Source: Chitinibacter bivalviorum (GTDB taxonomy: Bacteria > Pseudomonadota > Gammaproteobacteria > Burkholderiales > Chitinibacteraceae). Taken from it: a stretch of DNA of 64,000 nucleotides. The DNA lies in NCBI RefSeq assembly GCF_013403565.1, contig NZ_CP058627.1, positions 930,001-994,000 of the forward strand, written 5' to 3'. Shown here piece by piece: positions 1-64,000 of the stretch; position 1 is the first letter of the stretch, and each line of letters opens with the position of its first letter. A program made the position numbers and the translations under genes. The notes beneath the pieces were generated by a model. That model did not search any database and had not been told where the DNA came from. It saw only the letters and a program-made list of their open reading frames with translations.

Positions 1-176
1 TTGAGCTGATAAAAACGTATATTGCCGCGGGTGTTTTGCGTCAACGCACTGCTGTGTAACGTCGCTTGGGTCGTGGCTTGGGCGATGTCTTGAGTGATGT
101 CTTGGGTAATCGCTTGGGAGATTGCTTGCGCGAAGAGCGCTTGTGCTGTTTCATAAGCTTGTTTGGGCGCACTCAT
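1..176 (-). CDS. bufC: BufC-type DUF2063 protein, N-terminal part only (runs off the window start)
   Basis: Open frame from an ATG at 176 to the left edge, 58 codons seen, no stop. The ATG overlaps the bufB stop as ATGA, so the two are translationally coupled. Position after a DUF692 gene, and the start MSAPKQAYETAQALFAQAI, fit the putative DNA-binding/partner subunit DUF2063 (BufC/HvfC), which presents the precursor peptide to the MNIO enzyme. The stretch after residue 17 is an unusual run of four-residue units (QAIT, QDIT, QDIA, QATT) that is not typical of the family. The assignment rests mainly on gene order because most of the protein is outside the window. Confidence 0.6.
   Translation of the reverse strand, partial: MSAPKQAYETAQALFAQAISQAITQDITQDIAQATTQATLHSSALTQNTRGNIRFYQL
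63..134. repeat. Six imperfect 12-bp tandem repeats inside the bufC reading frame
   Basis: Units start at 63, 75, 87, 99, 111 and 123, each built on nCTTGnGnnAT or a close variant on the plus strand. Because 12 is a multiple of three, unit gain or loss would keep the frame and only add or remove a Gln-x-Ile/Thr-Thr-like tetrapeptide. Confidence 0.75.
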
Positions 177-1015
177 TGCGGACACCTATTTTGCTCGCCG
201 TATTGTGCTTGGCAAAACTGTACCAAGCTTTGATAGTCGGTATACAGCTCGGGCCAGCTCGGTAAATGCGTGTCTCGCTCTAGCAGCACGGGAAGTGGGC
301 CACAAACTTTCAAGACGTCAGCCAGCAATTGCCAAACAGCGTCACAAGGCGGTGCACCATGGGTGTCAATTGCGACATCGTCGATCATTTCAAATCCAGC
401 AATATGGATTTCCCCGACTGCCGCTAGCGGTAATTTAGCAATTTCAGAATACGGGTCTACCCCGAGATTGATTTGATTGACATAGAGGTTATTAACATCG
501 AGCAAAATGCCGCAGCCTGTTTTTTGAACCAGATGGGCTAGTAATTCCGCTTCCGAATATATTTCCCCTTTGAATTGAATACTGGTCGACACATTTTCCA
601 GCAAGATTCGTCGCTGCAATTTGTTTTGAACGTGGTCGATGTGTTCAACGAGCTTCTCAAGTACACCTTCTAGCCGGGGTAGGGGTAGTAGATCGGGAAA
701 AACCTGCGCGCCATAGCGATTCCAAGCCAAATGCTCAGATACGGATTGAGGTTCAATCTCGTCGACCAAATTGACTAACTGCTGTAGATGTCGCGTCGAG
801 ATGGTTTGATTGCCCAGCCCAAGACCAACGCCGTGCAGGCTGATCGGATAATGCGATCTTAAATGGCGCAAAGTGGCCATAGGTGCGCCACCGCCAAAGT
901 AATTTTCGCTGTGCACTTCCCACCATGCCACCTCAGGCATTTGCGCCAGCACCTCGGGCAAATGGGGCGTGCGTAGGCCTAGTCCGGCTTTTTGGGGTAG
1001 GGTATTGGTTTGCAT
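173..1015 (-). CDS. bufB: BufB, DUF692/MNIO-family iron-dependent peptide-modifying oxidase
   Basis: 280 residues, the usual length of the UPF0276/DUF692 family. The TIM-barrel landmarks are visible in order: GLGLRTPH near the start, VHSENYFG, SEHLAW, LLENVST, LLDVNNLYVN, EIHIAGF, DTHGAPP and LLERDTH; the His, Asp and Glu residues in these are the metal ligands of multinuclear non-heme iron oxidases. In characterised bufferin systems this enzyme, with BufC, oxidises cysteines of the BufA precursor, and the product binds copper. It lies downstream of two bufA genes and overlaps bufC by 4 bp. Function is inferred from family and operon. Confidence 0.88.
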   Translation of the reverse strand: MQTNTLPQKAGLGLRTPHLPEVLAQMPEVAWWEVHSENYFGGGAPMATLRHLRSHYPISLHGVGLGLGNQTISTRHLQQLVNLVDEIEPQSVSEHLAWNRYGAQVFPDLLPLPRLEGVLEKLVEHIDHVQNKLQRRILLENVSTSIQFKGEIYSEAELLAHLVQKTGCGILLDVNNLYVNQINLGVDPYSEIAKLPLAAVGEIHIAGFEMIDDVAIDTHGAPPCDAVWQLLADVLKVCGPLPVLLERDTHLPSWPELYTDYQSLVQFCQAQYGEQNRCPQ

Positions 1016-1060
1016 GTATTGTTTAATCAGTGTTTTGAGGTGGTACGCTGCCGGGTATGT

Positions 1061-1090
1061 GCGCGATCAAGTTGGTCAATATGATCGCGC
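1061..1090 (-). other. Stem-loop between bufA and bufB
   Basis: A perfect 9-bp inverted repeat, GCGCGATCA at 1061-1069 and TGATCGCGC at 1082-1090, with a 12-nt loop; short flanking CGGG/CCCG arms can extend it. There is no T-run after it on the minus strand, so it is more likely an mRNA 3'-end stabiliser or partial attenuator separating abundant precursor message from the enzyme message than a full terminator. Confidence 0.5.
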
Positions 1091-1099
1091 GCCCGATGT

Positions 1100-1351
1100 T
1101 TACATGGCCTTGAGGCTGCCCTTCATTTCAACGCACGTGCCTTTGGCGACATATTTCCACTCTTTGCCATCCATGTCTTTGGCGGCTTGCCCTGCACAGG
1201 CGTGACCATTGCCGGCGCAATCGTTACCTGCGGCCTTGGCGATGCCGTAGCATTTTTCTTTCCCGGCGGCATCGCTGGCGCTAGCGGGTTGAGCAGCTAC
1301 AGCCAAAACAGCGGCCATTGCTGAAGCGAGAATGAGTTGTTTTTTTTCCAT
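1100..1351 (-). CDS. bufA: BufA bufferin precursor (DUF2282), copy 1
   Basis: 83 residues: a cleavable signal peptide (MEKKQLILASAMAAVLAVA, cut expected near ASA/SDA), then a small domain with four cysteines in EKCYG, NDCAG, HACAG and GTCVEM. That Cys pattern with EKCxGIAKAxxNDC is the DUF2282 bufferin core that MNIO enzymes modify. A good AGGGG ribosome site precedes the ATG. The peptide would be exported and is expected to buffer copper in the periplasm. It is closely similar to the next copy upstream, so this is a local duplication. Confidence 0.85.
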   Translation of the reverse strand: MEKKQLILASAMAAVLAVAAQPASASDAAGKEKCYGIAKAAGNDCAGNGHACAGQAAKDMDGKEWKYVAKGTCVEMKGSLKAM

Positions 1352-1431
1352 GATGTACCCCTAAGTGGTAGTGATTTTATGTTATGTGAACAAAAGTGCT
1401 TAAAACGAAGAGAAGGCAAGGCCAGCGCTCA

Positions 1432-1680
1432 TTACATCGGTTTGAGCGTGCCCTTCATCTCCATGCAGGTGCCTGCCGCGACATGCTTCCATTCTTTGCC
1501 ATCGAAGTCTTTAGACGCCTGACCTTTGCAAGAGTGCCCATTACCAGCGCAATCATTACCACCTGCTTTGGCAATGCCATAGCATTTCTCATTGCTCATA
1601 TCCGCAGCGAATGTGCTCTGCGCAGCCATTGCCAAGACGGCACTCATGGCGGATGCTAGAACTAGTTGTTTCTTATTCAT
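1432..1680 (-). CDS. bufA: BufA bufferin precursor (DUF2282), copy 2
   Basis: 82 residues, promoter-proximal gene of the operon, preceded by GGAGAGA. Signal peptide [19 protein letters not shown] followed by the same four-Cys layout as the next gene (EKCYG, NDCAG, HSCKG, GTCMEM). The paralogues keep all Cys and the FDGKEWK/MDGKEWK segment but differ in linker residues (for example HSCKGQ against HACAGQ). As in known bufferins, the unmodified signal peptide and Cys core suggest a secreted, post-translationally modified copper-binding peptide. Confidence 0.85.
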
Positions 1681-1825
1681 GATGTCTCTCCGATGATGTG
1701 AAAATCAGTGTCTACGCTAGACAATGATGTAGTCGCACCTTGATCACGGTTATTACATCGAAACTCAATAAAAGATGAAGAAGTTGGCCATCTTTATGAT
1801 TTTAAAAATAAAATAAATTAACGGA

Positions 1826-1850
1826 CAAGAAAAAGGCCACCGAAGTGGCC
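1826..1850 (-). terminator. Intrinsic terminator of serB
   Basis: On the minus strand GGCCAC-TTCG-GTGGCC is followed directly by TTTTTCTT. The stem is a perfect 6 bp closed by a UUCG tetraloop, 8 bp after the serB stop. Confidence 0.85.
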
Positions 1851-1857
1851 GTGAGAT

Positions 1858-2706
1858 TTAGCAAAAATAATTGAGCACGCCTTCCATGCCCACCGTATTG
1901 ATGACATAGGGCGCTTCGGCCTGCACTTTAGGCTTGGCGTGCAATGCGACCCCAAAGCCCGCGGCATGCAGCATGGGTAAATCATTTGCGCCATCACCCA
2001 TTGCCACCACTTGATTTTCGCGCAGGCCCAAGGCTTCACGGTGGGCGATCAGCTCATTGCGCTTGCGTTCCGCATTGATGATGTCGCCAACGACACGACC
2101 CGTGAGCTTGCCATCAACGACTTCAAGTACATTCGCGATCGCATAATCAAGCCCGAGGCGAGCTTTTAATTTATCGGTGAAGAAAGTAAAGCCACCCGAA
2201 ATCAGTAGTGATTTGGCGCCTGCCGCTTTAAAGCCATTAAGCATGGTTTCTGCGCCTGGCATCAATTGCAGGCGCTCTTCGTAAACGCGATTGAGCGCTG
2301 TTTCTTCCAGTCCGGCCAATAGGGCGACACGGCGGGTCAGACTTTCATTAAAGTCGAGTTCGCCTCGCATCGCCGCTGCAGTAATTTCTGCAACTTGAGG
2401 TTTGATGCCAAACATATCGGCGATTTCATCAATGCATTCGATCGTGATCAGCGTTGAATCCATGTCCATCACAATGAGGCCAATGTCGCGAACGCTGATG
2501 TCTTCGGGAATAAAAGCGTAATCGAGCTGATTGGATTCGCAAAAATCGGCAACCGCCTCAGTGTTTTCTAGCTCCGCACCGTGCAGCTTAAAAGCGTGTT
2601 GAGAATGTTGATGCACGGTTTCAATGCTATGCGCACCCGCGAGGCGAGCAAGCTGTTTCAGGTGCTGTGTTTCAATATGCGGAGCTTGGATAACAAGGCG
2701 GTACAT
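1858..2706 (-). CDS. serB: Phosphoserine phosphatase SerB
   Basis: 282 residues; last step of serine synthesis, phosphoserine to serine, cytoplasmic. HAD-superfamily motif I is MDMDSTLITIECIDEIAD (residues about 79-96) with the DxDST nucleophile, motif II SGGFTFF, and motif III GDGANDLPML. The N-terminal 75 residues resemble an ACT-like domain, giving the longer SerB form. It is the last gene of a minus-strand group after a membrane protein gene (18-bp gap) and ends at a clear terminator. Confidence 0.95.
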   Translation of the reverse strand: MYRLVIQAPHIETQHLKQLARLAGAHSIETVHQHSQHAFKLHGAELENTEAVADFCESNQLDYAFIPEDISVRDIGLIVMDMDSTLITIECIDEIADMFGIKPQVAEITAAAMRGELDFNESLTRRVALLAGLEETALNRVYEERLQLMPGAETMLNGFKAAGAKSLLISGGFTFFTDKLKARLGLDYAIANVLEVVDGKLTGRVVGDIINAERKRNELIAHREALGLRENQVVAMGDGANDLPMLHAAGFGVALHAKPKVQAEAPYVINTVGMEGVLNYFC

Positions 2707-2724
2707 GGATTTCTCAGATGAAAG

Positions 2725-3744
2725 TTAAGGAGTGGTTTTGGAATTGAGTAATTCGTAAATCATGGCAAAAAAAGCGGCGATCAACGCACCTAATAAGGTT
2801 TCAATGACCCGCATTTCAGCCGCGTGTTGTGCGGTATGTCCGTGTATACCCAGTAATGCCAACAACACGTACATGATAAATGTGATCAGAGCAGCAACAT
2901 ACATTAAGCCGTTGGCGAATGCGACAGGAACAAAGGCGCCAGCGACGATTGCTAATCCGAGCAGTGTCCAGCTCGATGCCGCAGGAAATACCAACGCCCA
3001 TGCCAATATTGACGCCAGCAATACCCCAATCAAGCGCAGCCAGATCGTTGAGCTGGTGCGATCAGGCTCCGGCCTAAATACCATCAGCGTTGTAACTGCG
3101 GCGATATTCGGTGCCAGCAAATGAAAACTATGAGCGGCAAAAAAACTACTGACGCAGGCAAAGCCTAAAAATACGCCAAAGGTGATGCCCGCTTTATGTC
3201 CTGCACGAAGTTGCAGCCAGTCATTTCGCCAATGCGGGGTGATTGCGGCTGCAATTGGATTATTCATGCGTGGTGCAAATGCAGTACTAAGTAGCATGGT
3301 GCAGCTGGCCCCAGCTAGATACATCGGCAATATTTCGCTGGTAATTAAGCTGCCTGGGTAGGCGACCAGATAAGCAGCCGCCAGCATGCGCAGCTTTAAA
3401 TCCAGTGCAAAGCCAGCCGCTAAGCTGCTACCAATAAAACTCAATAAAACCACCAAGCCGATCAACCAGGGTAGCCAAAAGTCATTGATGGCCATGCTTA
3501 GCGCGGCAGCGCAAACGATGAGGACATTGCCGACTAGCATGCTTTCCAAGCGTAGGCGACGTGTGCTGCCGATGTCCATAAAGAGACTAACAATTATGCC
3601 GAAGCCAGCAAATGCGGCCTGTTTGCTATGGCCTTGAGAAATTAGCCAACACAAGGGCAAGCCAAAAGCGAGTGCACCCAAAAACATACGGGAACGATGA
3701 AATGGGTTGCGACTCGGTTTTAGTAGCGAGAACCAATTGGGCAT
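2725..3744 (-). CDS. FUSC-type inner-membrane protein, possible aromatic-acid or similar exporter
   Basis: 339 residues with about ten hydrophobic segments in two similar halves (for example 23-36, 45-57, 70-113, 120-150, then 187-335), the layout of the fusaric-acid-resistance/FUSC superfamily. It lacks the large cytoplasmic insert of AaeB and so is the short form. The start MPNWFSLLKPSRNPFHRSR leaves a positively charged N-terminus inside. It sits between a SEC-C protein and serB with short gaps, so co-transcription is likely, but there is no obvious functional link and the substrate cannot be named. Confidence 0.65.
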   Translation of the reverse strand: MPNWFSLLKPSRNPFHRSRMFLGALAFGLPLCWLISQGHSKQAAFAGFGIIVSLFMDIGSTRRLRLESMLVGNVLIVCAAALSMAINDFWLPWLIGLVVLLSFIGSSLAAGFALDLKLRMLAAAYLVAYPGSLITSEILPMYLAGASCTMLLSTAFAPRMNNPIAAAITPHWRNDWLQLRAGHKAGITFGVFLGFACVSSFFAAHSFHLLAPNIAAVTTLMVFRPEPDRTSSTIWLRLIGVLLASILAWALVFPAASSWTLLGLAIVAGAFVPVAFANGLMYVAALITFIMYVLLALLGIHGHTAQHAAEMRVIETLLGALIAAFFAMIYELLNSKTTP

Positions 3745-3765
3745 ACTTATTTTGTGCGGGCTGAA

Positions 3766-4500
3766 TTAAGCGCCATGACACTTTTTAAATTTCTTGCCAG
3801 AGCCGCAATGGCATGGGTCGTTGCGGCCGACTTTGGGCTCTTCGCGAACAACTTGTTCTACTTTGCCAAATTTCTCTTCGAGCACGTAATACATCACGTC
3901 TTCAATATGCCAAGGCAATTCAGATACACGTTCTTGACGCTCTTTGGTACTCAATAACTTTAATGGTTCCGCGCCCACTTCATCGCTTGGGCTTTGATCG
4001 GCATCATCGGCTTCACTTGCTGCAAGGGCGAGGATTTTTTCCACGGCGCTATCGAGCTCAGCATTGGCTTCGAGTAAATCATCCCAAGCTTCAGAGCGAG
4101 CTTCGATGCCCGCAAAAAAGCCAGAGGCCCAGTAAACGCCGCTGGTTTCCTGCCATTTTTCATCTTGATCCTCATCGGACAAAATCACCGGAACATACAG
4201 TGGGTTTTCACCTGGATTGTCACGGCGATTGACTGAAAAAGCCGCTTTGATGCTCGCTGCGTGCTGGCGAATTAAGCCGAAAATCTCATCCGCTTCCGCA
4301 TGATCGTCAAACTCGGGCGGCGTACCTGCAAAAATAGCAGGTAGCCATTCTTCTTCCGGTACTTCTTCAGGGCCAATGGCCAAGGCCACGAGAAAACCAT
4401 CGAGCATTTCGATGTCCATGGTTTCAGCTGGCGTGCGCGGTGACATTAAAAAGCCATCGAGCTGCTCGAGTTGGTCGTCAGTGAGTAGTTGTTGCTTCAT
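3766..4500 (-). CDS. YecA/UPF0149 family protein with C-terminal SEC-C zinc motif
   Basis: 244 residues. The N-terminal 190 residues are acidic and match the YecA fold ([22 protein letters not shown]..., ALAIGPEEV). The C-terminus ends in [20 protein letters not shown], a complete SEC-C zinc motif (CxC...CH) like the end of SecA. Such proteins are associated with the ribosome or translation machinery in a few studied cases; the role here is unknown. The upstream acetyltransferase gene overlaps its start by 23 bp. Confidence 0.8.
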
Positions 4501-4960
4501 ATTTAATTTTCCATTTTGTCAGATCAGCAACTAGCCACTCGCTAAAATCACTGTCTTGGCTGCGAAAGCCATGTTCGATAAAAAAGAGTTTTGCTCCCAA
4601 GGTGCTATGGACTTGCAGGGTTGTTATATCGAGGCATTGGGCATTCAATGCCATTTCAGCCAATAAGGCGCGACCAATGCCGCGGCGCTGCCATTCAGGC
4701 TGGACATAAAACAACTTCACTTCCCCATCTTGGTTAAATTGTGCCGTACCAATCACTTCATCCGCCATTTGGCACACTAGAGTAATTGCATGATTGGCAT
4801 CAGGTTCATTCAGTTGCGCCAGCGCTGACTCATTACAAGCATCAATTTGCTCGGGCAAAGCGGCGTGATCACGGATATCAGCCGCTTCAATCGCCGCGGT
4901 GATGAGCAAACGTGTTGGCACAAGATCTTTTTCTTGAATAGGGCGAATAATCATAGGCAT
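4478..4960 (-). CDS. GNAT-family N-acetyltransferase
   Basis: 160 residues from the chosen ATG ([12 protein letters not shown]...). The acetyl-CoA loop is [20 protein letters not shown] (R/QxxGxG/A type) and is followed by the usual beta-strand and FFIEHGFR, so the fold is complete. An upstream in-frame ATG at 5008 would add 16 residues, but a TATAAT lies at 4967-4972 between the two, and GNAT domains normally begin with IRPxxxxD, so the shorter form is preferred. First gene of the group that runs through the YecA-like gene to serB. Substrate unknown. Confidence 0.75.
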
Positions 4961-4966
4961 GGCCCA

Positions 4967-4972
4967 ATTATA
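4967..4972 (-). promoter_or_regulatory. Candidate -10 box for the GNAT-serB gene group
   Basis: Perfect TATAAT on the minus strand, 6 bp before the chosen ATG at 4960; no good -35 at 17 bp. Transcription would begin at about the start codon and give a leaderless message, which is possible but makes the call tentative. Confidence 0.35.
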
Positions 4973-5143
4973 CCTTTTGTTCTGCTTTGCGCGGGAAAGT
5001 GCGTGCACTCATGGCTAGATGACATTGATAGGAAGGGTTGGTGTGGCTTGAGTGGCTAAATGCTTACATAGAAATATCATCAATTTGGGTTTCATGGCAT
5101 ATTGTGCCGAACAAATAACGCGAAATTCCCGTCAGGAAAATAT

Positions 5144-6256
5144 ATGTCGTTTGGCCGCGCACAGGCTCTAACTCTAAGTTTTTTAGCAATCACCTCCGCT
5201 GTTGCAATTGAGCAAAGCAGCATTTCATTTTTAATCCAGAATGCGGAGCAATTAGCATCTGGCGCAACTAAGGAAGGCACTTTGATTTCGGGTGCTCGGC
5301 CTTTACATCGTGGAGTGAGTGGTGCCGACGTATTGCAAGCTAAGCAGCGCATGAATGAAATTGGTTTTCCGATGGCGCTGAACGATCAGTTTGATCCAGA
5401 GCTGGATGCGAATGTGCGCGAATACCAGCTGGGTATGAATATGAAAGAAGATGGGATTATTGATAAGCAAACCCGCTTCAATCTTAATTTAACCGATGCA
5501 AGACGCCGTGAATTGCTGCTGTGGCAGATACCCCAGATGCAAGCCCTCAATCGACAGGCGCCTGTGCGATATATTGTGGTCAATATTCCAGCTTACACAT
5601 TAACTGCTTATGAAAATGAAAAGACAGTCTTAATATCTAAAGTGATCATTGGTAAAAGTGATCGCGAGACGCCTTTACTTCGCACGCAAATCCAGGCCAT
5701 TAAATACAACCCCGATTGGCATGTGCCACCGGTCGTTATTCAAAATGATCTGATTAAGGATGGCAAACTCAATCTGAGCAAAATTCAGAAGCATCATTTA
5801 CGTATGAGCGACAGCAATGGGAATGAAGTAAACCCCGCCGAAATTGCAGCGTCAGGGGAAACTAATTTTGCGCGCTATCGTTATTCGCAAGACGCGGGTG
5901 CTAAAAATGCGCTGGGCCGCTTAAAGTTTGAGCTCAGCAATAGCAATGGTATATATCTGCACGATACGCCGAGCAAAGGCATTTTCGGCAAGGAAAATCG
6001 TGCAGCCTCATCAGGGTGTGTTCGAGTGCAGGAATGGCAAGCGCTGGCAGCATGGGTGCTCAATGTCAAACCCGCCATCATAGGTAAACGCATCAGCGAA
6101 GGCCGTACCTACACCGAAGCCTTGGCTGAGCCGGTACGTGTCTACTTTGTGTACTGGCCGGCACAAATAGAAGCTGGGAAAGTGCGTTGGTATGATGACA
6201 TTTATGGCTTGTATCAAAGCAATAAAGGGGTTAATCCAGCACTCGTGACCCAGTAA
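5144..6256 (+). CDS. L,D-transpeptidase of the YcbB (LdtD) type
   Basis: 370 residues. The start at 5144 is preceded by AGGAA at good spacing and gives a signal peptide (MSFGRAQALTLSFLAITSAV), so the protein acts in the periplasm. A peptidoglycan-binding-like domain lies around residues 60-125 (RGVSGADVLQAKQRM..., FQ-like VREYQLGM). The YkuD catalytic domain follows, from VRYIVVNIPAYTLTAY to the active site YLHDTPSKGIFG...SSGCVRV; the Cys is the nucleophile. It would make 3-3 peptidoglycan cross-links. Divergent from the GNAT gene; no partner gene nearby. Confidence 0.88.
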   Translation: MSFGRAQALTLSFLAITSAVAIEQSSISFLIQNAEQLASGATKEGTLISGARPLHRGVSGADVLQAKQRMNEIGFPMALNDQFDPELDANVREYQLGMNMKEDGIIDKQTRFNLNLTDARRRELLLWQIPQMQALNRQAPVRYIVVNIPAYTLTAYENEKTVLISKVIIGKSDRETPLLRTQIQAIKYNPDWHVPPVVIQNDLIKDGKLNLSKIQKHHLRMSDSNGNEVNPAEIAASGETNFARYRYSQDAGAKNALGRLKFELSNSNGIYLHDTPSKGIFGKENRAASSGCVRVQEWQALAAWVLNVKPAIIGKRISEGRTYTEALAEPVRVYFVYWPAQIEAGKVRWYDDIYGLYQSNKGVNPALVTQ

Positions 6257-6368
6257 GCCCCATGGCATTCATTGCGTTTTGGCCTAGAGCCTAATTGATG
6301 GCATCTGATAGGGTGTTAACGAATTCATTTGCATAATCCTTGAGCAAGCTTTGTATGCCTGTTTGAAA

Positions 6369-8150
6369 TTACGCAATTTCAACGCGATTTTTGCCATTTT
6401 TCTTCGCGCGATACATCGCCGAATCAGCACGGCTCAGTACCGCGTCTCGCGCTTCATCTAGGCCCACTAATGTGATGCCAGCGCTAAAAGTAATCAGCAC
6501 TTTTTCATTTTCATGCATAAAAAAGCGTTTGGTCAGTTCGCGCTGGACTCGTTGCATGACGACTGTGCCTTCTTCTAGCGTCGTGCCAGGCATCAAAATG
6601 ACAAACTCTTCTCCGCCGTAACGCGCTACGGTATCGGTTGGGCGCAGTAGCTCTTTAACAACATTAACCAGGTGCTGCAAGGCTTTATCGCCCGCTGCAT
6701 GCCCCAGGCTGTCATTGAGTTTTTTGAAGTTGTCGATATCGAGCAATGATAGGGCTAATGGTGCTTCGCTGCGCTGAGCGCGGGCAATTTCGACTTGGTA
6801 GGCGTCTTCCAATCCGCGACGGTTGAGTGCGCCTGTGAGTTGATCTTCGCGAACCTTATCGCTGAGGCTGGTGAGTTCTTTCTCTAGTTCAATCACGCGC
6901 GAATGGGCTTGGTCGGCTTGGCGCCGAGCTTCAAGCAGGTCATCTCGGGAGCGCATTACGTCGATTTGCATGCTGCGCGTATCTTGCATCAAGTCTTCCA
7001 TGACATGACGGATACTGGTTAGATCGTTGGCTTCTTCGATCTTGCTCGCATATTGCGTGATTTTATTATGGTAATTGTCGGTGCTTTGCGACATTAAACC
7101 CAGGCGATCGATAAAGGACGCGAGCATCGTTTTGAGTACCGATTGCGCTTCGACCAAGCTGTGTTTTACTTGGCTTTGTTTGAACATCACTTCTTTTAAG
7201 CCCGCTTCCGCATCGTACAGCACGCGCATGTCGAGTGGCTGCGCCATGATGGCTTGCACAACCGCAATTTGCCCACGTACCCAGTCATCGTCAATCACGA
7301 TTTCTGCGATATTGTCAGTGAGTAAACGCAATAGGCGCATCAAACCATCGGCAAGACGATCTTCCTGATCGTTTTGTAGTTCCAGTTTGAGCCAGAACTT
7401 ACGCAGGCGTGGCAGCCATTTTTGCATTTCAGCTTGGGTATTGACGGCCTTGGCTTCTGCCGCGATGACTAAGGTTTCTTGCTGTAAATCTGGGTTATGG
7501 AGTAGCCGTGCAGCGAGGCCTAATTCAAGGGCCGTAATCGTCGAATCGCGCCATTCGCGCCAATCAATATTGTCTTCTGAGTTGGTACTGTTGGCTGTTG
7601 GTGTTGTATTGGGGGTGTTGGCGCCGACTGCATCAACGTTTGTAATGGTTGCAGCATCAATTCCAGTTTCAGACCAAGAGCTAATGAGGCTGCTGAGTTT
7701 ATTGTTGAGCTCGTTGGCATTATTGCCAAAGTTAAGCAAGACTCGATCTAAAGCTTCTTTTTTTCTGCTGGGCGGATAGCCTGGGTTGCGTAAATCCCAC
7801 TGCAAAATCAGGTCTTTGATTAAGTCAGCCCAGCCGCGCGTTAATTCAGAACTCCCGCCTTGACTATTGATGCAGCGAATAAGCTGATCAAATAGGGAGG
7901 CCCATTCTTCACGATTAATTAGCCGTTTGAGTTGCTCGATCTGCCGCTTCGCTTCGGGCGATTGGGAGTTGGTGCTTTCTAGGCTTTGGACTAATTCTTT
8001 GAGGCCTGGGTGCAGCTTTTCTTCGTCGCTCGACTGAGCGATCTCGTGATAAATCGCTTCGTAATGATCTGGCGAGGGCACCATGCGACGCATGGCAAGC
8101 TGCTTAAGCGTTTCACGTGCAATATCGGTGGGGTTGCTTAGTTTATCCAT
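6369..8150 (-). CDS. Diguanylate cyclase, soluble, with long helical N-terminal region
   Basis: 593 residues with no membrane segment. The last 165 residues are a GGDEF domain with an intact active site (RYGGEEF at about 508-514), DIDNFKKLND for metal and substrate, and an inhibitory I-site RPTD placed exactly five residues before GGEEF, so product feedback inhibition is expected. The first 400 residues are helix-rich, with a probable coiled coil just before GGDEF (about 385-430), and carry no domain I recognise; they probably sense a cytoplasmic signal. It should make c-di-GMP. Single-gene unit beside the ispH operon terminator. Confidence 0.9.
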   Translation of the reverse strand: MDKLSNPTDIARETLKQLAMRRMVPSPDHYEAIYHEIAQSSDEEKLHPGLKELVQSLESTNSQSPEAKRQIEQLKRLINREEWASLFDQLIRCINSQGGSSELTRGWADLIKDLILQWDLRNPGYPPSRKKEALDRVLLNFGNNANELNNKLSSLISSWSETGIDAATITNVDAVGANTPNTTPTANSTNSEDNIDWREWRDSTITALELGLAARLLHNPDLQQETLVIAAEAKAVNTQAEMQKWLPRLRKFWLKLELQNDQEDRLADGLMRLLRLLTDNIAEIVIDDDWVRGQIAVVQAIMAQPLDMRVLYDAEAGLKEVMFKQSQVKHSLVEAQSVLKTMLASFIDRLGLMSQSTDNYHNKITQYASKIEEANDLTSIRHVMEDLMQDTRSMQIDVMRSRDDLLEARRQADQAHSRVIELEKELTSLSDKVREDQLTGALNRRGLEDAYQVEIARAQRSEAPLALSLLDIDNFKKLNDSLGHAAGDKALQHLVNVVKELLRPTDTVARYGGEEFVILMPGTTLEEGTVVMQRVQRELTKRFFMHENEKVLITFSAGITLVGLDEARDAVLSRADSAMYRAKKNGKNRVEIA

Positions 8151-8207
8151 AGCTCGATTTAAGCGATTGGTTTGCCAAAGTATAGGTTGAATTTAGCGTG
8201 ATAAAAG

Positions 8208-8234
8208 CAAGAACGCCACGTAAAGTGGCGTTCT
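8208..8234 (-). terminator. Terminator of the ribF-ileS-lspA-ispH operon
   Basis: Perfect inverted repeat AGAACGCCAC / GTGGCGTTCT around a 5-nt loop, 20 bp after the ispH stop. On the minus strand it is followed by TTGCTTTT. The plus strand also has a T-run after it, so it can work in both directions. Confidence 0.8.
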
Positions 8235-8253
8235 ATTTTTTAGCGTGCTCGGT

Positions 8254-9186
8254 TTACACCAAGCCTTTCGGTAGGGCAAAAATAACGTTTTCTTCTACAC
8301 CTGACATTGATTCAACTGATTGCGCGCCAAATTCTTGGATTTTGGCAATGACACGTTTAACCAGTACATCGGGAGCGGATGCGCCTGCGGTAATGCCGAC
8401 TTTGCCTTTGCTCGCAAACCATTCGGCTTTAAGCTCGGTTTCGTTGTCGACCATATAAGCATCAATGCCCAAGCCTGCGCCCACTTCGCGTAGGCGGTTA
8501 GAGTTTGAGCTATTGGGCGAACCGACGACGACCAAAATATCAATGTCTTTCGCTAATTGCTTAACGGCATCTTGGCGATTTTGCGTGGCATAGCAAATGT
8601 CGTCTTTTTTCGGGCCAACAATTTGCGGGAAGCGCGCACGCAGTGCATTGATCACGACTTGCGCATCATCCACTGAAAGGGTGGTCTGCGTCACGTAAGA
8701 GAGCTTGGCTTCGTCTTTTACGGTCAGCGCCAGTACGTCTTTTTCATCTTCAACCAAATACATGCCGCCCGTGGCCTGACCCATCGTGCCTTCCACTTCG
8801 GGGTGTCCCTTGTGGCCGATCATGATGATTTCAAAACCCTGATCGTGCAGACGTTTGACTTCGGAGTGCACTTTGGTCACGAGCGGGCAAGTGGCATCGA
8901 AAATATGTAATCCGCGCTCAGCCGCTTCAGCACGCACAGCCTGTGAAACGCCGTGTGCCGAGAAAATCAGTGTGTTTCCCGAAGGTACATCAGCCAAGTC
9001 TTCAATAAAGATCGCGCCTTTAGCTTTTAGATCCTCAATGACGAATTTATTGTGCACGACTTCATGGCGCACATAGATTGGAGCGCCAAATTTATCGAGC
9101 GCTTTTTCTACGATGGCGATGGCGCGGTCAACACCAGCGCAAAAGCCACGAGGTTGGGCAAGAATAATATTCATGGGTTTATTCAT
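8254..9186 (-). CDS. ispH: 4-hydroxy-3-methylbut-2-enyl diphosphate reductase IspH
   Basis: 310 residues; final step of the MEP isoprenoid pathway, HMBPP to IPP and DMAPP, using a 4Fe-4S cluster. The three cluster Cys lie in [23 protein letters not shown] and [10 protein letters not shown], and the substrate-binding [11 protein letters not shown] is present. The ATG at 9186 ([14 protein letters not shown]) has an AGG site and overlaps the lspA stop by 8 bp; the later ATG at 9174 has no ribosome site. Last gene of the operon. Confidence 0.96.
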
Positions 9187-9682
9187 GATTGGCCTGTTTA
9201 TCCTTTTTGAAGCTATCAATCACCATCAAGGCTGCACCAATACATATCGCTGAGTCCGCGATATTAAATGCGGGGTAAAACCAAATGCTTTGGTAATGAA
9301 CCTGAATAAAGTCGATCACATGGCCAAACACCATTCGATCTATTGCATTGCCTAATGCCCCGCCCAAGATCAAGGCTAAAGCGGTGGCGTAGCGTTGTTC
9401 GGCTTGGTGCTTTTTCAGCAAAAACACGATGACCACAGACACAATCAAGGCCAAGCCAGTAAAGAAGTGCCGTTGCCAGCCACCTGCGTCGGCCAAGAAA
9501 GAAAAAGCCGCGCCGGGGTTGTAGGCAAGGGTCAGATTAAAAAAACCGGGAATAATGGATTTAATCTGGTGCATTTCAAATATCGCTTCGATCCAGTGCT
9601 TGCTGATCTGATCGATCAGCAGCACTAGCGCCGCCAAGCCCAAATAGCCACTAAACCGCTTTGGGCATAAAGACTTAAGCAT
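9179..9682 (-). CDS. lspA: Lipoprotein signal peptidase LspA
   Basis: 167 residues, four transmembrane segments; removes signal peptides from prolipoproteins in the inner membrane. Conserved blocks [30 protein letters not shown] and [11 protein letters not shown] hold the two catalytic Asp. The ATG at 9682 is chosen because it overlaps the ileS stop by 8 bp and gives the normal N-terminus; the longer upstream frame lies inside ileS. The ileS-lspA junction has the same 8-bp stop/start overlap as lspA-ispH. Confidence 0.95.
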
Positions 9683-12557
9683 GAGCACGAACCTCGCCTG
9701 CGCCATGCAAATTGTCATCGCAACGTGCGCACAGTGTTGGGTGTGCGGCAATCGTCGATACGGTGGGGTGGTAATGCCAGCAACGCTCGCATTTCTCTTG
9801 TGTTGAAGTCGATACCTTGATGTTGAATTCGCCTTCAATCAATTCTGCTTTCGAGGTGATCAAGACAAATTTTAACTCGTCGCCCAGTGCTTGCAGTGCG
9901 GCGAGTTTGTCGCCATTGGCTGCAATCACAACTTCCGCCTGCAAGCTAGAGCCCAAATCACCTGCGGCGCGGAGGACTTCAATGTCTTTTTGTGCTTGGG
10001 CGCGCACTTCACGTACCAGCGCAAATTGCTGGTTGAGTTGCTCTGCATCGCTCACGGTTGGAACGACGTACCAAGCGTCAAGGAATACGCTGTCATCTTT
10101 GCCATTGAGTACTTCCCATACTTCATGTGCGGTGAAAGAAGTGATGGGTGCCAGCAAACGCACCAAGGTTTGGGTGATGTGCCACAGCACGGTTTGTGCC
10201 GAGCGACGTCCTTGGCTATCTGCTCCCATGGTGTATAGGCGATCTTTGATGATGTCCAGATAGAACGAGCCCAATTCTTCCGAGGCGTAAGCGGTAATAT
10301 CCTGTACCGCCAAATGGAATTCATATTTATCGTAGAAAGCCGTGACGCGATCTTGGAACGCGGCCAGTTGCACCAAAGCGTAGCGATCTAGCGTGGTCAA
10401 GTTTTCTACGGCAACTGCGTTTTCAGCTCTGAAATCGCTCAGATTGGCCAGCAGGAAGCGCAACGTATTGCGGATGCGGCGATAGCTATCTGCAGTGCGT
10501 TTCAGGATTTCATCTGAAATTGACACTTCGCCGGAGTAATCAGTACTTGCAGTCCACAGACGCAACATATCCGCGCCCATTTGGTTGATGACCTGCTGTG
10601 GCGCAACGACATTGCCTTTGGATTTCGACATTTTCATGCCTTTACCATCTACGACAAAACCATGGGTCAGCAATTGCTTGTACGGTGCGTGGCCGACGGT
10701 GGCGCAAGCGGTTTTCAGTGAAGACTGGAACCAGCCGCGGTGTTGATCTGAGCCTTCAAGGTATAGGTCTGCAGCTGGGCGGCTGTCGTCGCCATGGTTA
10801 AGGTCTTCGCGCTGCTTCACCACCGCAAAGTGCGTCGAGCCTGAGTCAAACCATACATCGATGGTGTCTTTTAATTTCTCGTAATGCGCTGCGTCATCGC
10901 CGAGCAATTCAGCGGCATCGAGCTTAAACCAAGCCTCAATCCCTTCTTGTTCGATACGCTGCGCCACTTGTTCGAGCAATTCAGTTGAACGTGGGTGCAA
11001 TTCGGCCGTTTCTTTATGGATAAAGAATGTCATCGGCACGCCCCATGTACGCTGGCGTGAAACGCACCAGTCTGGGCTGTTTTTGATCATTGCTTCCAGG
11101 CGCGCACGGCCCCAGGCAGGGAAAAACTCAGTCGCATCAACCGCGCGGTTGGCTTTGTCGCGCAAAGTCTCAGAGCCCACTTGTTTATCCATGCCGATAA
11201 ACCACTGTGTGGTGGCACGGAAAATCAGTGGCGTTTTGTGGCGCCAGCAGTGCGGGTAGCTGTGTTCGAGTTTTTTGTTCGACAGCAGCGCGCCGCGTTC
11301 CTCAAGCAAAGCCACAACTTTCGGGTTGGCTTTCCAGACGGTTTCGCCGGCGAAGTGTTCGGTCGTTGAAATATAGCGACCATCGTTGGCAACTGGGTTA
11401 TCAACTGGAAGGTGATATTTCAGGCCGACTTGATAGTCTTCCAAGCCATGCGCTGGCGCAGTGTGAACAAGGCCCGTGCCGGCTTCAGCGGTCACGTGTT
11501 CGCCACAAATAATCGGCACTTGGCGTGACAAGAACGGGTGTTGCAACATCAGGCCATTGAGCGCCGCGCCTTTGGCTTGGGCGATAACTTCATTGGCATC
11601 GATATCGTAACGTTTGAGTGCGGCTTCAGCCAATTCGCGAACCAAGATTAGCAAGCCTTTTTCGGTCGCGATCAAATCGTAGGTGAATTCTGGGTGAACT
11701 GAAACCGCCTGGTTAGCTGGCAGTGTCCAAGGCGTGGTAGTCCAAATCACCGCTTGCGCACTGAGATCGCCAACATTGACACCGCCAAAGGCTTTCGAGA
11801 GTGCATCTTTATCGACCACTTGGAAACCAACGTCGATCGCGGCAGACACTTTATCTTCGTATTCAACTTCAGCTTCGGCCAGCGCCGAGCCACAGTCCAC
11901 GCACCAGTGAACTGGTTTTTGGCCTTTCACCAAATAGCCGTTGTGATGAATTTTGCCCATTGTGCGAACGATGTCGGCTTCGGTTTTGAAGTTCATCGTC
12001 AGGTATGGATTATCCCAGTCGCCTAAAACACCGAGACGGATAAAGTCAACTTTCTGGCGCTCAACTTGCATCGCGGCGTATTCGCGGCACAGTTCGCGGA
12101 TAAATGAGCTTGGCAAGTGGATGTCTTTTTCATCCAAACCATTGGCTTTACGATATTCAACAATCCGTGAGTGAATCACTGGGTTGGCTTTGATCGCGTC
12201 TTTGTCCGATTTCACCAGTTTTTCGATCTGATGTTCGATCGGCATGCCGTGGCAATCCCAGCCGGGCACGTAAGGTGCATCAAAACCGGCGAGGGATTTT
12301 GATTTTAAGATGATGTCTTTGAGGACTTTATTCATCGCATGGCCGATATGGATGTCGCCATTGGCGTACGGCGGACCATCATGCAGAATAAATTTAGGAC
12401 GGCCTTGCGCTTTCGATTTGGCGCGCAATTTTTGGTAAATCTGGCCGTCTTGCCATTGTTTCAAAAAGCCTGGTTCACGTTTGGCCAAATCGCCACGCAT
12501 TGGGAATGGCGTGTCGAGTAGGTTGACTGGGTATTTATTCGCTGGCTTGTCGCTCAT
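9675..12557 (-). CDS. ileS: Isoleucyl-tRNA synthetase IleS
   Basis: 960 residues; charges tRNA-Ile in the cytoplasm. Class I signatures are present: [15 protein letters not shown] (HIGH) near residue 60 and [10 protein letters not shown] (KMSKS) near 610, with the CP1 editing domain between. The C-terminus keeps the zinc finger CERCWHYH...CARC. The ATG at 12557 ([12 protein letters not shown]) has AGAGA at good spacing; a TTG six codons upstream is less likely. Second gene after ribF with a 26-bp gap. Confidence 0.97.
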
Positions 12558-12583
12558 CGCAATCTCTTTATTCAATGTATTTA

Positions 12584-13510
12584 TTAATTAGGTTTGTTTG
12601 CTGCGAACCAAGCACGAGCCTGCTCACAGTCCACGCCGATTTGGGCAATCAGCGTATCAAAATCGGGGTATTTCTCTTCGTCGCGCAATTTAGCTAAGAA
12701 ATCGATACGTAAATGCTGACGATAAATCACACGGTCAAAATCAAAGATGTGGACTTCCAACTTGGGCGTTAAGTCTCCGCCGTGAATGGTCGGTCTAAAT
12801 CCGAGGCTGGCCACCCCTTGGTAGGTGCGCTCTAAACCGTGTATTTCAACAACAAATATACCAAGAAGTGGCGGTCGGTTGTGCTTTAGCTGGATATTGG
12901 CGGTGGGGAAACCGAATTTTCTGCCGAGTTGCTCGCCGCCGACCACTCGGCCAGAGATCGAGTAAGGGTGGCCCAGTAAACGCGCCGCATGCGCCATCTC
13001 GCCATTTTGCAGGGCTAATCGCACCGCGGTGGAAGATACACGTTCACCTTGAAATTCGTGCGTGATCAGGCTGTCGCAGTCAAATTGATTTTGCTGTTTG
13101 AGTAATTCGAAATCACCGGCTCGTTTGGCGCCAAAGCGAAAATCATCCCCCACCAGTACGTATTTGGCATTGATTTGCTGGCTGATGATGTGATCACGAA
13201 AATGCTCGGCGCTGAAGGACGCAAACTTGGCGTTAAAGCGCTGTACGATCAAGTAATCAACACCCGCAAGACTTAAAAGTTCGATCTTTTCTCGCAAACT
13301 GGTCAGTCGTGCAGGTGCGGTGGCGGGGGTAAAGACCTCGCGCGGATGGGGTTCAAAGGTCATCACAACACTGGCCAAGCCACGTTCTTTCGCTGCGCTA
13401 TTGAGGCGTGCCAGCATGCTTTGATGGCCGAGATGCAGGCCATCAAAATTGCCAATGGTTAAGGCTGATTGCGGAAGAGGTTGGTGCGGTGTGCCGCGAA
13501 ATACATGCAT
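12584..13510 (-). CDS. ribF: Bifunctional riboflavin kinase / FAD synthetase RibF
   Basis: 308 residues; makes FMN and then FAD. N-terminal FAD synthetase domain with [13 protein letters not shown] (HxGH nucleotidyl-transfer motif) and STAVRLAL; C-terminal kinase domain from [20 protein letters not shown]. The ATG at 13510 gives the usual MHVFRGTP start; an upstream in-frame ATG lies inside a terminator hairpin. First gene of the ribF-ileS-lspA-ispH operon, a conserved order in proteobacteria. Confidence 0.95.
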
Positions 13511-13537
13511 GCGTCGTCTGTTTTTTTGGCAAGAAAA

Positions 13538-13563
13538 TGAAAAAATGGCGCATAAATACGCCA
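13538..13563 (-). terminator. Intrinsic terminator between flgA and ribF
   Basis: On the minus strand TGGCG-tatttatg-CGCCA is followed by TTTTTTCATTTTC. It lies about 110 bp after the flgA stop and 28 bp before the ribF start. It probably ends flgA transcription; it could also act as an attenuator in the ribF leader. Confidence 0.65.
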
Positions 13564-13673
13564 CTTTAGTGGGTTGTTATTCTAACTTGCACGGCGTTTT
13601 TTGTCAGAAATATCCCGCGGCCTCAGGAGTTAATCTGCCAGCGCCCAGCTTTCTAATGTGGGCTTGAGTTACA

Positions 13674-14363
13674 TTACGGCCCGACTTCAACAAGTCCACC
13701 TGCTTGCGCGGTGCCACTGAGGATCAAGTTACCCCCCACCCGTACCCTCACGACAGCTCCTTCTGCTGCGTTGCTGAGCGCTATACCTTCGTTGTGTATT
13801 TCGAGTCCATCTTCGCGATAGACTACCTTGACCCTTTGATTTTGCTGAATCACGATGGCAGCGCGTAGTTGCTCTTTACGAATGGGCTGTCCAGCACTGA
13901 CGGCGGTATTGAGCGTGCGACCAATGGCTTGGTTGGGCTCCAAAATCACCGAGCCGGGCAGGGTGCCTAGATCGCCGCGCTGCACCATGAGATCAGCTTC
14001 GCCGAGGGTTTGATTTGCGCCCATAGGACGAGCTGCGGTGACGTATTGCACCTGCATGCTAATTTGAGTCGGCGCATTAATGCTCCAGCTCGCCCCTTCG
14101 ATGCATTTAACGCGCAGCATGGTTTTGCCGATCAGGCGATAACCTTGCGGTAAGCCAATCTCCATCAAGTTACAAGCATCGAGCTGAAGTTTCGGGTCGA
14201 GCTTATTGACTGAATAGGAGGGTACGCCTGGGCTATTGGCCAGCGCAGCTTCTAGCCATTGTTCGATTTCCTTTTGCACGATATTCAAGTCTTGTTTGGC
14301 AGGACCTGCCAATGAAATAGTGCAGAGCAATGAAACTGCGAGGGCGAAGATATATTTTTGCAT
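13674..14363 (-). CDS. flgA: Flagellar basal-body P-ring assembly chaperone FlgA
   Basis: 229 residues with a signal peptide (MQKYIFALAVSLLCTISLAG), so periplasmic. The C-terminal SAF-type domain is seen as GEADLMVQRGDLG, NQAIGRTLNTAVSAGQPI, and the closing NLILSGTAQAGGLVEV pattern of FlgA. It helps FlgI assemble the flagellar P ring. There are no other flagellar genes in the window, so it is an isolated flgA; the organism is presumably flagellated elsewhere in the genome. Divergent from rmuC. Confidence 0.85.
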   Translation of the reverse strand: MQKYIFALAVSLLCTISLAGPAKQDLNIVQKEIEQWLEAALANSPGVPSYSVNKLDPKLQLDACNLMEIGLPQGYRLIGKTMLRVKCIEGASWSINAPTQISMQVQYVTAARPMGANQTLGEADLMVQRGDLGTLPGSVILEPNQAIGRTLNTAVSAGQPIRKEQLRAAIVIQQNQRVKVVYREDGLEIHNEGIALSNAAEGAVVRVRVGGNLILSGTAQAGGLVEVGP

Positions 14364-14432
14364 GCGCAAATTATATGCGCATCTGTTGGCATCGCCTACA
14401 ATCGTTGTTTTGGAAATAATCGGATTTACATC

Positions 14433-15914
14433 ATGCTGGAGTTGTTGTTTGGAATTTCAACCTTGGTTGTGCTGCTGACCGGCGTTTTGGTTGTTGCCCG
14501 GTTGCATCAACTTGCCAGCAATCAGCGCGAAGTGCTTGATACATTGACGCAGGATTTGGAGACCAAGCATCGTGAAATGCTATCCGATTTGCAGGCGGGG
14601 TTAAGTAAGCAGGCCGAATCGCTGCACGCAGGGTTAACCCAACACGGCAGCCTGCTGCATGAAGCGGTAAATCGCTCAGGTGATCGCTTGCGCGATACGA
14701 TGAGTGAGTCATTTGAGCGTTTGCGCGCTGGGGTTGGCAATGAAATGAAGGCCAGTCGTGAGTCGATGGCGAGCTTGCAAAATGCGCAGGGCACCGCTTT
14801 GGCGGATTTGCGATTGTCCCTTGTAACGAGCCTGGGCGAGACGCGTGAGCAGACTTTGAAGCAATTGGGCGAAATTTCCGCCTCACTGCAGACCAAACAA
14901 GATGCCTTGCGTGAAGATATGTTGCTGAAATTATCGACCATGCTGGCCGAGCAATCGAAGCGCGAAATGGAGCAGCTGCAAGCAGCACTACTGCAGTCTT
15001 CACAAACCTTAACCGCCAGCGTGGCTGAGTTGACCAAAGCAACGGACACTCGTTTGGGTGAGATTTCGGGCAAAGTGACCGAGCGACTGGATGAAGGCTT
15101 TAAGAAAACCAACGAAACCTTTGCCAATGTGATGGCGCGGTTAGCAACGATTGACGAAGCGCAGAAAAAAATCGACGGGTTGACGACCAATGTGGTGAGT
15201 TTGCAGGAGTTGCTCGGTGATAAGCGCAGTCGCGGGGCGTTTGGCGAGGTGCAGTTGGAACACCTGATTAGTAATGTGTTGCCAGCACAAGTGTATGAAT
15301 TGCAGGTGAGTCTGCCCGGCGGTGTGCGGGTCGATTGTTTGCTCAAATTGCCCGAGCCAACGGGGACGGTTGCGGTGGATTCGAAATTTCCGCTCGAAAA
15401 TTATCACCGCATGTTCAGTAATGAAGTCGATAAGATCGTCGCTACCCGCCAATTTAAGGCTGACGTGAAAAAGCACATCGACGATATTGCGAATAAATAC
15501 ATCGTACCGAATGTTACTGCCGATGGTGCGGTGATGTTTATTCCCGCAGAAGCGGTGTTTGCCGAGATTCACGCCTACCACCCCGAGTTGGTACAACATG
15601 CGATGGCGCGACGCGTCTGGATCGTGTCGCCAACCACGTTGATGGCGGTACTTAATACGGCGCGGGCGGTAATTAAAGACGTTGAAACGCGCAAGCAGGT
15701 GCACATTATCAAAGATGCACTCGGCAAGCTCTCGCAAGAATTTAGCCGCTTTGACGATAGGATGAAAAAATTGGCGACGCATATTCGCCAAGCGCATGAT
15801 GATGTGCAGCAAGTTAGCATTACCAGCGACAAAATCTCGAAACGTTTTATAGAGATCGAGCAGGTGCGTCTATCGGGTGAGAGTGATCCACTACTGGTTG
15901 ATGTTGTGAACTAA
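14433..15914 (+). CDS. rmuC: DNA recombination protein RmuC
   Basis: 493 residues: an N-terminal membrane anchor (MLELLFGISTLVVLLTGVLV), a long coiled coil to about residue 265, and the RmuC core from LGDKRSRGAFGEVQLEHL through VAVDSKFPLENY and ADGAVMFIPAEAVFAEI, the PD-(D/E)xK-like nuclease fold of the family. In E. coli RmuC limits inversion rearrangements between short inverted repeats; its biochemistry is still unclear. It stands alone and ends before a terminator. Confidence 0.9.
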   Translation: MLELLFGISTLVVLLTGVLVVARLHQLASNQREVLDTLTQDLETKHREMLSDLQAGLSKQAESLHAGLTQHGSLLHEAVNRSGDRLRDTMSESFERLRAGVGNEMKASRESMASLQNAQGTALADLRLSLVTSLGETREQTLKQLGEISASLQTKQDALREDMLLKLSTMLAEQSKREMEQLQAALLQSSQTLTASVAELTKATDTRLGEISGKVTERLDEGFKKTNETFANVMARLATIDEAQKKIDGLTTNVVSLQELLGDKRSRGAFGEVQLEHLISNVLPAQVYELQVSLPGGVRVDCLLKLPEPTGTVAVDSKFPLENYHRMFSNEVDKIVATRQFKADVKKHIDDIANKYIVPNVTADGAVMFIPAEAVFAEIHAYHPELVQHAMARRVWIVSPTTLMAVLNTARAVIKDVETRKQVHIIKDALGKLSQEFSRFDDRMKKLATHIRQAHDDVQQVSITSDKISKRFIEIEQVRLSGESDPLLVDVVN

Positions 15915-15917
15915 ATC

Positions 15918-15967
15918 TAGGTATTTCTTTTTAGGCCTTATCTGTAAAGGCTTTTAGCTACATACCT
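15918..15967. repeat. Inverted-repeat element with AGGTAT...ATACCT ends
   Basis: Outer arms AGGTAT (15919-15924) and ATACCT (15962-15967) enclose an inner stem AGGCCTT/AAGGCTT (15933-15939 with 15947-15953, one G-T pair). It lies just after rmuC and resembles four other elements in this window (34426, 35614, 51289, 56681). Confidence 0.4.
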
Positions 15968-15988
15968 GTTGATTTGTTGATTAGATTT

Positions 15989-16022
15989 AGCCCGTACTGA
16001 GTTCGCTTTGTACGGGCTTTCC
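15989..16022 (+). terminator. Terminator of rmuC
   Basis: AGCCCGTAC (15989-15997) pairs perfectly with GTACGGGCT (16010-16018), followed by TT and a mixed tract. The T-run is short, so efficiency is uncertain. Confidence 0.6.
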
Positions 16023-16178
16023 GCTATTTGACCTCGTAGTCACTTCATTTTTGCTACAAACAATGCGCCTTGCTGATTCACAGCATCGTCACATCGGGTT
16101 AAAATGCACAGGATTTGCTGTATATCAATAAGAACTGCAAAGATTTACTACCCTCCACACTCCTAAAAAGGTATCGCC

Positions 16179-18764
16179 GTGTTAGTAGCCTACCGTCAAC
16201 ATGTCGCCGAGCGCGCCGCGCAAGGCATTGCACCACTGCCACTGTCTGCACAACAAACTGCTGATTTGATTTCATTGCTGCAAAACCCGCCTGCTGGCGA
16301 AGAAGCATTTTTGGTTGAATTGTTGACTCACCGCGTTCCTGCTGGTGTGGATGACGCAGCCAAAGTTAAAGCGGCTTTTCTGGCGGCTGTAGCTGCAGGC
16401 ACAGAAACCTGTGCTTTGATTTCTCGCGCCAAAGCCACTGAATTGCTCGGTACGATGTTGGGCGGCTTTAACATCAAGCCACAGATCGACTTGCTCGGCG
16501 ACGCAGAAGTCGGCAGCATCGCTGCGGAAGGCCTGAAAAAAACGTTGTTGATGTTCGATTATTTCCATGACGTGAAAGAATTGGCAGATGCTGGCAATGC
16601 TAACGCTAAAGCCGTACTGCAATCTTGGGCTGATGCTGAGTGGTTCACTAGCCGCCCAGAAGTGCCATCACAAGTGACTGTGACCGTATTTAAAGTGACT
16701 GGCGAAACCAACACTGATGATTTGTCGCCAGCGCCAGACGCATGGTCTCGCCCAGACATTCCATTGCACGCCTTGGCCATGTTGAAGAACCCACGCGAAG
16801 GCATCGTTGCTGATCAGCCAGGTTCTGTAGGCCCAATGAAACAAATCGTTGAGCTACAGAAGAAAGGTCACCCAATCGCTTACGTGGGCGACGTGGTAGG
16901 TACTGGTTCTAGCCGTAAATCAGCGACTAACTCAGTGCTGTGGTGGACCGGTGAAGACATCCCATTCGTTCCAAACAAACGCTTTGGCGGTTACTGCGTT
17001 GGCGGCAAGATCGCACCGATCTTCTTTAACACCATGGAAGACGCTGGCGCATTGCCAATCGAGTTCGATGTCACTAATCTGAATATGGGCGACGTGATCA
17101 CGATCTACCCATACGACGGTAAAGTTGAAAAAGACGGTCAAGTTGTAACGACTTTCAGTCTGAAAACTGAAGTCTTGCTCGATGAAGTACGTGCTGGTGG
17201 CCGTATTAATTTGATTATTGGTCGAGGTTTGACGTCAAAAGCGCGTGAAGCTTTGGGCTTGCCAGCTTCAACAATCTTCCGTCTGCCGCAAGATCCAGCT
17301 GCTTCGACTAAGGGTTTCTCTCAGGCGCAAAAAATGGTCGGTCGTGCTTGTGGCTTGCCAGAAGGCCAAGGTGTGCGCCCAGGCACTTACTGCGAACCAA
17401 AAATGACGTCGGTTGGTTCGCAAGACACCACCGGCCCAATGACCCGCGACGAGCTGAAAGACTTGGCTTGCTTGGGTTTCTCAGCTGATTTGGTAATGCA
17501 ATCGTTCTGCCATACTGCGGCTTATCCAAAACCTGTAGACGTGAAAACTCACCACACCTTGCCAGAATTTATCCGCAATCGTGGCGGTGTTTCTCTGCGT
17601 CCAGGCGATGGCGTGATTCACTCATGGCTGAACCGCATGTTGATGCCAGATACTGTGGGCACTGGTGGTGATTCGCACACTCGTTTCCCTATCGGCATTT
17701 CATTCCCAGCGGGTTCTGGCTTGGTAGCCTTTGCTGCTGCAACTGGCGTGATGCCACTCGACATGCCTGAGTCTGTGCTAGTTCGCTTCAAAGGCCAATT
17801 GCAACCAGGCATCACTTTGCGTGACTTGGTCAACGCAATTCCGCTTTACGCGATTAAGGCAGGTCTGTTGACCGTAGCGAAAGCGGGCAAGAAAAACATT
17901 TTCTCTGGCCGTATCCTCGAAATCGAAGGTTTGCCAGACTTGAAAGTTGAGCAAGCATTCGAGTTGACCGATGCGTCTGCTGAACGTTCTGCTGCGGGTT
18001 GCTCTGTTCGCCTGAACAAAGAGCCAATCGCTGAATATCTGCAATCAAATATCGTCTTGCTCAAATCAATGATCGCAAACGGGTACGGCGATGCGAAAAC
18101 ATTGGCGCGTCGCGTGAAAAGCATGGAAAGCTGGTTGGCTAACCCAAGCCTGATCGAACCTGATGCAGATGCAGAATACGCAGCTGTGATCGAAATCGAC
18201 TTGGCCGATGTGAAAGAGCCAATCTTGGCATGCCCGAACGATCCAGATGATGTGAAGGTATTGTCTGAAGTCGCCGGCACGAAGATTGATGAAGTATTCA
18301 TCGGTTCTTGCATGACCAATATCGGTCACTTCCGTGCTGCGGGTAAATTGCTCGAAGGCAAGCGTGATCTGCCAACTAAATTGTGGATCGCGCCACCGAC
18401 GAAGATGGACGCTCAGCAACTGACCGAAGAAGGCTACTACGGCACCTTCGGTGCAGCAGGTGCGCGGACTGAAATGCCGGGCTGCTCTTTGTGCATGGGT
18501 AACCAAGCGCAAGTTCGTGAAGGCGCAACAGTGGTTTCAACGTCAACGCGTAATTTCCCAAATCGCTTGGGCAAAAACACGAATGTGTTCTTGTCATCGG
18601 CTGAATTGGCAGCGATTGCTTCACGTTTGGGTCGCATCCCAACTGTTGAAGAGTACATGGCTGATGTTGGCGTGCTCGATAGCAAATCATCAGAAGTTTA
18701 TAAATACCTGAACTTCAACCAAATCGATACCTATCAAGCAGAAGCTGACTCTGTTCAGGTCTAA
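16179..18764 (+). CDS. acnB: Aconitate hydratase B
   Basis: 861 residues; citrate to isocitrate in the TCA cycle through a 4Fe-4S cluster. AcnB order is seen: HEAT-like N-terminus, the swivel domain, then the catalytic domains. The cluster Cys are in [16 protein letters not shown] and [11 protein letters not shown]. The GTG start is supported by AAAAGG seven bases upstream and by the family-typical MLxAYRxHVAERAAxGI N-terminus. Monocistronic, ended by a strong terminator. Confidence 0.97.
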
Positions 18765-18795
18765 TATCTAAAGTAGTAGTGATTTAAGCACCAAG

Positions 18796-18826
18796 AAAAA
18801 CCCCGTCAATATTGGCGGGGTTTTTT
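18796..18826 (+). terminator. Terminator of acnB
   Basis: AACCCCG / CGGGGTT stem with a 10-nt loop, preceded by an A-run and followed by TTTTTT. Confidence 0.88.
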
Positions 18827-18929
18827 ATTGCCTCACGTAAGCCTTGTCTCTGGGTTTTCTTGGGTATTGCTTTGAAATCCAATATACAAAATGTTTCTAG
18901 GGCAATACCTGTCGTGTGGTGGCGAGATG

Positions 18930-19736
18930 TTAGTTGCTATCTAAGATGGCTCGTTCAAAAACAGATTGCAGTGGCCGAGCATTCATCGCAAATTCACGTT
19001 TAAAGCGAGAAATTTGTTTGGCCGAAATTTGCAGCGGCTGCTTCAATACAAACCAGCGCACACCTTCGGAGCAAGGCGGCGTGGTTAATGAACCCATAAA
19101 GGTCCAATAACTTTGATTGCCCGGCAGCAAGTTGGCCACATTGTATTGAATGTCGTCAAAAATGCGGGTTTCTTTGTGCTCGGTCGGAAGCTTTTGCCAG
19201 AATTGATTAAATAGTGGGTTGTCTTCCTTGCCTTGGTTGATCAATAGGGCGACAACTGCCAATTGGCCAGCTTCATTTTTGTGTACCAAATGCGCCACCA
19301 TTGGGTAGCGCTTGCCGCCGATGGCTTCTTCACTGGGCGTATGAAAGTGAAATTGCAGCAATTGGTATTTGTCTGAGCCGATCGTTAAAAAGCTACCCGA
19401 ATCATAGTTGAGCTGAATGGTGTGGCCATTGTTTTGAATGTTGAGCTTGCTCGGCTGATAGCTAAACTGCAGCCGATCTAGCGATTGGGAATAGGTTTCG
19501 GTGATGTTAATGGGCGACTGTTGAGTGCCGGATTTACAAGTTGCAAACTCAGGCTTCATATTGCCCCAATTGTTGGGCCCCGTGCTGCCTTCATAGCTCC
19601 AATGTGATGGGTCGTGAGCCGCTGCTTCGTGTTTGGTTTTTTTGTTGCTACTGTGGGGGTCGTTGGCTTGGGCTGCCAGTGAAAGGATAAGGAATAATAG
19701 GGCGCATAAATTGGCGGGTCGTGATGGTGGGCGCAT
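18930..19736 (-). CDS. Alpha-class carbonic anhydrase, periplasmic
   Basis: 268 residues with a signal peptide to about residue 24. The alpha-CA signatures are clear: HWSYEG, QQSPINI, LQFHFHTPSEE and AHLVHKN, whose three His bind the catalytic zinc, and LTTPPCSEGVRW near the end. It interconverts CO2 and bicarbonate outside the inner membrane. A His/Lys-rich spacer follows the signal peptide. Stand-alone gene, divergent from the 19876 gene; the latter's leader and this gene share a 139-bp promoter region. Confidence 0.92.
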   Translation of the reverse strand: MRPPSRPANLCALLFLILSLAAQANDPHSSNKKTKHEAAAHDPSHWSYEGSTGPNNWGNMKPEFATCKSGTQQSPINITETYSQSLDRLQFSYQPSKLNIQNNGHTIQLNYDSGSFLTIGSDKYQLLQFHFHTPSEEAIGGKRYPMVAHLVHKNEAGQLAVVALLINQGKEDNPLFNQFWQKLPTEHKETRIFDDIQYNVANLLPGNQSYWTFMGSLTTPPCSEGVRWFVLKQPLQISAKQISRFKREFAMNARPLQSVFERAILDSN

Positions 19737-19839
19737 ACTGAGTACTCTTGCAATGTTAGTTTGTCTATTTTAGTCAGGACTTACGTGTACACCCAATTTT
19801 TTCTGGTGATTTGACCGACTTATTGAGCCATATCGACGA

Positions 19840-19845
19840 TATAAT
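19840..19845 (+). promoter_or_regulatory. Candidate -10 box for the gene group starting at 19876
   Basis: Perfect TATAAT 30 bp before the ATG at 19876. A TTGACC lies at 19811-19816, but the 23-bp spacing is too wide, so the -35 is weak or activator-dependent. Confidence 0.4.
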
Positions 19846-19875
19846 CCTTTCACCCTGTGTTTTGATGGAAAACTG

Positions 19876-20370
19876 ATGTTGCAGATTGAAGGGCCAACTT
19901 TTGAGAGTACTTTGCCCTTTGCGTGGCAAGCTGGGGTGTTTAAGTCAAGCGCCACTGAGTGGGAAATTGTTCGCTATCTGATGGTGTTGGCTGATTTTGA
20001 GCAAACGCCCGTATCGATTGAGTTGGCGCAGGCCAAGCAAGACCTGCTTTTGCTCTGGCTGGCGAAAAATCAAAGTATTTCATTGCCTAACGCACAGCAA
20101 GTGCAGATGGGGCTATCGCAAGTGAGTTGGTTGAATCACGAACCGATAGAGGTGGGTAGTACCGGCGCTATACAATTTGCTTTTTCCGCCTTATTTCCAT
20201 TTTTACTTAAGCTCAAGGTCATTGTGATTGCTTGTACGCCAGTGCAGGCTGGGCATCGCGTTATCGTTCAGTTCTGCGATTTAAGCCCCGTAGTACAGGA
20301 TCAAATTGAGCAAACTATTTTTCGCTATCACCGCCGCGCAATTCAAAACGCCAAGCAGACCAATTTATGA
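19876..20370 (+). CDS. Unassigned protein, possibly an atypical PilZ-domain c-di-GMP receptor
   Basis: 164 residues, no signal peptide or membrane helix. Its sequence gives beta strands followed by a C-terminal helix with QTIFRYHRRAIQNAKQ, which resembles the end of PilZ domains, and the position before ung with a 4-bp ATGA overlap is shared by unnamed proteins of related bacteria as far as I recall. The usual PilZ RxxxR and DxSxxG ligands are not visible, so if it is PilZ it is an atypical one. A profile-profile search would decide. Confidence 0.45.
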   Translation: MLQIEGPTFESTLPFAWQAGVFKSSATEWEIVRYLMVLADFEQTPVSIELAQAKQDLLLLWLAKNQSISLPNAQQVQMGLSQVSWLNHEPIEVGSTGAIQFAFSALFPFLLKLKVIVIACTPVQAGHRVIVQFCDLSPVVQDQIEQTIFRYHRRAIQNAKQTNL

Positions 20371-21044
20371 ATCTGATTAAATCTATTCCTGCCGCCTGGC
20401 AAGACGCTGTCACTGGATTGGCCTCTGAGCCAAAAATTGCTGAGTTAGAGAAATTTTTGTGCGCTGAAGTGGCCGAGCACGCTGTCTTTCCACCGCCGCA
20501 ATCGTGGTTTTTTGCGCTGGAAACTCTGCCGCCAGACGACGTAAAAGTGGTGATTTTAGGGCAAGACCCATATCACGGCGCTGGCGAAGCGCATGGCTTA
20601 GCCTTTTCAGTACCCAAGGGCGTGAAAACACCGCCTTCACTCCGTAATATCTGGCAAGAGTTGGCGCAAGATCAAGGTATTACTGCGCCACCGCATGGCA
20701 ATCTAGCTGGCTGGGCGGCGCAAGGCGTGTTATTGCTCAATACTGCTTTTTCGGTGCGAGCAGATTGTGCCGGTTCGCATGGAAAACAGGGCTGGGATTT
20801 GATCAGCAATGCACTGATTGAGTATCTTTCACGGACGCAATCCAATATTGTGTTTTTGCTTTGGGGGGCTCACGCGCAAAAACGCGCTAAGCTTATTGAT
20901 GCACACCGCCATTGCATTATGCAATCAGCGCATCCCTCGCCTTTATCGGCCTATCGCGGATTCTTTGGTTGCGCCCATTTTTCACAGGCTAACGCATATT
21001 TACAATTGCATCAAAAGACCCCTATTGATTGGGCAAATGCTTAA
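20367..21044 (+). CDS. ung: Uracil-DNA glycosylase (family 1)
   Basis: 225 residues; removes uracil from DNA in base-excision repair. Active-site motif GQDPYHG holds the catalytic Asp and the C-terminal HPSPLSAYRGFFG is the DNA-intercalation loop with the catalytic His. Normal length. The ATG overlaps the preceding stop (ATGA), so the pair is translationally coupled; the sugar-kinase gene follows after 9 bp. Confidence 0.96.
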   Translation: MNLIKSIPAAWQDAVTGLASEPKIAELEKFLCAEVAEHAVFPPPQSWFFALETLPPDDVKVVILGQDPYHGAGEAHGLAFSVPKGVKTPPSLRNIWQELAQDQGITAPPHGNLAGWAAQGVLLLNTAFSVRADCAGSHGKQGWDLISNALIEYLSRTQSNIVFLLWGAHAQKRAKLIDAHRHCIMQSAHPSPLSAYRGFFGCAHFSQANAYLQLHQKTPIDWANA

Positions 21045-21053
21045 GGTTTAGAG

Positions 21054-21938
21054 ATGAATTTAATCGCTTTTGATGTTGGCGGTACACAAATTAAATACGG
21101 GATTGTCACCGAAAATGGTGAGGTTATATCGGCGGCCTTGTTTGATACGCCAAAATATAGCGGCGGAGCAGGCTTGGTGAGCGTTTTGATTCGCCTGGCC
21201 CGTGAGTTAATGGCGAAATATACCGTGGCGGGCGTGGCCATCAGTACATTTGGCTTGGTGGATGCTAAAAACGGCGTGATCATCGGCGCAGCAGAAGCAA
21301 TCGATGGCTACACAGGTACACAGCTAAAGGCTGAGCTTGAACTTGCGCTGCAACTGCCTGTTGCCGTAGATAACGACGTCAACTGTGTGGCGATGGCTGA
21401 AGGTTGGCAGGGCGCCGCAAAAGGGGTGGGCAACTACATCGCTGTCGCAATAGGCACTGGCATCGGTGGCGGTATCGTCATTGATGAGCGAATTTATCGT
21501 GGCCATCGTGCCGCTGCGGGCGAATGGGGGTATATGCGCATCGATGGATTGATCTGGGAAGACCATGCGTCTATGCGCGGCTTACAAAATAGCGTAAATC
21601 AATCAATTGATTCGGCCGAGCCACTCGACGGCAAGGCGATATTTGCCCTATATGATCAAGGCAATACCCAAATTCAAGCGATTGTGCAGGCATGGTTTAA
21701 ACTACTGGCTCGCGGCTTGGCGAATTTGATTTATGCCTTTAACCCCGAGCGTATCGTGATCGGCGGCGGCATCACCGCGCGTGGAGCGCAATTTCTTCAT
21801 GAATTGACGAGTGCGGTGCAGACTGAATTGCAGCCTGATTTCCAAGAAATGACCCAAATCGTATTGGCGAGTGCTGGCAATCATGCCGGAATGATCGGTG
21901 CGAGCAAAAACTGGCTCAATACTTACCAAACGAAATAG
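21054..21938 (+). CDS. ROK-family sugar kinase
   Basis: 294 residues. ATP-binding start IAFDVGGTQIKYGI and the phosphate loop AIGTGIGGGIVIDERIYRGHRAAAGEWGY are present, with the catalytic Asp in DNDVNCVA. The ROK zinc motif CxCGxxGCxE is absent; the corresponding stretch is LIWEDHASMRGLQ, as in zinc-less ROK kinases. The next gene encodes a cytosolic GH9 enzyme of the glucosaminidase type, so glucosamine or a beta-glucoside are the likely substrates (inference). It could also be a beta-glucoside kinase. Confidence 0.82.
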   Translation: MNLIAFDVGGTQIKYGIVTENGEVISAALFDTPKYSGGAGLVSVLIRLARELMAKYTVAGVAISTFGLVDAKNGVIIGAAEAIDGYTGTQLKAELELALQLPVAVDNDVNCVAMAEGWQGAAKGVGNYIAVAIGTGIGGGIVIDERIYRGHRAAAGEWGYMRIDGLIWEDHASMRGLQNSVNQSIDSAEPLDGKAIFALYDQGNTQIQAIVQAWFKLLARGLANLIYAFNPERIVIGGGITARGAQFLHELTSAVQTELQPDFQEMTQIVLASAGNHAGMIGASKNWLNTYQTK

Positions 21939-21982
21939 ATGAGTAATTCATATTTTTTATTGCAATTGCGAGCGAGCTAATT

Positions 21983-23758
21983 TTGAAAATCATTCTGAAT
22001 CATTTGGGTTTTGAGCCCAATAATCGTAAAACTGCTTTGATTGAAGCTGCGGCAGATCAGCTCAAAGGTAAGAGTTTTACTGTTTATGACGCCAATATGC
22101 GTTTGGCAGTACACCGAGGCGCCATCGTTGCAATGGGGACAGTCGGCAACTGGACCAAAAATGGTGTGAAGCGCCATTACTGGCAAGCTGAATTTACCGC
22201 GTTAAACACGGTTGGCGAGTATTTTATCGCGATCGATGAAGTGACGCCGCCCTTGGCATCTCAGTCATTTAAAATAGCCAATCACTTAATGGGTGAATTG
22301 CTATTGTCCGATATCGTACATTACATCAAAGGGCAGCGTTGCACGGGCATTTTTGATGCGGCAGATCACGCGGCTCTCATCGTCGGCGGCGACACTCGCC
22401 GTGATGTGCATGGTGGCTGGTATGATGCTTCGGGCGATGCTTCTAAGTACCTGTCGCATCTGTCATTTGCGCAATATATGAATCCGCAGCAAACGCCACA
22501 AGTGGTGTGGAATCTGGTTGATGGTCTCCAAAGTTTGTCATCACGCCCAGTCTGGCTTGAGGACTATGTGCAACAGGGTTTGATCCCTGATGACGCAGAA
22601 AAAATCGCGTTCTTTAATAAATGGTTTTATGAACGGATTACGGATGAAGCATGTCACGGCGCCGATTTTCTGGTGCGCATGCAAGCCGAGCAGGGTTATT
22701 TTTACATGACCGTGTTTGATCAGTGGAGCAAAGATGTTACACGCCGTGATATTTGTGAATACAAAACGCAAAAAGGCGATAAGTACGCAACTTATCAAGC
22801 AGCTTATCGCCAAGGCGGTGGCGCAGCGATTGCCGCCTTGGCGCGAGCCTCGACGTTGGAGCGCGATGGTGAATTTAGCCGCGCAAACTATTTGCAAGCA
22901 GCGCAAAAGGGATTTGCTGATCTAGAAGCGAATAATCTGAGCTACCTTGAGGACAGCGTTGAAAATATCATTGATGAATACTGCGCTTTGCTGGCCGCGA
23001 GCGAATTATTCGCAGTCAGTGGTGATGCCCAGTATCAAGTTGCCGCGGAGCAGCGAGTTCAGCAATTATTGGCGCGCCAACAAGCTGAGGGTTGGTTCAT
23101 TGCCGATCATTTGGCGCAACGTAGTTTCTTCCACGCTGCTGAAGCAGGCTTGCCCTATATTGCATTGATTCGCTTTATCGAGGTTTGCCCAGGTAGTGAA
23201 TTGATCGGCAGTATCAAAGCTGCGCTGCGTAAAGCGTATGCTTATGAATTGAAAATTACCTATGACGAAGTGAATAACCCATTCGGGTATCCTCGTCAAT
23301 ACGTTATGCAGAATGGCGTTGCTGGCAATACCCAATTCTTCATTCCGCATGACAATGGTACTGGTTATTGGTGGCAAGGTGAAAATGCGCGCTTGGGCTC
23401 TATTGCGGCAGCCGCTGCCCGAGCTCAAAAATTGTTTGCTGATGACGCAGCCTTCGTGGCGCAACTGGCGGTTTATGAGCAAGCGGCTTTAGATTGGGTG
23501 CTGGGTAATAATCCATTTGATGCCTGCATGTTGCAAGGCTGGGGGCATAATAATCCCCGCTATGAGCCGGGGTTTTTTAATGCCGCGGGCGGTGTTTGCA
23601 ATGGCATTACCAGTGGGCTCGATGATGAAACCGATATCGATTTCAGGCCTTCTGAGCAGGCCACGATGGCAAATAGTTGGCGCTGGACCGAGCAGTGGAT
23701 GCCGCATGCTGCTTGGCTATTTTTAGCATTGTGCGCACGTATGAATAAAGGACAATAA
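21983..23758 (+). CDS. Cytosolic glycoside hydrolase family 9, likely exo-glucosaminidase or chito/cello-oligosaccharide hydrolase
   Basis: 591 residues starting at TTG ([12 protein letters not shown]). No signal peptide, so it works in the cytoplasm. Residues 1-100 look like the Ig-like CelD N-terminal domain; the (alpha/alpha)6 barrel follows with the catalytic Asp region [13 protein letters not shown] and the C-terminal signature [20 protein letters not shown] with the acid Glu. Vibrio chitin loci contain a similar cytosolic GH9 enzyme (VC0615 type) beside a sugar kinase, and such enzymes were shown to be exo-beta-D-glucosaminidases. The ROK gene just upstream supports that reading. It could instead be a cellodextrinase. 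Confidence 0.82.
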
Positions 23759-23759
23759 G

Positions 23760-24764
23760 ATGGCGATTATCGTAACTGGAGCGGCTGGCTTTATCGGCTC
23801 AAACTTGGTAAAGGCGCTTAATGAGCGCGGTGAAACCGATATTATTGCAGTCGACAATTTGACTCGCGGTGATAAATTTCGCAATTTAGCCGATTTGCAG
23901 ATTGCGCATTACCTTGATAAACATGATTTTATTGAGGAACTTGCCGCGGGCTCATTTGATGGCATGGTCACGGCAGTGCTGCATCAAGGTGCTTGCTCAG
24001 ACACTATGGAGCACAATGGCAAGTACATGATGGACAATAACTATCAGTACACGCTCAGCTTGTTTGAATGGTGTCAGTCGGAAGAAGCGCAATTTTTATA
24101 TGCCTCTTCTGCGGCAACTTATGGCAATGGCGATCATGGCTTTATTGAAAGCCCTGACTGCGAAAAACCACTAAATGTCTATGGCTACTCCAAATTGCTA
24201 TTTGATCAAGTGCTGCGCCAACGCATCGCAGCAGGTGAAATTACGGCTCAAGTAGCGGGCTTTCGTTATTTCAATGTTTATGGTCCGCGTGAATGGCACA
24301 AAGAGCGGATGGCCTCAGTCGCTTTTCATCATTTCAACCAATACCGTGCTACTGGCAAGGTGAAGTTATTTGGCGAATATGGTGGCTATCCAGCAGGTGG
24401 TCATACGCGAGATTTTGTCTCGGTTGAAGATATTGTCAAAGTGAATTTATGGTTTTTAGAAAACCCTGAGGTTTGCGGTATTTATAATGTCGGCACGGGG
24501 CATTCGCAGCCATTTAATGATATTGCCATCACTGCGGTAAATACCTGCCGTTTGGCAGAGGGCAAAAGTGTCCTTTCACTAGAAGAGATGTTGGCACAGG
24601 GTATTTTGGAGTACACCGATTTTCCTGAAGCACTCAAAGGGAAATACCAATGTTTCACTGAGGCGGATTTAACTTTATTGCGTGAAGCAGGGTACCAGGA
24701 AAAATTCTTGACGGTGCAAGAAGGCGTTAAGCGTTACGTAGAAGCCTTGCTGGAACAAAATTGA
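23760..24764 (+). CDS. hldD: ADP-L-glycero-D-manno-heptose-6-epimerase
   Basis: 334 residues; forms ADP-L-glycero-D-manno-heptose for the lipopolysaccharide inner core, cytoplasmic. Rossmann start [18 protein letters not shown], HldD-specific [12 protein letters not shown] and HQGACSDT, catalytic YGYSKLLFD (YxxxK), and the [11 protein letters not shown] block. Starts 1 bp after the GH9 stop with AAGGA. Last gene of the ung-ROK-GH9-hldD run, followed by a strong terminator. Confidence 0.95.
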
Positions 24765-24782
24765 AAATAAAAAAATAAAATC

Positions 24783-24817
24783 AAAAAAGCCAGATCAGAA
24801 TATTGATCTGGCTTTTT
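24783..24817. terminator. Bidirectional terminator between hldD and the EAL gene
   Basis: AGCCAGATCA / TGATCTGGCT perfect 10-bp stem with a 6-nt loop, A-run before and T-run after. Confidence 0.88.
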
Positions 24818-24837
24818 AATTGCTAAGTTTTTAATGC

Positions 24838-26988
24838 TTATAGTTTGTTTGACATGTTTGTCATAATGGGGAGTTCTAGGTGCTGGAAATCAGATTCTAG
24901 CCATTTTACAAAGTCTTTCGCATTTAATGGCTTAGAGATCAAATAACCCTGAATTTCATCACACCCCATAATCGCCAATGCTTGCCAGCAAGCCTGAGTT
25001 TCTACGCCTTCCGCAACGACTTTTAAGCCTAGAATATGCCCCAATTCAATCATTGAACGTACAATTGATACGCTCTCAAAAGTGCTATTCATCGCCATAA
25101 CAAAAGTCTGGTCAATTTTTAGCTCATTGATTGGCATTTTTGCCAGATAGGCAAAAGACGAATACCCAGTACCAAAATCATCAATCGAAAGCGCGATATT
25201 GAGCTCGCGTAATCGAGTTAAGTTTTTTACCATCAAATCAGGCTGTTTCATTACGCCGGTTTCGGTGATTTCCAGGCAAATATTTGGATTTCCTTTGTGG
25301 GCTTGAATTTGTTCCGCAATAAAATCAACAAATTGAATATCTTCCACATCACCAACGCCAACATTAACCGAAACACAAACATCAATGCCTATGGCCTGCC
25401 ATTGGCTCTGCTGGCGAAGCACGTCTTTCACGACCCACTCAGTAATACTGCGCAATTTCCCTGATTGTTCGGCGAATGCAATAAAAACACTGGGAGGAAT
25501 CCAGCCTCGACGGGGGTGTTGCCAGCGTACTAGCGCTTCAACCGCATTTACTTTCATCTCTGCAATGAATATTTTGGGCTGATATTGCACGACCAGTTGG
25601 TTGTTTTCGATTGCTTCGCGTAAATCGCCCATCAATGTAAATTGACTTTGCCGATCAACTTCACGGGTTGGATCATAGGTAACACAAAGTTTGCATTCTT
25701 CTTTGGCTGAGAAAATACTAATTTCAGCTTGCCGCAATAGGCTCTCTGGGTCAGTGGCGTGCTCGGGATAACAACTTACACCAAAGCGCATGGCCAGATT
25801 AACTTTATGATCATCGATAACAATGGCCTTCGATAATGCCTCTTCAATTCTGAGAATGCTGCTAGCGTATTCTTGCTGTTGATCCGCACTTATCATTAAC
25901 AAAAAGTCATTGCCCGACATGCGGCCAATCGCCAAAACAGGGTAAGGCTGCAATTCGGCCAAGCGATCTGCTACCGCACGCAAAACATTATCGCCTTCTG
26001 CAAAGCCGAAACAATCATTCACATAGTGAAAATCGGCCAAATTCATCATAACTACAGCAAAAGGGGCGCGATGATTCGTGATTTCTTGGTTGATGAGTTC
26101 AGCAAAGCGCGTCCGATTGGGTAGGCCAGTAATACGATCCACGAATGCCAGTTGGCGCAATAGACTTTCCCTGGCATTCAATGCATCGCCCATTGCATTG
26201 AATGCCGTCGCTAGATTACCCAATTCATCCTTAGATTGTACATTCATGCGTAAATCAAATTCACCCAGCGTAAAACGATGTACTGCGCTGCTAAAGCGGC
26301 GAAGTGGCTCGGTGAGTTTGGAAGCAAGTAACCATGAAATTAGGCTGCCTAACAGCATAATCACAGCAGCAAAACCCAGTGTTTGAGCGAGAACGAGCCA
26401 TTCCTGCTGGTTTACCGTTGTCATTGAAATGTCTGCACCTAGCAGGTAAGGGTCGCCATTTCTCGCACTTAATATCATGGATAGGGAACGGAATTTTCCA
26501 TATGAGTCACTTAGTTCGCCAAAGCGACTTTGATGTAGGCGTAATGCATTGAGGGTTGTTTGTTGTTCATCTTCGTAATGCTGATAAAAGTGCCCATAAT
26601 TATCAGCCGCAATTTCGGTTTCTGAAGCGCTATCTGCCAGATAGACGACGCGATTTTGTTTGAGGGCAAGCACGTACAAATAGCGAATCCCAGTTTGTTT
26701 TGCGTATTCATTGAGGCGATTCATATTCTCAATGTAGTCGCCCAAAACAATGGGGTGTTTGCCAAGTGCCTGATCGATGTAGTGATCGGGGAGAATATAC
26801 GGAATAGCGCTAGCCGCTGTTTGTAAGCGGCCATCAATTTCTGCATATAGCGAGTGAGTTAAACCCCGATAAATGCTGGCACTTAGAAAGATGCAAATCC
26901 CGCAGTTAAGCAGAATCAATACCAGCAGCACTTTGGCTCTGGCACTACGAATATATTGCAGTCCGAATTTAAAACGCTGGCTGGACAT
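24838..26988 (-). CDS. Membrane c-di-GMP phosphodiesterase (HAMP, degenerate GGDEF, EAL)
   Basis: 716 residues. Two membrane segments (about 18-40 and 195-225) flank a periplasmic sensor of about 150 residues, then a HAMP linker, a GGDEF domain whose active site is SGNDF (about residue 358) and so inactive as a cyclase, and an EAL domain with the catalytic set intact: EALVRW (about 484), VSVNVG, LEITETG, DDFGTGYSS, ELKID and VAEGVET. It should break down c-di-GMP, with GGDEF perhaps as a GTP sensor. Single-gene unit. The sensed ligand is unknown. Confidence 0.9.
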   Translation of the reverse strand: MSSQRFKFGLQYIRSARAKVLLVLILLNCGICIFLSASIYRGLTHSLYAEIDGRLQTAASAIPYILPDHYIDQALGKHPIVLGDYIENMNRLNEYAKQTGIRYLYVLALKQNRVVYLADSASETEIAADNYGHFYQHYEDEQQTTLNALRLHQSRFGELSDSYGKFRSLSMILSARNGDPYLLGADISMTTVNQQEWLVLAQTLGFAAVIMLLGSLISWLLASKLTEPLRRFSSAVHRFTLGEFDLRMNVQSKDELGNLATAFNAMGDALNARESLLRQLAFVDRITGLPNRTRFAELINQEITNHRAPFAVVMMNLADFHYVNDCFGFAEGDNVLRAVADRLAELQPYPVLAIGRMSGNDFLLMISADQQQEYASSILRIEEALSKAIVIDDHKVNLAMRFGVSCYPEHATDPESLLRQAEISIFSAKEECKLCVTYDPTREVDRQSQFTLMGDLREAIENNQLVVQYQPKIFIAEMKVNAVEALVRWQHPRRGWIPPSVFIAFAEQSGKLRSITEWVVKDVLRQQSQWQAIGIDVCVSVNVGVGDVEDIQFVDFIAEQIQAHKGNPNICLEITETGVMKQPDLMVKNLTRLRELNIALSIDDFGTGYSSFAYLAKMPINELKIDQTFVMAMNSTFESVSIVRSMIELGHILGLKVVAEGVETQACWQALAIMGCDEIQGYLISKPLNAKDFVKWLESDFQHLELPIMTNMSNKL

Positions 26989-27045
26989 AGTGTGCTACTT
27001 CGTGATTTCGCACTTTTTTTTAGTCCAATATGGTGCACTGCGCAA

Positions 27046-28860
27046 TTAATTCCTTAGGAATGTGGCCAACATCTCTTTGTTTACCTGACAGGAGTCTTTT
27101 GATTTGCAAAAGCCCCAAGTGTCAGCTATCGCATCTCGTGCAACTAATTCAAACTGCATCAATTCATCACGGCGAAAGGCGTGCACTTGATAGCACTGTC
27201 CTGATTTTGCATTACTGGCAAGGCTGGCAAACTGGCTTGCGCTTGCTTTGAGTCCATTGATCGCAATGACCACGTCGCCCGCAGCTAAACCGGCTGCGCA
27301 GGCTGCGCCATGGCGCAAAACATGGGTGAGCTTCACGCCTTGTGGATCATCCGCGGTGCGAACGCCCCAGGTGCATGCACTCGGCACTGGGTTGTCTTGC
27401 CAGCCCCCTTTGTCGGTGGGGTTGCTGGCTAAGCGCAACTGGGATTGCACGCCTATTTTTTCCAGCAAGTTGGATAAAGGTAAATCCGTGGTTGAGCGTA
27501 AAGCCATGTCAAAAAACGCAGTTAAATCCAAGCCAGTAACCGCTTGTGCAATGGTTTCCCACTCATGCTCTTTAATGCCTTGCCCGAGTGTGTCGAAGTG
27601 CCTGCCAAATTGATTCCAAAGTGCTCGCATCACATCATCAAGCGATTTTTGATTTTGCGTCTCAGCTCGAATATGTAGATCCAAGCACAATGCCACCAGT
27701 GCGCCCTTGGTGTAGTAGCTCACAACTTCATTGGGCGTGTTTTCATCTTGCCGATAATACTTTACCCAGGTATCAAAGCTGGATTCTTCTAGTGACTGAC
27801 GTTTACGCCCATACCCCCGTTCAACGGCAGTTGCGGTCTGCGCCAATAAGTGAAGATATTGTTCAAATGTGATCAATCCGCAGCGCAATAAGCTGAGGTC
27901 ATCGTAGTAAGATGTAATGCCTTCAAAAGCCCACAACAGGCGCGAATAATTTTCCTGTTGCAAGTCATAAGGCGCATAAGCGGCGGGCTTGATGCGTTTG
28001 ACGTTCCAGCTATGGAAATATTCATGACTACACAAACCTAAAAATTGGCGGTAGCCATCGCTTTGCTGTTCTGAGCCAATTTCAGGTAAGTCAGTGCGTT
28101 TGCAAATAAGCGCAGTTGAATTGCGGTGCTCTAAGCCCCCGTAACCATCACCAACCGCCATGGTCATAAAAACATAGCGATTAAAAGGTGCAGGCTCTCC
28201 AAACAAGCGAATCTGATATTCACAAATCAAGCGTAAATCATGTGCCAATCGCTCCATGTCTGCATGGTGGCGGCCAGAAATGACCATTTGATGGGGTACG
28301 CCGCAAGCCTCAAACTCTATCTTTGAAAAATCGCTAATTTCGACTGGGCAATCGATCAGCTCATCGTAGTTTTGCGCGGTGTAATGGCCAAATCCATTGT
28401 CATTGACCGCTGCAGCGCATAGGCCAGTTGCCACTTGCCATTGCTTTGACATCGCTGAAAAAGAATCTGCTTTGATTTGAACACTACAAGGCAGAGTCTC
28501 AAACCCTTTGGCTGCTAGAAACACGCTGGTGCCATTAAAAAACGCACGAGTCTGGTCCAAATATGCGCCGCGCACTGACAGGTCAAAGGCATAAACCTCG
28601 TAGCGTATAGTCAGAGGGCCTGTAGTTGGAGCGATGCGCCAGCTTGATTTGCTCAACTTTTCAATTGGAATTGTTTTTTGTTTGCTAAATGCAGCAATTT
28701 GTACAATATTGCGGGCAAATTCACGAATCAAATAGCTGCCAGGAATCCAGACGGGCAACTCTAGAATTTGCCCCTTTGGATCTGGGGTGTCTATCGTTAG
28801 CTCAATAGCAAAGAGGTGAGCTGCTGCATCAGCGATTTCAATTGAATAGTGAATGGGCAT
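27046..28860 (-). CDS. M61 family glycyl-aminopeptidase-like metalloprotease with PDZ domain
   Basis: 604 residues from the ATG at 28860 (MPIHYSIEIADAAAHLF), which is the normal family start; a longer upstream frame overlaps the neighbouring gene and is rejected. The zinc site is SHEYFHSWNVKR (HExxH near residue 277) with the third-ligand segment WAFEGITSYYDDL, both typical of M61. The last 100 residues form a PDZ domain (GAACAAGLAAGDVVIAINGL). No signal peptide, so it appears cytoplasmic. Cleaves N-terminal glycines in characterised members. Lies 28 bp after the response regulator gene. Confidence 0.88.
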   Translation of the reverse strand: MPIHYSIEIADAAAHLFAIELTIDTPDPKGQILELPVWIPGSYLIREFARNIVQIAAFSKQKTIPIEKLSKSSWRIAPTTGPLTIRYEVYAFDLSVRGAYLDQTRAFFNGTSVFLAAKGFETLPCSVQIKADSFSAMSKQWQVATGLCAAAVNDNGFGHYTAQNYDELIDCPVEISDFSKIEFEACGVPHQMVISGRHHADMERLAHDLRLICEYQIRLFGEPAPFNRYVFMTMAVGDGYGGLEHRNSTALICKRTDLPEIGSEQQSDGYRQFLGLCSHEYFHSWNVKRIKPAAYAPYDLQQENYSRLLWAFEGITSYYDDLSLLRCGLITFEQYLHLLAQTATAVERGYGRKRQSLEESSFDTWVKYYRQDENTPNEVVSYYTKGALVALCLDLHIRAETQNQKSLDDVMRALWNQFGRHFDTLGQGIKEHEWETIAQAVTGLDLTAFFDMALRSTTDLPLSNLLEKIGVQSQLRLASNPTDKGGWQDNPVPSACTWGVRTADDPQGVKLTHVLRHGAACAAGLAAGDVVIAINGLKASASQFASLASNAKSGQCYQVHAFRRDELMQFELVARDAIADTWGFCKSKDSCQVNKEMLATFLRN

Positions 28861-28888
28861 GGGTGAAGCAAAATCCTGAAATTTGATA

Positions 28889-30151
28889 TTAGCGGTTGGA
28901 TGACAAACCAATTTGGTTTCGTCCGGCCGCTTTAGCTTGGTAGAGCGCCTGATCGGCGGCGTCAATCAATTGTTGTGCGGTCATGCCATCTTTTAATTGC
29001 GCTACGCCGGCACTAAAGCTGGCATTAAAATGTCCATCTGCATTGGATTGCGCTAGGTCTTGAAATAAGACCCGCAACTCATCGGTGCGCTGCGCCGCAC
29101 GAATGAGGGTGTGGTCGCTCCAAATAAGAGCAAATTCTTCTCCGCCATAGCGGCCGACTGCATCAGGGTTGGGCATGGATTGCTTTAATAGCCGTGAAAG
29201 ACTTTTTATGACTCGATCTCCAACTGAATGGCCGTATTGATCATTAATTCGCTTGAAGAAATCGATATCGACCATTGCATAGGAGAGGGGGCGTGATTCT
29301 TTGTGCGCTCGAGTGACTTCGCGGCTTAAAGCTTCAATAACGTGGGTGTGATTGAGTAGTCCAGTCAAGCTATCGCGGGTCATCCAGCGCCGAATTCTGC
29401 GATAGCGTTCGGCTGTAATGGTTACCGCCGCGATTAACTCGTCGGGCTCCATATTCTTCACCAAAAAATCATCGCCCCCCATGCTGCGAGCCATCAGTTG
29501 GCGCCCTCGATGTGTCTCAGTCGAGAGAAATACAATGGGAATAGAGTCAAACTGCGGTGTTTGCCTAATCACCTTGGCAATTTCGTCACCAGTGCATTCG
29601 GGCATGTAGACATCAAGCAAGAGAATGTCAGGTTTAAAGTTGGCAAGGTATGGCATCACCGTGAGCGGATTGTCGATGTGTTTGACGACCATGCCAGCAC
29701 CGCTGAGCACGGAAGCTGTCCACTTTGCCGCTGTATCAGAGTCATCAACCAATAGCACTTTAAACGGGGACGGGTTATCTTGCTCATCAATGAGGTCAAT
29801 ACGATCAATGAATGCTTGCAGATTGAGTGGCTGGGCAATGAAATCGGTAATGCCTGCACGTAAGAAGGCAAGCTGGGCATCAACACCAAGCCCAAAATTG
29901 GCCAAAAACAAGGGCCCAGCGTACAGCTTTTTAAGTAAGGGCAGGCATTCAAGTGTAGAAATATCGCTCATGCCTGTTTCATCAATGACCATGGCGCATG
30001 GTTTTTCGCTATGCATGGCCGCCAGCAAGGCGCTATTACGATTAAAGGCTTTGTATTCAAACCCAAAAAAATGTAGCTGCCGCCCAATTTCAGCAAATTG
30101 CTCAATATTTGGAGCTACAAAGTAGATAAGTCTTTTAGTGAAAATGGACAT
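28889..30151 (-). CDS. Two-receiver response regulator with GGDEF output (PleD-like)
   Basis: 420 residues. A degenerate receiver lies at about 1-125; a complete receiver follows (VLLVDDSDTAAKW, phospho-Asp in DILLLDVYMPE, Lys in FLVKNMEPDE), then a GGDEF domain with intact RYGGEEF near residue 337. The I-site position five residues before GGEEF reads PNPD rather than RxxD, so feedback inhibition by c-di-GMP is probably lost. The same REC-REC-GGDEF order is found in PleD. The partner kinase is not adjacent. Confidence 0.9.
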   Translation of the reverse strand: MSIFTKRLIYFVAPNIEQFAEIGRQLHFFGFEYKAFNRNSALLAAMHSEKPCAMVIDETGMSDISTLECLPLLKKLYAGPLFLANFGLGVDAQLAFLRAGITDFIAQPLNLQAFIDRIDLIDEQDNPSPFKVLLVDDSDTAAKWTASVLSGAGMVVKHIDNPLTVMPYLANFKPDILLLDVYMPECTGDEIAKVIRQTPQFDSIPIVFLSTETHRGRQLMARSMGGDDFLVKNMEPDELIAAVTITAERYRRIRRWMTRDSLTGLLNHTHVIEALSREVTRAHKESRPLSYAMVDIDFFKRINDQYGHSVGDRVIKSLSRLLKQSMPNPDAVGRYGGEEFALIWSDHTLIRAAQRTDELRVLFQDLAQSNADGHFNASFSAGVAQLKDGMTAQQLIDAADQALYQAKAAGRNQIGLSSNR

Positions 30152-30165
30152 AGCGCTCTTTCGTA

Positions 30166-30555
30166 TTAGGCGTCAGGTTGTTCGAAAGCTGTGAGTTGTC
30201 GCCGCCATTTTTTGGTGGGGCGTCCTTTAATTTGTGGGTGATCAAACTGCGGCTGAAGTGACTTGGCAAATTGATCTCGTGCTCGTTTGGCGATGCTTTC
30301 TGGTGTTTCAGCATAAAGAGTTTGTGCAACTTCGGCTGAACGGCGTTGCTCTGAGAGCAATAAAACCTCAACTTCAAAATCACCATGGGGCGCGTGAATG
30401 CGGAGCATGTCACCAGACTTTAATGCGCGCGCCGGTTTTGCCCGCTCGCCATTCAGGTTAATATGACCCGCGTCAATTGCGCTAATCGCAATTGAGCGCG
30501 TTTTGAAAAATCGCGCGGCCCACAACCATTTATCCAAGCGTACTTTGTCTGACAT
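30166..30555 (-). CDS. hslR: Ribosome-associated heat-shock protein Hsp15
   Basis: 129 residues with an S4 RNA-binding domain at the start (VRLDKWLWAARFFKTRSIAISAIDAGHINLNG) and a basic tail (KGRPTKKWRRQL). Hsp15 binds stalled 50S subunits carrying a nascent chain and frees the tRNA. AGGAG lies 9 bases before the ATG at 30555 and only 3 before the ATG at 30561, so the shorter start is preferred. 14 bp upstream of the PleD-like gene. Confidence 0.9.
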   Translation of the reverse strand: MSDKVRLDKWLWAARFFKTRSIAISAIDAGHINLNGERAKPARALKSGDMLRIHAPHGDFEVEVLLLSEQRRSAEVAQTLYAETPESIAKRARDQFAKSLQPQFDHPQIKGRPTKKWRRQLTAFEQPDA

Positions 30556-30608
30556 CGCCATTTTCTCCTACCCATCATTACATTATATCTATACGTTTCT
30601 GATTCCAC

Positions 30609-31229
30609 ATGGACAAAACCGCACTCTTACAATTAAAACAGCTGAAAAAGAAGCTAAAGCAGAAAGCTCAGCCTGCGTTGCCCAAATCAAAACCTATCGT
30701 GGATGAGCGATCCTTATTGAAGTTGGCCATGAAAGACGTTCAACCGCTTAAGGCGCGCAATCAATATGTGCACCCAAGTCTTGAGTTGAGCCCTTGGCCA
30801 CGGCAAGGTGCCGCGCAGATGGTCACTGTCACGGATGATATGAGTGACTTTTGGCCTTGGGATGAATTAGAGCAAGGCGAGCAACTGTTGTTTGTCAAGG
30901 CCGGCCTGCGACTCGATACGCTGCGCAAACTTAAACGTGGAGATTGGCAGATCGATGCAGAGCTTGATTTGCACGGTGAAAACACCGACACAGCCAGAAT
31001 TAAGGTGGCGCAGTTTCTTGCGCTATCGGTACAAAAAAATTGTCGCTGCATCCGCATTATTCATGGCAAGGGCTTAAGCTCGAAAGAAGGTCTACCAATT
31101 TTGAAGCTTAAACTCAAGAACTGGCTTGCGCAGCGTGATGAAGTGCTTGCTTTTGCACAGGCCAATCCATTTCAAGGCAGCGCAGGCGCTGTGTTGGTAT
31201 TGTTAAAGTCAGGAAAAAAAGACAAATGA
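30609..31229 (+). CDS. Smr-domain protein
   Basis: 206 residues. A basic, lysine-rich N-terminus (KLKKKLKQKAQ) is followed by the C-terminal Smr domain with AELDLHGENTDTARIKV and the IIHGKGLSSKEG loop, the two conserved Smr motifs. Smr domains nick or bind branched nucleic acids or mRNA on collided ribosomes; the SmrA/SmrB-like type in proteobacteria has this size. Overlaps the following VanZ-like gene by 4 bp (ATGA). Confidence 0.88.
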   Translation: MDKTALLQLKQLKKKLKQKAQPALPKSKPIVDERSLLKLAMKDVQPLKARNQYVHPSLELSPWPRQGAAQMVTVTDDMSDFWPWDELEQGEQLLFVKAGLRLDTLRKLKRGDWQIDAELDLHGENTDTARIKVAQFLALSVQKNCRCIRIIHGKGLSSKEGLPILKLKLKNWLAQRDEVLAFAQANPFQGSAGAVLVLLKSGKKDK

Positions 31230-31585
31230 AAGCTGCAGAGATATTCACGCCATTCTTTAGAAAAATGGCTTTGTTTGTGTGGATTTGCGCGATTTGGATT
31301 GGGTCGCTAATTCCCCTGAGTGCACCTCCTGTAAGTCATGGCGATAAGTTTGAACATTTTATAGGGTATGCGGTATTGGCGGTGCTTGGCTTTCTCAACT
31401 GGCCGCGGCTTTTTTATGTTTGGCTGGCGGCTTCCTTAATGGGGGTGTCTGTTGAAATTGCGCAGTCTTTTACAAGTTGGCGATCGTTCGATCTGTATGA
31501 CATGCTGGCCAATAGTATCGGGGCTTGCATTGGTCTGATTGTTTGTCTGTTGTGCTCGCGAAAAAGCACATTGCTTCTAAAATGA
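31226..31585 (+). CDS. VanZ-like small membrane protein
   Basis: 119 residues with four hydrophobic segments (about 15-32, 46-60, 62-83, 93-110). The conserved VanZ-family features are present: DKFEHFIGYAVLA, VEIAQSF, and RSFDLYDMLANSIGACIGL, where the acidic and His residues cluster. Role unknown; VanZ itself gives low-level teicoplanin resistance, but most family members have no known activity. Translationally coupled to the Smr gene. Confidence 0.8.
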   Translation: MKAAEIFTPFFRKMALFVWICAIWIGSLIPLSAPPVSHGDKFEHFIGYAVLAVLGFLNWPRLFYVWLAASLMGVSVEIAQSFTSWRSFDLYDMLANSIGACIGLIVCLLCSRKSTLLLK

Positions 31586-32050
31586 TGTTCAGCAATCGTT
31601 TGAGGCGACGTTGCTTTGTCTATTGCGGTTAATTAAAACTGAGAAGCATTCTTTGCTGGTGTGATTGTAATTATTAGCGTCTAAAAATAAAGCCGTTGCG
31701 CTCTTTAGTCTTACTCTCTCCGAGTGAATATTTACCAGATGAAAGTAACTATTAGCGATTTCATGTTCAGTTAAGAAGGAATATCATATTCATATGACAT
31801 CAAATGAAGTATGGCAGAGCGCTGTAATGAAATGCTCTGAATGCGGCAAGGAATGTAGTTGAAATTGAGTTACAACATTTTTTCGAATCTGACTTATATC
31901 AATTTTTTTACGATGTAAGTTGTTACGATAGACGGATGTCATTATTAATATTGGCCGATGTATATTATCGCTGCTGATAAACGGTAAAACATGCCAAAAG
32001 CTGTTTTGGCTCATGATGTCTAGCCGACATCGCCACTAGGAGATTACCTC
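31586..32050. other. 465-bp intergenic region upstream of pflB
   Basis: No convincing gene on either strand. It is AT-rich and holds an FNR-like site, CTGAC-ttat-ATCAA (31889-31902), whose right half is perfect and whose left half matches 3 of 5. A weak -10 (TACGAT, 31924-31929) would put the site near -40.5, the usual activating position. A further AT-rich stretch with TATATT lies at 31961. CTAGGAG precedes the pflB ATG. Anaerobic control of pflB is expected from biology; the site itself is weak. Confidence 0.45.
31889..31902 (+). promoter_or_regulatory. Possible FNR/Anr half-perfect box upstream of pflB
   Basis: CTGAC-ttat-ATCAA against TTGAT-N4-ATCAA; centre about 41 bp before a possible start at about 31936 inferred from TACGAT. 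Confidence 0.3.
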
Positions 32051-34396
32051 ATGAACGCCCCAATCGATAAATCTTTGGATCAATCACAACTGGATGCATG
32101 GCGTGGTTTTGCCGCCGGTGAGTGGCAATCCAAAGTTGAAGTACGTGATTTTATCCAAGCGAACTACACACCTTACGTAGGTGATGACAGCTTTTTGGCG
32201 GGCCCGACTGAGCGCACAACTCAATTGTGGACTGAATTGTCGGCATTACTGAAAGAAGAGCGCAAACGTGGCGTATTAGAAGTTTCAGCCCAGTTTGGCT
32301 CAACAATTACCGCGCATGATGCTGGCTATATCAATAAAAATCTCGAAACCATCGTCGGTCTGCAAACTGACGCGCCTTTGCGTCGTGCGATTATGCCAAA
32401 CGGTGGTTTGCGCATGGTTCAAAACGGTTTGTCGGCATATCACTTCGAAATGAATCCGCAAATCGAAGAAATCTATACCAAATACCGTAAAGACCATAAC
32501 AACGCAGTGTTTGATGCCTATACGCCAGAAATCATGGCGTGCCGTAGCTCTGGTGTGATTACTGGTCTGCCAGATTCATATGGCCGTGGTCGTATTATCG
32601 GCGACTACCGTCGTGTTGCACTGTACGGTATCGACTTCCTGATCGCCGACAAAAAGCGCGAAAAAATTGAATTGGATGACGTGCCATTTACTGAGCCAGT
32701 GATCCGTCTGCGTGAAGAATTGGCTGAACAAATTAAAGCCCTGAACGAATTGAAAATCATGGCCAAAAAATATGGCTTTGATATCAGCCGTCCAGCGGCA
32801 ACAGCGCAAGAAGCCGTGCAGTGGCTGTACTTCGGCTACCTGGCTGCGGTGAAAGAGCAAAACGGTGCCGCGATGTCGATTGGTCGTATTTCGACCTTCC
32901 TTGACGTGTATTTCGAGCGCGATATCAAAGAAGGCCGTATCGACGAAGCACAAGCGCAAGAATACATCGACCATTTGGTGATGAAACTGCGTATTGTCCG
33001 CTTCCTGCGCACGCCAGAATACGATGATTTGTTCTCAGGCGATCCAACTTGGGTGACTGAATCTATCGGCGGTACGGGTGAAGATGGCCGCACCTTGGTA
33101 ACTAAATCAAGCTTCCGCGTCTTGAATACGCTGTATAACCTCGGTCCAGCACCAGAGCCTAATTTGACTGTGTTGTGGTCAACTGCCTTCCCACAAGGCT
33201 TTAAAGAATTCTGCGCTAAAGTATCGATCGACACGTCTGCGATTCAATACGAAAACGATGACCTGATGCGTCCAAAATGGGGTGATGATTACGCCATCGC
33301 CTGCTGCGTATCTGCGATGCGCGTTGGTAAGCAAATGCAATTCTTTGGTGCACGTGTGAACTTGGCCAAAGCAATGTTGTACGCTATCAATGGTGGCGTG
33401 GACGAGAAAACCGGTAAAGTCGTAGCCAAGGGTTTTGAACCAATCAAAGGCGACGTATTGGAATACGACGAATTGATGAGCAAGTACGATGTAATGCTCG
33501 ACTGGTTGGCTAAAACCTACGTGACAGCACTCAATTCAATTCACTACATGCACGACAAATACGCTTACGAGCGCATTGAAATGGCATTGCATGACCGTGA
33601 TATCTTGCGCACGATGGCGTGTGGTATTGCTGGTTTGTCTGTCGCTGCGGACTCTTTGTCTGCAGTTAAACACGCCAAAGTCCATATCAAACGCAATGAA
33701 GCTGGCTTAGCGGTTGATTATGTGATTGAGGGCGAGTACCCAGCCTACGGTAACAATGATGACCGTGCCGATGACATCGCGGTATGGCTCTCAACTGCGT
33801 TTATGGAAAAAATCAAAGCGCAACCGGTGTTCTACCGTGATTCAATGCCAACGCAATCCGTACTGACCATCACATCAAACGTGGTTTATGGCAAGAAAAC
33901 TGGTAATACACCAGACGGTCGTCGTTCAGGCGCGCCATTCTCACCGGGCGCAAACCCAATGAACGGCCGTGATACGAATGGTTTTGTCGCTGCAGGCTTT
34001 TCTGTATCTAAGATCCCATACGAGTCAGCATTGGATGGTGTGTCTTGGACCGCTTCAATGACGCCAGATGCTTTGGGTCACAATGCGGCTGACCGTGTAA
34101 AAACACTGGCCGCTTCGATTGATGGCTTGTTTGGCCCACACGGCGACGAATGTTCAATGTGTGAAAGCGCGGACAAAGTGGATCAAAAATTGGCAGAGCT
34201 CGAAGAAGGCCCAGATCAATTGTTCCACTTGAACATGAATGTGTTGAATAAAGACACCTTGATGGACGCGATGGAGCATCCAGAAAACTATCCGCAATTG
34301 ACGATTCGTGTTTCAGGCTATGCTGTGAATTTTGTGAAATTGACTCGCGAACAACAAATGGACGTCATTAACCGTACATTCCACGCGAAGTGCTAA
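32051..34396 (+). CDS. pflB: Pyruvate formate-lyase PflB
   Basis: 781 residues; cleaves pyruvate with CoA to acetyl-CoA and formate in anaerobic cells by a glycyl-radical mechanism. The catalytic pair Cys418-Cys419 is in [14 protein letters not shown], and the radical Gly is about 756 in RVSGYAVNF. Compared with the E. coli protein (760) there is an insertion of about 20 residues before the radical domain that carries CSMC. RBS and ATG are clear. Forms an anaerobic unit with the small glycyl-radical gene and pflA downstream. Confidence 0.97.
34213..34396 (+). repeat. 3' end of pflB, homologous to the mini glycyl-radical gene at 34491-34674
   Basis: The last 59 residues of PflB and residues 3-61 of the small protein are identical at 50 of 59 positions, and the DNA is also alignable without gaps over 180 bp, including the stop. 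This is a tandem partial gene duplication with a 94-bp spacer. Confidence 0.9.
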
Positions 34397-34407
34397 TTTA
34401 AAGCGAG

Positions 34408-34438
34408 CAGGGCAATACCTCAAAAGGGTATTGCCCTG
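34408..34438 (+). terminator. Strong hairpin between pflB and the mini-grcA gene
   Basis: CAGGGCAATACC / GGTATTGCCCTG, a perfect 12-bp stem with a 7-nt loop. The T-rich tract after it is broken (TAGATCTTTT), so it may terminate partly or protect the pflB mRNA 3' end. Its right arm overlaps the GGGTAT end of the element at 34426-34474, so the two folds compete. Confidence 0.6.
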
Positions 34439-34474
34439 TAGATCTTTTATTTAATGATCTGCAGTCGTATACCC
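34426..34474. repeat. Inverted-repeat element with GGGTAT...ATACCC ends
   Basis: GGGTAT (34426-34431) pairs with ATACCC (34469-34474); inside, CTGTAGATC (34436-34444) pairs with GATCTGCAG (34456-34464) with one G-T pair, 11-nt loop. The 4x4 internal loop separates the stems. Confidence 0.45.
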
Positions 34475-34488
34475 AAAAGGAAATCTAG

Positions 34489-34674
34489 ATGGCGCAATTA
34501 TTTCACCTCAATATGAATGTTTTGAATAAAGAAACGCTGGAAGACGCGATGGCAAATCCAGATAAATATCCGCAATTGACCGTCCGCGTATCGGGTTATG
34601 CCGTGAACTTTGTTAAACTCACTCGTGAGCAACAATTGGATGTCATTAATCGCACTTTCCATGAGAAGTGCTAA
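34489..34674 (+). CDS. grcA: Mini autonomous glycyl-radical cofactor (GrcA/YfiD-like, 61 residues)
   Basis: 61 residues, started by ATG with AAGGA at good spacing. It is a stand-alone copy of the PflB C-terminal radical domain, with the radical Gly at residue 36 in RVSGYAVNF. In E. coli GrcA (127 residues) replaces the radical domain of PFL after oxygen cleavage; this copy lacks the N-terminal 65 or so residues of that protein. It lies between pflB and pflA and ends at a strong terminator, so it can be made with PflB and activated by PflA. Function as a repair part is inferred from homology. Confidence 0.85.
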
Positions 34675-34695
34675 TTAAGCCTCAAGAATTCACGC

Positions 34696-34733
34696 AAACG
34701 GATCGCAAGGCTTGGCCTGCGATCCGTTTTTCT
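34696..34733 (+). terminator. Terminator after the mini-grcA gene
   Basis: AAACGGATCGC (34696-34706) pairs with GCGATCCGTTT (34719-34729), with an inner AGGC/GCCT stem and a T-rich tail. Strong, so pflA may need readthrough or its own promoter. Confidence 0.85.
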
Positions 34734-34801
34734 TTGTACAACGGTATGATGCTGACCCATGCGCTGTGAAGCGAAGCAGCATGACACTCTCTGGAAAAAC
34801 C

Positions 34802-35608
34802 ATGGCACAAGATTTAGCAAAACCTGCAGGCGAAATCGTTCCTGCCGCCTTTGACGCTGATGGCAATCAATTTGGCTATATTCACTCGATTGAAACTGGC
34901 GCCGCGGTGGATGGCCCTGGAATGCGCTTTGCACTATTTGTGAGTGGCTGTCAGTTCCGTTGTCTGTACTGCCACAATCCAGATACGTGGAAGCTGCATG
35001 CTGGTAAAACGTGGACAGTCGATGCCATTGTGGCCGAGATCGCGAAGTACGCTAGTTTTCTTCGGATAGCGGGTGGCCTCACTATTTCGGGCGGCGAGCC
35101 GTTGATGCAGGCGCATTTTATTGGCGAAATCTTCCGTCGCGCCAAAAATGAACTGAAAATCCATACGGCACTGGATACGCAAGGCTTTTTGGCTGCGCAT
35201 TTGCCAGATGAATATTTTGACAATATTGACCTGGTCTTGCTCGATATTAAGCAAATGAACCCAGAGAAATACGAAGCTTTAACCGGCAAGCCATTGCAGC
35301 CGACACTCGATTTTGCTGAGCGACTGTTTAAAATGGGTAAAAAAATCTGGCTGCGTTATGTGCTGGTGCCAGGCTGGTCTGATGATGAAGCTGATGTGCA
35401 ATTGCTAGCCGACTATCTCGCAAAAATGGCTCATGATTACCCCGAAGTCTTGGAACGTGTAGAAGTTTTGCCATTCCATAAAATGGGCGAAAATAAATGG
35501 GAGGAACTCGGCTTGAAATATGAGCTGGGCGACACTAAGCCACCCAGCAATGAAGTTGTCCATCGCGTGCGCGAGCAATTTCGTGCCAAAGGCATTTTTT
35601 GCTGCTAA
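34802..35608 (+). CDS. pflA: Pyruvate formate-lyase activating enzyme PflA
   Basis: 268 residues from the ATG at 34802 (MAQDLAKPAGEIV); GGA lies 8 bases upstream, and longer in-frame starts at 34781 and above add poorly conserved residues. Radical-SAM motif CQFRCLYCHNP (CxxxCxxC) and SGGEP are present. It uses SAM and a 4Fe-4S cluster to make the glycyl radical on PflB, and probably on the mini-GrcA. The N-terminal 20 residues before FGYIHSIETG are somewhat longer than in E. coli. Confidence 0.96.
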   Translation: MAQDLAKPAGEIVPAAFDADGNQFGYIHSIETGAAVDGPGMRFALFVSGCQFRCLYCHNPDTWKLHAGKTWTVDAIVAEIAKYASFLRIAGGLTISGGEPLMQAHFIGEIFRRAKNELKIHTALDTQGFLAAHLPDEYFDNIDLVLLDIKQMNPEKYEALTGKPLQPTLDFAERLFKMGKKIWLRYVLVPGWSDDEADVQLLADYLAKMAHDYPEVLERVEVLPFHKMGENKWEELGLKYELGDTKPPSNEVVHRVREQFRAKGIFCC

Positions 35609-35613
35609 TGGCC

Positions 35614-35664
35614 TGGGTATTTTCTTAAAATCTAGGTATTTTAAGCCTCTGGTGAATATACCCA
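35614..35664. repeat. Inverted-repeat element with TGGGTAT...ATACCCA ends
   Basis: TGGGTAT (35614-35620) pairs with ATACCCA (35658-35664); an inner stem CTTAAAA (35624-35630) / TTTTAAG (35639-35645) sits inside. Directly follows pflA. Confidence 0.45.
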
Positions 35665-35670
35665 TGAAAA

Positions 35671-35700
35671 TAAAAAACCTCGCCGCAGCGAGGTTTTTTA
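35671..35700. terminator. Bidirectional terminator between pflA and pgk
   Basis: AAAAAACCTCGC-CGCA-GCGAGGTTTTTT, near-perfect 12-bp arms, serving the two convergent genes. Confidence 0.9.
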
Positions 35701-35719
35701 TTGGGTGCAACAAAGTCGA

Positions 35720-36952
35720 TTATTTGTCGCTCAATGCATCTACACCTGGTAATGCTTTGCCTTCCAGGAATTCAAGTGAAGCGCCGCCGCCAGTTGAAAC
35801 ATGGCTGACTTTATCTTCCAGACCCGCTTTCTCAACCGCAGCAACTGAGTCGCCACCGCCCACGATGGTGATGGCGCCGTTTGCTGTGGCATCAACCAAG
35901 GCGTGTGCAACAGCGAATGTGCCTTCTGCCGATGCATCGATCTCAAAAACACCCATCGGGCCATTCCACAATACTGTTTTAGCCGACTTGATGATTTCAG
36001 CGTAGGTCGCACGAGTTGCAGAGCCAATATCCACACCTTCTTGATCGGCTGGAATTGCTGTCGATTGCACTTCAACCAAACCATCCAAAGTACGAGCGTC
36101 AAAATTCAAAGCACGTGTCACCATGGTGTCGCTTGGCAATACCAGTTTGTCGCCAGCTTGCGCCATCAAATCACGTGCCAAATCAACTTTATCGTTTTCG
36201 CACAGTGATTTACCGATCTCAAAGCCTTGCGCTTTCAAGAAAGTAAATGCCATGCCGCCACCGATGATCAATTTGTCTACTTTGGGTAGCAAGGCTTGGA
36301 TGACATCGATTTTGCCAGAGATTTTTGAGCCGCCGATGATGGCAACCAATGGGCGAACTGGCTTATTTACAGCTTCACCAAGGAAATCGAGTTCTTTTTT
36401 CAGCAGGTAACCTGCTGCACGCGGCAAATCTACACCCACCATTGAAGAGTGCGCGCGGTGAGCTGTACCAAAAGCATCATTGACAAATACATCGCCCAAC
36501 TTGCTCAGGCTGGCGCGGAACGCTGCTACTTTGGCTGGATCAGCTTTTACTGAATTGCCTTCAGCATCTTTCGCTTTGCCTTCTTCTTCGATATGGAAGC
36601 GGACGTTTTCCAGTAATACAACTTGTCCAGCAGCGAGGTTTGCGCATGCAGCTTCTACTTCGGCGCCAACACAATCAGCAAGGAAGGTTACTGGACTGCC
36701 TAGCAATTCACTCAGACGATTTGCGACCGGTGCAAGGCTATATTTTTCAACTTTTTGACCATTTGGGCGGCCCAAATGCGACATCAACACCACTGACGCG
36801 CCTTGTTCGAGGGCGTAGCGAATAGTTGGTAACGCTGCGCGAATACGTTTGTCACTTTCAACCACGCCATTTTTTACTGGCACGTTAAAGTCAACACGAA
36901 TCAATACACGTTTACCTGCGAGATCGAGGTCTTCAATAAACAGCTTGGCCAT
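35720..36952 (-). CDS. pgk: Phosphoglycerate kinase
   Basis: 410 residues from the ATG at 36952 (MAKLFIEDLDLAGKRVLIRVDFNVP), the normal family start; GGGGA lies upstream. Glycolytic ATP-forming step between 1,3-bisphosphoglycerate and 3-phosphoglycerate. Conserved RVDFNVP, ENVRFH, and nucleotide-binding GGGDSVAAVEKAG and STGGGASLEFLEG are present. Single-gene unit, convergent with pflA. Confidence 0.97.
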   Translation of the reverse strand: MAKLFIEDLDLAGKRVLIRVDFNVPVKNGVVESDKRIRAALPTIRYALEQGASVVLMSHLGRPNGQKVEKYSLAPVANRLSELLGSPVTFLADCVGAEVEAACANLAAGQVVLLENVRFHIEEEGKAKDAEGNSVKADPAKVAAFRASLSKLGDVFVNDAFGTAHRAHSSMVGVDLPRAAGYLLKKELDFLGEAVNKPVRPLVAIIGGSKISGKIDVIQALLPKVDKLIIGGGMAFTFLKAQGFEIGKSLCENDKVDLARDLMAQAGDKLVLPSDTMVTRALNFDARTLDGLVEVQSTAIPADQEGVDIGSATRATYAEIIKSAKTVLWNGPMGVFEIDASAEGTFAVAHALVDATANGAITIVGGGDSVAAVEKAGLEDKVSHVSTGGGASLEFLEGKALPGVDALSDK

Positions 36953-37065
36953 AGGGTCCCCAAAAATGGTGGTTTGAACAAAATGACATTGTACCGTGTC
37001 TGCTTGCATTGAAGCTGACGCGGGTTAAAGTTTCTGCAGAGAATCTGCAAGAAATAAGGGTTTTA

Positions 37066-37093
37066 TTCACAAGCAAGCAAATTACTCTATCAT
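37066..37093 (+). promoter_or_regulatory. Candidate sigma-70 promoter of hemH
   Basis: TTCACA (37066-37071) and TATCAT (37088-37093), 16-bp spacer, each 5/6 to consensus; the hemH ATG is at 37126. Confidence 0.5.
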
Positions 37094-37125
37094 AGTCGCC
37101 TGCCAATTTACTGCCGAGTCGTGTG

Positions 37126-38232
37126 ATGCCTCGTTTTTATCCCGAACCTAGTTTTTCTCATCAATTGCCAAGCAAAGTGGGGGTGTTACTCGTCAATTTA
37201 GGCTCGCCAGACGCACCAACCGCGCAAGCTGTGCGCCCTTATTTAAAGCAGTTTTTATCTGACCCCCGCGTAGTAGAAATACCCAAACCTATTTGGTGGA
37301 TGATTCTTAACGGCATTATTTTGAATGTAAGACCAAAAAAAAGCGCCGCTAAATATGCCAGCATCTGGACCAAAGAGGGTTCTCCACTGCGGGTTTGGAC
37401 TGAAAAGCAAGCAAAATTACTAAAGGGATATTTGGGGGAGCGCTATCCTTCGCAATTGACCATTGATTACGCCATGCGTTATGGCAATCCTTCGATCGAG
37501 TCGCAAATTCGCAAATTAAAAGAGCAAAATTGCCAGCAATTATTGGTGGTGCCGATGTACCCACAATACGCTGCCAGCACAACAGCGAGCGTGTTTGACG
37601 AAGTGGCGCGAGTGATGCAAAAAACGCGTTTTCAGCCTGGCTTGCGAATCATGTCGCCTTATTTTGATCAGCCCGCTTATATCAAGGCTTTAGCTCAGAG
37701 TGTTCGGGATGATTGGATGAATAATGGGCGCGGTGACCATTTACTGATGAGCTTTCATGGTGTACCTAAATATACGCTGGAAAAGGGTGACCCCTATTTT
37801 TGCCACGCGCAAAAAACAGGACGTTTGCTGGCGGAGGAGTTGGGCTTAACAAAAGAGCAATACACCGTGGCGTTTCAGTCGCGCTTTGGTAAAGCGGAGT
37901 GGCTTAAACCCTATACTTCGGAAGTGTTGGTGCAGTTGGCTGGCAAAAAAATGGGCAAGCTAGATGTAATTTGCCCGGGCTTTGCAGCCGACTGTCTTGA
38001 AACTTTAGAAGAAATCGCGATGGAAGGGCGTGAGGATTATCACGCGGCCGGTGGTGGCGTGTATCGTTATATACCCTGTTTAAATGATCACACGTTATGG
38101 ATTTCGGGGCTTGCAGAGCTGGTTTCTGTCGAGCTGACAGGCTGGCTGACAAACGGTAAATGTGCCAAAAATGAAAAATCTATGCTAGAACAAAGGGATA
38201 GCCGCGCAAGAGCTTTTGGCTTACAAAAATGA
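37126..38232 (+). CDS. hemH: Ferrochelatase HemH
   Basis: 368 residues; inserts iron into protoporphyrin IX, the last step of haem synthesis. Typical blocks: VGVLLVNLGSPDAPT, LSDPRVVEIP, MSFHGVPKYTLEKGDPYFCHA with the active-site His, QSRFGKAEWLKPYT, and CPGFAADCLETLEEI. The ATG at 37126 is taken because GTG one codon earlier has no better site. Ends 69 bp before the response-regulator gene. Confidence 0.96.
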   Translation: MPRFYPEPSFSHQLPSKVGVLLVNLGSPDAPTAQAVRPYLKQFLSDPRVVEIPKPIWWMILNGIILNVRPKKSAAKYASIWTKEGSPLRVWTEKQAKLLKGYLGERYPSQLTIDYAMRYGNPSIESQIRKLKEQNCQQLLVVPMYPQYAASTTASVFDEVARVMQKTRFQPGLRIMSPYFDQPAYIKALAQSVRDDWMNNGRGDHLLMSFHGVPKYTLEKGDPYFCHAQKTGRLLAEELGLTKEQYTVAFQSRFGKAEWLKPYTSEVLVQLAGKKMGKLDVICPGFAADCLETLEEIAMEGREDYHAAGGGVYRYIPCLNDHTLWISGLAELVSVELTGWLTNGKCAKNEKSMLEQRDSRARAFGLQK

Positions 38233-38301
38233 TCTTGGGGTTTGGCGAAATTGACGCTACACTCTGCGGTAAGTTTATTCTTACAAAAAAGGGGAATCCC
38301 G

Positions 38302-39000
38302 ATGGCTACTCGCCTATTTCTTGCAGAAGATGATCTGATCCTCGCTGATGCGCTAAAAACGAGCTTGTCGCAAGCTGACTTTCAATGTGATTGCGTCAAT
38401 GATGGCGCGCTAGCATTACAAATCTTGTTGCACAATGATTATGACGCAGTTGTATTGGATATCGGTCTGCCAAACATGGATGGCCTGACGGTATTACGCA
38501 ATGTTCGTCAGCACAAGCCTTCATTGCCTATCTTGATTTTGACTGCAATGGATGGTCTGGAAGAGCGCGTAGCGGGTCTGGATGCCGGTGCCGATGATTA
38601 TCTGACGAAGCCTTTCGAGTTTTCTGAGTTAGAAGCTCGTTTGCGTGCATTATTGCGCCGCAGCCAGATTTTGCCGCAATCGGTTCAGCAGCTGGGTAAT
38701 TTACGCCTTGATCGCGCGGGCCAGCGTGCATGGTGCAACGACTCGCCGCTTGATTTGTCTGCGCGTGAACTCACAGTATTGGAAATTTTGATGTCCAATA
38801 TTGATCGTGTGGTCACCAAAGAGCAAATCGTAGGTGAGCTCGGCAATGAAAATGCGGAAGTGGGCCTAAACGCGATTGAGGTATATGTTCACCGTCTGCG
38901 TAAAAAATTGGAGCCGTGTGGTGTGGTAATCCGCACAATCCGTGGCTTGGGCTATTTACTTGAAAAACAACAACCATTGGCAACGGATGCAGGTAACTAA
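38302..39000 (+). CDS. OmpR-type response regulator, TctD/QseB-like
   Basis: 232 residues from the ATG at 38302, which has GGGGAA at good spacing. Receiver domain to about residue 115 (FLAEDDLILADAL, phospho-Asp in DAVVLDIGLPNMDG, Lys in YLTKPFEFSELEARL), then a winged-helix DNA-binding domain (LGNLRLDRAGQRAW..., VEVYVHRLRKKLEP... RTIRGLGYLL). Its stop lies 14 bp inside the next gene. The regulon cannot be inferred from the window. Confidence 0.9.
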   Translation: MATRLFLAEDDLILADALKTSLSQADFQCDCVNDGALALQILLHNDYDAVVLDIGLPNMDGLTVLRNVRQHKPSLPILILTAMDGLEERVAGLDAGADDYLTKPFEFSELEARLRALLRRSQILPQSVQQLGNLRLDRAGQRAWCNDSPLDLSARELTVLEILMSNIDRVVTKEQIVGELGNENAEVGLNAIEVYVHRLRKKLEPCGVVIRTIRGLGYLLEKQQPLATDAGN

Positions 39001-40390
39001 ACGTTCATTACAGCGTCAATTATTGTTATGGACCGTCCTGCCCCTGCTGGTCTTATGGCTAGCAGGGGCAGGTATCATTTATGCGGTTTCATTGCATTAT
39101 GCGAGCGAAAATAATGATGCTCATTTATCCCGCCTGGCAGATACTTTAGCGGCGCAAGTCATCAAAGCGGCTCGTCATGAAAGTGCTTCCACGGCTGAGT
39201 CGATTAATGCAGCAGCGCAACTCTTGCTAAAGTCGGGCCCAGAAGGGCAGTTGCACTATGCCATTCAGTTTGGCGACAGAAAATCAGTCATCGGCTCAGC
39301 AATTGCGCCGTTCAAAACAACACCTTCTGATCAAAACCGACAAATTTTTAGTGATATTTCACTCGAAAATCGTCCATATCGCTTGCTTTCGGCCTATTAC
39401 GCAGCAAATCACGCCGAAAATCAGCCTGAAGTGATTGTCGAAGTGGCAAAAGACCTAAGTGCCCAAACGGCAACGCTAAATCAGTATATGTTGCGTATGG
39501 CCTTGCCCCTGGTTGCAATGATGCTTTTGATCAGCGTGATTATCTGGTTCGGGGTAAAAAGCAGCTTAAAACCGCTCGTCTTGCTCAAACAAATGGTGGA
39601 AACTCGCCAAGCGCAAGATTTATCGCCTTTGGTGCTTGAAAACGCGCCTGAAGAGCTCAATGCTCTGTCAGATGCGCTAAACCAATTGCTTGCTAGCACC
39701 GAAGGCAGTGTCAATCGTCAGCGCCGATTTATTGCCGACGCGGCGCATCAGTTGCGAACGCCGCTGGCTGGGCTCAAGTCGCAAACTGAATTGGCGATGC
39801 GTGAAAGCAATCCTGAAGGCTTGCGGGATCGGCTCAATATGGTGCACACCAGCGCCACACGCAGTATTCACCTAGTTAACCAGTTATTGACGCTGGCTCG
39901 TTCAGAGCCCGGCAGTCCAAATGGTATTCCCAAGGTTAAAATGGATCTGGCTCGCCTGATTCGTGACCTTACCGGTGAATTAGTACCCCGAGCTTTGGCC
40001 GCCCGAATTGATTTGGGTTGTGACTGCCTGGTGCAGGAAGCTTGGATTGATGGAAATTCGGCCTTGTTACGCGAGTTATTTATTAATCTGGTGGAAAATG
40101 CGATTAAGTATATCCCACGTGATGGCAGTGTTACGGTGCGTTTGACCGAAACGGCTACGCAGTATGTGGTTGACGTTGAGGATAACGGGCCTGGGATACC
40201 AGATGCGGACAAGCAACGGGTGTTCGAGCGCTTTTTCCGTCGTGAGCAAACCGGCAACGGCTGTGGTTTAGGGATGGCGATTGTACGAGAAATCGTTGAA
40301 CGCCATAGTGGTACGGTTGAATTGCTAGATGCTGAACCAAATGGTTTGATTGTGCACGTGGTATTGCCTAAAAATCTATTTATTGCTTAA
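38987..40390 (+). CDS. Sensor histidine kinase, TctE/QseC-like
   Basis: 467 residues from the ATG at 38987, overlapping the regulator gene by 14 bp. First membrane helix at about 12-36 and a second at about 163-182 flank a periplasmic domain of about 120 residues. Cytoplasmic HAMP-like linker, then H-box FIADAAHQLRTPLAG, N-box NLVENAIKYIP and G-boxes VEDNGPGIP and GNGCGLGMAIV. Pairs with the preceding regulator. The TctE class senses tricarboxylates in Salmonella, but no transporter gene is adjacent here, so the ligand is open. Confidence 0.9.
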   Translation: MQVTKRSLQRQLLLWTVLPLLVLWLAGAGIIYAVSLHYASENNDAHLSRLADTLAAQVIKAARHESASTAESINAAAQLLLKSGPEGQLHYAIQFGDRKSVIGSAIAPFKTTPSDQNRQIFSDISLENRPYRLLSAYYAANHAENQPEVIVEVAKDLSAQTATLNQYMLRMALPLVAMMLLISVIIWFGVKSSLKPLVLLKQMVETRQAQDLSPLVLENAPEELNALSDALNQLLASTEGSVNRQRRFIADAAHQLRTPLAGLKSQTELAMRESNPEGLRDRLNMVHTSATRSIHLVNQLLTLARSEPGSPNGIPKVKMDLARLIRDLTGELVPRALAARIDLGCDCLVQEAWIDGNSALLRELFINLVENAIKYIPRDGSVTVRLTETATQYVVDVEDNGPGIPDADKQRVFERFFRREQTGNGCGLGMAIVREIVERHSGTVELLDAEPNGLIVHVVLPKNLFIA

Positions 40391-40400
40391 CGTTTAGGTG

Positions 40401-40418
40401 TATACCCAGGTGGGTATA
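40401..40418. repeat. 18-bp palindrome TATACCCA-GG-TGGGTATA
   Basis: Inverted repeat with 8-bp arms after the sensor kinase stop and before its terminator. It has the same hexamer as the GGGTAT elements but in the reversed order (ATACCC first). Confidence 0.4.
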
Positions 40419-40421
40419 AAC

Positions 40422-40450
40422 AAAAAGCCATCCGAGCGGATGGCTTTTTT
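40422..40450. terminator. Bidirectional terminator between the sensor kinase and trhP
   Basis: AAAAAGCCATCCG / CGGATGGCTTTTTT stem with a 2-nt loop; ends both convergent genes. Confidence 0.9.
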
Positions 40451-40471
40451 ATTGGCTAAAACCAATTGATT

Positions 40472-41830
40472 TTAGAACAAACGTGCTAGTAAAGCGTTGC
40501 TGTATTTTGCATCAAGTGGAATGTGTACTTGAATACCGTTGCCCGGCGCAACAGAAATATCCTTGCCGTGCTTGTCACGCAATTGCGTTAATGTCACTTC
40601 GATATTGCCACTTGGGTGGATGACTTCAAGGGTGTCGCCAATCGAGAATTTGTTTTTAACCTCGATTTTGGCCCAACCATCAGCCACCTCAATGATCTCG
40701 CCGACAAACTGGCTACGTTTCGCTTTAGAGTGCCCATCCAAGTAGTTTTGCGCTTCGTGTGTGTAGTGACGCTGATAGAAACCATCGGTATAGCCGCGAT
40801 TGGCAAGCCCATCCAGATCGGCAAGCAAGGCTGGATTGAATGGGCGGCCAGCGACAGCATCGTCAATGGCCTGGCGATAAACCTGTGCCGTTCGCGCCAC
40901 GTAATACAGTGACTTGGTACGACCTTCAATTTTCAGAGAGTCAACGCCAATTTTGACGAGGCGCTCAATGTGTTGAACTGCGCGCAGGTCCTTGCTATTC
41001 ATGATGTAGGTGCCATGCTCGTCTTCGATGATCGGCATCAGTTCACCCGGGCGATTGGCTTCTTCAATCAGATAAGTTTTGTCGGCGAGAGGATGCCGCT
41101 CTGCGCCGCCACAGGCTGCGAAATTTTGATTCGCTTCGTTCATGGCATTTTGGAAGTCAAACTGAATGACCTGTGATTTCGGTTGTACATCACCCGCATC
41201 ATCTTCTTCGGTATCATGCGTTTTATAATCCCAACGGCACGCATTGGTGCAGGTGCCTTGATTGGGGTCACGATGATTGAAGTAGCCAGATAATAGACAG
41301 CGACCAGAATAGGCAATGCACAATGCGCCATGCACGAACACTTCCAGCTCCATGTCTGGGCAGAGTTGACGAATTTCTTCGACTTCATCCAGGCTCAGTT
41401 CGCGTGACAAAATAACGCGCTGCAAGCCCAGAGCTTTCCAGAATTTAATCGCCGCATAATTGACGGTATTGGCTTGAACTGAGAGATGAATAACCTGCTC
41501 AGGCCATTTTTCGCGCACCATCATGATTAGGCCTGGGTCGGCCATAATTAGTGCATCTGGCTTCATTGCGATTACCGGCTCCATATCCGCCAAGTAGGTT
41601 TTAACTTTGGCGTTATGCGGCAGGATGTTGCTGGCAACAAAAAATTGCTTACCACGCGCATGGGCTTCTTCGATGCCGATGCCAATTTGTTCTAGTTTGA
41701 ACTCATTGTTGCGTGCACGTAGGCTGTAGCGCGGTTGACCGGCATACACTGCGTCAGCGCCAAAATCATAGGCGGCGCGCATTTTGTCCAAAGTACCGGC
41801 GGGCAGTAATAATTCTGGTGCTTTAAGCAT
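40472..41830 (-). CDS. trhP: tRNA 5-hydroxyuridine-34 synthase TrhP (U32 peptidase family, YegQ)
   Basis: 452 residues. It matches YegQ/TrhP along its whole length: ELLLPAGTLDKMRAAYDFGADAVYAGQPRYSLRARNNEF, QANTVNY, the U32 signature EVFVHGALCIAYSGRCLLSGY and GTCTNACRWDY, then SLKIEGRTKS and the C-terminal domain. TrhP with an iron-sulfur cluster (Cys in this signature) hydroxylates U34 of tRNA with prephenate rather than oxygen, the first step to cmo5U/mcmo5U. A perfect FNR site lies in its upstream region. Terminated by the stem at 40422. Confidence 0.92.
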   Translation of the reverse strand: MLKAPELLLPAGTLDKMRAAYDFGADAVYAGQPRYSLRARNNEFKLEQIGIGIEEAHARGKQFFVASNILPHNAKVKTYLADMEPVIAMKPDALIMADPGLIMMVREKWPEQVIHLSVQANTVNYAAIKFWKALGLQRVILSRELSLDEVEEIRQLCPDMELEVFVHGALCIAYSGRCLLSGYFNHRDPNQGTCTNACRWDYKTHDTEEDDAGDVQPKSQVIQFDFQNAMNEANQNFAACGGAERHPLADKTYLIEEANRPGELMPIIEDEHGTYIMNSKDLRAVQHIERLVKIGVDSLKIEGRTKSLYYVARTAQVYRQAIDDAVAGRPFNPALLADLDGLANRGYTDGFYQRHYTHEAQNYLDGHSKAKRSQFVGEIIEVADGWAKIEVKNKFSIGDTLEVIHPSGNIEVTLTQLRDKHGKDISVAPGNGIQVHIPLDAKYSNALLARLF

Positions 41831-41842
41831 GTTGCTGTATTC

Positions 41843-41877
41843 CCAAATAAAAAACCCCGCCCTAAATGGCGAGGTTG
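41843..41877 (-). terminator. Terminator-like hairpin inside the trhP leader
   Basis: On the minus strand AACCTCGCC-atttag-GGCGGGGTT (one mismatch) is followed by TTTTATTT, ending about 15 bp before the trhP ATG at 41830. An intrinsic terminator between promoter and gene suggests attenuation of trhP; the alternative is a short terminated RNA read from the FNR region. Confidence 0.6.
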
Positions 41878-41930
41878 TAATTACCGCAATTTTATCGACC
41901 CCGCATGCGGAGGTGGATCGAAAGGAGGGT

Positions 41931-41952
41931 AAATTTGATTTAGATCAAATTT
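41931..41952. promoter_or_regulatory. FNR/Anr box, perfect palindrome
   Basis: Core TTGATTTAGATCAA (41935-41948) matches TTGAT-N4-ATCAA at all ten positions, and the symmetry extends to 9-bp arms (AAATTTGAT / ATCAAATTT). It lies 100 bp from both divergent starts. On the minus strand a TAAAAT at 41889-41894 would place the box at about -60; on the plus strand a TTTAGT at 41972-41977 would place it at about -41.5 for the deacetylase gene. Confidence 0.8.
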
Positions 41953-42062
41953 GCGTGGCGGACTTTGCTTGTTTAGTCAGCTGCAATACAATTTGTTTAA
42001 TATTTACAAGCCCATACCCGTGTAATTGATTACGATAAGGCCTCATCACTGAGGTGTTAACT

Positions 42063-42863
42063 ATGTCCTACTGCAAAATGCTCGCCACTACTTTTTTGCT
42101 ATTCAGTGTGTCGCTTGTTTCAGCGGCTACGCCACAAACCGTTCGTACTCCTTTTGTCGAAAACTGGGGTCAAGTGCCCTTGGCAACACTGGAGCGACAG
42201 GCAAAAACATTCGAAGGCACTTACTATCTGGAAGGCCTAGGAAATAGCAAGGTCGTGGCTTTAACTTATGATGATGGCCCAAGTAAAGACACGCCAGCTC
42301 TGCTCGATGTTTTAAAGAAAAACAATGTCAAAGCGACTTTCTTCTGGTTGGGTAGCAATATCGAAAAGCACCCAGACATCGCCAAGCGCGCTTTGGCCGA
42401 AGGGCATACCCTAGGTAACCATAGCTACAATCACCCCAATTTATCTGATCTACAAGGAGATACCTGGTGGACAGATCAACTGGCAAAGACCCAAGATGTC
42501 TACCGCAAAGTATTGGGGGTGCAGCCTAAGTTGATGCGTCCTCCGTATGGTTTTTTGCGTGATGCTCAGATTGAGGCGCTTAAAGCGCATGAAATGAAAG
42601 CTATTTTATGGTCGGTTGATACTGCTGATTGGTATCACACCCACACGATCAAGAACGACCTTGAAGCAAGTCAGAAAATCGCCGGCATCGTCAATCAGTA
42701 TGTCCATCCTGAAGCAATCATCCTCATGCACGATGCGGGCGGCCGCGGTCGAGTGCCGACGTTGATGGCGACGGAATTATTTATTGGGCAACTTAAAAGC
42801 CAAGGCTATGGCTTTGTGACGGTTGATCAGTTAATCAAAACCGATGTGGCAAAAGCTCAATAG
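42063..42863 (+). CDS. Secreted polysaccharide deacetylase (NodB domain)
   Basis: 266 residues from the ATG at 42063, with GAGG upstream. Signal peptide to about residue 21 (LATTFLLFSVSLVSAAT), no lipobox. NodB/CE4 motifs are clear: ALTYDDGPSKDTPALL (metal Asp), GHTLGNHSYNHPNL (HxxxHP), RPPYGF, and LWSVDTADW. Such enzymes remove acetyl groups from chitin, peptidoglycan or similar polymers in the periplasm or outside. Its stop overlaps the convergent Nudix gene stop by 7 bp. Confidence 0.9.
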   Translation: MSYCKMLATTFLLFSVSLVSAATPQTVRTPFVENWGQVPLATLERQAKTFEGTYYLEGLGNSKVVALTYDDGPSKDTPALLDVLKKNNVKATFFWLGSNIEKHPDIAKRALAEGHTLGNHSYNHPNLSDLQGDTWWTDQLAKTQDVYRKVLGVQPKLMRPPYGFLRDAQIEALKAHEMKAILWSVDTADWYHTHTIKNDLEASQKIAGIVNQYVHPEAIILMHDAGGRGRVPTLMATELFIGQLKSQGYGFVTVDQLIKTDVAKAQ

Positions 42864-43645
42864 CCTTGTTTTTGTAACAGTTTTGCCGTGACCAGCCCCG
42901 CGTCCCAAGTCATGCTTGGGAGTAGGGTAATCACAGCTTGAATTGATGTGCGCTGAAAACCTGCTACTTCACCATCGGTATTAAACGGAACAACGGTGTC
43001 GGGTAGCAGTAGATCGTAGCAATACAAAACTTCATCGTGCGTGCCGTCGATCTCATTGCGTTGCGTGCGCAACTCTCCGCAAAAAACGGCTTGTTTTGCC
43101 AACTCTGCGTGTATGCCAGCTTCTTCGGCGAGCTCTCGCACTACGCAATCAAATTCACTTTCTTGGTAGGGTATACCGCCAGCGGCTAGGTTATCTAATC
43201 TGTTGGGGTCGATACCCTTAGTGCTTGCGCGTTTGCCTAGCCATAAACTGCCGTCGGTACAGATGCCGTTGATGTGCACGGCCTTACTGCACAAACCAAA
43301 GCGCCGAAAAGCGCCGCGTTCGAGGGTGAAAAGCGTGATCTCGGTATTCAGTTCGCCATTGGCATGAAATGGGTGTACGGCATAGCGCTCGTTACGCCAA
43401 GCTTTGATGAAGCCCTGCGTGCGTAAATACATCGCTGCCGCATCCATTTGAGCTTGAATCTCGGATGCGGCTATCCTTAGCTCAATTTGTTGCGCTGAAG
43501 ATTGAAAGTGGGCGCTAAAGCTTTGCAGTAGTTGGGCAACTTTAGGCTCGATCCAACCTAGCGGGATGTCATTAATACTAAAGCGCAGCAGCCCGTCAGT
43601 AGAAAATAGCGGTTGGCTATCTAGGTAAGATGTGATGGCATTCAT
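42857..43645 (-). CDS. Nudix hydrolase with N-terminal DUF4743 domain
   Basis: 262 residues from the ATG at 43645 (MNAITSYLDSQPLFSTDG), which gives the common length for this family; the upstream frame overlaps the divergent fumarase promoter. DUF4743 covers about 1-120 and the Nudix domain follows with a complete box, G-x5-E-x7-REL-x-EE-x-GI (GGIPYQESEFDCVVRELAEEAGI region). The same two-domain proteins in plants and yeast act on damaged thiamine diphosphate derivatives; that is the best guess here. Confidence 0.85.
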   Translation of the reverse strand: MNAITSYLDSQPLFSTDGLLRFSINDIPLGWIEPKVAQLLQSFSAHFQSSAQQIELRIAASEIQAQMDAAAMYLRTQGFIKAWRNERYAVHPFHANGELNTEITLFTLERGAFRRFGLCSKAVHINGICTDGSLWLGKRASTKGIDPNRLDNLAAGGIPYQESEFDCVVRELAEEAGIHAELAKQAVFCGELRTQRNEIDGTHDEVLYCYDLLLPDTVVPFNTDGEVAGFQRTSIQAVITLLPSMTWDAGLVTAKLLQKQGY

Positions 43646-43698
43646 GGCAACGATTCGATTGGAAAACGTAGAAAGTATCAGTAGTTCTGGCATTTTTG

Positions 43699-43706
43699 CT
43701 ACAATC
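43699..43706 (+). promoter_or_regulatory. Extended -10 promoter of the fumarase gene
   Basis: TGCTACAAT at 43698-43706 matches the TGnTAtAAT extended -10; transcription would begin near 43713, 23 bp before the ATG at 43736. Confidence 0.5.
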
Positions 43707-43735
43707 GCGCGGAACACACCCACGGAGTCGACACA

Positions 43736-45256
43736 ATGAGCAAGATCCGCCAAGACGATCTGATCAGCAGTATTGCAGACAGCCTGCAATATATCAGCTA
43801 CTACCATCCAAAAGATTATATTCAAGCGCTGGGCAAGGCCTATGAGCTGGAAGAAAGCCCTGCAGCCAAAGACGCGATTGCACAAATTCTAACCAATAGT
43901 CGGATGTGCGCCGAAGGTCATCGCCCAATTTGCCAAGATACCGGCATCGTCACGGTGTTCGTGCGCGTGGGTATGGATGTGCAGTGGGAAGGTGCGACGA
44001 TGTCGGTGAGCGACATGATCAACGAAGGTGTACGTCGTGCGTACTTGCACCCCGATAATAAACTGCGCGCCTCCATTCTGATGGACCCAGCGGGTGGCCG
44101 TAAAAACACCAAAGACAATACGCCTGCGGTGATTCATTACGAAATCGTGCCAGGCTGTACGGTGGATATCGATATCGCGGCCAAAGGCGGCGGCTCGGAA
44201 AACAAAACGAAATTCGTCATGCTCAACCCATCTGACTCAATCGTGGATTGGGTGCTGAAAACTGTGCCATTGATGGGTGCGGGCTGGTGTCCTCCAGGTA
44301 TGCTCGGCATCGGTATTGGCGGCACCGCTGAAAAAGCGATGGTCATGGCCAAAGAAGCGTTGATGGAAGAGATCGATATTCACGAATTAATCGCGCGCGG
44401 CCCGCAAAGTCGCGTGGAAGAACTGCGTATTGAGCTGTACGAAAAAGTAAATGCACTCGGTATTGGCGCACAGGGTTTGGGCGGCTTGGCAACTGTTCTC
44501 GACGTAAAAATCAAAGACTACCCAACGCATGCGGCCAGCTTGCCAGTGGCGATGATTCCAAATTGTGCAGCAACACGCCACGTGCATTTCACGCTAGATG
44601 GCTCTGGCCCTGCCGAGCTGGAAGTACCAAAGCTGGAAGATTGGCCAGATGTAACGTGGACGCCATCGGCAGCCGCGACGCGTGTTGATCTGAATAATGT
44701 CACGCGTGAAGAAGTGGCGAGCTGGCAGCCAGGCCAAACATTATTGCTCAATGGCAAAATGTTGACTGGTCGCGATGCTGCGCACAAGCGGATGGTTGAG
44801 ATGCTCAATAAGGGTGAGCAATTGCCGGTTGATTTTACTGGTCGCTTTATTTACTACGTTGGCCCAGTTGACCCAGTACGTGAAGAAGTCGTTGGCCCAG
44901 CCGGCCCAACCACCGCGACGCGGATGGATAAATTTACCGATCAAGTGCTCGAGCAAACAGGTCTGCTGGGCATGATTGGCAAAGCTGAGCGCGGCCCTGC
45001 AGCTTGCGAGTCGATCAAAAAACACAAATCGGTGTATTTGATGGCCGTAGGTGGCGCTGCCTACTTGGTTTCTAAGGCCATTAAAGCCAGTCGAGTGGTG
45101 GGGTTTGCTGATTTGGGTATGGAAGCCATTTACGAATTTGATGTGGTTGATATGCCAGTCACGGTGGCGGTTGATTCAAACGGCACTTCTGTTCATGCGA
45201 CGGCGCCAAAAGAGTGGCAGACTCGCATTGGTAAAATTCCGGTCGCATCTGTGTAA
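43736..45256 (+). CDS. fumA: Class I fumarate hydratase (4Fe-4S)
   Basis: 506 residues; interconverts fumarate and malate in the TCA cycle. Class I layout: N-terminal cluster domain (MCAEGHRPICQDTG and PGCTVDIDI, with GWCPPG as third Cys) and C-terminal swivel domain from LLNGKMLTGRDAAHKRM. Oxygen-sensitive iron-sulfur type, like FumA/FumB rather than FumC. ACGGAG precedes the ATG. Ends at a strong terminator. Single-gene unit divergent from the Nudix gene. Confidence 0.95.
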   Translation: MSKIRQDDLISSIADSLQYISYYHPKDYIQALGKAYELEESPAAKDAIAQILTNSRMCAEGHRPICQDTGIVTVFVRVGMDVQWEGATMSVSDMINEGVRRAYLHPDNKLRASILMDPAGGRKNTKDNTPAVIHYEIVPGCTVDIDIAAKGGGSENKTKFVMLNPSDSIVDWVLKTVPLMGAGWCPPGMLGIGIGGTAEKAMVMAKEALMEEIDIHELIARGPQSRVEELRIELYEKVNALGIGAQGLGGLATVLDVKIKDYPTHAASLPVAMIPNCAATRHVHFTLDGSGPAELEVPKLEDWPDVTWTPSAAATRVDLNNVTREEVASWQPGQTLLLNGKMLTGRDAAHKRMVEMLNKGEQLPVDFTGRFIYYVGPVDPVREEVVGPAGPTTATRMDKFTDQVLEQTGLLGMIGKAERGPAACESIKKHKSVYLMAVGGAAYLVSKAIKASRVVGFADLGMEAIYEFDVVDMPVTVAVDSNGTSVHATAPKEWQTRIGKIPVASV

Positions 45257-45277
45257 TTGATTTGGGCTTAAATAGAG

Positions 45278-45303
45278 CGCCACCCTATGGGTGGCGTTTT
45301 TTT
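45278..45303 (+). terminator. Terminator of the fumarase gene
   Basis: CGCCACCC-tat-GGGTGGCG, perfect 8-bp stem, then seven T. Confidence 0.92.
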
Positions 45304-45356
45304 GCGATCAAATCTTGGCTAAGTCATTCTATTTAATCAATAAAAGCGCGGTCGGA

Positions 45357-45385
45357 TTGCCAATAAATGTATATTCTGTGATAAT
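45357..45385 (+). promoter_or_regulatory. Candidate sigma-70 promoter of the Rieske gene
   Basis: TTGCCA (45357-45362) and GATAAT (45380-45385) with a 17-bp spacer and TG before the -10. The start would be near 45392, leaving a leader of about 130 nt before the ATG at 45522. Confidence 0.55.
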
Positions 45386-45521
45386 CATCGGCTTTTTTCG
45401 GGTCGGCCAAACTGATTAAGTTTGCTGGCGTTACTCATTGTTTGATGGCTTGCCCACCCATCGCTGTGCTGTAAGTTGGCGCACAAAGTGGCAAGACCTT
45501 CTAGCCCAGGGGGTATTGGAC

Positions 45522-46661
45522 ATGTCCAATCTGGCTACAGCTGCTGCCGCAATAAATGACATGGGTCAGCTGGATTTAACTACACCACTACCAGTTGGCG
45601 CTTATTTTGATGAGCAACTCTATCAACTGGAGCTGCAGCACTTATTCGCCAAAGGGCCGCGCTATATCGGCCACGAGTTAATGGTTCCCAATGAAGGCGA
45701 TTACCATGTGCTCGAAGGCGATAATGGCGCTCGCTACCTAAAACGCACCGATCAGGGCGTTAAAGTTTTTTCTAATGTGTGTCGTCACCGCCAGGCCAGC
45801 ATGCTGACCGGACGTGGCAATGCTACGCACACGGTTTGTCCTTTACATCGCTGGACCTATGATCAGCATGGGCAACTCAAAGGTGCGCCGCATTTTCCAG
45901 TTAACCCTTGTTTGCATCTGCCTGAAACCGAGTTAAAAAATTGGAATGGCCTGCTATTTGAAGATAATGGCCATGATATTGAGGGCGACTTGAAAAATCT
46001 CGGCGTCAAAGCCGATCTCGATTTTTCAAAGTATGTACTGCACAGCGTTCACATTGACGAATATGAGGGCAACTGGAAGACCTTTATCGAGGTTTACTTG
46101 GAGGACTATCATGTCGTTCCATTTCACCCCGGTTTGGGCAAATTCGTAGAGTGCAACGAGCTCAATTGGGAGTTTGGCGACTGGTATTCGGTGCAAACGG
46201 TTGGGGTGCACAATGCTTTAGCGCGACCCGGTTCGAAAACGTATGAGGAATGGTCCAATCAGGTAAAGCGCTACGATCACGGTAAAATCCCAAAATATGG
46301 CGCGATCTGGTTAACCTACTATCCGAATATCACTGTTGAATGGTATCCGCATACTTTGGTGATCTCTACCATTATTCCGACCGGGCCTCGCAGCTATAAG
46401 AATGTGGTGGAATTTTATTACCCTGAAGATATTGCTTATTTTGAGCCCGATTTTGTGGCTGCAGAACAGGCGGCGTATGCCGAAACAGCCGTTGAAGACG
46501 TTGAAATCATCAACCGAATGGAGGCAGGGCGCATTGCTCTGCACAAGGCCGGACGCAATGAAGTTGGTCCTTATCAAAGCCCAATGGAGGACGGCATGAG
46601 GCATTTTCATCAGTTCCTGCGCCGCGAGTTGGGCGACGCCATTGAGCGACTTGAAAAGTAG
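45522..46661 (+). CDS. Rieske non-haem iron oxygenase, alpha-subunit type
   Basis: 379 residues from the ATG at 45522, chosen because AGGGGG precedes it. Rieske 2Fe-2S motif CRHRQASML...CPLHRWTYD (CxH-x-CxxH) at about 90-120, then the catalytic domain with the mononuclear iron site near YLEDYHVVPFHPGL (two His) and a C-terminal acidic ligand. No ferredoxin or reductase gene is adjacent, so it must use a shared partner. Closest in look to alpha subunits of choline/aromatic-type oxygenases; the substrate cannot be named. Confidence 0.85.
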   Translation: MSNLATAAAAINDMGQLDLTTPLPVGAYFDEQLYQLELQHLFAKGPRYIGHELMVPNEGDYHVLEGDNGARYLKRTDQGVKVFSNVCRHRQASMLTGRGNATHTVCPLHRWTYDQHGQLKGAPHFPVNPCLHLPETELKNWNGLLFEDNGHDIEGDLKNLGVKADLDFSKYVLHSVHIDEYEGNWKTFIEVYLEDYHVVPFHPGLGKFVECNELNWEFGDWYSVQTVGVHNALARPGSKTYEEWSNQVKRYDHGKIPKYGAIWLTYYPNITVEWYPHTLVISTIIPTGPRSYKNVVEFYYPEDIAYFEPDFVAAEQAAYAETAVEDVEIINRMEAGRIALHKAGRNEVGPYQSPMEDGMRHFHQFLRRELGDAIERLEK

Positions 46662-46665
46662 TTTT

Positions 46666-46694
46666 GAAAAAAGGCAGCAAACGCTGCCTTTTTT
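46666..46694. terminator. Terminator of the Rieske gene
   Basis: AAAAAAGGCAGC-AAAC-GCTGCCTTTTTT, perfect arms. Confidence 0.92.
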
Positions 46695-46763
46695 GTTTGC
46701 GGGGTATGTCTTTGCGAGTCAATTCAAATCGAGTTTTAGAATAAATACAGCAATGGGGTATTA

Positions 46764-47648
46764 ATGTTTTCGTGGATTGAACGTTGCAAACAGTCAGGGC
46801 CGTTCTGGATGGTGATGGCAGGCTTTATGTTTGCGATCATGGGGGTGTTTGTTAAATTAGGCAGCGAAGTTTTTTCAACGGCCGAGTTGGTTTTTTACCG
46901 CTGCGCTGCCGGATTAATCGGTATCGGCGTGATTGTGCTATCGCAAGGAAAATCTTTGCTCGTAGATAGAGCCAGCCTCAAGCTGCACCTCTCTCGTAGT
47001 GTTTCCGGTTTTGTGGCCTTGATGCTGTACTTCTATGCCATCAGCCATTTGCCGCTCGCAACTGCCGTGACCCTCAATTACACCTCGCCGATCTTTTTTG
47101 TCCTTGTTCTTACTTTTGCGCGCAAACAATGGCCGAGGCGAGGGCAAATTTTTAGCGTGCTACTTGGATTTATTGGCGTGGTAATTTTACTTCGCCCAAC
47201 GATCTCTAGCGAACAATGGCTAGCCGGTCTATTGGGTTTGGGTTCGGGCATGTTGGCCAGTATTGCTTATTACAATGTCAGTGAATTGGGGAAGGTCGGG
47301 GAGCCTGAGTGGCGAACAGTTTTTTACTTTTCCTTGGTATCAACAATCGGGGCAGGGGCTTGGATGCTACTACAAAGTACGCCACTGCATTGGCCGGATT
47401 TTCAAGGCTGGATGGTCGTAGTTTGCATGGGTGTGGCAGCGACCTTGGCTCAGTTGAGCATGACCCGAGCTTATCGCAAAGGTCGCTCGCTGGTGGTCGT
47501 TAGCTTGGCCTACCTCACGGTTTTATTTTCAACGCTGTTCTCGTGGGTGATTTGGCGAGATCAAATTTCATTGTTCTCGCTCGTGGGAATGCTATTAATT
47601 GCATTGGCTGGCATTTGGGCTGGTGCTACACGACTGCAACGTAGTTGA
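46764..47648 (+). CDS. EamA/DMT-superfamily transporter
   Basis: 294 residues with ten predicted membrane helices in two EamA repeats (about 14-140 and 150-290). Motifs such as [28 protein letters not shown] and GVVILLRP are typical of drug/metabolite exporters of this family. Substrate unknown. Precedes surE by 56 bp to its chosen start and may be co-transcribed with it. Confidence 0.88.
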
Positions 47649-47704
47649 GAAGCATATTTGCCGTGACTTCGGTTCAAGTTAGAATGGTCGGATCGGAGAA
47701 AAAA

Positions 47705-48460
47705 ATGCGCTTTTTGATTAGTAATGATGATGGTTACTTTGCACCCGGCATCGCAGCCTTGGCGATGGCCTTGGGTGAAGAGGGTGATGCATTGGTGTGT
47801 GCTCCCGAGCGGGATCGCAGTGGTGCAAGCAACTCGTTGACCTTGGATCGACCGCTTCAAGTTCGAACCTCGCCATCTGGTTTTCATTACGTCAATGGCA
47901 CGCCCACCGACTGCGTGCACCTAGCTGCTACGGGATTGATGGAAACGCCACCTGATATGGTTGTTTCGGGCATTAATCATGGCGCTAACATGGGCGACGA
48001 TACGATCTACTCTGGCACAGTGGCCGCCGCAACTGAAGGTTTTTTGCTGGGCATACCCTCGATTGCCATCTCACTTGCTTCGCGCAATCCTACTCATTTT
48101 GAAACCGCTGCGCGTGTCGCTCGAGAATTGGTGCAACGTTTTAAGCGTGAACCTTTTCGTGGTGCCGTGCTATTGAATGTGAACGTGCCCGACCTGCCTT
48201 ATCACGAACTGAAAGGCTTTGCGGTAACGCGGCTGGGCCGGCGGCATAAGTCGGCTTCGGTGATTCGTAGTGCAAACCCTCGTGGCGATACAATTTGGTG
48301 GGTTGGACCTATCGGTGAAATTGCAGATGCTAGCGAAGGTACTGATTTTGATGCTATTGAGCGAGGCTTTGTGTCAATTACACCGCTCTCGGTCGATCTG
48401 ACCGCCTATCCGCAGTTGGAATTTGTTCAGTCGTGGATGGAGTTGCAAAATGCTGAGTAG
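47705..48460 (+). CDS. surE: 5'/3'-nucleotidase SurE
   Basis: 251 residues from the ATG at 47705, with GGAG just upstream; the longer frame starts inside the EamA gene. Divalent-metal motifs [37 protein letters not shown] and [19 protein letters not shown] are complete. It removes phosphate from nucleoside monophosphates and helps survival in stationary phase. First gene of the conserved surE-pcm-nlpD-rpoS order. Confidence 0.95.
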
Positions 48461-49100
48461 TGGTAGCGGCATGACCTCTGCTCGTACACGCGCTAGGCTG
48501 GTAGAGCGGCTGCGGGGCCAAGGGATCCAAAATGAATTAGTGCTGCAGATTATGGGGCAAATTCCACGGCATGAGTTTATCGATGAGGCGCTATCGCACA
48601 AGGCCTATGACGATACATCGCTACCAATCGGATTTGGGCAGACTATTTCGCAGCCTTATATTGTTGCCCGCATGAGTGAGCTTGCTGCAACGGTACCAGA
48701 GCGCAAGCAGGTATTGGAAATCGGTACTGGCTGTGGTTACCAGACAGCCATCTTGGCCAAGTTATTCAAAACAGTACATACCATCGAGCGAATTGGGGGC
48801 TTGGTGCGCAACACACGAGACAGGCTCAGTCGCTTGGGCGTTCATAACGCAAGGCTGCGGCATGCTGATGGCAGTCTAGGCCTGCCAGATTTAGCGCCAT
48901 TTGATGCGATCTTAATTACAGCAGCGGCGCCCATCGTACCCGAGAATTTGATTAATCAGCTCTCTGATGGCGGCCGATTGATCTTTCCTGTTGGCTCGCA
49001 AAATCAAGAGCTGAGAATGATTGAGCGGCAAGGTGAATCCTATTTCGAAACCCGCCTTGAAAAAGTTAATTTTGTCCCGCTCTTAACGGGTGTCTTGTAA
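48450..49100 (+). CDS. pcm: Protein-L-isoaspartate O-methyltransferase
   Basis: 216 residues; methylates L-isoaspartyl residues in damaged proteins for repair, using SAM. The SAM site [15 protein letters not shown] and the [11 protein letters not shown] segment are clear. The ATG at 48450 has GGAG at good spacing and overlaps the surE stop by 11 bp; an ATG at 48471 is the alternative. Between surE and nlpD as in many proteobacteria. Confidence 0.94.
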
Positions 49101-49280
49101 TTAAATGTGCGACAACTTGTCGCGCAATCAGGCAAGTCCTATTAATTCCCTCAAATTACACCGCTGGCGCGTGTAAACTGACGCCGCTTGCCCAGTTTTT
49201 TTTGCCTCTGGGATACACGTTTTAGGGTATCCAGTTAAATTTCTGATCCATTTATACTTGTCTGCAATAGGAGAGTTCGC

Positions 49281-50267
49281 GTGCGCGCTTATCGTTTGTT
49301 ACTCATCGCCTCAGCCAGTTTAGTTGCGGCTTGTGCCGGTACGCGCAATGCCCCTGCTCCCATTGTTGATGGTACTCAATTAGCACAAGCCGCTACGCCT
49401 CAGCCTGCGCCTCTAGCTACGCCAACGCCCTCGATCGCTGCCAGTACGACGGGCTCCTATATGGTTAAAAAGGGCGATACTTTATATCGGATTGCAGCAG
49501 AAAATCATGTGGCAGCACGCGATCTTATGGCCTGGAATAACTTACAAGATACCAACATTAAAATCGGCCAAGTTTTGCTGCTGGCGCCGCCACTTGGCGC
49601 CAACGGGGTAACAGTAACCCCACTTTCAGATGGTGTGGCAAAAGGTCAGAGCACTGTAAATCCTTCTGTTGAAACGAAAAATACGCCCAAGGCAGTCAAA
49701 GAAGGGTACAGTCAACAATCTGCATCCAGTATTGCATTGGCAGCCGAAGGGCAAAAAGTTGCGACAAAACAACAGTCGATCGCAAGCCGGGCGACAGCAT
49801 TAGAAACTAGGCCAGTTGCCACTACAGCATCTTCCATATCAACAGCAAACCCCAATAAAACAGCAACTCCAGTGGCATCATCGCCGGCGTCAGTCAATAC
49901 CAATTCGGCAGAATTTGGTATGCCAACTAGTGGAAAAGTAATTCGCTCCTTCAGCGAGGCGAGCAAAGGAATTGATATTGCAGGCAAACTTGGGCAATCT
50001 ATTGTTGCGTCAGCACAAGGAAAGGTAGTTTACGCCGGTGCTGGGCTACGAGGGTACGGCAAGATGGTGATATTGCAACATAACAATGGCTATCTCACCG
50101 CCTATGCGCATAACGATAAATTGTTAGTCAAAGAGGGGGATGTCGTTAAAAAAGGTGAAAAAATTGCAGAGATGGGCAATAGCGACGCGGATCAAGTAAA
50201 ACTCCACTTTGAAATCCGCAAAGGCGGCAAGCCAATCGACCCAAGCAAATTCATCGCGACAGAATAG
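49281..50267 (+). CDS. nlpD: NlpD, LysM and degenerate LytM lipoprotein, amidase activator
   Basis: 328 residues, GTG start with AGGAG. Lipoprotein signal (LLLIASASLVAAC) with Cys at about residue 18, a LysM domain (YMVKKGDTLYRIAAENH), a long Ser/Thr/Ala-rich linker, and a C-terminal LytM/M23 domain. The zinc His of HxGxD-type enzymes is replaced (SKGIDIAG), as in E. coli NlpD, while AYAHND and LHFEIRKGGK remain. It is thus expected to activate amidase AmiC in daughter-cell separation rather than cut peptidoglycan. Linker region is low complexity. rpoS promoters often lie inside nlpD. Confidence 0.93.
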   Translation: MRAYRLLLIASASLVAACAGTRNAPAPIVDGTQLAQAATPQPAPLATPTPSIAASTTGSYMVKKGDTLYRIAAENHVAARDLMAWNNLQDTNIKIGQVLLLAPPLGANGVTVTPLSDGVAKGQSTVNPSVETKNTPKAVKEGYSQQSASSIALAAEGQKVATKQQSIASRATALETRPVATTASSISTANPNKTATPVASSPASVNTNSAEFGMPTSGKVIRSFSEASKGIDIAGKLGQSIVASAQGKVVYAGAGLRGYGKMVILQHNNGYLTAYAHNDKLLVKEGDVVKKGEKIAEMGNSDADQVKLHFEIRKGGKPIDPSKFIATE

Positions 50268-50270
50268 ACT

Positions 50271-51242
50271 ATGAGCGAACAAATAGAAATTCTTGAACAA
50301 GACCTCATTGCTGATGACGTAGAAGATCTCGATGCTGAAGCAGCCCTCGAAGATGAAGCCGAGGACGTCGATGCGGAAGCCAAAGAAGATCCGGAGCGAT
50401 ATGTCAGCGAAAGTACTGGTGACGTAACCCAAATTTATTTAAATGAAATTGGTCAGTGTAAATTGCTGACTCCCGATGAAGAACGAGCATTATCTCGTCG
50501 CGTAGTGCAGGGCGACTTTGCGGCACGTCAAAAAATGATTGAGCACAACCTTCGACTGGTTGTGAACATTGCAAAGCATTACATCAATCGCGGTATGACG
50601 CTGCTTGATCTGATTGAAGAAGGCAATATCGGTCTGATGCATGCACTAGAAAAGTTTGACCCTGAGCGTGGATTTCGCTTCTCAACCTATGCTACTTGGT
50701 GGATTCGCCAGAGCATTGAGCGCTCGATCATGAATCAATCTCGCACTATTCGCCTACCTGTGCATGTCATCAAAGAGCTTAATGTGTATCTACGTGCTCA
50801 GCGCCATTTAGAGGCGTCTCTGGGCCATGACCCTAGCGTTGAGGATATTGCACATCTGGTTGGTAAAGATGTCGAGGATGTCCGCCGCGTTATGGGGCTG
50901 AATGAGCGCGTTGCCTCCTTAGATGCGCCGCTCGATATAGATCCAATGCTCACCATTGGCGAGTCTATTCCTGATGACCAACATGATGGCCCTGAAGCCA
51001 TTTTGCAAAATGCTGAAGTTGAACGCTACGTGCGTGAATGGATGAAGCAGCTAAATGAAAAGCAGCGCATGGTTATTGAGCGCCGCTATGGCTTAAATGG
51101 CTACGAGATCTGTACGCTGGAAGATTTGGCTGCGAATTTGAGCTTGACCCGCGAGCGCGTGCGCCAAATCCAGATCGAAGCCTTAGATCAACTGCGGCGC
51201 ATTCTGCGTCGCTATGGCGTTTCCAGAGACGTGGTTTTATAA
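50271..51242 (+). CDS. rpoS: RNA polymerase sigma factor RpoS
   Basis: 323 residues; master regulator of the general stress and stationary-phase response. Sigma region 1.2 at VTQIYLNEIGQCKLLTPDEE, region 2 at NLRLVVNIAKHYINRGMTLLDLIEEGNIGLMHALEKFDPERGFRFSTYATWWIRQSIERS (spans about 90-150), region 3 and region 4 with the helix-turn-helix LTRERVRQIQIEALDQLRRIL. Very acidic N-terminal 50 residues. 3 bp after nlpD. Ends at a strong terminator. Confidence 0.96.
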   Translation: MSEQIEILEQDLIADDVEDLDAEAALEDEAEDVDAEAKEDPERYVSESTGDVTQIYLNEIGQCKLLTPDEERALSRRVVQGDFAARQKMIEHNLRLVVNIAKHYINRGMTLLDLIEEGNIGLMHALEKFDPERGFRFSTYATWWIRQSIERSIMNQSRTIRLPVHVIKELNVYLRAQRHLEASLGHDPSVEDIAHLVGKDVEDVRRVMGLNERVASLDAPLDIDPMLTIGESIPDDQHDGPEAILQNAEVERYVREWMKQLNEKQRMVIERRYGLNGYEICTLEDLAANLSLTRERVRQIQIEALDQLRRILRRYGVSRDVVL

Positions 51243-51257
51243 CCCAGACGACAACGT

Positions 51258-51286
51258 AAAAAAGCCAGTCGATGACTGGCTTTTTT
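51258..51286 (+). terminator. Terminator of rpoS
   Basis: AAAAAAGCCAGTC-gat-GACTGGCTTTTTT, perfect arms. Confidence 0.92.
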
Positions 51287-51288
51287 GT

Positions 51289-51337
51289 GGGTATTGCTCG
51301 AATGATTTGACACTTAAATGGTTTCGAGCGGATACCC
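51289..51337. repeat. Inverted-repeat element with GGGTAT...ATACCC ends
   Basis: GGGTAT (51289-51294) pairs with ATACCC (51332-51337); next, GCTCGAA (51296-51302) pairs with TTCGAGC (51323-51329), with only 1-2 unpaired bases between and a 20-nt loop. Placed between the convergent rpoS and dapD genes, directly after the rpoS terminator. Confidence 0.5.
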
Positions 51338-51342
51338 CGAAC

Positions 51343-52164
51343 TTAGATGCCGCGCAGCAATTCGTTAATGCCCACTTTCGAACGGGTTTTGGCGTCAACT
51401 TTTTTCACGATCACTGCACAATACAGGCTGTATTTGCCATCTGCCGATGGCAAATTACCAGAAACAACGACTGAACCTGCCGGGATGCGGCCATAAGTGA
51501 CTTCGCCTGTTTCGCGATCGTAAATACGGGTAGATTGGCCGATATAAACACCCATCGAAATTACCGAACCTTCCTCAACGATGACGCCTTCAACCACTTC
51601 AGAGCGGGCGCCGATAAAGCAATTGTCTTCAATAATTGTTGGGCCTGCTTGCAGCGGCTCAAGTACGCCGCCGATGCCAACACCACCAGACAAGTGAACA
51701 TTTTTACCAATTTGGGCGCAAGAACCGACGGTTGCCCAAGTATCAACCATGGTGCCTTCGTCCACGAAAGCGCCAATATTGACGTACGATGGCATTAGTA
51801 CGACGTTTTTGCCGATGTAAGAGCCTTTGCGAGCAATTGCATTGGGTACAACGCGGAAACCGCCGGCACGGAAATCAGCTTCGGTGTAGTCGCCAAATTT
51901 ACTTGGCACTTTATCAAAGAAGTTCGTGCAGCCACCATCCATAACAACGTTGTCATTGATACGGAAAGACAGCAATACCGCCTTTTTGATCCACTGATTG
52001 GTCACCCAGTCGCCATTTGTTTTTTCAGCAACGCGCAATTGGCCTTTATCCAGCGCATTAATAACTTCGTTCACAGCGTCACGCAACTCTGCTGAAACAT
52101 TGCTCGGCGTGATGTCCGCACGGTTTTCAAATGCGGTTTCGATAATTGATTGCAAATTACTCAT
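51343..52164 (-). CDS. dapD: Tetrahydrodipicolinate N-succinyltransferase DapD
   Basis: 273 residues; makes N-succinyl-amino-ketopimelate in the lysine and meso-diaminopimelate pathway. Left-handed beta-helix hexapeptide repeats ([55 protein letters not shown]) and the family N-terminus are present. AGGAG precedes the ATG. Followed upstream on the same strand by dapC, which does the next step. Confidence 0.96.
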
Positions 52165-52195
52165 AATGACTCCTAAAGAAAACTAAGGCCCAAAA

Positions 52196-53383
52196 TTACA
52201 GGGTTTTGCAGAAACGAACAATGCGTTCTGCGGCGATAATGCATTCATTGAGTGGCGCCACCAAGGCGATGCGCACATATCCTTTGCCAGGATTTACGCC
52301 GTGCGCTTCACGTGCCAAGTATGAGCCCGGCAAAACGGTGACGTGTTCTTGAGTGAATAGGCGACGGGCAAACTCTTCATCATCGATGGGGGTCTTTGCC
52401 CATAGGTAAAAGGCAGCATCGGGTAGAGTAACCTCAAGTACACTGGCCAATTGATTTGTCACTGCTTTAAATTTTGCGGTGTACTGTTCACGATTTTCAA
52501 TGACATGGCTTTCATCACGCCAAGCCGCCGCGCTCGCAGCCATGACCATCGGACTCATAGCGCAACCATGATAGGTCCGATACAGTAAAAATTTCGCCAT
52601 AATTGCGGCGTCACCAGCCACAAAGCCAGATCGCATGCCCGGTACATTGGATCGTTTTGATAGCGAAGAGAACATGACTAGACGGGTGTAATCGCGCCCT
52701 AGTTTTGCTGCCGCCTCAAGGCCACCTAAAGGCTTTTCCTCGCCAAAATAGATTTCGGAGTAGCACTCATCTGAGGCGATTACGAACCCATATCGGTCAG
52801 ACAAAGCAAACAGCCGTTCCCAATCCGCTAGGGAAGCTACTGCGCCCGTTGGATTGCCAGGTGAGCAGACAAAAACCAACTGGGTGCGCGCCCAAACTTC
52901 TTCGGGGACGCTATCCCAATCGGGTTGAAAACGGTTTTCTGCTAAACAATTTACAAACCACGGCTCGGCTCCTGCCAAAAGCGCAGCACCTTCATAAATT
53001 TGGTAAAACGGATTTGGCGAGAGTACCGTGGGGCGCTCTGCGCTGGGGTCGATAACCGCTTGGGCAAATGCAAATAGTGCCTCGCGACTTCCATTGACCG
53101 GCAGCACTTCTGTAGTCGCATCGGGTGGCGCTATATTGTAACGACGTGCAATCCAGTCGCTAATGCTTTGTCGGAGATCTTCAGAGCCTAGTGTGGCGGG
53201 GTAGCTCGATAATCCAGCCAGATTGGCCATCAATGCATCTTTAACAAGCTGCGGTGCAGGATGTTTAGGCTCACCAATTGATAGATTGATGTGGTCTAGT
53301 GCCGAGTTGGGAGTTAGGTCACTAAATAACTGACGCAACTTCTGAAATGGGTAGGGGTGGAGAAGATCTAAGCGTGGCGACAT
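52196..53383 (-). CDS. dapC: N-succinyldiaminopimelate aminotransferase DapC
   Basis: 395 residues; PLP-dependent transamination following DapD. Class I aminotransferase fold with SLSKRSNVPGMRSGF holding the PLP Lys, YAHR-like SPNPFYQIYEGAAL and CSPGNPTGA. Close to DapC-type proteins (LHPYPFQKLRQL...). Pairs with dapD 31 bp downstream, so the two steps are in one unit on the minus strand. Confidence 0.9.
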   Translation of the reverse strand: MSPRLDLLHPYPFQKLRQLFSDLTPNSALDHINLSIGEPKHPAPQLVKDALMANLAGLSSYPATLGSEDLRQSISDWIARRYNIAPPDATTEVLPVNGSREALFAFAQAVIDPSAERPTVLSPNPFYQIYEGAALLAGAEPWFVNCLAENRFQPDWDSVPEEVWARTQLVFVCSPGNPTGAVASLADWERLFALSDRYGFVIASDECYSEIYFGEEKPLGGLEAAAKLGRDYTRLVMFSSLSKRSNVPGMRSGFVAGDAAIMAKFLLYRTYHGCAMSPMVMAASAAAWRDESHVIENREQYTAKFKAVTNQLASVLEVTLPDAAFYLWAKTPIDDEEFARRLFTQEHVTVLPGSYLAREAHGVNPGKGYVRIALVAPLNECIIAAERIVRFCKTL

Positions 53384-53514
53384 GACACGTTCTAATTGGG
53401 GAAAACGGCAATTATAGCCTATGGTTCAGCTTATTGCGCTGCATGCCCGAGGAAAAATAGGCGCATGAGTGTGCGCTACGTTATCAAACTTGGCGGTTTT
53501 ATCTTGCCGCCAGA

Positions 53515-54042
53515 TCATTCCTTGAGTAATCCAGCAAAGTGCTGCATAAATTTTTGCACTTTAGGGCCGACGACGGCCATGCAGTACGGCTGAGATGGGT
53601 GCTGGTTGTAGTAATCGTGATGCTCAAGCTCTGCCGGCCAGAAGGTATCAGCGGCGCATAATTCAGTGACGATTGGCATTGGCCAGGCCAAAGATACTTT
53701 CTCAAGTATTGCTAAACTAGCTAGGCGCTGATTTTCATTGTGATAAAAAATCGCAGAGCGGTATTGCGACCCAACATCGTTGCCTTGTCGGTTTCGCGTG
53801 GTTGGATTATGGATGTCGAAAAAAACTTCCAACAACCCCTCGAACGAAATGATTGAGGTGTCATATTCGATTTGTACTGCCTCAGCGTGCCCGGTATTGC
53901 CATCACAGACTTGACGATACTGAGGGTGTCTGATGTGCCCGCCTATATAGCCAGAGGTCACCTTTTTTACGCCACGTACGCGCTGAAAAATAGCCTCAAG
54001 ACACCAAAAACACCCGCCAGCCAATGTAGCTATCTCGGTCAT
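53515..54042 (-). CDS. msrA: Peptide-methionine (S)-S-oxide reductase MsrA
   Basis: 175 residues from the ATG at 54042; AAAGGA sits 5 bases upstream, and the ATG at 54048 lies on the site itself. Catalytic GCFWCLEAIF motif, followed by GYIGGHIRHPQYRQVC and the C-terminal domain. It repairs oxidised methionine with thioredoxin. It starts 9 bp after the queF stop. Confidence 0.94.
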   Translation of the reverse strand: MTEIATLAGGCFWCLEAIFQRVRGVKKVTSGYIGGHIRHPQYRQVCDGNTGHAEAVQIEYDTSIISFEGLLEVFFDIHNPTTRNRQGNDVGSQYRSAIFYHNENQRLASLAILEKVSLAWPMPIVTELCAADTFWPAELEHHDYYNQHPSQPYCMAVVGPKVQKFMQHFAGLLKE

Positions 54043-54051
54043 ATGCATCCT

Positions 54052-54879
54052 TTATTGGCGTGCGCCACGCAAATTGCTTGGAAAATCGGCATTGAAATTG
54101 CTGCGAAATGGGTTGATGTCCAATCCACCGCGACGAGTGTAGCGAGCGTAAACCGCCAGTTTCATTGGTTGGCATGCTCGCATTAAGTCAACAAAAATAC
54201 GCTCTACGCATTGCTCGTGAAACTCATTGTGATTGCGAAAAGAAATCAGATAACGTAAGAGACTTTCCCGATTAATCGGTTTGCCAACATATTGAATTTG
54301 CACGCTGGCCCAGTCAGGTTGGCCTGTCACTAGGCAATTTGATTTCAGCAAATTTGAAGTGAGGGTTTCAGTTGTAGTGCCGTCGGACTCATCGCAATGC
54401 AATAATTGCGGCTGTGGGGAATATTCATCCACTTCTATATCTAAGTTGTCGATGCAAAACCCTTTTAGCTCTCCAAAACGCAGTTGCTCAAATTGATCCG
54501 GTAAATTCACTTTGACCTGCACCGATGCATTTACTGCGTGACCAATATCGCGCCGCAAAATATCTGTGAGTTGCTCTACGCTATCGAGCTTGGTTTGATT
54601 GAAGCTATTTAGGTAGAGCTTGAAAGACTTTGACTCGATAATGTTGTCGCTATCGGCTGGGATTTGAAAAGTCACCAGCGCAATTTGTGGTTTGCCACGA
54701 GCGTTGAGCCAAGAGACTTCGTAGGCATTCCAGATGTCCAAGCCCATAAATGGCAAAACCCCATCAATGCCGATCTCTTCGCGCTTGACTTGGCGGGGAA
54801 TGGGAAATAACAGGCTTGGATCATACTCAGTGATGTATGAAACGGTTTTTCCAAGTGGGGAAGCGGCTACATCTGACAC
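54052..54879 (-). CDS. queF: NADPH-dependent 7-cyano-7-deazaguanine reductase QueF
   Basis: 275 residues, the long two-domain (type II) form; reduces preQ0 to preQ1 in queuosine synthesis. The GTG start has AAAGG seven bases upstream. The catalytic Cys is in [19 protein letters not shown], and the second domain has the [22 protein letters not shown] block. No preQ1 riboswitch was found in its leader. Between lexA-like and msrA genes on the same strand. Confidence 0.94.
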
Positions 54880-54990
54880 GGGGTGACCTTTGGTGCTTAA
54901 TATTAGTTGATTAGATTTTACCGTCGAGGGCTTAATTTTGCTGCGGCTTTTTCCCTAATGACTTTGGGAATGACTCGATTAATAGCGTCG

Positions 54991-55578
54991 CTAGCGATAT
55001 TTGCGCATCAAACCAACCATCACGCCGTAGATTTCTAAGCTCTCGCTAGGGCGGATAATCGAAAAATCCGGATTGTGCGGGATCAAAAAATACCCCTGAT
55101 TGTCACGCCCCAACTCTTTTAGGGTGTACTCGCCATCAACGATTGCAACCACCAGGTCGCCGACGTGTGCCGCATGACGCTTCTCGACGACCGCGAGGTC
55201 ACCATCGTAAATTCCAGCATTCATCATGGAATCGCCACGCACTTTAATAATGATCGAGGTTGAAGGGCGTGGCATGAGATATTCATCGAGCGAAATAGAT
55301 TCGCTCATGGCGTCATTGGCCGCAGCTGGCATACCTGCGGGAACATTAAAGTCAGCCAATTCACGCTCAAAAAAGCGCTTGGTGGGCGCCAGGCGCTTAT
55401 CAGGCGTCATTTCAATATACCCTGCCAGGGTAAGTCGCTTTACGAGCGCAGATACCGCCGATTTTGAGGCCATACCCAGCAGTTCACCAATAACGGCGTA
55501 AGAAGGGATGCTGCGATAGTCGGTGTAGTAATCTTGCAGCTTGCCTAGATATTCATGGTCACGATTTGGGTTGGCCAT
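54991..55578 (-). CDS. LexA-like SOS repressor (S24 peptidase family)
   Basis: 195 residues. N-terminal winged helix (RSIPSYAVIGELLGMASKSAVSALVKRL) and C-terminal S24 domain with the catalytic Ser in VRGDSMMNAGIYDGD and Lys in EYTLKEL; the self-cleavage bond is likely the Ala-Gly in VPAGMP (about residue 80). It represses genes until RecA filaments trigger cleavage. Two GAAC-N4-GTTC palindromes lie upstream, so it is probably self-regulated. It differs from standard LexA at the recognition helix, so it may be a second LexA. Confidence 0.85.
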   Translation of the reverse strand: MANPNRDHEYLGKLQDYYTDYRSIPSYAVIGELLGMASKSAVSALVKRLTLAGYIEMTPDKRLAPTKRFFERELADFNVPAGMPAAANDAMSESISLDEYLMPRPSTSIIIKVRGDSMMNAGIYDGDLAVVEKRHAAHVGDLVVAIVDGEYTLKELGRDNQGYFLIPHNPDFSIIRPSESLEIYGVMVGLMRKYR

Positions 55579-55591
55579 GGTTAACCTCGTT

Positions 55592-55627
55592 GAACATTCG
55601 TTCTGTAAGCGTATTGAACGATCGTTC
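55592..55627. promoter_or_regulatory. Two LexA-type operators upstream of the lexA-like gene
   Basis: GAACATTCGTTC (55592-55603) and GAACGATCGTTC (55616-55627) share GAAC-N4-GTTC with 24 bp between centres, 14 bp before the start at 55578 and about 75 bp before dusC. They differ from the CTGT-N8-ACAG box of most beta- and gammaproteobacteria. Confidence 0.7.
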
Positions 55628-55699
55628 CCTTGTCAAGCAAAACGCAATGCTGATTCGCTGTCTGGTAAAATGCCTATTTGCTTGTATCTGGAAGCTGTC

Positions 55700-56644
55700 G
55701 TGAGAATTCTCTTGGCCCCTATGGAGGGGCTTCTTGATTGTGTTTTGCGGGACGTGATTACCCGCGCCGGTGGCATCGATTTATGCGTGACTGAATTCAT
55801 CCGCGTGAGTGGCACATTACTACCCAATCGCACCTTTGAACGGATCGCCCCCGAAATTCTCACCGATAGCAAAACGGCGACAGGTGTGCCAGTTCGCGTC
55901 CAGCTATTGGGTTCGGATGCTGTGTGCCTTGCAGAAAATGCCGCTCGCCTTGCAACGTTTAATCCGCACGGCATCGATCTCAATTTTGGCTGCCCCGCAA
56001 AAACGGTTAACCGTCATCGCGGCGGCGCGGTACTCCTCAAAGAGCCAGAGCTCATTTATCAAATTGTGAAAGCGGTTCGTGATGCGGTGCCGACTCATAT
56101 CCCCGTGACCGCAAAAATGCGCCTTGGTTACGAAGATACTTCGCCTGCCATTGCTTGTGCTCAAGCAATCGAAGCGGCAGGTGCTGCGGAGGTCGTGGTG
56201 CATGCGCGAACGAAAACCGATGGCTATAAGCCGCCTGCATACTGGGAATGGATTGCTCTGATTAAAGAGAATGTTAAGTTTAATGTCGTGGCCAATGGCG
56301 AAATTTGGACGGTCGAAGAATTTAATCGTTGCCGTGAAATTTCCAATTGCGACGATATTATGCTTGGACGCGGTATTGTTTCAAATCCTGGCTTGGCACT
56401 AGAGGCCAAAACGGGTCAGAAACTTTCATGGGAAGAGATGGCACCATTATTTGTGGTTTTCTGGCAGCAAGTAATGATTCATTGCTATCCAAAATATCAG
56501 GCGGGCAGGCTCAAACAATGGCTAAATTATTTGCGCCGTCATTACCCCGAGGCGGGTGAATTGTTCCAACAAATTCGTACTATAAACACTGCAGAAGAGA
56601 TCGAGGCCGGCTTCCCGACCTTGGTACTCGGGCATGAAAAATAA
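55700..56644 (+). CDS. dusC: tRNA-dihydrouridine synthase, DusC type
   Basis: 314 residues from the GTG at 55700 (VRILLAPMEGLLDC); GGAAG precedes it. FMN-dependent reduction of uridine in tRNA. Motifs LAPMEGLLD, GIDLNFGCPAKTVNRHRGGAVLL with the catalytic Cys, and AEVVVHARTKTDGY are typical Dus; the small N-terminus and RHYPEAGELFQQIR ending point to DusC. It shares an intergenic region with the lexA-like operators and may be controlled with it. Confidence 0.9.
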   Translation: MRILLAPMEGLLDCVLRDVITRAGGIDLCVTEFIRVSGTLLPNRTFERIAPEILTDSKTATGVPVRVQLLGSDAVCLAENAARLATFNPHGIDLNFGCPAKTVNRHRGGAVLLKEPELIYQIVKAVRDAVPTHIPVTAKMRLGYEDTSPAIACAQAIEAAGAAEVVVHARTKTDGYKPPAYWEWIALIKENVKFNVVANGEIWTVEEFNRCREISNCDDIMLGRGIVSNPGLALEAKTGQKLSWEEMAPLFVVFWQQVMIHCYPKYQAGRLKQWLNYLRRHYPEAGELFQQIRTINTAEEIEAGFPTLVLGHEK

Positions 56645-56680
56645 TGCGAATGGCTCGTTGATTAAATCTCATTAAAATCG

Positions 56681-56733
56681 GCAGGTATATCTACTGGCGC
56701 CTTGTTAAATAGCGATTGCATAGATATACCCGC
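56681..56733. repeat. Inverted repeat with GCAGGTATATCTA...TAGATATACCCGC arms
   Basis: 13-nt arms (56681-56693 and 56721-56733) match at 12 of 13 positions around a 27-nt loop. Between the convergent dusC and the 56736 gene; no T-run. Ends resemble the other GGGTAT elements. Confidence 0.5.
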
Positions 56734-56735
56734 CT

Positions 56736-56996
56736 TTAAGTTGGTAATGACGATAGGATTTGCTCCATGCCTTGTGCCTGTGTTAATCCACGCGATTCAC
56801 AATAGCGCTTAAATCGGCGATGCAAGCTGGCGTCGATTTCCACCGAAAGTGCTTTAGGTAGCCGCTGCTGGTGATCTTGCGTGGCGCGGGTAAGCTGTAA
56901 CGCACGCGAGCGGCGCTTACGTTCAGCCATCGTCATCGCCTTGCTGGCAAGCGCGGGGCGGCCGCGAGGGCGCTTTGCTGGCTCTTTATCACTCAT
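56736..56996 (-). CDS. Small basic RGRP-tail protein with ribbon-helix-helix-like end
   Basis: 86 residues. The N-terminal half is a basic RPRGRPALASKAMTMAERKRRSRAL tail (AT-hook-like RGRP), and the C-terminal half (LSVEIDASLHRRFKRYCESRG..) looks like a ribbon-helix-helix DNA-binding unit. No known name. The 58493 gene has the same basic motif (RGRPISGKALTAAQRKANERKRKG), so the two are relatives that flank rlmG. Related small DNA-binding proteins exist in plasmids and prophages; the role here is open. Confidence 0.6.
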   Translation of the reverse strand: MSDKEPAKRPRGRPALASKAMTMAERKRRSRALQLTRATQDHQQRLPKALSVEIDASLHRRFKRYCESRGLTQAQGMEQILSSLPT

Positions 56997-57126
56997 GTCG
57001 ATAATTACTCACAAAATTGCCGAGCTTTAGCTCGATGATGCTGCGCTGATTGATTGGTTACTTTAAATGATGATTTTCAAGTTCATCTAGTCATTGTCAG
57101 CGCGTGCTCGCGCCACAAGATGAATG

Positions 57127-57138
57127 GTGACTTGTCAC
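57127..57138. promoter_or_regulatory. Palindrome GTGAC-TT-GTCAC upstream of the 56996 gene
   Basis: Perfect 5-bp arms about 130 bp before the small basic gene. It is nearly the same as GTGATTGTCAC in front of the related gene at 58493. Confidence 0.4.
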
Positions 57139-57186
57139 AATTAAAGATTATCTCGCCATACAGTCAGCACTGCAAACCTTAATCCA

Positions 57187-58263
57187 TCACAACATCGCTT
57201 TGATGACGATGAATTTGGTGTTTTGCGCTATGCATTCCACTCGTTTGAACCATTTTTTCAAATCGCGCTGATATTCCAAATGCCGATTAGCGACGATCCA
57301 AAGCTCACTCGTACTAGTCATGCATTGTTTGGCTTGCGCAAACATGCTGAGCGCAATGTCAGTCATAACGGTGGTTTGCTGATGAAATGGAGGGTTGATC
57401 AGAATAAGATCAAATTGCTCGGCGATATCGGCTAATCCGTCATGATGGGTGATGCTGACTTTCTGATTGGGGAAATTGGCTTGAAAGCTTAGTTTCGCCG
57501 ATTGAATGGCGGCCAAAGATTCGTCATACAGGAAAAGCTCAGAATCTGGATGCATGTTGCAATACGCTAAGGACAGCAGACCATTACCGCAGCCAACATC
57601 TGCAACGCGTTTGGCCTTGGGTAATAGCGTGAAATTTTCGATAAAAAAACGCGAGCCGATATCGATTTTTTGCTCGGCAAACACGCCCGCGCAATTGATT
57701 AGCTTTAGATTAAGTTCGGGAACAGGTACTTCGATTGGGCTTTGAGCAAAAATCTGCGGCGATAAAACTACCTGATAAAGCCGTGCTTTTCGCTGTGTTG
57801 GCAAGTACTCTACAGCGCCGCACATGGCTTTCAGTACATCCAAATGCCCATTGCTGACATGCTTTTGCATGCCCGAGAAGAAAAGTTTGAGCGGACGCTT
57901 GAGACTACCCGCTAATAGTTGTAACTGAGCCTGCAGCAATGAAATAGACTTGGGTAGCTTGACTAAGGCATATGTAATATCTTGCCCCTTGTACATGATT
58001 GGAGCCGCTTCATTCTCTATATTGAGCTCGATCGCTTTTAGTGAGCACCATGAATCATTGAGGTGGTATATACCGGCTGCTGCATGGTGTTTTGCTGCCA
58101 AATGCAAGGCGCCAAACCCGTCATTCACCAATAGCACAGGCTCGTTTGGCAAAATCATCTGTGCAAGATATTCGTCCGCAGCATCCCATGCACGCAGCTC
58201 TTTGGCGTGCTTACTGGGATAGCGATTTAATTTGTGTGCCGCAAAGTCAATTGAATCTGGCAT
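57187..58263 (-). CDS. rlmG: 23S rRNA (guanine-1835-N2) methyltransferase RlmG
   Basis: 358 residues in two methyltransferase-like halves. The C-terminal catalytic half has ADVGCGNGLLSLAY (SAM) and LINPPFHQQT (NPPF, N2-G methylation). The N-terminal half is the degenerate domain seen in RlmG and RsmC. Starts, order and SLLQAQLQLLAG and VANRHLEYQRDLKKWF segments match E. coli RlmG better than RsmC. It modifies G1835 of 23S rRNA. Confidence 0.9.
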   Translation of the reverse strand: MPDSIDFAAHKLNRYPSKHAKELRAWDAADEYLAQMILPNEPVLLVNDGFGALHLAAKHHAAAGIYHLNDSWCSLKAIELNIENEAAPIMYKGQDITYALVKLPKSISLLQAQLQLLAGSLKRPLKLFFSGMQKHVSNGHLDVLKAMCGAVEYLPTQRKARLYQVVLSPQIFAQSPIEVPVPELNLKLINCAGVFAEQKIDIGSRFFIENFTLLPKAKRVADVGCGNGLLSLAYCNMHPDSELFLYDESLAAIQSAKLSFQANFPNQKVSITHHDGLADIAEQFDLILINPPFHQQTTVMTDIALSMFAQAKQCMTSTSELWIVANRHLEYQRDLKKWFKRVECIAQNTKFIVIKAML

Positions 58264-58435
58264 TGTTTAGATAGCGCAGTGCTTATGGTGTGAGTGAATC
58301 GACAGATTTTAACAGTACGGCGGGTGTAGCTAAGGACTAAATTGCCGACCTTGCTAAATTTATTCAAGAGCGTGATTTATCTAGCTGCATTGCGGTCTGC
58401 AAGACAAAAAGGAGGCGGGGTTTGGGATGTATCAA

Positions 58436-58476
58436 GTGACCGATGCACGAAAAAAAGTGTAAAATGTGATTGTCAC
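58436..58476 (+). promoter_or_regulatory. Promoter and operator-like palindrome of the 58493 gene
   Basis: GTGACC (58436-58441) and TAAAAT (58460-58465) form a weak promoter with an 18-bp spacer. GTGATTGTCAC (58466-58476) covers the likely start site, a position where a bound repressor would block RNA polymerase. The ATG at 58493 has no ribosome site. Confidence 0.4.
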
Positions 58477-58492
58477 AAAAACCGCATCAGCT

Positions 58493-58783
58493 ATGGCCAA
58501 GCATCCTCAAGACTTTCTCACCCTACCTTTAATCCCTGAACCCAAAAAGCGCGGACGGCCCATCTCAGGGAAAGCACTCACCGCCGCACAACGCAAAGCG
58601 AATGAACGCAAGCGCAAAGGCTTAAATGGCATAGTTAGCTTTGAATTTAGTCAGGCAGAATTAGCTCGCCTCATCGTGGCTTTAAACGAATGCGCCCCTG
58701 AATTTCATGACAAAGAACTACTTGATAAACTAAAGACGAAACTAAAGCAAAGCTCGAAAGAGGGCGTTACTGTCATTAGATGA
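58493..58783 (+). CDS. Small basic RGRP-motif protein, function unknown
   Basis: 96 residues. After MAKHPQDFLTLPLIPEP comes the basic motif KKRGRPISGKALTAAQRKA, then a helical C-terminus (FSQAELARLIVALNECAPEFHDKELLDKLKTKLKQS). It is related to the 56996 gene by this motif only; the rest differs. No known family name. The basic RGRP tail suggests DNA or RNA binding. An autoregulatory palindrome is at its promoter. Confidence 0.5.
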   Translation: MAKHPQDFLTLPLIPEPKKRGRPISGKALTAAQRKANERKRKGLNGIVSFEFSQAELARLIVALNECAPEFHDKELLDKLKTKLKQSSKEGVTVIR

Positions 58784-59090
58784 CAGTGCTCGAGAGCTGG
58801 GGGCCAGAAGTCAAAGCTCGACTTGATTTGCTAGATTTCACCCCTTTTTTGTTAGCGCATCAATGAGTCTGACGTAACTCACATTCTGCGGCTGCTGACA
58901 TGGATGTCAGACTCACTTAAATTATTCTTTTGTTGCACTCATTTACTGCCTATATTTCATAACAACCGCGCCAAATAATTTTGGTACAAGACATTGAAAG
59001 CAAGACGAATAGTGCTTGCATATGTTGATTGCTGCGACGTTGTTGATGACTTCCAATCAGCTGGTCGCAGGGCATGCGACGAGAGCAAAG
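58784..59090. other. 307-bp region between the small basic gene and the hybrid kinase
   Basis: No credible gene. It contains the inverted repeats at 58864-58915 and otherwise nothing recognisable. Confidence 0.5.
58864..58915. repeat. Nested inverted repeats upstream of the hybrid kinase
   Basis: TGAGTCTGAC (58864-58873) and GTCAGACTCA (58906-58915) are perfect 10-bp inverted arms. The right arm overlaps a second palindrome, CTGACATGGATGTCAG (58895-58910). No terminator T-run. It could be a regulatory site for the kinase gene 175 bp downstream. Confidence 0.45.
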
Positions 59091-59444
59091 ATGACTGCTA
59101 CATTGGAAACCATATTAAATCGAGCGGCCAAGTCTGGGGTTGGAATTCAAGCCTCTTTATTTGCTATTTTAATACTGATAGTTCCAATACTCGCTATTGC
59201 TATATTTGCAATTTATCAGCCACAGATTGAAAAAAATGCATTTGTAAATTTGACGGAAATAGCTCGACTAAAATCCTCCCAGATTGAAACTTGGCTTGGT
59301 AGAATACAAGCAGATGGTGCTCTATTAAGTAGTGACCCTAAAATAGTCTCCCAAATTAACGCTATTTTTTCAGGCAAAGAGAGCGCAAATAAGCCTGGCT
59401 ATGCTCAAGTATTATTTGAGCGAATGCGTTCGACATATGGTTAA
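59091..59444 (+). pseudogene. N-terminal fragment of a hybrid histidine kinase (membrane helix and first half of sensor domain)
   Basis: 117 codons from the ATG at 59091 to a TAA at 59442-59444. It encodes a membrane helix (about 26-46) and the beginning of a Cache-type periplasmic domain (FVNLTEIARLKSSQIETWLG...). The same frame continues without further stop to 63698, so the two parts were one gene interrupted by a single stop codon (TAA in place of a probable Tyr codon after STYG). Real nonsense mutation, readthrough, or sequencing error cannot be told apart from the window. Confidence 0.8.
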
Positions 59445-59516
59445 CATGGCATTTGCCTAATCACCCCCGAAGCTAAACAACTACAATCGAGTGGTGATTG
59501 CTCGTTAGATGATGCA

Positions 59517-62500
59517 GTGCTTCACAATGCATTGCAAACCACTAAATTTAGCAATAAAAACAATTACAATTTCTACCTATACCGAGACAAGACAAACGAC
59601 ATACATATAGACTGGTTGCTACCATTAGGTTTTCCCACTCTCAAAAAAAATGAAGTCCAATATACAGAAAACAAAAAGGCACCGCCATTAGCCATCGTAA
59701 TTCTTCGTATGAATATTTCAGAGTTGCTTTACCCGCAGATTAGTAAATGGCCTAACTCAAGTAAATCAGGGGAGCTGATTTTAGTTAGACGACAGGGCGA
59801 TAAAGTTGAATTTATTAATGATGTTCGTGATAGCAAACATTCAGCCCTCAGCTTCAAGCTCCCATTAAATCCCACGTCACCTGCAGCTGCAGCGGTATTG
59901 TCTTCAAGTACTGGAACTCTTTTAGGTAAAGATTATCGCGGCATCCAAGTGCTTGCCGCATTTAGCCCTGTTGCAAATACTGACTGGCATGTCGTAGTAC
60001 AAGAAGATCAAGCGGAAGTAATGGAGTCTTTATTTCAATTAATTTTATGGGTTGTAGCAGTAACGTTGCTGGCAGTGATTTTTTTTGGATTGATTTTATG
60101 GGCATATTGGAAGCAGCGTACTCAGTTGCTTCATGCGAATGAGATCGCTAGGCAAGCCATAATCGAAAAGAAACTCATTCAGTCTTCTGAGCGCTTTTTT
60201 TCAAGTTTTGAACTTAATCCAATTGCGGGGATTATTGCGAAAGCCGAGAGCGGACGCCTTGTTATGGCCAATGTGAATTTTACTCGCGACTTCGGTTGGG
60301 AGAAAGAGGATTTGATTGGCAAAATAACCCTTGAAATCGGTTTTTGGCATAACGCTGAGCGTAGGGGGGAATATGTAGACAGCCTTTTAAGCAAAGAACG
60401 GTTAATCGACTTCAAAACTCAGATCAAGAAAAAAGATGGATCAATTAGCCAGGTTCGGATTTCTTCAGGCCTAATCGAACTAGATGGGGAGCAATGCATC
60501 CTCACGTTTGTTACTGACATTACGCAAAGTGAAATTGCAGCCGCTAAAATTATCGCGGCAGAAGCGTTTGGTCGGGACGTGCTCGATTCGAGTAGTGCTC
60601 ACATAGCTGTGGTGAATAATGATGGGATCATCATCGCAGCAAATCGTCGTTGGCAAACTTTTTCAGAAGAGAACTCATCTATTCTTGATGAGCCCGCACC
60701 GGCAACAGGAATCGGCACCAACTACCTTGAAATTTGTGAGGGTGCAACAGGCAATGAATCGTCTGATGCACACACTGCGAAGCAAGGTATTGAAGGGGTA
60801 CTCACAAAACACCTCCCATATTTTGAAATGGAATATCCGTGCCATTCCCCCACTGAGCAGCGTTGGTTTTCCATGTACGTTTCCCCACTGCATCGGGAGG
60901 AAGGTGGGGCGGTCATTTCGCATATCAACATCACTACGCGAAAATTGGCAGAATTACAATTGAGCAAGGTTTCGCTTGCCGTGGAACAAAGCACATCCAC
61001 GGTGGTAATAACCGACATTCATGCAAATATAGAATATGTTAATGATGCGTTTGTACTCGCAACAGGCTATCGACGTGAGGAAGTGATTGGGCAAAATCCA
61101 CGCATCTTGAAGTCTGGCGATACCCCTGCCGAGACATACACTCAGATGTGGTCTGAATTGGCGCAAGGTCACCCGTGGTCTGGGGAGTTCCATAACAAAA
61201 GAAAAGATGGTGTTATTTCGATAGAGTCAGCTCACATCACTCCGCTGCGAAACAGTCACGGAGAAGTAACTCACTACGTTGCGGTCAAAGAAGACATCAC
61301 AGAAAAACGTCAAATGGCCGAAGAGCTTGATCGGTATAGGTGCGAACTTGAATTGCTAGTCAAGCAAAGAACGCACCAGCTTAATGAGGCATTGGAATCC
61401 CTACATTATAGCGAAGAGAGACTCGGGTTTGCGCTTGCAGCGACCAATGATGGACTCTGGGATTGGGATGTCCCGAGTGGCAAGGTCGTTTGTAATGAAG
61501 CTTACTACACTATGTTGGGCTATACCCATGAAGAATTGGGAGATGACGTTACTAATGTATGGATTAATTTACTTCCAGAGAATTCACGTAATGAAACAGT
61601 GAAACAGGTCATGCTATTGCTTGAGCAACAGGAAGGTTATGCAATTGAGTTTCAGATGAAAAATAAACTCGGAGAAACCAAATGGATTTTAAGCCGTGCA
61701 AAACTAACCAAACGAGATTCATTTGGAAAGCCTGAGAGGGTCGTCGGAACGCATACAGATTTGACTGAGCATAAACAATTAGAGTTAGCGCTGAGAAATG
61801 CCAAAGACGCCGCTGATGCGGCAAACATGTCAAAGAGTGCTTTTTTGGCCAATATGAGTCATGAAATCCGCACACCAATGAATGCAATTTTGGGAATGAC
61901 ATATTTATTGCATCGCGATGAACGCAACCCAACACAATTAGAACGACTCAAGCGTATAGAGGAGGCAACACAACATTTGCTCTCATTGATTAATGACATT
62001 CTCGATCTATCTAAAATAGAAGCCAATCACTTGCAGCTTGAATGCATCGACTTCCATCTTGGGATGTTGTTTGATCATGTCACATCAATGATGAGTGAAG
62101 CCGCCCGAAAAAAGGGGTTGATTTTCCGTTCCACACTGGGCAACACCCCCCTTTGGTTACATGGTGATCCAACTCGACTTCGTCAGTCTTTGATTAATTA
62201 TCTAAGCAATGCGATTAAATTCACGCCAAGTGGTCAAATTGAGCTACGGGTTGGGGTTGTAAGTGAAACAGAATCGGGCCTCTTGTTGCGCTTTGAAGTG
62301 GAAGACAGTGGAGAAGGGATTTCCGAGGAGCAGCAAGCAAAGCTTTTTCACGCATTCGAACAGGCAGATGTTTCCACCACCCGAAAATATGGGGGCACTG
62401 GGCTTGGTTTAGCAATAACACGACGTTTAGCTAGGCTAATGGGCGGCGATGCAGGGGTATTTAGCGTGCAAGGGAAGGGCTCAACCTTCTGGTTTACTGC

Positions 62501-63698
62501 TTTATTGGCTCGAGCTCAAGAGGGGGCAAGTGACGGTAACAAGCAGGCAAACCCTTTTGCAACTATTGTTGGAGAAACAAGCCTCAATCAATTTTCGGGG
62601 ACTCGTATTTTGTTGGCCGATGATGTGGACGTCAATCGAGAGTTAGTTATTTCGCTTCTTGAAGGGACTGGCTTAGTCATCGATACAGCAAAAGATGGGA
62701 AAGATGCGGTAAACAAAGCATCTAGTCACTCCTATGCCATTGTCTTGATGGACATGCAAATGCCGGAGATGGATGGCTTAGAAGCAACGCGGATTATTTT
62801 GAAACAATTGCAGCCAACAAAACCCATCATTATTGCAATGACGGCAAATGCCTTTGGCGAAGATCGCCGGGCGTGTGAGGAAGCTGGAATGGTTGATTTT
62901 TTGTCAAAACCCATTGAACCAGAGCAGTTATTCCAAACCCTGGCATTTTGGCTAGCCAAAATCACGCCTCAACATGCATTACTCAGAGGATTTGAAGAAA
63001 CTAAATCACCCTTGCTGGCCGCCTCTTCAAACGCCGCAACTTTCAATGCGAGTGAAGTGACGACTAGTCCTGTAGTTGATGAGTTTTCTGGACTCGATCT
63101 AAATCAGGGCATAGCGCTCTGGGATGGAAAGGTGGCGTCCTATCAGAAATTTCTCGTCAAATTTGCTCATTCATATTCAGATGCGGCACAAAAACTAAGT
63201 CAAGCCTTGTCGCAGAACGACCTTCAAAGCATTAATGCCTTGGCGCACAAACTAAAAGGTGCTGCTGCGACCCTTGCCTTGACGGATGTTACACGGCTTG
63301 CAAGTGAAATCGAGCTTTTGACAAAAAGAGTTACGGTAGCTGACGAGCCATCAGAAATAACTCAGTTGTTGTTGAAGCTGGATGGCGCGCTAATAACAGC
63401 GATCGATTCGATAACTCGATATGCGCATTCAGACAATCAAGTCAAATCTAGCAACCCCACAATTGCACTAGAGCCAGAGCAGAGAGCCATAGTTTCGTCC
63501 ATGCTCATTGCCTTATTGAAGGCGCTGGATACTGATAATCCAGATGAGGCAGAAACTGAGTTGGCCAAAATGGAGCAATATATTTCACCAGATCGACTAT
63601 TGAATGTGCAAACTGCATTAGAGGATTTTGATTTTAGAGCAGCCGAAAATGCCACACGGCAACTGGCCATGGCGCTCAGCCTCACATTGGAGAGCTAG
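59517..63698 (+). CDS. Hybrid histidine kinase, main part (rest of Cache, four PAS, HK, REC, HPt)
   Basis: 1,393 residues from a GTG at 59517 after the stop. Order: rest of the Cache sensor (1-170), membrane helix (about 171-197), PAS repeats (about 215-340, 350-480, 485-605, 640-760), HisKA with His in [12 protein letters not shown] (about 781), HATPase with [18 protein letters not shown], receiver with Asp in [12 protein letters not shown] (about 1076), and HPt with His in [12 protein letters not shown] (about 1242). As a phosphorelay it could pass phosphate to the regulator that begins 6 bp downstream. With the first helix cut off by the stop, the downstream product would have no exported sensor, so this locus may be inactive. 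If the stop is an error, the intact protein is about 1,535 residues. Confidence 0.85.
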
Positions 63699-63703
63699 TT
63701 GCA

Positions 63704-64000
63704 ATGACAACCCAGATATTAATAGTTGATGATGAACCCGCAAACTTAGCAACATTGCGCCAGATACTGTCACCCGAGTATGCACTCGTCTTTGCGCGCA
63801 GCGGTCATGATGCTTTGCATATGGCAACTAAGCACCGCCCCGACTTGATATTGCTTGATATTCAAATGCCTGACATGAGTGGCTATGAAGTTTGTCGTGA
63901 ACTCAAGAAAGATGTGAATACGAATGGAATACCTGTAATTTTTATCACTAGCCTATCTGAGGTGGGAGATGAAGCTGCGGGGTTTGAAGTTGGAGCGGTC
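63704..64000 (+). CDS. Response regulator, N-terminal receiver only (runs off the window end)
   Basis: 99 codons from the ATG at 63704, with GGAGAG upstream; no stop before 64000. Receiver features: ILIVDDEPANLATL, phospho-Asp in LILLDIQMPDMSGYE, and the Thr site VIFITSLSE. The output domain lies outside the window; PANLATL-type receivers are often joined to HD-GYP or GGDEF outputs. Directly after the hybrid kinase, so it is its likely partner. Confidence 0.85.
   Translation, partial: MTTQILIVDDEPANLATLRQILSPEYALVFARSGHDALHMATKHRPDLILLDIQMPDMSGYEVCRELKKDVNTNGIPVIFITSLSEVGDEAAGFEVGAV

Follow-up and report, generated by a model that had tools for sequence, protein, structure and literature searches.

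A 61-residue stand-alone glycyl radical protein encoded between pflB and pflA in Chitinibacter bivalviorum and related genera, a probable spare domain for pyruvate formate-lyase

The stretch of DNA analysed here, called the window throughout, comprises 64,000 nt of the genome of Chitinibacter bivalviorum (GCF_013403565.1, NZ_CP058627.1, 930,001-994,000), and coordinates refer to it unless another locus is named. At 32051-34396 on the plus strand lies pflB, encoding a pyruvate formate-lyase (PFL) of 781 aa (TIGR01255, 1142.8 bits versus a cutoff of 994.2) with its own radical domain complete (PF02901 and PF01228). A small gene at 34489-34674 encodes a stand-alone glycyl radical protein of 61 aa (PF01228), and pflA at 34802-35608 the PFL-activating radical SAM enzyme (TIGR02493, 303 bits versus a cutoff of 231.75). 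In the list of open reading frames of the window the small gene is found between pflB and pflA, with all three on the plus strand; its place before pflA, whose likely ATG is at 34802, had been noted in the original prediction. The interval named there, 34213-34674, does hold the small gene and also takes in the tail of PflB, while the gene proper is confined to 34489-34674. Beyond PflB and the small gene, NrdD was the only Gly_radical frame found in this genome.

The small gene copies the end of pflB. The last 59 codons of pflB (34217-34393, plus strand) were recognised as the copied stretch by a direct repeat and by translation. The repeat pairs 34217-34398 with 34495-34676 and extends over 182 nt, stop codon included, at 79% DNA identity; residues 3-61 of the small protein are identical to the last 59 residues of the window PflB at 50 of 59 positions, leaving 9 differences. 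In an alignment the counterparts of Gly36 of the small protein (codon 34594-34596) are residue 102 of E. coli GrcA (6owr) and residue 734 of E. coli PFL, both named as radical glycines in PMC12338860. Via the same alignment Gly756 of the window PflB (codon 34316-34318) is the equivalent of E. coli Gly734. The predicted copy of the radical domain with its radical glycine kept was thus confirmed. A ribosome-binding site, AAAAGGA (34475-34481, plus strand), stands 7 nt 5' of the ATG. An in-frame TAG immediately abuts this ATG on its 5' side, so that a longer form of the small protein is impossible in the Chitinibacter bivalviorum genome.

The gene is followed by a rho-independent terminator at about 34696-34735 (plus strand; z -5.6, T-run), and the claim that it has its own ribosome site and a strong terminator held. 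This terminator was missed by a simple terminator scanner despite its good fold. Hairpin counts underestimate the T residues behind the small gene, as the stems absorb the T-run, and the motif GRTCCGTTTT was counted instead; it was found at most 160 nt 3' of the small gene in 25 of the 26 genomes carrying the gene (described below). The exception, G356 (Deefgea), has an inserted repeat between the small gene and a terminator-like sequence further on. At this locus (L014) two copies of a repeat, each about 124 nt long and 79% alike, flank the small gene on both sides (1266-1389 and 1695-1818 of L014).

A second strong hairpin (34407-34439, plus strand; z -6.5) lies in the spacer between pflB and the small gene and may represent a partial terminator or an mRNA 3'-end or processing element. 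The simple scanner scored it as terminator-like. In 22 of 26 carriers the spacer holds a hairpin at least as stable as -12 kcal/mol, and a T-rich tail behind it (at least 5 T within 8 bases behind the stem) was found in none of the 26. Four Deefgea loci (L040, L041, L042, L044) have spacers of about 180 nt, the first part of which is enclosed by GA(A/G)TG...CATTC inverted ends and resembles a small inserted element. A regulatory pairing of a hairpin arm with the stretch 5' of the ribosome site, an idea gained by eye, was dropped, being absent in G005 and Iodobacter.

Upstream of pflB a possible FNR-like box with 2 mismatches was found at 31889-31902 (plus strand), scored against an FNR consensus; it is weak in this genome alone, since 160 of 500 shuffled versions of the stretch also contained a site with 2 or fewer mismatches. 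Using a cutoff of at most one mismatch, FNR-like sites were found upstream of pflB in 33 of the 43 genomes of the family, a level that 18 of 500 shuffled versions of the window's stretch attained. The same cutoff yielded a box in the spacer of just 1 of 26 carriers, and no FNR promoter of its own is claimed for the small gene. In the window's spacer neither an FNR-like box nor a promoter was found; this negative promoter scan says little, because the same scan was also blank on the plus strand before pflB. The simplest reading of the layout would be a single transcript of pflB and the small gene, starting from the pflB promoter, passing a leaky or processed hairpin and ending 3' of the small gene. 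Since the spacer hairpin passes the terminator test, read-through into the small gene may be low.

The original prediction had proposed a search for the short form in relatives, and the form proved to be common to four genera. All 43 genomes of the Chitinibacteraceae that were searched contained pflB, and 26 of them, belonging to Chitinibacter, Deefgea, Silvimonas and Iodobacter, carried the small gene directly 3' of it. The same-codon ATG and a length of 61 aa were found in 24 of the 26 carriers, three of which have a second ATG one codon earlier; of the other two, one starts with GTG (L005, read by eye) and again encodes 61 aa, and one protein has 63 aa. In 23 of 26 genomes AGGA or GGAG occurs within the 14 nt preceding the start. 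Frames upstream of the start are open for 0 to 99 codons in the carriers, without conservation. Database entries of 72-82 aa are therefore probably start errors, which suggests that some records of the small gene may begin 11 to 21 residues too early. The predicted absence of the N-terminal half of E. coli GrcA was likewise corroborated, by the length of 61 aa, by the TAG directly before the ATG and by the lack of a conserved extension in all 26 carriers. In the remaining 17 family genomes pflB is followed by a pflA-like frame, with the small gene absent.

A contrary outcome named beforehand, an ordinary full-length grcA at this place in relatives of which the frame would be a truncation, was not encountered: beyond the small gene no further grcA match was found in any of the 43 family genomes (E 0.001). 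Together with the closed frame upstream, this ruled out a truncated full-length grcA. An order-wide search of 399 genomes yielded 35 with any match, and outside the family a second match appeared only in G296 and G325, where it is a full-length GrcA frame of 135 aa, distant from pflB or on another contig.

The small gene is no chance frame, and selection on it is as strong as on pflB. Within genera (78 pairs) the small gene had a pN/pS of 0.049, compared with 0.033 in the PflB tail (last 58 codons) and 0.048 in the remainder of pflB; between genera (247 pairs) the respective values were 0.093, 0.101 and 0.114. For 12 disjoint pairs, which include 24 of the 26 carriers, a pN/pS of 0.046 was obtained for the small gene, with 177 synonymous changes at 447 sites and 30 nonsynonymous changes at 1641. 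Compared with its own pflB tail, the small gene has diverged synonymously (pS 0.69 over 26 pairs) while the amino acids are fixed. This pattern bears on the view that the gene is a silent duplication relic whose similarity to pflB is maintained through gene conversion. In G005 and G421 (L007, L047) the small gene is unusually near to its own pflB tail, with 0.856 identity in G005 (best other small gene 0.816) and a 53-nt identical run in G421. Only these two cases hint at gene conversion between the copies; they would fit such a relic. Against it stand the synonymous divergence with fixed amino acids and the retained start, ribosome site and terminator, and we regard a silent relic as extremely improbable.

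All 26 small proteins retain RVSGYAV with the radical glycine. Such an intact activation motif, together with the missing N-terminal arm for docking on damaged PFL, would also suit a regulator acting by competition, which would damp PFL activation by engaging PflA or a PflB subunit. However, conservation of the whole domain is more in keeping with occupation of the PFL site than with a short decoy, and a regulatory role of this kind appears very unlikely to us.

Regarding its origin, derivation of the small gene by local partial duplication of pflB, as originally proposed, is supported by its position behind pflB in 26 of 26 carriers, the shared end, a sequence motif confined to one clade and the PflB tree. 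In this tree of 45 rows a single clade (100/99) unites the 26 carriers with G402, which lacks the small gene and is placed inside Silvimonas; one gain and one loss are therefore enough. The motif HLNMN was found in all 26 small proteins and in all 27 PflB of the clade. It was absent from the remaining 18 PflB compared, of which 16 belong to the family and 2 do not, and likewise from 94 additional rows, which comprise the order search and the best 80 of 586 places from a scan whose pattern itself contained HLNMN, and of which two repeat outside-family rows. With 17 of 43 family genomes devoid of the small gene and its loss in G402, the gene is not essential.

The competing origin is a truncation or transfer of an ordinary grcA or of grcA2, the gene of another short stand-alone domain compared below. 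Over a core of 53 residues GrcA2 shares 45-46 with the small protein and the window's own PflB shares 45, so that protein identity alone is no proof of a local origin. A protein tree of these 53 columns, few as they are, rejects neither a grouping of the small proteins with GrcA2 (p-AU 0.22) nor one with the clade PflB (p-AU 0.41). At the DNA level, on the other hand, grouping the small genes with GrcA2 (4 loci) gave a p-AU of 0.047 versus 0.31 for grouping with the clade PflB tails. The best DNA tree does not unite the small genes and these tails as one clade, and another DNA tree places the small gene of G005 beside its own pflB with the other 25 grouped. The clade-specific HLNMN, the position behind pflB with a common end, and the finding that none of the 43 family genomes has a longer grcA behind pflB also speak against a grcA or grcA2 ancestor, which we hold to be most improbable.

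The small protein was compared with the models of known stand-alone radical domains. PF01228 (Gly_radical) gave 61.6 bits versus a gathering cutoff of 22.2, covering just positions 67-106 of the 106 of the profile. Scores stayed below the cutoffs of the GrcA model TIGR04365 (91.6 versus 170), the GrcA2 model NF008341 (120.2 versus 145) and the GrcA3 model NF038360 (100.3 versus 158). TIGR04365 describes a protein of about 126 residues including an N-terminal half, while the small protein has 61 aa, and the N-terminal segment of GrcA2 (about 20 residues, KTFDERL..MK type) is absent from it. As the three cutoffs were failed and the corresponding N-terminal parts are missing, it was filed as a separately made stand-alone domain. 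With E. coli GrcA/YfiD (127 aa, 6owr) it has in common a stand-alone PFL-type domain with an activatable glycine beside a complete PflB, and its residues 6-59 align to GrcA 72-125. In contrast to GrcA, it has no counterpart of GrcA residues 1-66, including most of the disordered arm (1-60), and its gene sits behind pflB and would derive from it. PMC8683613 reports that this arm of YfiD matters for binding and activation and gives its binding place as unknown.

GrcA2 (80 positions) is likewise a short stand-alone domain, and in the loci inspected its gene precedes pflA. It differs by its roughly 20 extra N-terminal residues (KTFDERLxxMK type) and by a PflB that lacks the domain where inspected, GrcA2 being the sole radical subunit there. 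GrcA3 (78 positions), compared here by model score alone, is a short stand-alone domain too. Nearest in extent is truncYfiD, a construct consisting of YfiD 61-127 (67 versus 61 residues), which according to PMC8683613 shows that activation in cleaved PFL, followed by normal catalysis, is within reach of a bare domain. TruncYfiD is man-made, carries fourfold less radical and shows binding unmeasurable by ITC, whereas the small protein is natural and evolved with its own PflB and PflA. The original description as the minimal possible spare part was too strong, with domains of about 80 residues (GrcA2, GrcA3) and the 67-residue truncYfiD already known. Judged by its sequence, the small protein is another version of the known stand-alone radical domains, one that is bare, apparently pflB-derived and kept in four genera.

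In several Actinobacteria PFL is split: PflB ends before the radical domain, and that domain (GrcA2) has a frame of its own, about 82 aa long, which precedes pflA. Examples are Dermabacter hominis (L111), a Trueperella MAG (L112), a Corynebacterium (L116) and C. xerosis (L142). In the Trueperella MAG the PflB core (L112, 127-2244) is broken by an in-frame TAG into 458 and 246 aa, by sequencing error or as a broken gene. A PFL was found in 18 of 61 genomes around the Corynebacterium of L116 (itself included). Two separate matches were obtained for 14 of these 18, a single match with internal stop for two and a whole PFL for two, giving 16 of 18 split. Of seven Actinobacterial genomes, the four chosen for their short frame are split and the three comparison genomes whole, and none of the seven contains a second PFL. 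GrcA2 would then be an essential subunit in these Actinobacteria and not a spare part. In a contig of an SR1 bacterium (L163) the frame around the radical domain has just 111 aa, probably an effect of TGA being read as glycine in SR1 bacteria rather than a sign of a stand-alone domain.

Given the split enzymes, the small protein might be a standing alternative radical subunit that competes with the uncut domain of PflB, so that PFL is run in trans, half-way to a two-subunit PFL. Split PFL does exist (16 of 18 PFL-bearing genomes among the 61; 4 of 7 Actinobacterial genomes, four of the seven having been chosen for their short frame), and E. coli GrcA can serve a full-length inactive PflB: in vivo it restored formate production to PflB G734A, at an intermediate level (PMC12338860). 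The window PflB, however, reaches position 743 of the 744 of TIGR01255 and is no split PFL. All 26 carriers retain the radical domain of PflB, which is strongly constrained (within-genus pN/pS of 0.033 over the last 58 codons), and there is therefore no sign of drift to a split enzyme. We consider an alternative subunit unlikely.

The small protein is, in our judgement, probably a dedicated replacement radical domain for PflB, bare and GrcA-like. In E. coli, GrcA takes the place of the domain that oxygen-cut PFL has lost, and truncYfiD combined with cleaved PFL took up roughly one quarter of the radical while its kcat was no lower (PMC8683613). The small protein resembles a natural truncYfiD, the man-made form of which works in vitro although its binding and activation are poor, and for this reason is read as a spare radical domain. 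Counted as evidence were the domain with its catalytic glycine as in GrcA and PFL, the position next to the 3' end of pflB in all 26 carriers, the common start without a conserved extension, the lack of a further match in the 43 family genomes, the gene's own ribosome site, the terminator and the pN/pS of 0.049 versus 0.048. The action of GrcA on PflB G734A in vivo and the detached domain usual for PFL around the Corynebacterium of L116 were counted as well. By analogy with GrcA, oxygen would cut active PflB at Gly756, and the 61-residue protein would resupply the strand, the radical loop and the C-terminal segment to the cut enzyme. Once it sits in PflB, PflA would place the radical on Gly36, and the cysteine pair of PflB would then work as before. 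The probable purpose would be replacement of the broken PflB tail without rebuilding the enzyme.

As the binding of truncYfiD to cleaved PFL is described in PMC8683613 as below ITC measurability, a protein of such size may be a poor spare part. In the absence of the arm weak binding is expected for the small protein, unless the PflB/PflA pair has adapted or the common operon keeps the small protein in excess; linked synthesis with PflB or an adapted pair would explain how an arm-less domain binds. Rather speculatively, the clade may have exchanged the recognition arm of GrcA for gene arrangement: a bare duplicate of the pflB-encoded domain, expressed from one operon with pflB, would work as a spare part without a docking arm, the arm would be the answer to a grcA located elsewhere, and whole PFL with a linked duplicate, as here, and split PFL, as in Corynebacterium and its kin, would be two steps of one evolutionary route. 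With an arm-less domain that strong selection has preserved in four genera, the small gene seems to be the natural counterpart of the truncation experiment. The Chitinibacter pair offers a ready system for asking under what conditions a bare radical domain suffices, and it also bears on how PFLs with a detached domain evolve.

Among the matches listed from the open-licence PMC literature, titles and abstract beginnings contained nothing on the small gene, GrcA2 or split PFL, and neither GrcA2 nor GrcA3 occurred in one set of 30 listed papers. The database records of Deefgea rivuli and Iodobacter ciconiae are already titled "autonomous glycyl radical cofactor GrcA".
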